DNA from: an uncultured Clostridia bacterium
GTDB lineage: Bacteria; Bacillota; Clostridia; Christensenellales; Borkfalkiaceae
NCBI GenBank assembly: GCA_947629675.1
Contig: CANREM010000017.1
Coordinates: 1 to 35,742 of the forward strand
DNA: 35,742 nucleotides
Direction: 5' to 3'
A program made the position numbers and the translations under genes. The notes under the pieces were generated by a model. It was not told the origin of the DNA, searched no databases, and saw only the letters and a list, made by a program, of their open reading frames with translations. Shown here piece after piece: positions 1 through 35,742 of this stretch. The stretch's first letter is position 1. Every line of letters starts with the position of its first letter.

Positions 1-86
1 TTTTTCTTGCCTTTGGCAAATAGCCTACCGCACGTCTTTCTCATGTCAAGAGCCTTTCGCGGCATAAACCGCCGCGCTTTTCCGAC
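1..86. other. Window edge without a gene
   Basis: I see no coding region here. The stretch contains a perfect short hairpin (CGCGGC 58-63 with GCCGCG 71-76) followed by CTTTT, which could end a plus-strand transcript coming from outside the window, and a small TTGCC/GGCAA hairpin near 8-20. Neither can be assigned to a gene. Confidence 0.4.
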
Positions 87-136
87 AAAAAAATCAACCT
101 AACCCAAACCATTTCATCATGGTTCGAATTAGGTTG
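87..136 (-). terminator. Rho-independent terminator of tRNA-Leu
   Basis: Two stacked stems, CAACCTAA (95-102) with TTAGGTTG (129-136) and AACCAT (107-112) with ATGGTT (119-124), are followed on the minus strand by seven T residues (plus-strand A run 87-93). It lies directly behind the CCA end of the tRNA, the expected place for its terminator. Confidence 0.8.
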
Positions 137-140
137 AGGT

Positions 141-227
141 TGGTGCCGCTGGTCGGGCTCGAACCGACACGGGTTTTATCCCGAGGGATTTTAAGTCCCT
201 TGCGTCTGCCAATTCCACCACAGCGGC
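141..227 (-). tRNA. tRNA-Leu (UAA anticodon), CCA encoded
   Basis: Read on the minus strand, the acceptor stem GCCGCTG pairs with CAGCGGC, followed by A73 and an encoded CCA. The D arm is GTG/CGC; the anticodon stem AGGGA/TCCCT encloses the loop CTTAAAA, giving anticodon TAA (reads UUA and UUG). A long class II variable arm (CGGG/CCCG) and a GTCGG/CCGAC T arm with loop TTCGAGC complete the fold. The long variable arm and loop assign it to leucine. A T-rich terminator follows at once. The leader upstream is unusual: see the repeat and ncRNA entries at 228-622. Confidence 0.97.
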
Positions 228-271
228 GTGTTATACAGTTTTCATATTGTTCTGCCCTGCATGGATACAAA

Positions 272-286
272 GCAAGGGACTTAAAA
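272..286. repeat. 15-bp inverted copy of the tRNA-Leu anticodon arm in its own leader
   Basis: Plus-strand 272-286 (GCAAGGGACTTAAAA) is the exact reverse complement of plus-strand 189-203, which encodes D-stem end, position 26, anticodon 5' stem and the whole anticodon loop. In the minus-strand precursor, the leader 44 nt ahead of the mature tRNA can therefore pair perfectly with the anticodon arm. A degenerate copy lies at 569-579 (10 of 11 bases), and both copies are preceded on the plus strand by TACAAA. Confidence 0.85.
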
Positions 287-325
287 ATAATTTAAGGTTT
301 CCAAAAAAAGACGCAGTATTTTTTT

Positions 326-588
326 GGAAAAAGGAGCCGCAACGAAGCCTGTTTGCACTTTCCGCTTGCGGAAAGTACTCGTGGCGAAGTTTGCGGCGAC
401 GCGCGTCTGCCAATTCCACCACAGCGGCTCGTCGGCGCACGCCTCCTTTTCTCGCTTTTCTTGCGAAAAGCTCCTCGTTAAGGCGGTGCCTCCTCTTCGT
501 GAAAAATCTTCCCAAGGAATCTTTTTCACGATTTTTGTAAATTTGTTAGCCCATGCCTTTCTTACAAAGCAAGGGGCTTTGAGAACAA
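326..588 (-). ncRNA. Putative short transcript carrying a tRNA-Leu 5' fragment
   Basis: A consensus minus-strand promoter (594-622) has no open reading frame with a credible start behind it. The predicted RNA starts near 587, passes hairpins at 499-530 (CGTGAAAAA/TTTTTCACG) and 454-471 (GCTTTTC/GAAAAGC), then the 26-nt tRNA-Leu 5' fragment (402-427). It could stop at a compound hairpin: outer arms 391-397 and 336-342 (TTGCGGC/GCCGCAA) enclosing the perfect palindrome 357-376, followed on the minus strand by CCTTTTT. It is either an independent small RNA or the attenuated leader of tRNA-Leu. Existence and ends are inferred from sequence signals only. Confidence 0.35.
402..427 (-). repeat. Exact 26-nt copy of the tRNA-Leu 5' end
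   Basis: Identical to 202-227 in the same orientation and exactly 200 bp away. It covers acceptor 5' strand, positions 8-9 and the complete D arm, stopping exactly at the end of the D stem. The following sequence no longer resembles a tRNA: there is no anticodon arm, T arm or CCA. It is a truncated tRNA copy, either part of a tandem duplication of the leader-tRNA unit or an integration scar. Confidence 0.85.
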
Positions 589-593
589 CATGA

Positions 594-622
594 ATTATAC
601 CACGGTGCGGGGGAAATGTCAA
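594..622 (-). promoter_or_regulatory. Consensus sigma-A promoter toward tRNA-Leu
   Basis: On the minus strand TTGACA (617-622), a 17-bp spacer and TATAAT (594-599) match the consensus at all twelve positions. It drives the region holding the tRNA fragment and possibly the complete tRNA-Leu. Confidence 0.85.
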
Positions 623-682
623 CAAAACGTCCGTCGCGAGAGGCGGAAAAGTGCCGCACGGCGCAATATTTTTGAAAAATAG

Positions 683-711
683 TTGCAAATGCGGGCGTTT
701 TATGGTATAGT
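683..711 (+). promoter_or_regulatory. Sigma-A promoter of the FAD oxidoreductase
   Basis: TTGCAA (683-688), 17-bp spacer, TATAGT (706-711). It is divergent from the tRNA-region promoter with about 60 bp between the two -35 boxes. The leader is about 80 nt and contains GCCTCC (758-763), which could pair with the ribosome binding site GGAGGG at 788-793. Confidence 0.7.
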
Positions 712-797
712 GAAATTGCCCATGCGGGCGAAAATCTGCCTATTTCATCTGCCGGTCGCCTCCTTCGCGGTCGGACGATTTTTTCTCGGAGGGTGCA

Positions 798-2171
798 ATG
801 AACAACTACGATGTGATCATAATCGGCGCAGGTCCCGGGGGGATCTTTTCCGCATATGAAATTTCTCACGCGCGGCCCGATCTCAAGGTGGCAGTCCTCG
901 AAGCGGGGCATGCCTTGGAGAAGCGCAGGTGTCCCATCGACGGGGAGAAGGTGAAGAGCTGCATCAGCTGTAAGACCTGTTCCGTCATGAGCGGCTTCGG
1001 CGGTGCGGGGGCTTTTTCGGACGGGAAGTACAACATCACCAACGATTTCGGCGGCACCCTGCATGAATACATCGGCAAAAAGCGCGCCCTCGAGCTTATG
1101 CACTATGTGGATGAGATCAATCTCCGCTTCGGCGGGGAGGGCACAAAGCTGTATTCCACGGCGGGCACCGCCCTCAAGACGGAGTGCATCAAGCACGATC
1201 TGCACCTTCTCGACGCCTCCGTGCGCCACTTGGGGACGGACATCAACTACGTTGTTCTCGAGAATCTCTATGCGGAACTGAAGAGCCGTGTAGACTTCTA
1301 TTTCGATACTCCCGTTGTCCGCCTCAACGTGTGTGAGGACGGGTATGAGGCGGTGTGCGCGGACCGCACCTTCAAGTGCCGCAACTGCATCATGTCGGTG
1401 GGACGGAGCGGAAGCAAGTGGATGGAACACCTCTGCAAGGAGCTGGACATCCCCACCCGTTCCAACCGCGTGGACATCGGCGTGCGCGTCGAACTTCCCG
1501 CCGAAGTTTTCTCCCATGTGACGGACGAACTCTACGAGAGCAAGATCGTCTACCGCACCCAAAAGTACGGCGACCTCGTGCGCACCTTCTGCATGAACCC
1601 GCGCGGCGCGGTCGTGTATGAGAATACCAACGGCATCATCACGGTCAACGGCCACAGCTATGAGGACCCCGCAAAGCACACCGCAAACACCAACTTCGCC
1701 CTCCTCGTCGCGAAGCATTTCTCCGAACCCTTCAAAGATTCCAACGGCTACGGCGAATCCATCGCAAAACTCTCCAATCTCTTGGGCGGCGGCGTCATGG
1801 TGCAACGCTTCGGCGACCTTATCCGCGGGAGAAGATCTACGCCCGGAAGGATCGAGGAATCCTTCGTCACGCCCACGCTCAAGGCGACGCCGGGGGATCT
1901 GAGCCTCGTCCTTCCCAAACGCATCTTAGACGGCATCATCGAGATGATCTACGCCCTCGATAAAGTTGCCCCTGGCACTGCCAACGACGACACCCTCCTC
2001 TACGGTGTGGAGGTCAAGTTCTACAATATGGAGGTGGAGGTGGACGAACGGCTGTGTTCCCGCTACGAGGGGCTGTACGTCATCGGAGACGGAAGCGGCA
2101 TCACCCACTCCCTCTCCCACGCCTCGGCGAGCGGCGTCCACGTCGCCCGCGGCATCATCCAAAGGCTTTGA
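798..2171 (+). CDS. FAD-dependent oxidoreductase (COG2509-like)
   Basis: 457 aa, start supported by GGAGGG five bases upstream. The N-terminus is a Rossmann dinucleotide fold with GAGPGG at residues 10-15 and the ribose-binding acidic residue in VLEAG near 35. Next comes a cysteine group (C45, C55, C58, C61) and a glycine-rich GFGGAGAFSDGK stretch; near 425-446 the GLYVIGDGSG segment closes the FAD site. This layout fits the uncharacterised FAD-dependent dehydrogenase family often annotated NAD(P)/FAD-dependent oxidoreductase. The substrate is unknown, and whether the cysteines bind metal or are redox active is not visible. It has its own promoter and is convergent with the P-type ATPase, with a shared hairpin terminator between. 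Cytosolic: no signal peptide or membrane segment. Confidence 0.88.
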   Translation: MNNYDVIIIGAGPGGIFSAYEISHARPDLKVAVLEAGHALEKRRCPIDGEKVKSCISCKTCSVMSGFGGAGAFSDGKYNITNDFGGTLHEYIGKKRALELMHYVDEINLRFGGEGTKLYSTAGTALKTECIKHDLHLLDASVRHLGTDINYVVLENLYAELKSRVDFYFDTPVVRLNVCEDGYEAVCADRTFKCRNCIMSVGRSGSKWMEHLCKELDIPTRSNRVDIGVRVELPAEVFSHVTDELYESKIVYRTQKYGDLVRTFCMNPRGAVVYENTNGIITVNGHSYEDPAKHTANTNFALLVAKHFSEPFKDSNGYGESIAKLSNLLGGGVMVQRFGDLIRGRRSTPGRIEESFVTPTLKATPGDLSLVLPKRILDGIIEMIYALDKVAPGTANDDTLLYGVEVKFYNMEVEVDERLCSRYEGLYVIGDGSGITHSLSHASASGVHVARGIIQRL

Positions 2172-2208
2172 GCTTGCTTCTCAATGGACAGTTCAAAAAA
2201 ATAATAGG

Positions 2209-2250
2209 ACCGCCGAGGTGGGTACCATGTCCGCCCCGGCGGTTATTTTT
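2209..2250. terminator. Bidirectional terminator with a conserved loop
   Basis: Stem ACCGCCG (2209-2215) with CGGCGGT (2237-2243), then TATTTTTA on the plus strand; on the minus strand the stem is followed by CCTATTATTTTTTT. It sits between the convergent oxidoreductase and ATPase genes. The long loop is nearly identical to that of the terminator at 25137-25180. Confidence 0.75.
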
Positions 2251-2271
2251 ATTGTAAGTTCAATGTTTCTG

Positions 2272-2325
2272 AATCGTCATGCCGAGCCGCGCGATACGCG
2301 CGTGCCGAAGCATCATCATGATGTT
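2272..2325. repeat. Fragment of the GTCAT-type intergenic repeat
   Basis: The GTCATGCCGAGC stretch, followed by a CGCGCG/CGCGCG palindrome and GTGCCGAAGCATC, resembles the ends of the repeat family seen at 15816, 25361, 25422 and 35495. It lies in the gap between the convergent oxidoreductase and ATPase genes. Confidence 0.45.
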
Positions 2326-2333
2326 TTGTCGTC

Positions 2334-4889
2334 TTATTTTTCCGTCGTGGGGTTGAGCATGTCGCACAGCTTTACGAGGACGCCCGAGATCGGGAAAGCC
2401 GCGAGGATGACGCAGACGATGAAGAGGATCTGCGGGAAGGTGAGGGCGACGTCATGCCAGCCGTCGAAGATAATATCGCCGAGGACGGGGACGGAGACGC
2501 ACATGACGCAGATGCCCACCGAGACGCCGTATAAAACGAGCCGCAGTGCGTTGAACGGGGTGAGGATGCGGAAGAGGATGACGAGACCGCCGAAGGTGAG
2601 GGCGAGCATATACATCGCATGCGCGTTCTGCATCTCCGCAAAGCCGTAATTCGCGGGCACGGTCAGCCCTGCGATATATACGCTCATCACGCACAACACG
2701 AGGGTGATCGCCCCCGGCACCGACCGCGAGAGGACATATGGGATGAATTTCCCCCGCACCCGTTCGGTATTCGGCTGCAGCGAGACGACGAAGGAGGGGA
2801 GGGCCGCCACGAACATCTCGAAGAGCAGCATGTTGTTTGTCGTGAAGAAGTAGGATTCGCCCATGCAGATGCAGATGATCGCGAGCATGGTGATGAAGAG
2901 CGTCTTTGTGATATAGAGTGCGGCACTCGACTTGATGTTGTTGATGACCCTGCGCCCCTCAAAGACGACGGAGGGAAGGCTCATGAAGTTGTTGTCCATG
3001 AGGACGAGGTGGGAGACATTGCGCGCAGCCTCCGAGCCAGATGCGACGGAAATGGCGCAGTCCGCCTCCTTCAGGGCGAGGATGTCGTTGACGCCGTCCC
3101 CCGTCATGGCGACGGTGTGCCCCTGCTTTTTGAGAGCCTTCACAAGCACCGCCTTCTGTTCGGGGGTGACACGCCCAAAGACGGTGTAATCGTTTGCCAC
3201 ATTCTCCACTTCGAGGTCGGTGAGGCCGTCGAGTGAAATGAACTGCGAGGCATTTTCCACGCCCACGCGGCGGGCGACTTCCGAGACGGTCACGGGGTTG
3301 TCGCCCGAGATGATCTTCATCTGCACGCCGTTTTCGCGGAACCACTTGATGGTGTCCGCCGCATCCGCACGCACGTTGTCGGCGAGGGTGATGACGGCGG
3401 TGGGGCGAAGAACGGGGGGAAGGCGGTCTCCCGAGATCTCACCTGCGGAATGGGCAAGCACAAGCACGCGGAGACCCGCCTGCGCATATTGTTTGACGAG
3501 TTTGGAGATCCTTGCGGGCATGGGGCGGAGGACGAATTCGGGCGCGCCGAACACGTACGTTCCAAGCTGTCCGAAGGAGACGGCCGAGTACTTGCGTTTG
3601 GAGGAGAAGGGGATCATCGCCGTCGCCGAAAGGGCATTGGACAGCCCGAACTTATCCTTGAGCGCGATGGAGGTCTGGTTGTTGTCGTCGAGGGCGGTGA
3701 GCATGCTGCCCATGATCTCCTCGATGGAATGGTCGGAGTTGTTGCTCAGGATCATGCAGTCGTTGACCGTCATCCTGCCGTCGGTGATGGTACCCGTCTT
3801 GTCAAGGCAAAGAACGTCCACGCGGGCGAGCATTTCGAGGGAATAGAGATCCTGCACGAGCGTCTGCTTTTTGGCGAGGCGCAGAACGCCCACCTCCATC
3901 GCGAGGGAGGTGAGAAGGAGAAGTCCCGAGGGGATCATGCCGATGACGACGGCTCCCGTGAGCTGGATGGAACGGTCGGTATCGTGCCCCGTCCGCCCCC
4001 AATTCACCCAGAGCATGAGCGCGCCGACGATGAGGATGAGAAGCCCGATGACGCGGATAAAGAGGCGGATGGAGTTGATGATCTCCGACTTCGGCTTCTT
4101 ATACTTCTTTGCTTTAGACGTGAGGGAGTTGAGATAGGTCGCAGAGCCGACCCGCTCGACGCGCACGCGGCAGGAGCCGCTCGCGATGAAGGAGCCTGCG
4201 AAGAGCATTTCGCCGGGATTCTTTTTGACGGGGATGCTCTCTCCCGTGAGGAGAGATTCGTTGACCTCCACGATGCCGTCCGCGAGTTTGCAGTCGGCGG
4301 GGACCTGCTGTCCCGTTTCGAGAAGGAGAACGTCGTCGAGGACGAGATCTTTGATGGGGATAACGGTCTTTTTCCCCTCCCGCATGACGGTCACAGAGGA
4401 GGAGACGAGGACGGAGAGCTTATCGATCTGCCGCTTTGCGAGGATCTCCTGCACGATGCCGATGATGAGGTTCAGTCCGAAGATCCCCACGAAGAGGAAC
4501 TGCGAGAGGCTGGCGTGCGCAAAGATGAGCGCGACCGCAACGAGTACGCACAGAAGGTTGAAGAAGGTGCAGATGTTGCCGATGAAGATGCTCGCATACG
4601 TCTTCGAGTACTTCCTCTTGACGTCGTTGAAGAGGAATTGGTTGAAGCGCAATTCCACCTCTTTTTCCGAAAGCCCCTCCGAGAGGCGGGGGGAGAACCG
4701 CTCCACCTCCTCCGCAGTGGGGATGTTCTTTGCATGGCGGAACTTCTTTCTCGCCGCACGGTGGGTATCTATCGGTTTCTCTTCCCGCGGCTTGCTGCCG
4801 AGAACGCGTGCGGAAAACGCCCTGCGGTGCGGTGCAGGCGCGGGCGCGGGAGCCTCTTTTTTCAGGTTTTTGCCGTCGCTTTTGTCCAC
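2334..4889 (-). CDS. Cation-translocating P-type ATPase (CtpE-like)
   Basis: 851 aa with the GTG start at 4889, chosen because AAGGAGG (4895-4901) stands five bases ahead; an in-frame GTG at 4919 has no such site and would leave only a ~9-nt leader. It couples ATP hydrolysis to ion transport across the plasma membrane. Visible motifs: actuator TGES at 215-218, membrane motif GMIPSGL at 317-323, phosphorylation site DKTGT at 363-367, nucleotide-domain KRKYS near 431, hinge TGDGVND at 596-602, then six C-terminal membrane helices. The PSGL ion-site motif in place of PEGL, and the LEMLARVDVLCLDKTGT context, resemble mycobacterial CtpE, a calcium-linked pump; ion specificity here is inference. 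The first ~60 residues are Lys/Ala/Pro rich and cytosolic. It has its own promoter and is transcribed singly. Confidence 0.9.
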   Translation of the reverse strand: MDKSDGKNLKKEAPAPAPAPHRRAFSARVLGSKPREEKPIDTHRAARKKFRHAKNIPTAEEVERFSPRLSEGLSEKEVELRFNQFLFNDVKRKYSKTYASIFIGNICTFFNLLCVLVAVALIFAHASLSQFLFVGIFGLNLIIGIVQEILAKRQIDKLSVLVSSSVTVMREGKKTVIPIKDLVLDDVLLLETGQQVPADCKLADGIVEVNESLLTGESIPVKKNPGEMLFAGSFIASGSCRVRVERVGSATYLNSLTSKAKKYKKPKSEIINSIRLFIRVIGLLILIVGALMLWVNWGRTGHDTDRSIQLTGAVVIGMIPSGLLLLTSLAMEVGVLRLAKKQTLVQDLYSLEMLARVDVLCLDKTGTITDGRMTVNDCMILSNNSDHSIEEIMGSMLTALDDNNQTSIALKDKFGLSNALSATAMIPFSSKRKYSAVSFGQLGTYVFGAPEFVLRPMPARISKLVKQYAQAGLRVLVLAHSAGEISGDRLPPVLRPTAVITLADNVRADAADTIKWFRENGVQMKIISGDNPVTVSEVARRVGVENASQFISLDGLTDLEVENVANDYTVFGRVTPEQKAVLVKALKKQGHTVAMTGDGVNDILALKEADCAISVASGSEAARNVSHLVLMDNNFMSLPSVVFEGRRVINNIKSSAALYITKTLFITMLAIICICMGESYFFTTNNMLLFEMFVAALPSFVVSLQPNTERVRGKFIPYVLSRSVPGAITLVLCVMSVYIAGLTVPANYGFAEMQNAHAMYMLALTFGGLVILFRILTPFNALRLVLYGVSVGICVMCVSVPVLGDIIFDGWHDVALTFPQILFIVCVILAAFPISGVLVKLCDMLNPTTEK

Positions 4890-4934
4890 AGCGGCCTCCT
4901 TGCAAAAGGTTTCTGTCACATTTTCTACGCTTAT

Positions 4935-4964
4935 ATTATATCATGCCTCGCGCGGAAAAGTCAA
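4935..4964 (-). promoter_or_regulatory. Promoter of the P-type ATPase
   Basis: Minus-strand TTGACT (4959-4964), 18-bp spacer, TATAAT (4935-4940). Transcription would start near 4928, about 39 nt ahead of the GTG start. Confidence 0.75.
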
Positions 4965-5025
4965 AAATTCTCATCCCGAATTGAAGTTTTTTTGAACGGG
5001 CGGCGGGAGGAGGGCGGGGAAAGCG

Positions 5026-5054
5026 TTGCGTTTCTGCGGCAAAAGGTGTATAAT
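5026..5054 (+). promoter_or_regulatory. Promoter of serS
   Basis: TTGCGT (5026-5031), 17-bp spacer, TATAAT (5049-5054). The leader is only ~22 nt, so no T-box precedes serS, unlike pheST. Confidence 0.75.
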
Positions 5055-5083
5055 TGAGAAAAACATTTCTTTAAGAGGCAGAT

Positions 5084-6370
5084 ATGATCGATATCGCTTT
5101 GCTTCGCGCACAGCCCGAGCTTGTCCGCGAAAACATCAAAAAGAAATTTCAGGAGCAGAAGCTCCCTCTTGTCGATGAGGCCCTTGTCCTCGATACCCGC
5201 CGCCGCGCCCTTCAGACGGAGGGGGATTCCCTCCGTGCCTCCCGCAACGCCCTCTCTAAGCAGATCGGCCTTCTTATGCGGGAGAAAAAGACCGAGGAGG
5301 CGAACGCCGTCAAGGCACAGGTGAATGCCGATGCCGAGCGGCTCGCCGCCGTCGAGAAGGAGACGGAGGAGGTGGAGGCAAAGCTCAAGGCCATCATGAT
5401 GCGCATCCCCAACATCGTCTCGGGGGACACCCCTGTCGGGAAGGACGATTCCGAGAACGTCGAGCGGCAACGCTTTTTGCAGCCGAAGGTGCCCGACTTC
5501 GAGGTGCCCTATCATCTCGACATTCTCGAAAAACTTTCTGGCATCGACATCGACAGCGCGAGAAGGACGAGCGGGCAGGGATTCTACTACCTCACGGGGG
5601 ATATCGCCCGCCTGCACTCCGCCGTCCTCACGTACGCGCGCGACTTTATGATAAATAAGGGGTTCACCTACTGCATCCCGCCGTTTATGATCCGTTCGGA
5701 CGTCGTCACGGGCGTCATGTCCTTCGAGGAGATGGACGGCATGATGTATAAGATCGAGGGGGAGGACCTCTACCTCATCGGCACGAGCGAACACTCCATG
5801 ATCGGAAGGTTCATGAACACGACGCTGGACGAAAAACAGCTCCCCATCACACTCACGAGCTATTCGCCCTGCTTCCGCAAAGAAAAGGGCGCGCACGGCA
5901 TCGAGGAGAGGGGCATCTATCGCATCCATCAATTCGAAAAGCAGGAGATGATCGTCATCTGCAGGCCCGAGGAGAGCGAGATGTGGTACGACAGGATGTG
6001 GAATTACACCGTCGAACTCTTCGTCTCCATGGGCATCCCCGTCCGCACCCTCGAGTGCTGCACGGGAGACCTTGCCGACCTCAAATACCGCAGTGTGGAC
6101 GTGGAGGCGTGGTCGCCCCGCCAGAAGAAGTACTTCGAAGTGGGGTCATGTTCCAACCTCACCGACGCACAGGCCCGCCGCCTCGGCATCCGCTATAAGG
6201 GGGAGGAGGGGAGCAAATTCGCCCATACCCTCAACAACACGGTGGTCGCCCCGCCGCGCATGCTCATCGCCCTCGTCGAGAACCACCTCCGCGCCGACGG
6301 GAGCGTGGAGATCCCGGAAGTACTGCGCCCTTACATGGGCGGCAAAACCGAGATCGTTCCGAAAAAATAA
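5084..6370 (+). CDS. serS: Seryl-tRNA synthetase
   Basis: 428 aa, normal length. It charges tRNA-Ser (and tRNA-Sec where present) with serine in the cytosol. Residues ~1-110 form the long antiparallel coiled coil that grips the tRNA long arm (Lys/Glu/Ala rich, two helices). The class II core follows: motif 2 around FRKEKGAHGIEERGIYRIHQ (264-290) and motif 3 around NNTVVAPPRMLIALVEN (383-399). The motif 2 loop and motif 3 differ from the common bacterial form, which has a GxxxRxTRG-type loop and a GxxxGR-type end. The variant resembles a second SerRS lineage I recall from clostridia and some methanogens; that placement is from memory. Start backed by AAGAGG eight bases upstream and by the promoter at 5026. 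Downstream lies a repeat block. Confidence 0.93.
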   Translation: MIDIALLRAQPELVRENIKKKFQEQKLPLVDEALVLDTRRRALQTEGDSLRASRNALSKQIGLLMREKKTEEANAVKAQVNADAERLAAVEKETEEVEAKLKAIMMRIPNIVSGDTPVGKDDSENVERQRFLQPKVPDFEVPYHLDILEKLSGIDIDSARRTSGQGFYYLTGDIARLHSAVLTYARDFMINKGFTYCIPPFMIRSDVVTGVMSFEEMDGMMYKIEGEDLYLIGTSEHSMIGRFMNTTLDEKQLPITLTSYSPCFRKEKGAHGIEERGIYRIHQFEKQEMIVICRPEESEMWYDRMWNYTVELFVSMGIPVRTLECCTGDLADLKYRSVDVEAWSPRQKKYFEVGSCSNLTDAQARRLGIRYKGEEGSKFAHTLNNTVVAPPRMLIALVENHLRADGSVEIPEVLRPYMGGKTEIVPKK

Positions 6371-6371
6371 A

Positions 6372-6583
6372 CGAATCGCGTATAGGCGTCGAAATACTGC
6401 GTCTTGCTTCCGCGTCATGCTGCCCCGCGCGCACTATTGTCTACTAAGCGCGGCACGAGGGGCAGGCGAAGTAGCGAAGGCGAAGCCGAAGTCGAAGGAT
6501 CCCCCTATACGAAGTCCACTTGTACGCGGGCTGCGAAAAGCCTCGCACTTCTTGTCTTTCTTGCCTCTACGCGATTTAACGGT
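6372..6583. repeat. Intergenic palindromic element, copy 1 (nested)
   Basis: Ends are inverted: CGAATCGCGTATAGGC on the left and CCTCTACGCGATTTAACGGT on the right, shared with copies at 15630-15764 and 25193-25321. Inside is an inverted copy of part of the 25560-25627 element (GCGTCATGCTGCCCCGCGCG, then CTAAGCGCGGCACGAGGGGC) and the common core CTATACGAAGTCC. It has no credible ORF and looks like one repeat inserted into another. Confidence 0.75.
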
Positions 6584-6590
6584 GACTGAA

Positions 6591-6690
6591 CCCCCACCTC
6601 CGTCTGACGGCGGAGCCTCCCCCTTGGGAAGGGGGAAGCCCTACCCCTCTATGAGGGGGAGGGTGTCGCCCTCGGGCGACGGGTGGGGGG
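6591..6690. repeat. Four-hairpin G/C-rich element
   Basis: Outer arms CCCCCACC (6591-6598) and GGTGGGGG (6682-6689) enclose four perfect hairpins: 6600-6610, 6619-6635, 6644-6658 and 6665-6680 (GTCGCCC/GGGCGAC). Related hairpin clusters are at 8988-9101 and 35379-35440. It ends 27 bases before the exonuclease start codon. Confidence 0.75.
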
Positions 6691-6716
6691 GTACACTTTT
6701 GCCGCAACAATAAAAC

Positions 6717-7682
6717 ATGCACTACGTATTCTTTGACATCGAATGCGCCTGCGTCTACCGCAGTGTCGCCAAAATATGCGCCTTCGGGTATGTCGTCACG
6801 GACGAGAATTTCAACGTGACGGCGCGGGAGGACATCCTCATGAACCCCAAGGGCAAATTCCACCTCACCGACAGAAAAGGCGGCGAGGGTCTCGTGTTAC
6901 CCTATGAGTACGAGGACTTCAAGAAGTACCCGCTCTTTCCCGCCCATTTCCGCAAGATCCGCGCCCTTCTAGAGGCGAAGGATGCCATCGTGTTGGGTCA
7001 TGCGACGATGAACGACGTCAACTATCTCAACCTCGAGACCAAGCGATACCGTCTACCCTCCTTCCGCTTCGAATTCCACGACACGCAGTTCTTCTGGATG
7101 AATGTGACGGGGGAGTACGGAAGGCAGGTCGGCCTCGGGGCGATCGCGGAGAATTTGGGTGTAGATTTCACCCCGCACCGCGCCGTTGACGACGCCTACG
7201 CCACCATGCGGGTGTGCGAGGCCCTCTGCAAGCGGGAGGGCGCAAACGTGCAGGAACTCATCTCCCGCTATAAGATCCGCGGCGGCAGGGTGGAAGGCTA
7301 CCGCATCACCCCCTGCGTCTCCATGGGCCAGAAGCGGTTCTATGTGGAAAAGGAGAAGGAGCGCGCCGCCTATCACAAGGCGCACGAGGAATTCTACCGC
7401 TACGTCAACAAACACATGCACAAGAAGCGGAAGGGCGCGCTCGAGGGAAAGACCTTCTGCTTTGCAAAGGACGTCGAAGTGGACGTTCCCTCCTCCGTGA
7501 AGCTCGTCGCGGCGATCTTTTCGGCGGGCGGCAAATACACATCCCATCCCGGGGAATGCAACGTCTATATCGCACGCGAGGAGGGCGGAATGCGCTTCAA
7601 TGCCGCACTCTCCTCCGGGGCGGCCTTCATTCCCTACGAGAAACTCAAAGAGGAACTCTTAAAGAGCGGAAAAGCGTCATGA
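6717..7682 (+). CDS. DEDDh (DnaQ-like) exonuclease with BRCT-like tail
   Basis: 321 aa. The N-terminal ~190 residues are a 3'-5' exonuclease fold: D7 and E9 in FFDIECA, an acidic residue at about D101 in GHATMNDVNYL, and the final H-D pair in HRAVDDAYAT (about 154-159), which gives the DEDDh set for two metal ions. Residues ~240-321 (EGKTFCFAKD, then FSAGGKYTSHPGECNVYIA) look like a BRCT-type fold, as seen in some exonuclease-like proteins; this part is less certain. The start is fixed by the motif position but has no Shine-Dalgarno sequence, since a hairpin-rich repeat ends just ahead. It overlaps the rRNA methyltransferase gene by ATGA, so the two are probably translated together. Substrate (DNA or RNA) unknown. 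Confidence 0.82.
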   Translation: MHYVFFDIECACVYRSVAKICAFGYVVTDENFNVTAREDILMNPKGKFHLTDRKGGEGLVLPYEYEDFKKYPLFPAHFRKIRALLEAKDAIVLGHATMNDVNYLNLETKRYRLPSFRFEFHDTQFFWMNVTGEYGRQVGLGAIAENLGVDFTPHRAVDDAYATMRVCEALCKREGANVQELISRYKIRGGRVEGYRITPCVSMGQKRFYVEKEKERAAYHKAHEEFYRYVNKHMHKKRKGALEGKTFCFAKDVEVDVPSSVKLVAAIFSAGGKYTSHPGECNVYIAREEGGMRFNAALSSGAAFIPYEKLKEELLKSGKAS

Positions 7683-8977
7683 TAGCCCTTCCCGAAAATT
7701 TCATAAGGCGTATGCGCGAGAGGCTGGGGGAGGACTTCCCCGCCTTTTTGGCATCGTACGATCTTCCGCCCGTCAAAGGGTTACGCATCAACACCTTGAA
7801 AATTTCCCCCGAGGAATTTTCCCGCCGCGCGCCCTTCCCGCTCGGGGAGCGGGTTTGCGACGACCCCGCCTGCGTGTATGTCGGCGAGGAAAAACCGGGG
7901 GCGGATCCCTATCACTTTGCGGGGCTATATTATGTGCAGGAGCCATCGGCGATGAAAGTGGGGGATCTTGCGGACGCATGCAAAAAAGAGCGCGTCCTCG
8001 ACCTCTGCGCCGCACCGGGCGGCAAGACGACGCACATTGCCGCGCAGATGGCGGGGGAGGGCGTCCTCATTTCCAACGAAATCAACGGCGGTCGGGCGAA
8101 GATCCTCTCGCAGAACGTCGAGCGCGTGGGCATTACAAATTGCGCCGTCACCTCTTCCGCACCCGAAAAACTTGCAGCGCGCTTTCCCGCCTTCTTCGAC
8201 CTCGTACTCGTTGACGCACCTTGCTCGGGGGAGGGGATGTTCCGCAAGGGGGAGAATGCCATTCCCGAATGGAGCGAGGAGAACGTCGCGCGGTGTGCGG
8301 CGCGCCAGCGCGCCATTCTCGACGAGGCGGCAAAAATGGTCGCGGGCGGCGGGCACCTCCTCTATTCCACCTGCACCTTTGCCGAGGAGGAGGATGAGTG
8401 GCAGGTAGCGGACTTTCTGAAGCGGCACACGGACTTTACCTGTATTGAAATGAAGAAGCTCTATCCCCACACCTTCCGCGGAGAGGGCCACTTTATCGCC
8501 CTTCTTAAGAAGAGGGAGGGGGAGACGCTGCCCGTAAGGCCGTACGCTCTGCGCAAAAACAGGGAGGCGGAACGGGCATTCGAGGCGTTTGCAAGGGAGT
8601 TCTTCGACGATAGCTTTGCGTGGTCCGAAGGGGGCATTACGACGTTGGAGAGTGGGAAAATGTTGTTTGTCCCCGCGGGCATGCCCGATTTTTCGGGACT
8701 CTATCTTCTGCGCCTCGGCGTTGAACTCGGCGAATGGGACGGAAGGACATTCAAACCCGCCCACGCCCTCGCCATGGCCTATGGGAAATTTGCGAAGGGC
8801 AAGCTCCACCTCTCCCGCGAGGAGGCGAAGAGGTACCTCATGGGGGAGACCATCTCCTGCGAAGCGTTTGCGGGCTGGGGCGTCGTCTGCGTGGACGGAT
8901 ATCCCTTGGGCCTTTGCAAGAGCGCGAACGGCATCGCAAAAAACCACCTCCCCAAAGGTTTGAGGATGTATGGGTGA
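7679..8977 (+). CDS. RsmF/YebU-like rRNA (cytosine-5) methyltransferase
   Basis: 432 aa. It transfers methyl from S-adenosylmethionine to a cytosine C5 in RNA, most likely 16S rRNA. Visible: SAM-binding LDLCAAPGGKTTHIAAQM (108-125), the catalytic cysteine motif VDAPCSGEGMFRK (178-190) and the second cysteine in LLYSTCTF (226-233), which together define the NOL1/NOP2/Sun (RsmB/NOP) family. Residues ~290-432 match the two small C-terminal domains of RsmF-type enzymes, ending in GLRMYG. The start ATG overlaps the exonuclease stop as ATGA; a longer upstream in-frame stretch is a shadow of the exonuclease. The exact rRNA position modified cannot be read from sequence. Confidence 0.9.
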   Translation: MIALPENFIRRMRERLGEDFPAFLASYDLPPVKGLRINTLKISPEEFSRRAPFPLGERVCDDPACVYVGEEKPGADPYHFAGLYYVQEPSAMKVGDLADACKKERVLDLCAAPGGKTTHIAAQMAGEGVLISNEINGGRAKILSQNVERVGITNCAVTSSAPEKLAARFPAFFDLVLVDAPCSGEGMFRKGENAIPEWSEENVARCAARQRAILDEAAKMVAGGGHLLYSTCTFAEEEDEWQVADFLKRHTDFTCIEMKKLYPHTFRGEGHFIALLKKREGETLPVRPYALRKNREAERAFEAFAREFFDDSFAWSEGGITTLESGKMLFVPAGMPDFSGLYLLRLGVELGEWDGRTFKPAHALAMAYGKFAKGKLHLSREEAKRYLMGETISCEAFAGWGVVCVDGYPLGLCKSANGIAKNHLPKGLRMYG

Positions 8978-8987
8978 TTCTTGGCGT

Positions 8988-9101
8988 CCCCATGAGGGGG
9001 AGCTGTCTGCGAAGCAGACTGAGGGGGTGTTGAAACGAATGAGAATGACACCCCTCCCGTCTCGCCGCGAGCGGCGAGACACCCACCCCTTGAGGGGTGG
9101 G
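8988..9101. repeat. Hairpin-cluster intergenic element
   Basis: Four perfect hairpins in a row: CCCC/GGGG (8988-8999), GTCTGC/GCAGAC (9005-9019), GTCTCGCCG/CGGCGAGAC (9059-9080) and CCCACCCCT/AGGGGTGGG (9082-9101). Same style as 6591-6690, without coding content. Confidence 0.65.
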
Positions 9102-9130
9102 CAAGGTTTTCGTATTCTCAACTTAAATTA

Positions 9131-9160
9131 AAAATCGGCGGCAGGGGCCGCCGATTTTTT
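9131..9160. terminator. Bidirectional rho-independent terminator
   Basis: Perfect 12-bp stem AAAATCGGCGGC (9131-9142) with GCCGCCGATTTT (9147-9158), AGGG loop and T/A runs on both sides. It serves the methyltransferase gene (plus) and the lipoprotein gene (minus), which converge here. Confidence 0.9.
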
Positions 9161-9183
9161 GATGGAGCTGTTTTCCGAATAAA

Positions 9184-12100
9184 TCATTCGTTGTAAGGGT
9201 CGTCCTCGTCGGGAGCGGCAGGCTCGGGCTTGGAGGGCTGTTCGGGCTGTGTATCTTCCTGAGGCTTGGAAGCCTTGGGCGCGCGCGGTTGTTTGGGAGC
9301 CTTGACTTTCGCCGTCTTTTTGCGCTTCGACCAGAATTTTCTGAAGATGACCGCGCCGATCGCGAAGAGGATGGCCACGCCGAGCAGTGCGGACGCAAGA
9401 TACAGCCAGATGTTGCCCGTGTCGCCCGTCGTGGTGGAAGGGGTGCTGCTCGAAGAGTCGTCCTCATCCGCCTCGTCGTTGAGGCTGGGAGCCTTATCGG
9501 GCATCTGCTCGCTCACCGAGTAGTCGATGAAGGTGCTGACGGTGGGGAAGGCCGTCCCCAAGACTTTGCCCTCGACATCTTTGCATGTGAGATAGACGAG
9601 CTGCTCGTCATAGTCGGACTGCACATATTTGCGCCAAGGGTTGCCGTCGCCGTCTTCGTCCAAGGTCGCGTCATACCGCTCGAAGTCCTTGCTGTCGTAG
9701 AGGGTGAACGCGTAGTAGCGGCCGTATTCTTTATTGAGCTTTTCGGCGTCGTCCTCATCGCGGTAAGGATATTTTTCGCCATTGTTATAGTCAAGCATGT
9801 CGTCCGCAGTCTCCGCAAGGAGTGCGTCGAAGTTGCTCACCGTCGTAGTGGTGCAGCGGTCGAAGAACACATAGCCGCCGTTCGGGAAGCCGACCGCATC
9901 GGCTTTGCCTTCTGCATAGTCGCGCTGGCCTGCCCAGAGTTCGAGACGGTAATCCTTCGCCGTGTTGCCTGCCTTCAGATAGAAGTTGACGGTGATCCAC
10001 TGATCCTTGTTGTCCGGGGTGCCCGTGACGGAGACGACGGTCTCGGGAGTCGCAGCGGGATCGTAGCTAAAGCGGGTGGGGGTCCCTTCGGGGAAGTCGT
10101 TCACTTCCGTTGAATATTTGAACGAGCCGTCGCTCTGCTCTTCGCGGTAAGCATAGTACTTGTCCTCGTGGAAGAAGAAGACAGGGGTGTCGTTGGAGTC
10201 CACATAGTTTCCGTCATCGTCCTTGTCGAAGTTGGCAAGGTTGGCATAGTACTTCGTATCGTTCTTGTCCTGTTCGTTCTTGTAGAGGCCGTTCTCCTGA
10301 AGGCGGAGAAGGATCTTGCCCTCTTTGTCGAACTTCTCGTCCTCGGGGTCCATGCTGACCACGTTGCCGTTCTCGTCATACCAATAGGTGCGGACAGGAA
10401 GGTTTGCCTTGAGCGGGTCGTTGTAGCCGTCGCTCGCGGAACCGGAGACGTCCATGAGGTAGATATATGCGGTGGTGCCGTTTGCGACCTTCAGACGGAC
10501 GGAGATCTTCGTCGCGGAGTTCGCGGAGACGCTCGCATTTTGTGCAAAGAAGCCGTAGGAAAGCTGTTGGCCTTCGCCCTCTTTCGTATTGAGAAGGACG
10601 AGGGGCTGATAGGCGGCATTTGCAGTGGTGCTGTCCGATCCGAAGAGGTTCTTCCACCAAGTATCCGCATTGCCGTTATAATCGCCTGCCGCGCCGTTCA
10701 ATGTATTCATCCAAGGGTTCTCAGCGGTATCGAGACCCACGTATTTCTTGGCGAACTCGGAGGAGAGCATGCCCGTGTAGATCCCCATTTCGTTGAGCTG
10801 CTTTGTAGTGGGATTGGGCGTACCGTCCTTGATGAGCCTGTCGCTGCCCGAAAGGACGCCCGTGTAGCTTGCGGGGCTTGCAAGCCCTTCTTCGAGCTTG
10901 TTGCCGTTTGCCGCTGCACTGTCGAACACGGAGGGATCGACCGCCGCGCCCGTGAGCGTCGTCTTCTGGGCATAGGTGCCCGTTGCGGCATAGTTGTACT
11001 GTGCGCGTGTGAGATCGTATGTCTCGAAGTTTGCGAACGCCGCATATCCTGCGCCGTAGTCGCCCGCACTGCTGTCTGCGATCGCGGTGGGGCCGAAGGT
11101 GAGTTCGAGGGAGAAGGACTTTTCGACATCGGAGTCGTTCTCTACGAAGAAGAAACACTGTACCCAGCCGTCCCAGATGTCCGTCGTCTCCTTGTCCACG
11201 TCCACCGTGGGGACGTCGTTGGAGTCAAAGGAGGCGATGGAGACCCTATTCTCGCCGTCGACGAGGATCGCACCCGCGCCGCTTCTGCCGGGAAGGATGG
11301 AGCTTGTCTTCACCCAGAAGGAGACGAGCTTACGGCTGTTGGCCCCGACCTTGAATGCCTCAAGCCCTTCGAGCGTTGCGGTGTATGCCGCGCCGTTCGT
11401 CGAGAGGAGCATGATGATGTTCTCATTTGCGAAGGGATAGTTTGCGAAATCTTCTTTGACGAAAGCGTTCAGGGTGCCGTTCACTTCTGCGGTTACGGCC
11501 TTGAGATCGTCGAGGCTATACTTTTTAAGAACGCTTCTGGGGCCACTGACGGTGCTTTCCTTGGTATTGTCGGGATAGCCGTAGTACTCGGAGGTGTAAG
11601 TGCGGTTGCCGGAGACCTCTTCGGTGAGATCGAATTTGAGGGTCCCGTTCGTGCCTTCCGCATTTTCCGGAACGGTGATCGGATCGAACTTTGCCCGAAG
11701 GTCGAGGGCGTAGTTGGTGTTTGTCTCGAACTCGCCCGTCGTCCTGCTCGTCGAATAGAACTTGCGCGCATCCTCCTTGCTGTCGAGGTCGCAGATATGG
11801 TTTGCGGGAACGGCGGGATCCACGGCGGGATCGGCACCGGTGTTGCCGTAGGCCGTGGTTTGGAACGTATCGCTGTCGATGAGCTTGCATTCGAGATCAT
11901 CGAAGAGGGCGATGCCGTCTACGGCCTCATAGCGATCGTCCGAAGTTCCGCGGCCGAGGCCGAGGACGATGCGGAAGGTGGTGGAGGCGAAGGTGTTCGC
12001 GCGGATATAGATGGTGTATTTCTGCCAGCCGTTGTTGGCGGCATTGTTTGCGGAATTGTTCGTCGTGATGATGTCGTTGATCTGCATCTGGTCGAGGGCG

Positions 12101-13005
12101 GTGGAGCCGACGTTGTTCGTCACGGCGATGTACGCGCCCGCACGCTTCGCTACGGGAACTTTATCGTAGTGCGTGAGGTTGAGCGTCTTGACCCAAACGG
12201 AGACCTCTGCCGCCGTGCCCGCGGGAAGGGAGACGTCCGTACTCGAAGTGTAGTACTTCGCGGTGCCGCTCGTCTTTTCGGAGTCGGTGTAGTGGTGGTT
12301 GTGGATCATGAGGACGCTCGAGCCATCCTGTTCCTCGCCTTCGGCGTAGTGGAGATCGATCTTGTTGTCCTCAACCGTGGAAGTCTCGTCGTTCCATGCC
12401 TCTCCCCATGCGTCCTCATAGAGATAGCGCAGATCGTCGAAATCGACGGAGTACTGATTGTCGTCGAACTTCTCGAAGCCGCTGCTCGAAGTGATGTTGA
12501 AGAAGGAATAGAACTCGGCGCGGTCGTAGAGGCTTGCCTCGTCCCAATGCTGGAGAGCGAATTGCTTTGCGGCGTCGGTGAGCTTTCCCTCGCCGTATTT
12601 TACTTCGACTTCTTCGCCCTTGTCGTTCGTCGTCGTCCTGTCGTCCTCCCTGATGAGCGGATATGTGGAACGGGACATATAGTCCCAGTCCTCGACGTTG
12701 ATGACGCCGGATGCGGAAGTGGACGAGGGGTTCTCGGAGTTTGTGGACCAGCTCTGCGGGCTGTTGATGAAGGTGCGGCGTTTGGACTGCTCCTCCTTGG
12801 TCATCTCGTTATAGAACTCGAAGTTCCCGTTTTTGATGAGTTGGGTATCGGTGGGAAGGGCGGGATCCTCCTCCGTATCATCCCCTTGGTTGGGCGTCTT
12901 TCCGCATGCGGAGAGGATGCCGAAGGAGAGTGTTGCGGAGAGCGCGATGGCAAGACCTGCCCCGAGACGTCTCTTCCATTTTGCCGATTTGAAAAATTTA
13001 GCCAT
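9184..13005 (-). CDS. Giant lipoprotein with carbohydrate-binding-like modules and C-terminal membrane anchor
   Basis: 1273 aa, starting at 13005 (AAAGGTG a few bases upstream). A lysine-rich signal peptide ends in a lipobox LSAC, so C34 should be lipidated. The ectodomain is Asp/Thr/Ser rich and has at least three beta-sandwich-like units: ~205-375 (VSVWVKT, NGWQKYTIYIRA, VDGIALFDDLE), a middle one (LVSFWVKT, WDGWVQCFFFV) and a third before the tail (WITVNFYLKAG, GGYVFFDRC). The pattern resembles CBM4/9-type sugar-binding modules, but no ligand site is proven. A Ser/Thr linker leads to a membrane helix (1199-1221), then a 52-aa Lys/Pro-rich, finally acidic tail. Both ends are thus membrane bound. 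It is transcribed alone from the promoter at 13076. Function unknown; a surface glycan-binding or envelope role is inference. Confidence 0.8.
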   Translation of the reverse strand: MAKFFKSAKWKRRLGAGLAIALSATLSFGILSACGKTPNQGDDTEEDPALPTDTQLIKNGNFEFYNEMTKEEQSKRRTFINSPQSWSTNSENPSSTSASGVINVEDWDYMSRSTYPLIREDDRTTTNDKGEEVEVKYGEGKLTDAAKQFALQHWDEASLYDRAEFYSFFNITSSSGFEKFDDNQYSVDFDDLRYLYEDAWGEAWNDETSTVEDNKIDLHYAEGEEQDGSSVLMIHNHHYTDSEKTSGTAKYYTSSTDVSLPAGTAAEVSVWVKTLNLTHYDKVPVAKRAGAYIAVTNNVGSTALDQMQINDIITTNNSANNAANNGWQKYTIYIRANTFASTTFRIVLGLGRGTSDDRYEAVDGIALFDDLECKLIDSDTFQTTAYGNTGADPAVDPAVPANHICDLDSKEDARKFYSTSRTTGEFETNTNYALDLRAKFDPITVPENAEGTNGTLKFDLTEEVSGNRTYTSEYYGYPDNTKESTVSGPRSVLKKYSLDDLKAVTAEVNGTLNAFVKEDFANYPFANENIIMLLSTNGAAYTATLEGLEAFKVGANSRKLVSFWVKTSSILPGRSGAGAILVDGENRVSIASFDSNDVPTVDVDKETTDIWDGWVQCFFFVENDSDVEKSFSLELTFGPTAIADSSAGDYGAGYAAFANFETYDLTRAQYNYAATGTYAQKTTLTGAAVDPSVFDSAAANGNKLEEGLASPASYTGVLSGSDRLIKDGTPNPTTKQLNEMGIYTGMLSSEFAKKYVGLDTAENPWMNTLNGAAGDYNGNADTWWKNLFGSDSTTANAAYQPLVLLNTKEGEGQQLSYGFFAQNASVSANSATKISVRLKVANGTTAYIYLMDVSGSASDGYNDPLKANLPVRTYWYDENGNVVSMDPEDEKFDKEGKILLRLQENGLYKNEQDKNDTKYYANLANFDKDDDGNYVDSNDTPVFFFHEDKYYAYREEQSDGSFKYSTEVNDFPEGTPTRFSYDPAATPETVVSVTGTPDNKDQWITVNFYLKAGNTAKDYRLELWAGQRDYAEGKADAVGFPNGGYVFFDRCTTTTVSNFDALLAETADDMLDYNNGEKYPYRDEDDAEKLNKEYGRYYAFTLYDSKDFERYDATLDEDGDGNPWRKYVQSDYDEQLVYLTCKDVEGKVLGTAFPTVSTFIDYSVSEQMPDKAPSLNDEADEDDSSSSTPSTTTGDTGNIWLYLASALLGVAILFAIGAVIFRKFWSKRKKTAKVKAPKQPRAPKASKPQEDTQPEQPSKPEPAAPDEDDPYNE

Positions 13006-13071
13006 ATTTACACCTTTATCCGGAGGGCTGCGAACGCATCCGCGCCCACCTGTATTTTTTCGAAGATACTT

Positions 13072-13104
13072 CTCTATTTTAATATAAAATAGAGTTTGTT
13101 GCAA
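13072..13104 (-). promoter_or_regulatory. Promoter of the giant lipoprotein with overlapping inverted repeat
   Basis: Minus-strand TTGCAA (13099-13104), 17-bp spacer, TAAAAT (13076-13081). A perfect 10-bp inverted repeat, CTCTATTTTA (13072-13081) with TAAAATAGAG (13085-13094), covers the -10 box and half of the spacer, which fits an operator. No regulator gene is adjacent. Confidence 0.6.
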
Positions 13105-13143
13105 GCACTTTCGCGTGAAAACGCAAAAAAAGAGCAAAGTTTT

Positions 13144-13172
13144 TTGCGGATTTCGCAAACTTTTCATAGAAG
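13144..13172 (+). promoter_or_regulatory. Possible promoter of the split TSUP operon
   Basis: TTGCGG (13144-13149), 17-bp spacer, TAGAAG (13167-13172). A moderate match, placed suitably 36 bp ahead of the first permease half gene. Confidence 0.4.
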
Positions 13173-13208
13173 AAGGGAGGGCGCGCCGTCGGCGCGGAGG
13201 GAGAAGAG

Positions 13209-13559
13209 ATGACAAAACGGCAGACATATCTTTTGGGAGGAACGGCAGTGGGGGTGCTCAACGGGCTGTTCGGCGGGGGAGGGGGGATGGTCGCCGTCCC
13301 CATTCTTCGGGCGGCGGGGAAGGGGGCGCGTACCGCCCATGCGACCGCCATCGCCGTCATCCTGCCCACCTCCGTTCTGAGCGGGGCCGTCTACCTTCTG
13401 CGCGGCCTCGTGCCCATATCTCTCCTTCTTCCCGTCGCGCTCGGCGTCACGGTCGGGGGTCTTTTCGGGGCAAAACTTCTTCCCCGCGTCTCCCCGAACG
13501 TTCTCACGGTCCTGTTTGCCGTCTTCATGCTCGCGGCAGGGATAAGGATGATGCTCTGA
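13209..13559 (+). CDS. TSUP (TauE/SafE) permease, N-half subunit
   Basis: 116 aa, about half the length of a normal TSUP transporter. It holds about four hydrophobic helices and the family signature FGGGGGMVAVPIL near residues 20-34. TSUP proteins move sulfite, sulfonates or other small organic anions across the plasma membrane; the substrate here is unknown. GGAGG stands about ten bases upstream of the start. The stop overlaps the start of the next gene (TGATG), so the two halves are translated together and probably form one channel as a heterodimer. A frameshifted single gene is unlikely because each half has its own start, glycine signature and complete helices. Confidence 0.85.
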   Translation: MTKRQTYLLGGTAVGVLNGLFGGGGGMVAVPILRAAGKGARTAHATAIAVILPTSVLSGAVYLLRGLVPISLLLPVALGVTVGGLFGAKLLPRVSPNVLTVLFAVFMLAAGIRMML

Positions 13560-13951
13560 TGTCCTTCCTCGTATTTTTCGCTTGCGGCATCTTCGGCGGC
13601 GTCCTCGGGGGGATGGGAATGGGCGGCGGCACCCTTCTCATCCCCCTCCTCACCATCTTTTGCGGAGTGGAACAGGCGGCGGCGCAGGGGGTGAACCTTC
13701 TCTCCTTTCTGCCCATGTCCCTCCTCGCCCTCTCCGTCCATGCCAAAAGCGGCCTGCTCGAGAGGGAAGGGCTTTTCATGATGATCCTTCCCGCCTTCCT
13801 CTTCTCTGCGGGAGCGGCCCTCTTTGCCGCCTATCTTCCGGGAGAAACGCTCCGCCGCGCCTTCGGGCTGTTCCTTGTCCTTTTGTCCCTGTCCCAATTT
13901 GTGCGCGCCCTTCGGGGAAGGCGGCAGAGAAGGGGGAAGGGCCTTTCATGA
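13559..13951 (+). CDS. TSUP (TauE/SafE) permease, C-half subunit
   Basis: 130 aa. It starts at the ATG inside TGATG, with AAGGATG a few bases upstream in the previous gene. About four membrane segments and the signature GMGGGTLLIPLL near residues 22-33 mirror the first half, as expected from the internal duplication of full-length TSUP proteins. The last ~20 residues are Arg/Lys rich and should lie in the cytosol. Longer in-frame readings starting upstream run out of phase through the first subunit gene and are not real. Confidence 0.85.
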   Translation: MSFLVFFACGIFGGVLGGMGMGGGTLLIPLLTIFCGVEQAAAQGVNLLSFLPMSLLALSVHAKSGLLEREGLFMMILPAFLFSAGAALFAAYLPGETLRRAFGLFLVLLSLSQFVRALRGRRQRRGKGLS

Positions 13952-13990
13952 AAATCGCGCCTTTATACGGAAATATTTTCAAAAAGGGTA

Positions 13991-14019
13991 TAGACAAACC
14001 CCCGAACCTGTGTTAAAAT
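13991..14019 (+). promoter_or_regulatory. Promoter of the Ppx/GppA gene
   Basis: TAGACA (13991-13996), 17-bp spacer, TAAAAT (14014-14019). The rest of the 13952-14112 gap shows nothing recognisable. Confidence 0.6.
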
Positions 14020-14112
14020 GAAGGCAGAATTCATTAAAATCGGGTACTATACCGCGCATGAGCCGTATACATGCGCACCGCGCGATCGCAGAAAAGGATA
14101 GGGAATATTCTC

Positions 14113-15627
14113 ATGGAAAAAATCGGTATTATCGATCTGGGTTCCAATTCGGCGCGTCTTGTCATCGTCGAGATGTTCGGCGACGGTCACTTTATGGTGG
14201 TGGATGAACTCAAGGAGAGCGTCCGCCTCGGGCAGGATATGGACAGGGATGGATTCTTAAAGCCCCAGCGGGTGGCGGAGACCATCAAGACGCTCAAGAT
14301 GTTCCGCCGGCTTGCGGACGCCTCGGGCGTCGAACGCATCATCGCAGTCGCAACGGCGGCAGTCCGCCGTGCAAAGAACCAGCGTTCCTTCCTCGATGAG
14401 ATACAGGCGACCTGTGGCATCCGCGTCACGGTGCTTTCCGAGGAGGAGGAATCCACGCTCGTCTACCGCGGCGTCATCAATTCGATGGAAGTGCCCCGCG
14501 GCATCATCCTCGAGATCGGCGGCGGAAGCACGAAGATCATCTATTACAACCGCCGTTGCATCATCAACTATGCAAATCTTCCCTTCGGCGCGGTCACCCT
14601 CACCGACCTCTTCAAGGACGACGGCTTAAAGCCCGAAGAGCAGACGGACAAGATCGAGCAGTTCTTCACAGAACAGTTCAAGAAGATCGACTGGCTCGCC
14701 GAGGTGGAACCCGATACCCAGATGATCGGCGTGGGCGGCTCCTTCCGCAATCTCTATAAGATCAACCGCATCATCCGAAAGTACCCGCTCAACATCGTGC
14801 ACAACTATCAGTTCACGGTGGAGGATTTTGACGCCGTCTATGAGATGGTGCGCGTCCTCGACGTCGAGAAGCGCAAGCGCATCCGCGGCCTCTCGCCCGC
14901 CCGTGCGGACATCATGCCCGCCGCACTCGCCATCATCAAGGCGTTCACGAGCTACCTCAATGTGATAAGTTTCACCGTCGGCGGATGCGGGCTTCGGGAG
15001 GGGATCATGTTCAACGAAGCTCTGCCCATCACCGTGGAGCGGCCGATCTCCGACGTCCTCTCCTATTCTCTCTCCACCCTCGTCCGCTACTACGGCTGCG
15101 ACGAGAAGCATGTGGAACATGTCGTCCACCTCTCCATCCAACTCTTCAAACAGCTCCGCGTTTTGCACAAGTTCCCGCGCATCTATCTGAAAGTTCTCAA
15201 GATCGCGGCGAGCCTGCACGACTGCGGTACCCGCATCCGCTACTACAGCAACCCGCTGCACGCCCGCTATATGATCTTGAACAGCAGCATCTACGGGGCC
15301 ACCCATAAGGAGATCGTCCTTGCCGCCTTCGTCGCGGGATGCCACAAAAAGGAGGAGATCTCCCCGCAGGAGTGGGCGCGCTTCAAGGACATCGTCACGG
15401 ACGAGGACCTCGACGTCGTGAAAAAACTCGGCGTGCTTCTGCGCATCGCGGAGTGTCTCGACAGGAGCGGCCTCGGCATGGTGACGGGCATCAACTGCGA
15501 CGTCTTGGGCGATTCCGTCATCATGAAAACGGAGCTTGCGGGCGACGCCGCCCTCGAGATCCGGCAGGCGATGGAGGCGGGGGGCGAATTCAAACGCAAC
15601 TTCAAAAAGAACCTGGAGATCCTGTAA
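14113..15627 (+). CDS. Ppx/GppA family phosphatase with HD domain
   Basis: 504 aa. Residues 1-310 form the ASKHA phosphatase fold: DLGSNSARL at 7-15, EEEES near 113 and EIGGGSTK at about 133-140. The C-terminal part has an HD-type domain with LHDCGTRIRYYS near 367 and the following ILNSSIYG stretch. Such enzymes hydrolyse inorganic polyphosphate and/or convert pppGpp to ppGpp, linking to the stringent response; which activity applies cannot be told here. The start at 14113 fits the family N-terminus (IGIIDLGSNS); an in-frame ATG at 14071 would add 14 unlikely residues. Transcribed singly, with a repeat block following. Cytosolic. Confidence 0.9.
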   Translation: MEKIGIIDLGSNSARLVIVEMFGDGHFMVVDELKESVRLGQDMDRDGFLKPQRVAETIKTLKMFRRLADASGVERIIAVATAAVRRAKNQRSFLDEIQATCGIRVTVLSEEEESTLVYRGVINSMEVPRGIILEIGGGSTKIIYYNRRCIINYANLPFGAVTLTDLFKDDGLKPEEQTDKIEQFFTEQFKKIDWLAEVEPDTQMIGVGGSFRNLYKINRIIRKYPLNIVHNYQFTVEDFDAVYEMVRVLDVEKRKRIRGLSPARADIMPAALAIIKAFTSYLNVISFTVGGCGLREGIMFNEALPITVERPISDVLSYSLSTLVRYYGCDEKHVEHVVHLSIQLFKQLRVLHKFPRIYLKVLKIAASLHDCGTRIRYYSNPLHARYMILNSSIYGATHKEIVLAAFVAGCHKKEEISPQEWARFKDIVTDEDLDVVKKLGVLLRIAECLDRSGLGMVTGINCDVLGDSVIMKTELAGDAALEIRQAMEAGGEFKRNFKKNLEIL

Positions 15628-15629
15628 GC

Positions 15630-15764
15630 AAATCGCGTATAGGCTGCGAACTTCGTCGGGCAATTGCGTCATCCTGAGGCGAATTGCAATTACGCAGTCC
15701 TCGCGAACTCATCCCCGAAGGATCCCGAACTACGAAGTCCATTTGCCTCTCCGCGATTTAACGG
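15630..15764. repeat. Intergenic palindromic element, copy 2
   Basis: Left end AAATCGCGTATAGGC and right end GCCTCTCCGCGATTTAACGG are the inverted termini also seen at 6372-6583 and 25193-25321. It starts two bases after the Ppx/GppA stop codon. Inside are GTCATCCTGAGGCG and ACTACGAAGTCC. Confidence 0.75.
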
Positions 15765-15815
15765 TAACCGATAATCGGGATAATAAACCGCGTCAGATAA
15801 CCGCGGTCAAACCGC

Positions 15816-15950
15816 GTCATCCTGAGCGGAGGCGAAGCCGAAGTCGAAGTCGAAGGATCCCTCTATACGAAGTCCGGGTTTTCATCGAGGGGATTCTTCG
15901 GAGAGCTGCTTTATCGGACAGCCGTATTATCCCTATCGGCTCAGAATGAC
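15816..15950. repeat. GTCAT-ended palindromic element
   Basis: 135 bp bounded by GTCATCCTGAGC (15816-15827) and GCTCAGAATGAC (15939-15950), inverted with 11 of 12 matches. It contains CGAAGGATCC, CTATACGAAGTCC and GGGATTCTTCGG-like halves that pair internally. It ends 19 bases before the maf start codon. Confidence 0.75.
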
Positions 15951-15969
15951 GCTGACCATTCACAACACT

Positions 15970-16527
15970 ATGCACCTGATACTCGCCAGCAACTCCCCGA
16001 GAAGAAGGGAACTTTTAGCGCAAATCACAACGAATTTTACCGTAGAGCCTTCCCTGTATGAAGAGCGCGCAGGGGGGCTTTCCGCATGCGAGACGGTGGA
16101 ACGCTTTGCGCGGGGAAAGGCACGGGAAGTCTATTCCCGTTTTCCCCACAGCGTCGTCCTCGGCGCGGATACCGTCGTCGCCCTCGGGGGCGTCGTCCTC
16201 GGGAAGCCGAAAGATGGGGAGGAGGCCCGCCGTATGCTCCGTCTTCTCTCGGGGAAGGCGCACGAGGTCTACACGGGCGTTTGCCTCATTTTAGACGGAA
16301 AAGAGGCATACCATGTCGCAAAGACGAGGGTCATTTTCAATGAACTCGGCGAAGAACTCATCGACGAATACGTCAAAAGCGGTCTCCCGCTCGACAAGGC
16401 GGGGGCCTATGGGATACAGGACGGATATCCGCTCGTAAAGGAGTGTGAGGGGAGCTACACGAACGTCGTGGGGCTTCCCGTCGAGGATGTCCGCATGATG
16501 CTCTTGCAGGGAGGATACAAATGTTAA
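15970..16527 (+). CDS. maf: Maf nucleoside triphosphate pyrophosphatase
   Basis: 185 aa. Maf proteins hydrolyse non-canonical or pyrimidine NTPs (dTTP, UTP or modified forms) to NMP and pyrophosphate and affect septum formation. The motifs are in order: LILASNSPRRRELL at the N-terminus, the catalytic acidic residue in GADTVVALGG near 66, KPKDGEEA, SGKAHEVYTG and GAYGIQDGYPLVKECEGSY toward the end. The start at 15970 matches the family (M-LILAS); an in-frame ATG at 15946 lies inside a repeat end. No Shine-Dalgarno sequence is visible. The stop overlaps the next start by seven bases, giving a maf-mreB-like pair as in many Bacillota. Confidence 0.92.
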   Translation: MHLILASNSPRRRELLAQITTNFTVEPSLYEERAGGLSACETVERFARGKAREVYSRFPHSVVLGADTVVALGGVVLGKPKDGEEARRMLRLLSGKAHEVYTGVCLILDGKEAYHVAKTRVIFNELGEELIDEYVKSGLPLDKAGAYGIQDGYPLVKECEGSYTNVVGLPVEDVRMMLLQGGYKC

Positions 16528-17510
16528 AACTTGCGATCGATTTCGGGACGGCCGTCACGAAGATTTTCCGTATCGGGAGCGGCATCGTGCTTGCCGAACC
16601 CACCGCGCTCACCGTCTCCAAGGAGACGGGCGAGATCCGCGCCTTCGGGGCGGAGGCAAAACGCCTGCTCGGCAAGACGGCGGAGGCGACGGACGTCGTC
16701 TTTCCCGTCTATGAGGGGGAGATCGTCGAGGAACGCTATGCGGCCGCCCTCCTCGAATACTTCCTCGCAAAGTGCGCGCGCCGCACGTTCGGCGGCATCG
16801 AGGCACTCTTCTGCGTGCCCTGCGGCATCCGCGGGGAAGTGCGCGAAAAATATTACCGCGTCGCTAAGTCTGCGGGCATCTCCCGCGTCTCCTTCGCCGA
16901 GACGCCCTACCTTGTCGCCCTCGGACAGGATGTGCCTCTCTCCGAATCCAACCCCGTCTTTGCCCTCGACATCGGCGCGGGCAAGACCTCGGCGGCCGCA
17001 TTTTCCCTGGACGGCATTATCGCGGGGCTTACGATGAACGTGGGCGGCGCGAATATGGACATCCACCTCATCGACCACATCGCCGAACTCTATAATCTGA
17101 AGATCGGCGCGCTCACGGCGGAAAAGCTCAAAAATACGGTCGGGAGCCTCATCCCGGGCGATTTGCAGCAGACGGTCATCAACGGGCGGGACATCACGAC
17201 GGGGCGGCCGCGTTCGGTCTCCGTCTCCTCGGAGGACGTACTCTTCCCCATCCGCACCTATGTGGATAAAATTCTGGAATATGCCGAACTCGCCATGCGC
17301 AAACTCCCCGCGGAGGTCTCCGCCGCAATGTGCAAGAACGGCGTGTTCCTCGCAGGCGGAGTGTGCAACCTCGCGGGCTTTGCCGACTATGCGGCGGATA
17401 GATTGCAGATGGAAGCCCACCTCGCGCCCGACGTCTCCACCGCGGTCATCCTCGGCGGCGGCAGGGTGGTCGGCTCCAACGCCCTCATGAAAAAGATCTG
17501 TCTCGAATAA
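16521..17510 (+). CDS. Divergent MreB/Mbl-type actin homologue
   Basis: 329 aa, close to MreB length. Nucleotide-site motifs are present in altered form: phosphate 1 DFGTAVTK (7-14), phosphate 2 DIGAGKTS near 153, adenosine motif FLAGGVCNLAG near 274. The segment YNLKIGALTAEKLK, then INGRDITTGRPRSVSVSSEDV, follows the MreB consensus. MreB forms membrane-bound filaments that steer cell-wall synthesis. The substitutions (AVTK for ANT, AGKTS for GGTT) suggest a specialised paralogue rather than the main MreB. RBS GGAGGA six bases upstream; the start lies inside the maf 3' end. No mreC or mreD follows: the operon ends at a terminator. Confidence 0.85.
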   Translation: MLKLAIDFGTAVTKIFRIGSGIVLAEPTALTVSKETGEIRAFGAEAKRLLGKTAEATDVVFPVYEGEIVEERYAAALLEYFLAKCARRTFGGIEALFCVPCGIRGEVREKYYRVAKSAGISRVSFAETPYLVALGQDVPLSESNPVFALDIGAGKTSAAAFSLDGIIAGLTMNVGGANMDIHLIDHIAELYNLKIGALTAEKLKNTVGSLIPGDLQQTVINGRDITTGRPRSVSVSSEDVLFPIRTYVDKILEYAELAMRKLPAEVSAAMCKNGVFLAGGVCNLAGFADYAADRLQMEAHLAPDVSTAVILGGGRVVGSNALMKKICLE

Positions 17511-17531
17511 AATAAAACTTCATATTCCGGG

Positions 17532-17556
17532 AAGGACGGCTTCGGCCGTCCTTTTT
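17532..17556 (+). terminator. Rho-independent terminator of maf/mreB-like operon
   Basis: Perfect 9-bp stem AAGGACGGC (17532-17540) with GCCGTCCTT (17545-17553) around a TTCG tetraloop, ending in CTTTTTA. Confidence 0.92.
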
Positions 17557-17619
17557 ATATGGATTTTTTATATATAGAGCTATTTTGTGAAAAAAGTCAT
17601 AATTTCCTATTACAAAATG

Positions 17620-17671
17620 TTGACATTTTATGATAAAGATATTACACTTGAGGAAAAGGCGGAATTCCGCC
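17620..17671 (+). promoter_or_regulatory. Promoter and leader palindrome of the second giant lipoprotein
   Basis: TTGACA (17620-17625), 17-bp spacer, TACACT (17643-17648). The transcript would begin near 17655 and immediately contains a perfect 14-bp palindrome GGCGGAATTCCGCC (17658-17671), which may be an operator or a stabilising 5' hairpin. Confidence 0.7.
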
Positions 17672-17686
17672 AAAACGGAGGTTTTT

Positions 17687-20600
17687 ATGAAGAAAAGCAA
17701 AAAGATCGCAGTCGCAATTCTCACGGGCGTGCTCGCTGCGAGCTGCGCGGCAGGGCTTTCGGCGTGCAGTGTCAAGCGGATTTCGGACAGCGTGGAACCG
17801 CCTGCAGACGGACAGTCGTCCACCCTTGTCACCAATAAGACGCCGGATAAGCTCGCTCCCGACGAGGTCATCTACGCATTTTTGCAGAAGCAGAGCGAAC
17901 TTCAAAGCTATATGATCACGGCCGAGGGGACGGCAGTCGCCAGCCTTGCGGGCTATAAGCAGGACATCCATAACATTACATATAAGAGCGGAGAGGACTT
18001 CTTAAATCAGGCAAGTTCCAACTCTTTGCTCGTAAAGATGAAGCATCAGTCCTTCTCGAAGGGCGGCAAGGTCGTCTACCGCAACAGTTTCGACGGCGAG
18101 ATGAAGGTCGCCGAGAAGGCTGATTATAAAAAGGTCTACGGCTTCACCGCCGACGAAGTGACGCTCGGGGGCTTCATCGTCAATCCCAAGACGCTGCGCT
18201 ATGCCGAACTCGAGAGCGCGGAGGGGGACACTCTCACCTATCATTTCCGCCTTGCGGGGGATAAGTCTTTGGAGGAGGGTACGGCGACGCAGTCCGCGAC
18301 CGCGCTCATCCGCTACCAAGCCAAGGCGTACGGCTCCCTCGACAACCTTCCCGCCTATTCCGATGTAGATCTGCACCTCACCGTCAAAAACGACTGGACG
18401 CCCGTCTCCTACACATCTTTCTGCTCCTATACCGCGAAAAAGATCCTCAACATGAGTGTGAAGGAGAGCATCACATCCGTCTATTCCAAAGTCAACGAAG
18501 AAGTGGAGATCCCGAGCGTTTCCGAGTTCAACCAAAAGCTCGGCACGACGCCCTCCGCGCCCGTTCCCCCGCAGGAGAGCGATCCCCTTACACAGTTTAT
18601 AGGGGCGGTCAGCGACACCCTCGGCGAGGAGAACGCCGCACGGCTTCCCGTTTCGATCCGTCTCGGCGCATTCGGGGCGAAGAAGGAGCTTTCGGGCGAA
18701 CTTTCCCTCAAACTTCATGAGGACGCCATCGAAAAGGGCGACCTTGCAGATGCCTTCTCGTTGCGTTTTGATCTCTCGCTTGCGGACATGCCCCTCATCT
18801 CGAAGCTCGCAAACACCCTTACGGTGCGCTATCAGGGGGACGGATTGCTCCTTCTGATGCTCGGAAACCGCACCGAGGGGAAAGATGCCTTCCTCTACAC
18901 CTATCCCATCGACGTCTCGGAGGCATTCTCCTCCGTGTCGGAAGGGGGAATCGAAGGCCTCATCGCGGACATGGGTAGCCTGTTTTCTGCCGAGAAGACG
19001 GAGGCGGGCTACGTGCTCTCTCTCAAAGAAGAGACCCTTACAAAGCTCAATACCGCCTTCCGCGGCCTATTGGAAGGGTTCGCGCAGAGGATCGGCGATA
19101 CGCACGGATACATCATGTCACTCCTCGGGGCAAACTTTACGGGCGTCAACGCAGACCTCGCCGTAAAGGCGGAGGCGGGCGCGGAGAAGATCTCCGCCCT
19201 CTCCCTCGATCTTGCGGGCACGCTCGAAAATGTCACGCTGGGCGAAAAGATCACCGTCTCCATCGATACAAAACTCGTCAGCGGCGCAATTACAAGGCCG
19301 TTTACGGGCGATCTCGATATCCGTTTGAACCCTGCGGCGATCTGGTCGGGCGATTACTACGCGATCGCAAAGGCGCATCTGCATCTCGATCTCACGCCCG
19401 CTTCCGATCTTATCATGTTGATCGGAGCCTTCGGCAGCATGATCCCCGATCTTCCTTCTTGGCTCAACGCAGAGCTTTCGAGCCTCGATCTTTACTACAC
19501 GGGCGACGGCATCTTGACGCTTGCCTTCAACAATGCAGAGGGTCTTCCCATGGGCATGACCGAAGTTGACCTTAAGAGCCTTCTTTCGGGCGGGCTTCCT
19601 GCCATTCCCGGTCTCGGCGGCGAAGGGCAGACGGGACTTCCCCAATTCGCCCTCGAGGTGAAGGAAAACGGTATTCGCTTCGCGCTCGGCGACAATATCG
19701 TTACGGCACTCGCCACCGCATATAACGGTCTTATCGATTCTTTGGTCGAAAAGGCGAAGGCAGGTCTCGATGACTTCACTGCCATGATAGCAGACCAGAT
19801 GCTCCGCGGTTGGCTCAGCGGCCAGATCACGGGCGTGGAATTCTGCCTCGGCAAGACTGAGGAAGGCAAGCTCACCTTCGACCTCGCGGTCTATGCGACC
19901 TATCAAAACGCCAACTACGAGGAAGAAAACGGTCGCTTCATCGGCCTTACCCTTACCCATAAGGAAGAACTTACGGCAAAGGAAAGCGCAGACCTTATTG
20001 CCGACAAGGCAGTTAAAGGCCTTAAAGCGGCGAATGCGAAGGCGACGGAATATGCGGAGAAATTGCAGAAGCTCATCGACGGCATGGACGTCACCGAAAA
20101 CGGTTACGAGCAATACGTCGAAAAGGTCACCGCCCTGCAAGACGAGATCGATATGCAGGATCCCGCGGTGAAGACGCTCATGTCCAACAGTTCCTATCTC
20201 GCGGAAACGACCGTCGGCGAAGAAAAGTCCACCGTTCTCCTTCTCACCGCAGAGCTCTATCACGACCGCGCAACGGACTTTAAGGAAAAGGCGGAGACGA
20301 TCACGGCGACCTCCCCCGAGACCGCATGGGACGAACTCAACGCCCTCTACGACAAATCTGCGGCCATTTCGGGTATCACAGTCCCCGCGCTCAAAGAAAA
20401 TGAAGTGCTCAAAACCGCGGTCGGCGACGATACGCTCGCAAGCTATCTTGAAAAGCGCAACACGCACGAGACGAAGGTCGCAGAGAAGCTGGCAGCGGAT
20501 ATCGCCGCCGCAAAGACGGATTTCGATGCGGCCACCGACCGCAAGGGCTGGACGGATGCGCTCACCAGGATCGTGAACGTGTTCAAGCCCGTCTACGACA

Positions 20601-21292
20601 AACTTCCCGATGAATTGAAGGAAGGCACGGGATATCGGGATTTCGTCGCCGAGGTCTATGAAAAGAACGTTGACGAAGTGACGAAGGAGTATCAAGCGGT
20701 CAAGAGCGAGTTGGAAGCGTTGATCGAAAAGGGCAGCAATGCGTCGATCGACGAGCTTCTTGGAACAATGAAGAAGCTCTCCTCCGCTTATGCCTTGTAC
20801 TACGGATACGATTATTGGACTTCGAATTTAGACATCGATGCGACCAAGATGCCGTGGGGGAAAACATGGATCACAGCGTTGAAACCGACGTGGCTCGAGG
20901 AAGCCGCACTCGCCCGGATCAACCAAAAAGTCACCGATCTCACCGCGCTGAACAGAGATCTCATCAAAGGCACTACGGAAAAATCGGTCGCGACCGCGCT
21001 CAAAGATGTCATCAAACAGGCAGTTGCAGCACTCTACGACCAGATCGGGAGCTGCAGGATCGTTTCCGAAGAAGACGGTACGGTGACGTGGGATTTCTCC
21101 ACACTTTCGCTGAATGAAGAAGAAAAGGCCACTTTGCTTGAAAAGATCCACGGCATCCGCTTCATGATCTGTAAAGTGCTCACGACGGATCTCTTCGATG
21201 ATTGGGAAGATGAGACGTTGCTGCAATTCGCGCGGATCGATCTCACCAAGTATGAAGCACAATTTGCGGCGTATCTCGAAGACAAGAATTGA
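17687..21292 (+). CDS. Giant lipoprotein of unknown function with internal duplication
   Basis: 1201 aa. The start ATG at 17687 has GGAGG five bases upstream; the signal peptide runs to lipobox LSAC, giving lipidated C27. A beta-rich part (to about 760) includes two copies of one unit, beginning LTVRYQGDGLLLLMLGN near 378 and LDLYYTGDGILTLAFNN near 599. Each continues into a helical segment (LNTAFRGLLEGF versus LATAYNGLIDSL) and a strand-rich end (VKAEAGAEKISALSLDL versus CLGKTEEGKLTFDLAVY). Residues ~770-1200 are predominantly charged helices, possibly coiled coil. There is no C-terminal membrane helix, unlike the other giant lipoprotein. I do not recognise a family; a surface scaffold or adhesin-like role is only a guess from size and anchoring. 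It is a single-gene transcript with its own promoter and terminator. Confidence 0.8.
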   Translation: MKKSKKIAVAILTGVLAASCAAGLSACSVKRISDSVEPPADGQSSTLVTNKTPDKLAPDEVIYAFLQKQSELQSYMITAEGTAVASLAGYKQDIHNITYKSGEDFLNQASSNSLLVKMKHQSFSKGGKVVYRNSFDGEMKVAEKADYKKVYGFTADEVTLGGFIVNPKTLRYAELESAEGDTLTYHFRLAGDKSLEEGTATQSATALIRYQAKAYGSLDNLPAYSDVDLHLTVKNDWTPVSYTSFCSYTAKKILNMSVKESITSVYSKVNEEVEIPSVSEFNQKLGTTPSAPVPPQESDPLTQFIGAVSDTLGEENAARLPVSIRLGAFGAKKELSGELSLKLHEDAIEKGDLADAFSLRFDLSLADMPLISKLANTLTVRYQGDGLLLLMLGNRTEGKDAFLYTYPIDVSEAFSSVSEGGIEGLIADMGSLFSAEKTEAGYVLSLKEETLTKLNTAFRGLLEGFAQRIGDTHGYIMSLLGANFTGVNADLAVKAEAGAEKISALSLDLAGTLENVTLGEKITVSIDTKLVSGAITRPFTGDLDIRLNPAAIWSGDYYAIAKAHLHLDLTPASDLIMLIGAFGSMIPDLPSWLNAELSSLDLYYTGDGILTLAFNNAEGLPMGMTEVDLKSLLSGGLPAIPGLGGEGQTGLPQFALEVKENGIRFALGDNIVTALATAYNGLIDSLVEKAKAGLDDFTAMIADQMLRGWLSGQITGVEFCLGKTEEGKLTFDLAVYATYQNANYEEENGRFIGLTLTHKEELTAKESADLIADKAVKGLKAANAKATEYAEKLQKLIDGMDVTENGYEQYVEKVTALQDEIDMQDPAVKTLMSNSSYLAETTVGEEKSTVLLLTAELYHDRATDFKEKAETITATSPETAWDELNALYDKSAAISGITVPALKENEVLKTAVGDDTLASYLEKRNTHETKVAEKLAADIAAAKTDFDAATDRKGWTDALTRIVNVFKPVYDKLPDELKEGTGYRDFVAEVYEKNVDEVTKEYQAVKSELEALIEKGSNASIDELLGTMKKLSSAYALYYGYDYWTSNLDIDATKMPWGKTWITALKPTWLEEAALARINQKVTDLTALNRDLIKGTTEKSVATALKDVIKQAVAALYDQIGSCRIVSEEDGTVTWDFSTLSLNEEEKATLLEKIHGIRFMICKVLTTDLFDDWEDETLLQFARIDLTKYEAQFAAYLEDKN

Positions 21293-21305
21293 TCTTCTCC
21301 AAGCA

Positions 21306-21342
21306 AAGACCTACCCTGCGGGAACGCGGGGTAGGTCTTTTG
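21306..21342 (+). terminator. Rho-independent terminator of the second giant lipoprotein
   Basis: 15-bp stem AAGACCTACCCTGCG (21306-21320) with CGCGGGGTAGGTCTT (21325-21339), one G-T pair, GGAA tetraloop, then TTT. Confidence 0.93.
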
Positions 21343-21377
21343 AAATAGCTCCCCGCCTGAAATCTTTGCAAAATCGT

Positions 21378-21406
21378 TTGACATTTGCCTTTTTCTCGCT
21401 TATAAT
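21378..21406 (+). promoter_or_regulatory. Promoter of the pheST T-box transcript
   Basis: TTGACA (21378-21383), exactly 17-bp spacer, TATAAT (21401-21406): a full consensus sigma-A promoter. Confidence 0.93.
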
Positions 21407-21411
21407 AGAGG

Positions 21412-21652
21412 CAAATCAGGCATTTGAAGCGGAAGAGACGAACAGGGATACTCCCCACAGAGAGAGGGCCACGCGGCTGAAAGGGCACTCGGGAGAAAGG
21501 TTCGGTATTCCCCCGCGAGCCGCCTCTCCGAAAAGAACTTCAAGAGGGGCCGTTCCCCGCGATAGGGGCAATGAGGCGCGCTTAAATCTTGCGCGCGAAC
21601 ACAGGTGGTACCGCGAAAATCTCGCCCTGTCCTTTTCGGACGGGGCTTTTTA
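21412..21652 (+). promoter_or_regulatory. T-box leader (phenylalanine) controlling pheST
   Basis: Stem I features are visible: GGAAGAG and GAGAGAG segments, and a specifier region around 21491-21510 with TTC (Phe) at 21501-21503. Another TTC at 21508-21510 cannot be excluded as specifier. The T-box core AGGTGGTACCGCG lies at 21603-21615. ACAGG just before it can pair with CCTGT at 21626-21630 to form the antiterminator. The competing terminator is GCCCTGTCC (21624-21632) with GGACGGGGC (21638-21646) plus TTTTTA. Uncharged tRNA-Phe should therefore allow readthrough into pheS. Confidence 0.93.
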
Positions 21653-21667
21653 TTTGCAGGAGGGAAG

Positions 21668-22687
21668 ATGGAAGATACCGAAAAGATCGTAGAGGAAGCG
21701 GCGGCAGAGGCACAGTCCGCCAAAAATTCCCGCGCGCTCTACGAGGTCAAAATGAAGTTTTTGGGGCGTACGGGGAAGCTCACCGCGCTCCTCAAGAGCA
21801 TGAAGGAGATCGCAGCCGAGCTGCGCCCTGCCTTCGGCAAAAGGGTGAATGCCGTCCGAGAACGGCTCGAAGAACTCTTTGCCGCAAGGGAAGAGCATGT
21901 CAAGGCACGCGAACTTGAGGAAAAACTCGCAAGCGAGCAGGTGGACGTCACCATGCCCGCAAGGCGGCAAAGAAGGGGCGCGCTCCATCCCATCACAAAG
22001 ACGCGGGAGGAGCTTTGTGACATCTTTTCGGGCATGGGTTTCGAAGTGTTCGAAGGTCCCGAGATCGAGAGCGAATACTATAATCTCACCGCCCTCAACA
22101 TTCCCGCAGACCACCCCGCCCGCGACATGCAGGACACCTTCTATATCACCGAAAAATTCCTGCTCCGCTCCCAGACGAGCGCGGGGCAGATCCGCCTTAT
22201 GGAGAAGAAAAAACCGCCCATCAAGATGCTCTCCCCGGGCAGAGTGTTCCGTGCGGACGACGACGCGACCCACGCGCCCATGTTCCATCAGATGGAGGGG
22301 CTTGTCGTGGACAGGGGCATCACGCTCTGCGATCTTCAGGGCATGCTCGACGAATTTGCCCGTACCATGTTCGCGGAGACGGCAAAGACCCGCCTTCGTC
22401 CCTCCTACTTCCCCTTCACAGAACCCTCTGTCGAGGTGGACGTGAGCTGCACGGCGTGCGGCGGCAAGGGGTGCGCGCTCTGCAAGGGAACGGGCTGGAT
22501 CGAGGTGCTCGGCGCGGGCATGGTCAACAGGAAGGTGCTTGAAAACTGCGGCATCGACCCCGACGAATATACGGGCTTTGCCTTCGGCATGGGCATCGAC
22601 CGCATCGCCATGCTCAAGTACGGCATCCGCCACATCCGTTCGTTCACAGAGAATGACGTGCGCTTCCTGGAACAATTTAGAGATTAA
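21668..22687 (+). CDS. pheS: Phenylalanyl-tRNA synthetase alpha subunit
   Basis: 339 aa, normal length; start with GGAGGG upstream, right after the T-box terminator. It makes the catalytic half of the alpha2-beta2 enzyme that charges tRNA-Phe. The first ~90 residues are the charged coiled coil that contacts the tRNA. The class II core includes [20 protein letters not shown] (motif 2) and [17 protein letters not shown] (motif 3). Near residues 259-275 a [17 protein letters not shown] insert has four cysteines in a CxxC...CxxC spacing, which could bind zinc; this is seen in some PheS proteins. pheT follows after 13 bases. Confidence 0.97.
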
Positions 22688-22700
22688 GGGAGAGTAAAAT

Positions 22701-25115
22701 ATGAAAGTACCTTTTTCTTGGCTGAAAGAGTATGTGGATATCGACATCTCTGCGGAGGAACTCGAAAAGAAGCTCTTCTCCTGCGGGTTCGAAGTGGAGG
22801 AACTTGTCTATCTCGGAAAGGACGTCGAGAATGTCGTCGTCTGTAAGATCGTGTCCTGTGAAAAGCATCCCGATGCAGACAGGCTCACCGTCTGCAAGGT
22901 GGACTGCGGCCCGCTCGGGAATAGGCAGATCGTCACCGCCGCGACGAACGTCTTTGCGGGGGCGGTCGTTCCCGTTGCCCTCGACGGTGCCGTTGTAAGG
23001 CACGAGGACGGCGTGCAGAAGATCAAGACGGGCAAGCTCCGCGGCGTTACTTCCGAGGGCATGTTCTGCTCGGGCGAAGAGCTGGGCATCACCGATGATT
23101 TCTACGACGGCGCGGAGGTAAACGGCATCCTCATCTTGGACATGGGTACTCCGCTCGGCGTCGACATCCGTCCCGTGGTCGGCATCGACGACTACATCTT
23201 CGACATCGACGTGACCGCCAACCGCCCCGATTGCCAGAGCGTCTACGGCCTCGCCCGCGAGGTCGCGGCCGTTCTCAAAAAACCGTTAAAGCCGCTCGAC
23301 ACCTCCTATCACAAGGCACCCACCGACGTGAAGATCGGGGTGGAAGTGAGAGAGACGAAGCTCTGCCCGCTCTATGTCGGAAGCTATGTGAAGGATGTGA
23401 AGGTGGCCGTCTCCCCCCGTTGGATGCGCCGCCGTCTCGCCCTCATGGGTTTAAGGTCGATAAGCGGCGTCGTGGACATCACCAACTATGTCCTCCTCGA
23501 GGTGGGTCAGCCCATGCACGCCTTTGACAGGAAGTTTTTGCACGGGGATAAAATCATTGTGCGCTGCGCAAAGGAAGGGGAGAAGATCGTGACCCTCGAC
23601 GAAAAGGAGTTCACCCTCCGCAAAGAGGATCTTCTCATCTGCGACGGGGAGCGTCCCGTTGCCCTCGCGGGCGTGATGGGAGGACTGAACAGCGAGATAA
23701 AGGATGATACTTCGGAGGTTTTCCTCGAGGCGGCATGCTTTGCCCGCGCCGGCGTGAGAAGGACTTCCCGCGCCTTGGGACAGCGGAGCGACTCCTCCGC
23801 CCGCTTCGAAAAGGGGGTGTATGAAGTCTTTCCGCCGATCGGCATGGCGCGCGCCCTGCACCTTTTCGAGGAAGTCGGCTGCGGCACGCCCACGACCTAT
23901 CTGACGATCGCAAACTGCCCCGATATTTCCGAATTTTCTGTTGCCGAACGGCATGTCGAGACGACTTATAAAAAGATAGACGCCCTCCTCGGCATCCATG
24001 TGCCCAAGGAGGAAGTGAACGCCATTTTGGGGCGTCTCGGCTTTACAGTCTCGGACATGGGCACCTCGTTTTCCGTCAAAGTCCCCTTATGGCGGGAGGA
24101 CGTCGAGGGGTATCCCGACCTCGCGGAGGAGGTCATCCGCCTCTATGGGTATGAGCATATCGTGCCCACGTTCCTGCCCAGTGCGGCCGTCACGCACGGC
24201 GGACTCACCCCTTCGCAGAAGAAAGAGCATCGCTTTAAGGAAGTTCTGGCGGAAGAGGGGTATTTCGAGGCCGTCGGCTACTCCTTCTGCTCTCCCAAGG
24301 ACTTCGACCTTCTGCGCCTTCCGAAGGACGCCGAGGAGCGGAGAGCCATCACCATAAAGAACCCGCTCGGGGAGGACCTCTCCGTCATGCGGACGCTTCT
24401 TGCCCCCACTATGCTTGCGAATGTGGTGCGCAATGTGCGCCGCGGCAACGAGGAGGGGCGGCTCTTCGAGCTTGCGAACGTGTTCCTCGCAAAGTCGCTT
24501 CCCCTCGAGGACTTTCCCGAGGAGCGCAGACATCTCTCCGTCGCCCTGTGGGGGGAGGGGGACTTCTTCGACTTAAAGGGCGCGTTCGAGGCGGTCGCCG
24601 AATGCTTCGGCTTGAAGTTTACCTATGAGCGCGGCGAAAAGTCCTTCCTGCACCCCGGCGTGACGGCGGTCGTCAAGCTCGGGGAAAGGGCCGTCGGCTG
24701 GCTCGGGGAGCTTCATCCCGCCATTGCCGCGGAGCTTGCTCTCGAGAAAAAGGTGTATTTGGGCGAACTCGACTACGATGCCATTGCCCCCGCATTCCGC
24801 AAGAATATCGATTATAAAGCCGTCCCCAAGGTCCCCGCGACCAAGCGCGACATCGCCGTCGTCGTGGAGGAAAAGGTCACCTGCGCCGAGGTGGAGGGGT
24901 GCATCCGCCGTGCCTGCAAGTGCGTGACCAAAACGGAACTTTTCGACGTCTACCGCGACGCCCGCCTCGGCGAGGGCAAAAAGAGCATGGCTCTCCACAT
25001 CACGTTTGCCCCCGACCCCGATGCCGAACAGCCCCTCCCCGCCGAGACGGTGGACGGCTATATGAAGAAAATTCTCTCCTCCTTGTCCCATACTTTGGGC
25101 GCGGAACTGCGTTAA
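22701..25115 (+). CDS. pheT: Phenylalanyl-tRNA synthetase beta subunit
   Basis: 804 aa, the usual size. Domains in order: EMAP/Tyr-RS-like tRNA-binding domain (about 40-150, KHPDADRLTVCKVDCG), B3/B4 editing domain (about 200-380, including RMRRRLALMGLRSISGVVDI and the QRSDSSARFEKGV stretch), B5 domain (about 395-475), class II-like pseudo-catalytic core, and C-terminal FDX-ACB anticodon-binding domain starting near 710 (VPKVPATKRDIAVVVEEKV). It supplies editing of Tyr-tRNA-Phe and tRNA binding. Start has GGGAGA eight bases upstream. It is cotranscribed with pheS under the T-box and ends at a terminator about 20 bases on. Confidence 0.97.
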   Translation: MKVPFSWLKEYVDIDISAEELEKKLFSCGFEVEELVYLGKDVENVVVCKIVSCEKHPDADRLTVCKVDCGPLGNRQIVTAATNVFAGAVVPVALDGAVVRHEDGVQKIKTGKLRGVTSEGMFCSGEELGITDDFYDGAEVNGILILDMGTPLGVDIRPVVGIDDYIFDIDVTANRPDCQSVYGLAREVAAVLKKPLKPLDTSYHKAPTDVKIGVEVRETKLCPLYVGSYVKDVKVAVSPRWMRRRLALMGLRSISGVVDITNYVLLEVGQPMHAFDRKFLHGDKIIVRCAKEGEKIVTLDEKEFTLRKEDLLICDGERPVALAGVMGGLNSEIKDDTSEVFLEAACFARAGVRRTSRALGQRSDSSARFEKGVYEVFPPIGMARALHLFEEVGCGTPTTYLTIANCPDISEFSVAERHVETTYKKIDALLGIHVPKEEVNAILGRLGFTVSDMGTSFSVKVPLWREDVEGYPDLAEEVIRLYGYEHIVPTFLPSAAVTHGGLTPSQKKEHRFKEVLAEEGYFEAVGYSFCSPKDFDLLRLPKDAEERRAITIKNPLGEDLSVMRTLLAPTMLANVVRNVRRGNEEGRLFELANVFLAKSLPLEDFPEERRHLSVALWGEGDFFDLKGAFEAVAECFGLKFTYERGEKSFLHPGVTAVVKLGERAVGWLGELHPAIAAELALEKKVYLGELDYDAIAPAFRKNIDYKAVPKVPATKRDIAVVVEEKVTCAEVEGCIRRACKCVTKTELFDVYRDARLGEGKKSMALHITFAPDPDAEQPLPAETVDGYMKKILSSLSHTLGAELR

Positions 25116-25136
25116 AAGGAGTAAAAAATCAAATCA

Positions 25137-25180
25137 AGACCGCCGAGGTGTGTACCATGTCCGCCCCGACGGTCTTTTTT
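25137..25180. terminator. pheST terminator with conserved loop
   Basis: Stem AGACCGCCG (25137-25145) with CGACGGTCT (25167-25175), one mismatch, followed by TTTTTT. The loop is nearly the same as in the 2209-2250 terminator. It lies between the convergent pheT and spoIIE genes. Confidence 0.88.
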
Positions 25181-25192
25181 GTTTTCATTTTG

Positions 25193-25321
25193 CGAAACGC
25201 GTATAAGCTACGCAATACTTCGTCGAAGAAGCATTTTTCCTTGTCCACGTACGACCGAGTACGCGGGCTACAGAAAAAGCTCCTTCTCCTTGTCTTGCTT
25301 GCTTCTACGCGTTTTAACGGT
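25193..25321. repeat. Intergenic palindromic element, copy 3
   Basis: Left end CGAAACGCGTATAAGC, right end GCTTCTACGCGTTTTAACGG, the inverted termini of the family at 6372 and 15630. The first base follows the pheST terminator by 12 bp. No ORF. Confidence 0.75.
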
Positions 25322-25360
25322 ATCCGAAAACCGGATAATAAACTGCACTGTAACAAACCT

Positions 25361-25408
25361 GTCATTCCGAGGCTCGTAGAGCCGAGAGAATCCCCTTATA
25401 CGAAGTCC
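25361..25408. repeat. GTCATTCCGAGG unit
   Basis: The unit runs GTCATTCCGAGG, GTAG-centred inverted bases, CCGAGAGAATCCCC, TATACGAAGTCC. A nearly identical unit is at 35495-35540. Confidence 0.7.
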
Positions 25409-25421
25409 GATGTGCCACCGC

Positions 25422-25627
25422 GTCATTCCGCCCCGCACTACCGCGTCATCCTGAGGGAGCGTAGCGACCGAAGGATCCCGTCAATGAAAACACGGACTTC
25501 GTACTTCGGGATTCTTCGGAGAGGGGCTTTTGCGGACAGTCGTATAAACGTTTTCGGCTACTTCGGGGCAAAGCCCCTCGTGCCGCGCTTAGTCTACAAA
25601 TAGAAGCTTCGCGCGGGGCAGAATGAC
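25422..25627. repeat. MITE-like element with 15-bp inverted ends
   Basis: GTCATTCCGCCCCGC (25422-25436) and GCGGGGCAGAATGAC (25613-25627) are inverted with 14 of 15 matches. A second GTCATCCTGAGGG element is nested inside (from about 25446), including GAAGGATCCC paired with GGGATTCTTC. The right part is shared, inverted, with 6413-6465. It ends 24 bases from the spoIIE stop. Confidence 0.75.
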
Positions 25628-25650
25628 GCTAACCCCTAACCACTGAACTC

Positions 25651-27915
25651 TTACGCCGATTTGGTGAGTTTGACGGTGAGGACGGTCATGTCGTCCTCGG
25701 CGACGCCGTGATAGCGGTCGAGAGCGTCCCGAAGAATTTCCTCGGCAAAGGACTGCGGGTTGATTGGGCGCATGCGGGAAAGATATGCGCAAAGCTCCGA
25801 AGAGGACCCGAACGCCGTCGTGATGCCGTCGCTCATGAAGAGGAGGAAGTCGCCCTCCTTCAGCTCCGAACGAAGGACGGCGGGGTGGACTGCCTCCAAC
25901 GCCCCCATGGGGAGCGATTCTCCCTCTAAGACCTGCAGCGTCTCTCCCGAGAGGACAAAGCCGACGGGGGAGCCGATTTTGACGATGTCCGCGATGCCCG
26001 AGTCGAGGTCCACGGCGGCAAGGTCCAAACAGGAGAAGGTCTCCTCGCTCGAGAAGGCGATGAGGCTGTTCACGGTGAAGAGAATGGTCTCCGAGGGCAT
26101 TTTTGCCTTGTAGAAACTCTCCAGAAGGTTGAGCGTTTTGTCCGAGACCGCATGCGCCTTTTCCCCGCTGCCCATGCCGTCGGAGAGGGCGACGATGAAC
26201 CTTCTCTCGTCGATCTTGAGGATGGAATGGGTATCCCCGCTGGCCGTCTCGCCCTCCTTCGGCCGCGAGGCGACGCCGAATGCCGCATCGAAGCAGGGCT
26301 TGCGCCTTAAGATGAAACAGGCGCGGTCCGCCGTCAGGGGGATCTTCTCGGCAAGGGCGAGGGGGACGCCGAGGGCCTTTGACAAAACTTCCGCAACGCG
26401 CTTTCCCGAGACGCCCTCCTCGAGCGTGAGGGAGACCGTCTTTTCCGCTCCCTCTCCATACAAGAAGATCTCCGAACTCAAAATTCCCTCCCTTGCGAGG
26501 GCGGACGAGACGAGATTTTCCTCATCCGAAAAGACACATTCTTCGCTCTCGGTGAGGGCGATATTCTTTAAGATCTCGCTCACGCCGTGTGCCTGGCGGG
26601 CGAGGAGCAGCCTTCCCTCCCGCGCGGACTCGAGTTCTTTGGCGACGCGGCAGTGGTCTGCAAGCAGCCTGTTGAGGGCAAAGAGGAGGCCGGCGGGGTT
26701 TTCGCACATCTTCGAAAGCTCTACGGGGAGGTCGATGAGGTTGACCCTTCCCTTCGCCTTCCCCACGGCAATGAGCTTGTTGAGATGCTCCGAAAGGCCG
26801 CACCGCTCGCAGGATGCTCGGCCGGGGCAGTTCATGCAGAGACTCGCGAGCAGTTTCTCCTTGAGGCGGGAGGAGACGTCCTCGCCCCCGCCCTGCTCCA
26901 AAAAGGCGTTCTCGATCTCGCAAAAGAGGGTACTCACCTCGAAGAGCTGCTGCCCGACCGCCCGCCGCGTCCTGTTGACCGCGATGCGCGGAAGGGAGCG
27001 TTCGCGGTAAAAGAGAAGGGCATGTTTTGCGCGGCGCAGAAGTTTTGTGGGGAGGGCGGCGACGACAACGGCGGGAATGGCGCAGGAGAGAAGGGTGAAG
27101 GCGATCTCGAACGCTCCCGCGCGGAATAGCCCGTCGAGATACATTCCCGCAGAGAAGAGGGCGAGGAGGGCGCAGGAGACTGCCACCCGCCCGTAGGGCG
27201 CGCAGAGGATCATGACGGTCGCAAAGAGGGCGTATCGGGCGAGGGGGTCGAGGCTCTCCGTCGCGGCGCAGAGGGGAAGGGAGAGGACGACGGCGAAGGG
27301 GACGGCATCCCAGCTCTTCAAGGTGGCCGCCGCGAGCAAGAGAGCCGTGAGGGAGATGAGGTAAAAAAATTGCGTTCCAAGCGAAAACAGGGCACCCATG
27401 CCCGCAAGCAACCATATAAAAGCGATCTCCGCAAGCTCCCCCGCGGAGAGTTTACAGCGGAATGCCCGATAGAGGAGAGCGGAAAGTCCCCCCTCAAACA
27501 GCAGGGAGGAAAGCACGAACAGCGCGCCGAGGATGAGCTTTTGCAAGGTGGGCGAAATGGGCAAAAAGGCATAGCCCGCATGAGGGAAGAGAAAGATGAA
27601 GGGGAGCTGTGCGGCGAGGGAGATGAGCAGTTTCTCCCAGCCGAGCTTTCTGCGGAAACGGCGGTAGCAACATGCTACAAGGAGCAAAAAGACCGCCTGT
27701 ATGAGGGCGGACAGAGAGGCGTACAGCGATAAATTCACCGCAGATGCGGCGATATATTCCCCGCAAAGGAGGAAGGGGTCCAGCCCGCATGCGATGCCCG
27801 CGAAGAGGAGCGCGAAGGAGAGGGGTTCGCGGCAGGGCAGGGCGAAGTTCAAAAGTGCCATGGCGGCGGCGGTCAGAAGATAGAGGGCGACCTTTTTTCC
27901 CTCGATGCGTCTCAT
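25651..27915 (-). CDS. spoIIE: Stage II sporulation protein E (PP2C phosphatase)
   Basis: 754 aa (B. subtilis SpoIIE is about 827). In the model organism SpoIIE dephosphorylates SpoIIAA to activate sigma-F in the forespore and interacts with FtsZ. The first ~290 residues are about ten membrane helices. The middle has a cysteine cluster CMNCPGRASCERCG near 355-368, as in clostridial SpoIIE. The C-terminal PP2C domain has metal-binding motifs SDGMGSGEKA (about 576), MSDGITTAFG (about 690) and EDDMTVL (about 737). The ATG at 27915 has GGAGA suitably upstream; a TTG at 27921 is also in frame. Gene runs alone, convergent with pheT. A PP2C regulator used outside sporulation remains possible. Confidence 0.9.
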   Translation of the reverse strand: MRRIEGKKVALYLLTAAAMALLNFALPCREPLSFALLFAGIACGLDPFLLCGEYIAASAVNLSLYASLSALIQAVFLLLVACCYRRFRRKLGWEKLLISLAAQLPFIFLFPHAGYAFLPISPTLQKLILGALFVLSSLLFEGGLSALLYRAFRCKLSAGELAEIAFIWLLAGMGALFSLGTQFFYLISLTALLLAAATLKSWDAVPFAVVLSLPLCAATESLDPLARYALFATVMILCAPYGRVAVSCALLALFSAGMYLDGLFRAGAFEIAFTLLSCAIPAVVVAALPTKLLRRAKHALLFYRERSLPRIAVNRTRRAVGQQLFEVSTLFCEIENAFLEQGGGEDVSSRLKEKLLASLCMNCPGRASCERCGLSEHLNKLIAVGKAKGRVNLIDLPVELSKMCENPAGLLFALNRLLADHCRVAKELESAREGRLLLARQAHGVSEILKNIALTESEECVFSDEENLVSSALAREGILSSEIFLYGEGAEKTVSLTLEEGVSGKRVAEVLSKALGVPLALAEKIPLTADRACFILRRKPCFDAAFGVASRPKEGETASGDTHSILKIDERRFIVALSDGMGSGEKAHAVSDKTLNLLESFYKAKMPSETILFTVNSLIAFSSEETFSCLDLAAVDLDSGIADIVKIGSPVGFVLSGETLQVLEGESLPMGALEAVHPAVLRSELKEGDFLLFMSDGITTAFGSSSELCAYLSRMRPINPQSFAEEILRDALDRYHGVAEDDMTVLTVKLTKSA

Positions 27916-27944
27916 ATCCAATCTCCGAATTTGACTTTCCTGAC

Positions 27945-27999
27945 ATTATAAAGCAAATACCTTCACAAAAAGGAGGGGAAACCGTCTACCCTTGTCGAG
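27945..27999 (-). promoter_or_regulatory. Probable spoIIE promoter region with a possible 0A-box
   Basis: Minus-strand TATAAT (27945-27950) without a good -35 box, as expected for an activated promoter. TTGTCGAG (27992-27999) resembles the Spo0A box TTTGTCGAA imperfectly, some 42 bp upstream of the -10. Weak. Confidence 0.35.
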
Positions 28000-28019
28000 A
28001 TATGGGAAAAGCGGCTGCA

Positions 28020-28162
28020 TTCTCCCATTCTACTCCGGGTAGAGTGTATATTTTTCGGGTAGAAACGCCATCATCGGAGGGAGAGCGTGCCCCTTTTGAA
28101 GTAGGATGCGGGAGGAAAGAAGTAGGTTGCTTTTCCCCCGTTGCCCCTTTAGAATGGGAGAA
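28020..28162 (+). promoter_or_regulatory. Leader of the hemolysin III-like gene bracketed by a 13-bp inverted repeat
   Basis: TTCTCCCATTCTA (28020-28032) and TAGAATGGGAGAA (28150-28162) are perfectly inverted and enclose 117 bases. Inside or near are two GGGTAGA copies 20 bp apart (28037 and 28057), an inverted TCTACCC (27985-27991) and two GAAGTAGG copies. It is either an operator array or a structured 5' leader; I recognise no known riboswitch class. Confidence 0.45.
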
Positions 28163-28181
28163 AAAGGGACGGGAGGTCATC

Positions 28182-28844
28182 ATGCAACAGGCGATTTCAT
28201 ATGCAAGGCGGGCGATGCCCCGCTATACGAAGGGGGAGGAGATCTTTAATGCCGTCTCGCACATCGTGGGCGGGGCGTTCGGCCTCTTTGCGTGGCTGCT
28301 TCTCGCCCTCCGCGCAGAGGGGACGAGGGAAGTTCTCGCCGTCTCCGCATTCGGTTTTTCCATCATCGTCCTATACACGATGAGCGCGCTCTATCACTTT
28401 CTCCCGATGGGAAGGGGGAAGCGGGTGTTCCGCATCTTCGACCACTGCACCATCTTTCTGCTCATCGCGGGAAGTTACACCCCTTACTGCCTCATCCCGC
28501 TCTACGGTACGACGGTGGGAATAGTCGTCCTCATCGCACAGTGGGTGTGCGCCGCGGGCGGCATCACGATGAACGCGATCCGCATGAACAGTAAGTTTGT
28601 CAAGGGCATCTCGATGACCCTCTATGTCGTGATGGGCTGGATGGCCATTGCCTTTCTGCCCGCCCTCCTGCCCCGCGTCTCGGCGGCGTGCTTCTGGCTC
28701 CTCCTCGCGGGCGGGATCGCCTACACAGGGGGCATCGCCTTCTTTGCCTTCGGGAAGAAGGTCCGCTACTTCCACTCGGTGTGGCACCTCTTCGTCCTCC
28801 TCGGGACCGTCCTGCAGTTCGCGAGCATTTTGCTCATGCTCTAA
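28182..28844 (+). CDS. Hemolysin III family (YqfA/PAQR-like) membrane protein
   Basis: 220 aa. The ATG at 28182 has GGGAGG five bases upstream; the longer upstream reading frame is not real. About seven hydrophobic helices follow a basic N-terminus. The conserved histidine-bearing motifs of the family are visible: EEIFNAVSHIVGG (helix 1), SALYHFLP (helix 2), FDHCTIFLLIAGSYTP (helix 3) and YFHSVWHLFVLLG (helix 7). These residues line the putative zinc site shared with eukaryotic adiponectin/progestin receptors, which are lipid hydrolases such as ceramidases. Bacterial role is poorly known; the name hemolysin III is historical. It sits in the plasma membrane. An unusual ~200-bp leader separates it from divergent spoIIE. 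Confidence 0.88.
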   Translation: MQQAISYARRAMPRYTKGEEIFNAVSHIVGGAFGLFAWLLLALRAEGTREVLAVSAFGFSIIVLYTMSALYHFLPMGRGKRVFRIFDHCTIFLLIAGSYTPYCLIPLYGTTVGIVVLIAQWVCAAGGITMNAIRMNSKFVKGISMTLYVVMGWMAIAFLPALLPRVSAACFWLLLAGGIAYTGGIAFFAFGKKVRYFHSVWHLFVLLGTVLQFASILLML

Positions 28845-28856
28845 GGGGAAAATCCC

Positions 28857-28908
28857 TTGTAAAAAATTTGCGGATATGGTAGAATAAAGCCGTTCCCGCA
28901 AGAGCGGG
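28857..28908 (+). promoter_or_regulatory. Promoter and leader hairpin of tex
   Basis: TTGTAA (28857-28862), 17-bp spacer, TAGAAT (28880-28885). The leader has a small hairpin CCCGC (28895-28899) with GCGGG (28904-28908). Confidence 0.65.
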
Positions 28909-28923
28909 CACCCAAGGAGAACC

Positions 28924-31113
28924 ATGCAGGACATCATTCAGATCTTAGCCGCGGAACTCGGCAAACGCGAAGAGCATGTGCAGAGCGTCGTCACCCTCCT
29001 CGACGAGGGCAACACCGTCCCCTTCATCGCAAGGTACCGCAAGGAGATGCACGGCGCGATGGACGACCAGACCATCCGCACCCTCGCAGACAGGCTGCAA
29101 TACCTTCGCAACCTCAACGCGAGAAGGGAGGAGGTGAAAAAGTCCATCGAGGCGCAGAGGAAACTCACGGAGGAGCTATCCCTTGCCATCGACAATGCGG
29201 CCACCCTCGCCGAGGTGGAGGACCTCTACCGTCCCTATAAGCAGAAACGCCGCACCCGCGCCACCGTAGCAAAAGAAAAGGGGCTGGAACCGCTCGCCGA
29301 ACTTCTCTTCGCGCAGGAGAAAAACTGCCCTGTTCCCGAAGAGGAGGCAAAAAAATACATCGACCCCGAGAAGGGGGTGGCAAGCGTCGGGGACGCGCTT
29401 GCGGGTGCGAACGACATCATCGCCGAACGCATCTCAGACGATGCGGACGTGAGAAAGGCCCTCCGCAACTTCTTCGTGAAATACGCAAACGTCGTCACGG
29501 AGGCGGCGAAGAAGGACCCCGAGGACACCGTTTACAGAAATTACTATCACTTCTCCTCCCCCGTCTGCAAGGTCCCCGGGCATCAGGTACTCGCCTTCAA
29601 CCGCGGGGAGCGGGAGGAAGTTCTGAAGGTCTCCGTCGAGATCGACAGAGAGGTCGCGCTGGGGCTTGTCACAAGAAGGGTGGTCAAAAGGCCCGCCTGC
29701 AATGCGACCGCCTTTGTGGAGGCGGCGGCGGGGGACGCCTACGACCGCCTCATCTTTCCCTCCGTCGAGCGGGAGATCCGCTCTATGCTCACCGACGCCG
29801 CCAATGAGGGCGCGATCGGGCAGTTTGCCCTCAACCTGAAGCCGCTCTTGATGCAGCCGCCCGTCAAGGGATTTGTCACCATGGGGCTGGACCCCGGGTA
29901 CCGCATGGGCTGTAAGGTCGCCGTCGTGGACGGCACGGGGAAGGTCCTCGATACCGCCGTCGTCTATCCAACTTACGGCGAAAGGCAAAAAAAAGAGTGC
30001 ATCGAAAAGCTCTCCTTCCTCATCAAGAAGCACGGCGTCAAACACATCGCCATCGGCAACGGCACGGCGAGCCGCGAGACCGAGCAGATGACGGTGGAAC
30101 TCATCGCCTCCCTCGGACATGGTGCCGGCGTTTCCTATATGATCGTGAGTGAAGCGGGGGCATCCGTCTATTCCGCTTCCCCCCTTGCCGCGAAGGAATT
30201 TCCCGAATTTGACGTCAATCTCCGCTCCGCCGTCTCCATTGCAAGGAGACTGCAGGATCCGCTTGCCGAGCTTGTCAAGATCGACCCCAAGGCGATCGGC
30301 GTGGGACAGTATCAGCACGACATGCCCGAGAAGCGTCTCTCCGAGGCCCTCGACGCCGTCGTCGAGGACTGCGTGAACGCGGTGGGGGTGGACGTGAACA
30401 CCGCCTCCGCGCCCCTGCTTGCCCGCGTGTCGGGACTGAATGCGGGCGTCGCGGCCAGCATCGTCAAATACCGTGAGGAGAACGGTTCCTTCACCTCCCG
30501 CAAACAGATCAAGAAGGTGAAGGGGCTTGGCGACAAGGCCTTCGAGCAGTGCGCGGGCTTCTTGCGGGTGCCCGAGAGCCGCGAGGTCCTCGACAACACC
30601 GCCGTTCACCCCGAGAGCTATGCAGCGACGGAAAAACTTCTCGCCCTCTGCGGCTTCACGGCCGAGGACGTGCGCGCGGGCAGGCTTGCGGGCCTTCGGG
30701 AGCGCATCAAGGCGCAGGGGGAGGGCAATGCCGCGAAGGCGTGCGGCGTGGGCGTTCCCACCCTGACGGACATCATCTCCGAACTCATGAAGCCCGGCCG
30801 CGACCCCCGCGACGAGTTGCCGCCGCCCCTTCTCCGCACCGACGTTCTGGAGATCAAGGACCTGAAAGCGGGGATGGAACTGCGCGGCACCGTGCGCAAC
30901 GTCATCGACTTCGGCGCGTTCGTGGACATCGGCGTGCATCAGGACGGCCTCGTGCATATCTCCGAGATCGCCGACAGGTACATCCGCCATCCCTCCGAGG
31001 TCCTCTCCGTGGGGGACGTCGTCACCGTCTGGGTGAAGGACGTGGACGAGCGGAAGATGCGCATTTCCCTTACGATGAAGCGTCCGAAGGGTGCCGCCGT
31101 CACCGCCGGATAA
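28924..31113 (+). CDS. tex: Tex family RNA-binding transcription accessory protein
   Basis: 729 aa, normal for Tex. Start has AAGGAGA four bases upstream. Order: N-terminal helical region with FIARYRKEMHGAMDD near residues 35-49, central YqgF/RNase H-like domain (about 320-450, LDPGYRMGCKVAVVD), helix-hairpin-helix repeats (about 490-570, including FTSRKQIKKVKGLGDKAFEQ), and a C-terminal S1 domain (about 648-720, GTVRNVIDFGAFVDIG). Tex binds nucleic acid and affects transcription and virulence gene expression in several bacteria; the bacterial protein is related to eukaryotic Spt6. Cytosolic. Single-gene unit with promoter and terminator. Confidence 0.96.
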   Translation: MQDIIQILAAELGKREEHVQSVVTLLDEGNTVPFIARYRKEMHGAMDDQTIRTLADRLQYLRNLNARREEVKKSIEAQRKLTEELSLAIDNAATLAEVEDLYRPYKQKRRTRATVAKEKGLEPLAELLFAQEKNCPVPEEEAKKYIDPEKGVASVGDALAGANDIIAERISDDADVRKALRNFFVKYANVVTEAAKKDPEDTVYRNYYHFSSPVCKVPGHQVLAFNRGEREEVLKVSVEIDREVALGLVTRRVVKRPACNATAFVEAAAGDAYDRLIFPSVEREIRSMLTDAANEGAIGQFALNLKPLLMQPPVKGFVTMGLDPGYRMGCKVAVVDGTGKVLDTAVVYPTYGERQKKECIEKLSFLIKKHGVKHIAIGNGTASRETEQMTVELIASLGHGAGVSYMIVSEAGASVYSASPLAAKEFPEFDVNLRSAVSIARRLQDPLAELVKIDPKAIGVGQYQHDMPEKRLSEALDAVVEDCVNAVGVDVNTASAPLLARVSGLNAGVAASIVKYREENGSFTSRKQIKKVKGLGDKAFEQCAGFLRVPESREVLDNTAVHPESYAATEKLLALCGFTAEDVRAGRLAGLRERIKAQGEGNAAKACGVGVPTLTDIISELMKPGRDPRDELPPPLLRTDVLEIKDLKAGMELRGTVRNVIDFGAFVDIGVHQDGLVHISEIADRYIRHPSEVLSVGDVVTVWVKDVDERKMRISLTMKRPKGAAVTAG

Positions 31114-31134
31114 GTATTTTGCAAAATATAGATG

Positions 31135-31174
31135 CCGCCCGAGACTTCCTTTCTCGGACGGTATTCCTTTTTTT
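31135..31174 (+). terminator. Rho-independent terminator of tex
   Basis: Stem CCGCCCGAGA (31135-31144) with TCTCGGACGG (31152-31161), one mismatch, followed by TATTCC and seven T residues. Confidence 0.85.
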
Positions 31175-31235
31175 ATGATATGTTGGAATTTCAGAAGTTC
31201 GCCTTCCTTTTCAAAGAGGGGAAAAACTTCACGAA

Positions 31236-31270
31236 AAGCTCCCGCCATTCCGCTTATGGAAAGGGGGCGG
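31236..31270 (-). terminator. Possible terminator of the XRE gene
   Basis: On the minus strand CCGCC (plus 31266-31270) pairs with GGCGG (31242-31246), with TTCC/GGAA inside, then GAGCTTTT. It lies 26 bases after the XRE stop. Confidence 0.5.
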
Positions 31271-31295
31271 CAATGTCGCGCAGGCGGGGATCCGA

Positions 31296-31508
31296 TCAAT
31301 TGTCGAATCCGAAAAGGTCGTTGGGCGTGATGTCGAAGCGGCGGCAGAGAAAGACGATCTTTTCGTAATCCAGCTGGACCCGTCCCGTCTCGTACTCGCT
31401 GTAGTCGGACTGATACTTCTTGAGTTCCTTTGCGATCTCCGTCTGTGTCACTCCCTTGGCACGCCGCGCAGCTTTCAGATTTTCTCCTACCAATTTTGCA
31501 AGCTCCAT
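31296..31508 (-). CDS. Small XRE/Cro-type HTH regulator
   Basis: 70 aa, essentially one lambda-repressor-like helix-turn-helix domain: NLKAARRAKGVTQTEIAKEL (helices 1-2) then YQSDYSEYETGRVQLDYEKI (recognition helix and beyond) and the common ending ITPNDLFGFDN. No sensor or dimerisation domain follows. It is divergent from the redox operon starting at 31747 and is the likely regulator of it, itself, or both. The start is MELAKLVGENL at 31508; no Shine-Dalgarno sequence is close. A TATAAT stands only nine bases upstream, so the mRNA may be leaderless (see findings). Confidence 0.88.
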   Translation of the reverse strand: MELAKLVGENLKAARRAKGVTQTEIAKELKKYQSDYSEYETGRVQLDYEKIVFLCRRFDITPNDLFGFDN

Positions 31509-31517
31509 GGTAAGTCG

Positions 31518-31523
31518 ATTATA
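31518..31523 (-). promoter_or_regulatory. -10 box of the XRE gene, very close to the start codon
   Basis: Minus-strand TATAAT (31518-31523) with nine bases to the ATG at 31508. No convincing -35 box. The predicted 5' leader is 0-5 nt. Confidence 0.45.
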
Positions 31524-31649
31524 AGAAATTCCTCATTAAAAAAATTGATATATAGGATTAAATCCTTTTTCCGCCCAAAAAATACCGCGAAAAAAACCGC
31601 CGATGAAAGAACGAACGGGAATTTCCTCTCTTTTTTGTCATAATGAACT

Positions 31650-31692
31650 GTTACACGGTTGACAAGTGCGGGCAAAGGGGGTATACTGTAAC
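31650..31692 (+). promoter_or_regulatory. Promoter of the redox operon with flanking inverted repeat
   Basis: TTGACA (31659-31664), 17-bp spacer, TATACT (31682-31687). GTTACA (31650-31655) ahead of the -35 and TGTAAC (31687-31692) at the -10 edge are inverted, fitting a regulator site, possibly for the divergent XRE protein. Confidence 0.7.
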
Positions 31693-31746
31693 TTGCAAGC
31701 CGAGACATCGGCCGGTTACGCATACGAAAAAAAGAGGGGTCAACGT

Positions 31747-33291
31747 ATGAAGATCGCAATGACAGGTGTGAGCGGAAACATGGGAAGGGAGGCACTCAAA
31801 CAGAGCATAGAGCTTCCCTTCGTCGAATACATCCGCGTCCTCCTTTCGGATAAGAAAAAGAACAACAAGCTCGCAGGGCGGCTCATAAAAATGTACGGCG
31901 ACCGTATCCGGATCGTCCGCGGCACCATTGCCTCCTTCGAGAATTGCAAAAAGCTTGTTGAGGGGGTGGACATCGTCGTGCATATGGCGGCGGTCATCCC
32001 GCCCGCATCCGACGCAAGCCCCGCGGCAAGCGAGGAGTGCAACCGCCGCGGCGCGGTCGCGATGGTAGATGCGGTGAAGTCCTGTTCTCCTCAGCCCAAA
32101 TACATCCACATCTCGACGGTCGCCCTCTATGGCAACCGCAACGAAAAGCACCCCTTCGGCAGGGTGGGGGATCCCCTCCTCGTCAGTCCTTTCGATCATT
32201 ATGCAATGGATAAGCTCTATGGCGAGCGGTACTGTCTCGATGCAGACCTCGACTGCTGGGCGGTCCTCCGCCAGACGGCGATGCTGCATCCCAACATGAT
32301 GCACGACAACATCTCCGACGGCCTCATGTTCCACACCGCCGCGAACGCTCCCTTGGAGTGGGTCAGCTCGCGGGATAGCGGCTATCTCATCAGGCGCATT
32401 TTAGAGCGCGACAACGCGGGGGAAGTGCCCGGATTCTGGAAGAAGATCTACAACATCGGCGCGGGCTTCAAGGGCATGGAGACGGGGTATGATACCTTCA
32501 ACGACGGGTTCGCCATCATCGGCGGCTCCGCGGAGAAATTCTTCAAGCCCCACTGGCTCGCCTCCCGCAACTTCCACGGGCTTTGGTTCTACGACGGCGA
32601 CGCGCTCGAAGAGCTATTCGGCTATCAGCGCGACGACGTTCACGAATATTGGAAGTGGATCGGCTCGCAGCATAAACTCTACAAACTCGGCAAATGCGTG
32701 CCGCGCGCTCTGATCGACCTCTTCCTCTTCAGGAGGCTGCGCAACCATCCCAATTCGCCCTACCGCTGGGTGAAAAACGGGGACGTCGCACGCGTCACGG
32801 CGACCTTCGGCTCCATGGAGGCGGCGGAAAACCTCTCCCACGATTGGAAGGACTATAAGCTCATCGCAAAGGGAGACTTCGGCGACTACGACGCCATGCG
32901 CGACAAGAAGAATGCCGCACTTTTAGACCACGGCTATGACGAGACAAAGCCGATGTCCGCTTGGACAACAGAGGACCTTCGCGGGGCGGCGGCCTTCCGC
33001 GGCGGAAAGCTTTTAAGCGAAACTTACGGCGGCGATCCCTATGAGAAACTTCTCTGGGAGTGCCACGACGGGCACACCTTCGAGGCAAGTGCCTACACCG
33101 TTCTCTGCGGCGGACATTGGTGTTCAACGTGCCATCAGCCCGCGCCGTGGAACTTCGACCGCATCGCAAAATACAGTCCCTTCGTGGCGCAGGTGTGGTA
33201 CGACTCGCATGAAAAGGACGAGAACTATACCTACGGTCTTCGCGAGGACGGGAGCTGTTTTGCGGAAAAATTCGGGGAGGACGCAGAATGA
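31747..33291 (+). CDS. NAD-dependent epimerase/dehydratase-like SDR with C-terminal Cys/His domain
   Basis: 514 aa, start at 31747 with GAGGGG seven bases upstream. The N-terminal ~300 residues are an extended short-chain dehydrogenase: GVSGNMG (8-14) for NAD(P), VVHMAA, HISTVALYG with the catalytic serine/threonine region, and Y-x3-K in HYAMDKLYGE near 148-152. The remaining ~200 residues are not a standard SDR part. They hold CHDGHTFEASAYTVL and GGHWCSTC near 439-463, a C-x2-H spacing and a C-x2-C that resemble a zinc ribbon. First gene of a four-gene operon joined by ATGA overlaps. Likely acts on a nucleotide sugar or similar substrate, or as a redox-cofactor partner; substrate unknown. 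Confidence 0.82.
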   Translation: MKIAMTGVSGNMGREALKQSIELPFVEYIRVLLSDKKKNNKLAGRLIKMYGDRIRIVRGTIASFENCKKLVEGVDIVVHMAAVIPPASDASPAASEECNRRGAVAMVDAVKSCSPQPKYIHISTVALYGNRNEKHPFGRVGDPLLVSPFDHYAMDKLYGERYCLDADLDCWAVLRQTAMLHPNMMHDNISDGLMFHTAANAPLEWVSSRDSGYLIRRILERDNAGEVPGFWKKIYNIGAGFKGMETGYDTFNDGFAIIGGSAEKFFKPHWLASRNFHGLWFYDGDALEELFGYQRDDVHEYWKWIGSQHKLYKLGKCVPRALIDLFLFRRLRNHPNSPYRWVKNGDVARVTATFGSMEAAENLSHDWKDYKLIAKGDFGDYDAMRDKKNAALLDHGYDETKPMSAWTTEDLRGAAAFRGGKLLSETYGGDPYEKLLWECHDGHTFEASAYTVLCGGHWCSTCHQPAPWNFDRIAKYSPFVAQVWYDSHEKDENYTYGLREDGSCFAEKFGEDAE

Positions 33292-34166
33292 GATTGCTCT
33301 TTGCCGTCTTCTCGGGGACGGGGAACACAAAGCGCGTCGCAGAACGCATGGGCGAGGAAGTCAGGAAGCTCGGCCACGAGGCGGAGGTGTATCTCATCAG
33401 AAAGGACGCACCCATGCCCGCGATAGAGGGGTTCGATATGCTTGTCCTCGGCTATCCCGTGCATGCCTTCAACGCCCCCAAGGCGGTCGTGCAATTTTTG
33501 AAAGCTCTTCCGAAGAGTGAGAAGAAGATGCCCGCATACCTTCTGCGCACCTCGGGCGAGCCGTCCAGGCTCAACGACGCCTCAGGCATCACCCCCCGCC
33601 GCATGCTCAACCGCCGCGGGTACGAGGTGAAGGGGGAGTTCGTCTATGTGATGCCCTATAACATCATCTTCCGCCATTCGGACGGCATGGCCGCCCGCAT
33701 GTGGAAGGCGGTGGAGCTGCGCATCCCGCGCGATACTGCGGCCATGCTCGGCGGCGCGGAGACCTTGAAGCGGGTCAACGTCGTGAGGCGGGCGGCGGCG
33801 TTTGTCGTCCGCATCGAACACCCCGCGATGCCCATCATCGGCAAGACTTTCCACGCTTCCAAGAAGAAGTGCGTCGGCTGCGGCGCATGCCAGAGCCTCT
33901 GCCCCCGCGGCAACATCCGCATGAAGAACGGGCGGCCGCACTTCGGCATGCACTGCGTCGGCTGTATGGCCTGTGCGTTCGGATGTCCCGAGGACGCCAT
34001 CAAGATCTCCCTCCTCAACGCATGGCGTGTAAACGGGCAGTATTCCTTCGAGGGGACGCCCGCCGAGGACGCCGAAGTGGGCAAATATTGCCGCAAGATG
34101 TATCTCCGCTACTTCCACGAGAGCGAAGAGCTGGAGGAAGGGAAAGAGGAAGAGAAAAAGCAATGA
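33288..34166 (+). CDS. EFR1 family ferrodoxin (flavodoxin plus 2x[4Fe-4S] ferredoxin)
   Basis: 292 aa. N-terminal flavodoxin-like domain with FMN phosphate loop SGTGNTKRVAERM (9-21) and LGYPVHAFNAP near 57. Two ferredoxin motifs follow: CVGCGACQSLCP (about 195-206) and CVGCMACAFGCP (about 223-234), each giving four cysteines for a [4Fe-4S] cluster. The last ~16 residues are almost all Glu/Lys. It should pass electrons one at a time between FMN and the clusters in the cytosol. Start overlaps the upstream stop as ATGA. This arrangement is common in anaerobic Bacillota; the partner is not known, but the flavin reductases behind it are candidates. Confidence 0.9.
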   Translation: MRLLFAVFSGTGNTKRVAERMGEEVRKLGHEAEVYLIRKDAPMPAIEGFDMLVLGYPVHAFNAPKAVVQFLKALPKSEKKMPAYLLRTSGEPSRLNDASGITPRRMLNRRGYEVKGEFVYVMPYNIIFRHSDGMAARMWKAVELRIPRDTAAMLGGAETLKRVNVVRRAAAFVVRIEHPAMPIIGKTFHASKKKCVGCGACQSLCPRGNIRMKNGRPHFGMHCVGCMACAFGCPEDAIKISLLNAWRVNGQYSFEGTPAEDAEVGKYCRKMYLRYFHESEELEEGKEEEKKQ

Positions 34167-34756
34167 AGAAAGTCCTCTTCATCGACGGATGTTTCCGCAA
34201 AGAACAATCGAGAACGGCGCGTCTATCGCGCGCCTTTTTTTCTGCACTCAAAGGGTATGAAGCGGAACGGATAGATCTCGACGCACTGCCCATCTCTCCC
34301 CTCGGGAGAAAGGAGATGGAGGAGCGCAACGTCCTCACCGCGGCGGAGGAATACGGGCATACCATGTTCGACATCGCCAAGCAGTTCGCCGCCTCGGACA
34401 TGGTCGTCATCGCGGCCCCGTTCTGGGACATGGGTATCCCCGCGAAGCTCAAGACCTACTTCGAACACGTCTCCGTCTCGGGGATCGCCTTCGACGGCGA
34501 GACCTGCGAGGGGAAGTGCCGCGCCGAGCGGATGATCTTTCTCACCACGCGCGGCCTCGAGATCGAAGAGGGGAGCGAACAGGAACAGGCGACGCCGTAC
34601 CTCAAGGCCCTCTGCCGCTTCTTCGGCATCGGGGAGTTCATGTCCGTCTCCGCATTTGGATTGGATGTCATCCCGCCGGAGAAGTGCGAGAGCCGCCTTC
34701 GCCGCGCGGAGGAGGAAGCAATTTCGCTCGCAAAGAGCTTGGAGGCCAATGAATGA
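34163..34756 (+). CDS. Flavodoxin-fold NAD(P)H-dependent oxidoreductase (azoreductase/NQO-like)
   Basis: 197 aa, start in the ATGA overlap with the EFR1 gene; a longer upstream reading frame is spurious. FMN-binding features of the Flavodoxin_2 family are visible: MKKVLFIDGCFRKEQSRTARL at the phosphate site, PFWDMGIPAKLKTYFEHVSV near 93-112 and FLTTRGLE near 130. Such enzymes reduce quinones, azo dyes or flavins with NAD(P)H. Lacks membrane segments. Third gene of the redox operon. Confidence 0.87.
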   Translation: MKKVLFIDGCFRKEQSRTARLSRAFFSALKGYEAERIDLDALPISPLGRKEMEERNVLTAAEEYGHTMFDIAKQFAASDMVVIAAPFWDMGIPAKLKTYFEHVSVSGIAFDGETCEGKCRAERMIFLTTRGLEIEEGSEQEQATPYLKALCRFFGIGEFMSVSAFGLDVIPPEKCESRLRRAEEEAISLAKSLEANE

Positions 34757-35373
34757 AAGTATTGCTTATCAACGGCAGCCCCAACGAGAGGGGCTGTACG
34801 AACAGGGCACTCACCGAAGTCGCCGAAACACTCAAAAAAGAGGGCGTGGAGAGCGAAATCTTATGGCTCGGGAAAAAGCCCGTCGCGGGCTGTATCGCCT
34901 GCGGACATTGCAAAAAGGAGGGGCTGTGCGTCTTTGACGATCTCGTCAACGAAGTCGTACGCCGCTTGGACACCTTCGATGCCCTCATCGTCGGCTCGCC
35001 CGTCTACTATGCCGGCCCCAGCGGCCAGGTCATGGCGTTCTTGGACCGCCTCTTCTATACCGCGGGAAGGCGCATGGCGGGAAAATTAGGTGCCGCCGTC
35101 GTCAGTTGCAGGAGAGGGGGCGCGAGCGCGGCATTCGACCGCCTCAACAAGTACTTTATGATGAATTGCATGCCCGTCGTCTCCTCGCAATATTGGAACC
35201 AGGTCCACGGCAACACCCCCGAGGAGGTGGAAGAGGACGAGGAGGGCCTGCAGACGATGCGCACCCTCGCCCGAGAAACGGCGTGGCTTTTGAAGAATCT
35301 CGAAGCGGGCAGAGCGCAGGGCATTTCCCGCCCCGCCCCCGAACCCCGCCTCCGCACCAACTTTATAAGGTAA
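34753..35373 (+). CDS. NADPH-dependent FMN reductase-like flavodoxin family protein
   Basis: 206 aa. Starts MKVLLINGSPNERGCTNRAL (FMN phosphate loop), then GCIACGHCKKEGLC at 46-59, a cysteine array typical of iron-sulfur flavoproteins and related reductases, and GSPVYYAGPSGQVMAFLDRL near 80-99. GGAGG (34741-34745) stands seven bases upstream and the start overlaps the previous stop (ATGA). Fourth and last gene of the operon; a repeat block follows with no clear terminator other than hairpins. Whether the cysteines carry a cluster is not settled by sequence. Confidence 0.9.
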   Translation: MKVLLINGSPNERGCTNRALTEVAETLKKEGVESEILWLGKKPVAGCIACGHCKKEGLCVFDDLVNEVVRRLDTFDALIVGSPVYYAGPSGQVMAFLDRLFYTAGRRMAGKLGAAVVSCRRGGASAAFDRLNKYFMMNCMPVVSSQYWNQVHGNTPEEVEEDEEGLQTMRTLARETAWLLKNLEAGRAQGISRPAPEPRLRTNFIR

Positions 35374-35378
35374 AAAGC

Positions 35379-35540
35379 CTTCCCCCATCCATGGGGGAAG
35401 GTGTCGCTATCGCGACGGATGAGGGAAAGACCTGCCCCTGTTTACGGGGGCGGGTGGCGAGCGCAGTGCCCCGAAGTAGCCGAAGGCTTACGTTGTCATT
35501 CCGAGGGCGTAGCCCGAGAGAATCCCCTGATACGAAGTCC
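35379..35540. repeat. Mosaic of hairpins and a GTCATT unit
   Basis: Hairpin CTTCCCCCAT/ATGGGGGAAG near 35379-35399, GTCGC/GCGAC (35402-35416) and CCCCTG/GGGGGCGGG, then GCCCCGAAGTAGCCGAAGGC, as in the 25560 region. The unit GTCATTCCGAGG...TACGAAGTCC at 35495-35540 matches 25361-25408. Confidence 0.65.
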
Positions 35541-35541
35541 G

Positions 35542-35742
35542 TGCCCCCTCCCGAGGAGGGGGGTAGGGGGGTGGGTACGAGTTCAAAATGTCGCCCCACC
35601 TCAGTCACGCTCTCGCGCGACAGCTCCTCCCACGGAGGAGCCATCAGTTGCCCCCTCCCGAGGAGGGGGGGTAGGGGGGTGGGTACGAATTCAAAATGTC
35701 GCCCCACCTCAGTCACGTTTTCGCGCGACAGCTCCTCCCACG
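35542..35742. repeat. Tandem ~107-bp repeat running off the window
   Basis: Two copies, 35542-35648 and 35649-35742 (cut by the window end), nearly identical. Each starts TGCCCCCTCCCGAGGAGGGG, continues into a G-rich stretch (G6-TA-G6-T-GGG) and CGCCCCACCTCAGTCACG, and has an inverted GCTCCTCC/GGAGGAGC hairpin. No real ORF: the in-frame readings are simple-repeat translations. Confidence 0.85.

Follow-up and report, generated by a model that had tools for sequence, protein, structure and literature searches.

A candidate small mobile element with an arm complementary to its putative insertion site in a clostridial tRNA-Leu(UAA) gene

RESULTS

The tRNA-Leu(UAA) locus

The window is the whole stretch of DNA analysed, 35,742 nt of contig CANREM010000017.1 from an uncultured Clostridia bacterium. 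An intact tRNA-Leu(UAA) gene lies on the minus strand at positions 141–227 as called by ARAGORN, and the Rfam tRNA model RF00005 matches 144–227 with 51.8 bits. Promoter-like sequence is found on the same strand at 594–622, comprising TTGACA (622–617) and TATAAT (599–594). Between the promoter and the tRNA are two ~105-nt copies, in opposite orientation, of a structured repeat that we term E, together with a 26-nt copy of the 5′ half of the tRNA. Neighbouring genes at 2334–7682 encode a P-type ATPase, a seryl-tRNA synthetase and an exonuclease (Pfam).

Starting at the promoter, the minus-strand transcript passes through a degenerate form of a segment termed arm A, E copy W1, the copy of the first 26 nt of the tRNA, the reversed E copy W2, arm A itself and a 44-nt spacer before entering the tRNA. 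W1 (428–534) is on the minus strand, the same strand as the tRNA, and matches the covariance model of E with 97.6 bits. It comprises hairpin H1, AGAGGAG, the stem P2 and CGACGAG, and ends where the copy of the tRNA 5′ half begins. W2 (297–403) is on the plus strand, opposite to the tRNA, and matches with 70 bits; it comprises H1, AAAGGAG, the P2 stem with its inner hairpin, and CGACG. The fold of 428–538 (W1) has z = −6.40 and that of 300–403 (W2) has z = −3.05. The tRNA 5′ half forms a direct repeat, of which the first copy, R1, lies at 202–227 (minus strand) and the second, R2, at 403–428 (minus strand), identical at 26/26 positions on sequence comparison. Base 403 is common to W2 and R2, and base 428 to R2 and the W1 match.

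Arm A (272–286, plus strand) is a guide-like segment 10 nt ahead of the match to the E model. The original prediction described it as a leader complementary to the anticodon arm, and the complementarity is exact: on the minus strand 272–286 reads TTTTAAGTCCCTTGC and 189–203 reads GCAAGGGACTTAAAA, reverse complements at 15/15 positions. The near copy placed at 569–579 is likewise present (AAGCCCCTTGC, 10/11, plus strand) and is taken as a degenerate second copy of A, the homology being judged by eye. In the plus-strand reading, the complementary bases of the minus-strand tRNA are the 13 nt to the left of the insertion junction (LEFT, 189–201) and the first 2 nt of R1, so that A comprises 13 nt of LEFT and 2 nt of R. 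With a slash marking each junction, the locus read along E has the order LEFT/R1–A–E/R2, and the leader segment of the original prediction is A, an exact antisense of the LEFT/R1 junction.

The complementary segment in related genomes

A strict cut-off gave 24 tRNA-Leu(UAA) genes from 81 genomes of the genus, the remaining 57 having no match that strong. Fifteen of the 24 loci have, upstream, an exact antisense stretch of 12 nt or more directed at this region of the tRNA, bearing out the contention that the match is beyond chance, and all 15 also have E there. A chance origin of the complementarity is ruled out by this recurrence in relatives, by the controls for the junction rule and by the loci chosen through E (both below). 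At 13 of the 15 loci the best match stops 43–47 nt short of the tRNA; in L213 and L216 it lies further off, and L213 has an additional 14-nt antisense copy near the tRNA. Relatives with an intact tRNA-Leu(UAA) and no complementary leader, the case on which a regulatory role was to founder, were also found. The 12-nt complement is missing from nine of the 24 intact loci, including all seven that have no match to the E model (antisense in 0/7). L208 has a degenerate arm (14/15), and in L209 E is on the 3′ side of the tRNA with no arm. The upstream stretch is shortened by contig ends in L209, L217, L228 and L229.

Two further features of these loci were seen. L224, counted as lacking E, has an H1-like stretch directly before the tRNA that may be a remnant of E (by eye). 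In L219 and L222 a truncated second tRNA-Leu 5′ part lies upstream of the tRNA-Leu(UAA) in the absence of E, and may be what remains of an insertion since lost.

L210 is an empty site. Its sequence is the same as the upstream DNA of the window at 638 of 691 aligned bases, up to position 590, and TATAAT is located 9 nt from the tRNA, compared with 366 nt in the window.

The arm is retained together with E. When loci were chosen for a reverse-oriented upstream E (n = 16), 14 were found to have 13 or more of the 15 arm bases unchanged, and a shifted arm of 12–13 exact nt is present in L211 and L229, which are also E-chosen. None of the loci without E (n = 7) reaches 13/15. The linker between A and the tRNA has drifted to a mean pairwise identity of 0.56 (14 loci). 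The arm identity of 0.88 is biased because the loci in question were picked by the arm motif, and the loci picked by E were therefore used for the repeat test.

Pairing of the leader with the anticodon arm

Capture of the anticodon arm by the leader, as originally proposed, is predicted with a probability near 1 in the fold of a 150-nt precursor running from A through CCA. The calculated energy is −52.9 kcal/mol, against −45.8 kcal/mol for leader and tRNA folded separately, both values referring to secondary structure with tertiary contacts and co-transcriptional folding left out. Since the leader takes the anticodon arm almost completely in the predicted fold, misfolding of the tRNA is possible. 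The complementarity behind the proposed tRNA-Leu(UAA) switch is real and long-lasting, while regulation as its purpose is unsupported. It is an unlikely purpose because relatives without the segment keep an intact tRNA and because similar arms occur at unrelated genes. A junction-spanning arm beside E is also present at tRNA-Thr, tRNA-Pro, RNase P RNA, rpsI and rlmN, and in the tRNA-Thr and rpsI cases it lies on the downstream side, beyond both the gene and a terminator-like hairpin. Disturbed tRNA folding may be an incidental effect, and is not the common denominator.

Structure of the repeat E

Searching the genome itself with the leader gave five further places, four of which carry the repeat, the other (C11) being merely another tRNA-Leu. 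The covariance model was built from the common fold of five aligned copies. E is ~105 nt in length and comprises the hairpin H1, the sequence AGAGGAG, the stem P2 with a bulge and an inner hairpin, and CGACGA at the end. Among 43 selected copies that were aligned, changes on both sides are seen at 18 of the 19 base pairs of P2 and the inner hairpin. There are 163 cells of two-sided change compared with a shuffled mean of 48.6, and the signal is lost when the strands are slid; the structure so tested was derived from the same alignment. The loop of the inner hairpin is frequently GNRA on the E strand (by eye). Judged from their sequences, AGAGGAG and CGACGAG could pair via two tandem G·A steps. 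Counts of G–U and A–C pairs do not decide between RNA and DNA as the folded strand.

No model of Rfam 15 matches E, whether in the window or in the distant and viral copies, and a group I intron, a T-box or another known RNA is excluded on this basis. No description of the repeat was found among the titles and abstract openings listed by literature searches, subscription journals and preprints falling outside their scope. A closing stem between the arm and the downstream flank was rejected as a rule, since it attains at least 11 nt in just 18 of 99 copies and the null itself reaches long matches via near-identical copies.

Antisense arms spanning the insertion junction

Read along E, the general order is LEFT/R1–spacer–A–E/R2. 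R duplicates a portion of the target gene, which leaves one gene intact. A is 9–19 nt of antisense to the LEFT/R junction and usually lies 2–14 nt ahead of E.

The 239 model matches represent 217 distinct copies. An R repeat, scored as an upstream copy of the 20 nt following E with at least 17/20 identities, is present for 62 copies and lacking for 155. Setting aside nine tandem copies left 53 that could be scored, of which 36 carry exact antisense of 9 nt or more across the junction. Among nearby control windows, 3 of 292 reach at least 9 nt of antisense, spanning or not. In 32 of the 36 positives the first base of R coincides with the final base of E, offsets of only −2 to +2 being allowed; in a looser set this was so for 43/79 copies, and there A lies within 14 nt of E in 27 of 31 junction-spanning cases. 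Copies with a junction-spanning arm are flanked by R repeats of at least 18 nt.

Of the 36 positive copies, 15 are at tRNA-Leu(UAA) and seven at tRNA-Thr. The 53 copies fall into 27 target clusters, of which 11 reach the 9-nt threshold and 16 do not, and several of the 11 are neighbouring positions within one gene. The positive tRNA targets are tRNA-Leu(UAA), tRNA-Thr, tRNA-Pro (at more than one position) and another tRNA gene (L122), isotypes not called by ARAGORN having been read by eye. The other positive targets are two positions in RNase P RNA (L083/L136 and L089/L126; the genes were verified with Rfam), the rpsI 3′ end (L185; scoring 144.6 bits with NCBIfam S9 against a cut-off of 112), and the 3′ end of a gene that best fits RlmN (L041 and L028; last 98–100 residues, 83 bits, below the cut-off for the whole protein). 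At tRNA-Thr, A exactly matches each of two gene variants, with GGC/GGTCC at the junction in L047 and GGC/AGTCC in L062. The arm of certain tRNA-Thr and tRNA-Pro copies is broken at the first 5–7 nt of R (by eye). Tandem arrays of the form (R–A–E)n–R occur in L004, L083, L214 and L227. Many E copies lie within palindromic repeats, where arm and R are indistinguishable.

In other families of the order (82 copies) an R repeat is present in 11 and A in 1 of these 11, with 2/57 for controls. The junction rule has thus been demonstrated solely within the lineage that surrounds this genus.

Distribution of E

The genome of the window contains eight matches to the E model, one of them weak. Matches occur in 40 of 61 genomes, comprising this one, 33 of 36 relatives in the genus and 6 of 24 genomes from other families, and reach 31 in a single genome. 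An order-wide scan found E in 37/151 genomes and a phylum-wide scan in 7/398, both including the present one. A strict E pattern matches at least 120 stretches in named records; the 80 matches listed are mostly from uncultured Clostridia, many of them from rabbit, ruminant and chicken samples. Records of Paenibacillus and Verrucomicrobia that matched the strict pattern gave no match to the E model. For 43 of 99 copies a tRNA or tmRNA is found no more than 250 nt away, a raw count with no background rate.

Several individual settings were noted. In L136, E (1093–1203) is inside the RNase P RNA gene (936–1411), and as the Rfam match continues across it, E may be tolerated there as an extra hairpin domain. 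E is antisense beside a THF riboswitch in four genomes (L002 and L010, which are the same place, L015, L016 and L022; assigned by Rfam in L002 and by sequence similarity in L015, L016 and L022), perhaps as part of the expression platform. It is close to the 3′ end of tmRNA in L033 and L040, directly abutting it in L033. By eye, E occupies the loop of dispersed palindromic repeats in L024, L055, L066 and L303, and in L024 similar palindromes lacking E are found next to the E copy. A longer type of E in L006, L018, L048 and L042 has an extra conserved domain, GAGGGTGGAGGCG or similar, between the arm and E, and in several copies of this type GGCGCGCC or a similar sequence follows E (both by eye).

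E-like elements are also found in viral contigs and distant genomes. There are four in L281 (at 2775, 3205, 3639 and 8403) and three in L205. In L281, L275, L274 and L205 they lie between ORFs, often finish at an ATG or GTG, and are possibly cis-acting RNA. These copies suggest that the fold is older than its spread into chromosomal RNA genes.

Search for a mobilising enzyme

The high-copy genomes G001, G005 and G006 contain no reverse transcriptase, TnpB, Y1 transposase or IS110 domain. Y1 HUH transposases are present in 14/61 genomes, G018 (14 E copies) and G010 (11) having one each, and the domain is also absent from G000, G008, G020 and G024, these seven genomes having 8–31 copies of E. 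A Y1 helper, if there is one, may be lost, unassembled or phage-borne. Reverse transcriptase was found in 12/61 genomes, including that of the window and G024, and is missing from G008 and G020 as well as the three high-copy genomes. TnpB occurs in 3/61, one above the cut-off, and is additionally absent from G008, G020 and G024. IS110 recombinase matches were obtained in 8/37 genomes (four above the cut-off, and one in the genome of the window); G008 again has none. Tyrosine-recombinase matches number one in G001, one in G006 and five in G005. By eye, matches to none of these five enzymes track the copy number of E, and no integrase was seen inside the E-bearing units, which are a few hundred bp in size. 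Three loci with cargo between two E cores (L100, L130 and L143) were considered as autonomous copies and rejected, the ten ORFs scanned having housekeeping domains, DUF1508 or nothing.

DISCUSSION

The unit containing E has very probably inserted as an element. Evidence for a mobile element comprises its dispersed multi-copy occurrence and covarying structure, the empty site in L210, the direct repeats and tandem arrays, the junction rule and the precise right end. The exact arm match to each of two tRNA-Thr variants, the keeping of A where E is present and not where it is absent, and the proximity to tRNA and tmRNA genes point the same way. On balance, the complementary leader segment is best explained as arm A of a small, non-autonomous mobile element, matching its insertion site. 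The chances that A has a guiding role are about even.

In the mechanism that we envisage, A would pair with the target strand to either side of the cut, and the right end of E would be joined to R by a logic resembling that of IS200/IS605 elements. Such an insertion would re-create the junction and leave the site reusable, giving (R–A–E)n–R arrays. In the window, W2 would have entered the tRNA-Leu(UAA) gene antisense, between the D arm and the anticodon arm, and W1 would have come to lie at the 5′ end of the tRNA copy.

A number of observations count against the mobile-element reading. No mobilising enzyme was found, the rule was not reproduced outside the family, 16 of the 27 target clusters have no junction-spanning arm of 9 nt and 155 of the 217 copies have no scorable R. 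A single target, tRNA-Leu(UAA), accounts for 15 of the 36 positive copies. Moreover, the arm of a parent element should fit the parent's own site, leaving matching arms at new targets unexplained.

The main rival is that A is a by-product of template switching during replication or repair at the folded E, a snap-back inverted copy of the junction with no guiding function, the arrays then arising by slippage. The failure to find a partner enzyme, the recurrence of tandem arrays and the confinement of the junction rule to one lineage would all fit such an origin, which we nonetheless regard as rather unlikely. A has been kept in the E-chosen loci while the adjoining linker drifted, and it is centred on the junction and close to E at unrelated genes, as a passive by-product need not be.

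It is improbable that E was originally a cis-acting RNA of phage operons ending at the next start codon, its chromosomal copies being domesticated or decayed and spread by ordinary recombination. Such an origin would accommodate the E-like elements of viral contigs and distant genomes, with several per contig in L281, L296 and L205, and the ATG or GTG found directly after or overlapping the end of E in 17 of the 32 copies listed (by eye; genes unnamed). It leaves A, the R duplications and the tRNA targets unexplained, and neither A nor R is clear in eight copies from distant genomes, where within 1.5 kb direct repeats do not exceed 8 nt and antisense does not exceed 11 nt. Least probable of all is a regulatory leader that pairs with the anticodon arm to delay tRNA-Leu(UAA) maturation or act as a switch: the predicted precursor pairing and the near-constant spacing from the tRNA favour it, and against it stand the intact loci lacking the segment, the presence of E at every locus that has it and the like arms at protein and RNase P genes.

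Returning to the mobile element, it is conceivable, as a tentative proposal, that E represents an undescribed class of programmable element with a folded ~105-nt core, a natural guide of 9–19 nt spanning the cut site, essential structured-RNA and housekeeping targets, a duplication that preserves the gene, and an enzyme outside the guide-using families tested. Even if A is a by-product, E is a family present in 37 of 151 genomes of the order, with viral relatives, that remodels tRNA and RNase P loci and matches no Rfam model.

Comparison with known systems

Some group I introns reside in tRNA-Leu(UAA), where a segment within the intron pairs with the sequence to either side of the insertion point. 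E in the window shares the tRNA and a segment that pairs across the insertion point, and differs in being antisense, at another position and unmatched by any Rfam intron model. Elements mobilised by tyrosine recombinases at tRNA genes duplicate the end of the gene, so that one intact gene stays, and can occur as tandem copies. The gene-preserving duplication and tandem copies are common to E; its units differ in their size of a few hundred bp with no integrase seen, in their antisense arm and structured end, and in targets that extend to rnpB, rpsI and rlmN. A group II intron or retroelement would call for a reverse transcriptase, absent from G001, G005, G006, G008 and G020, and a TnpB omega RNA for the TnpB nuclease, absent from the same five genomes and G024.

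The bridge RNA of IS110 elements is a structured non-coding part bearing target-specific sequence (PMC11208160, PMC11208158). E differs from this in having one contiguous antisense arm together with direct repeats, and no IS110 recombinase was found in G001, G005, G006 and G008. REP sequences and REPtrons are described as short dispersed palindromes in which a conserved motif precedes an imperfect hairpin (PMC8266576). E is similarly short and dispersed, with a motif and a hairpin. In place of GTAG it has AGAGGAG (by eye) and CGACGA, it possesses target-matching arms, and no Y1 (TnpA-REP-like) domain was found in six of the genomes with the highest E copy number.

The same lack of a Y1 domain in those six genomes distinguishes E from the IS200/IS605 family, as do its junction-spanning arms of up to 19 nt and its long gene-copying repeats; IS200/IS605 insertion gives no direct repeats, whereas E copies have R repeats of at least 18 nt. 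In the published account of IS608, a guide located 5′ of each end hairpin recognises the cleavage or target site by pairing, and insertion is retargeted when the guide is changed (PMC5934647). The guides are described there as tetranucleotides, with engineered variants alone reaching 12/17-nt sites, at high specificity (PMC5934647). The likeness to E lies in the guide 5′ of an end hairpin, the precise right end and the hairpins themselves, the complementarity in E being known from sequence (36/53 copies against 3/292 controls). If A is a guide, then retargetable insertion with a long guide, as achieved in IS608 by engineering, would already exist in nature, at essential genes that are left intact; E would offer a testable system for the change of guide and target, and a reason to seek an unknown transposase in Clostridia.
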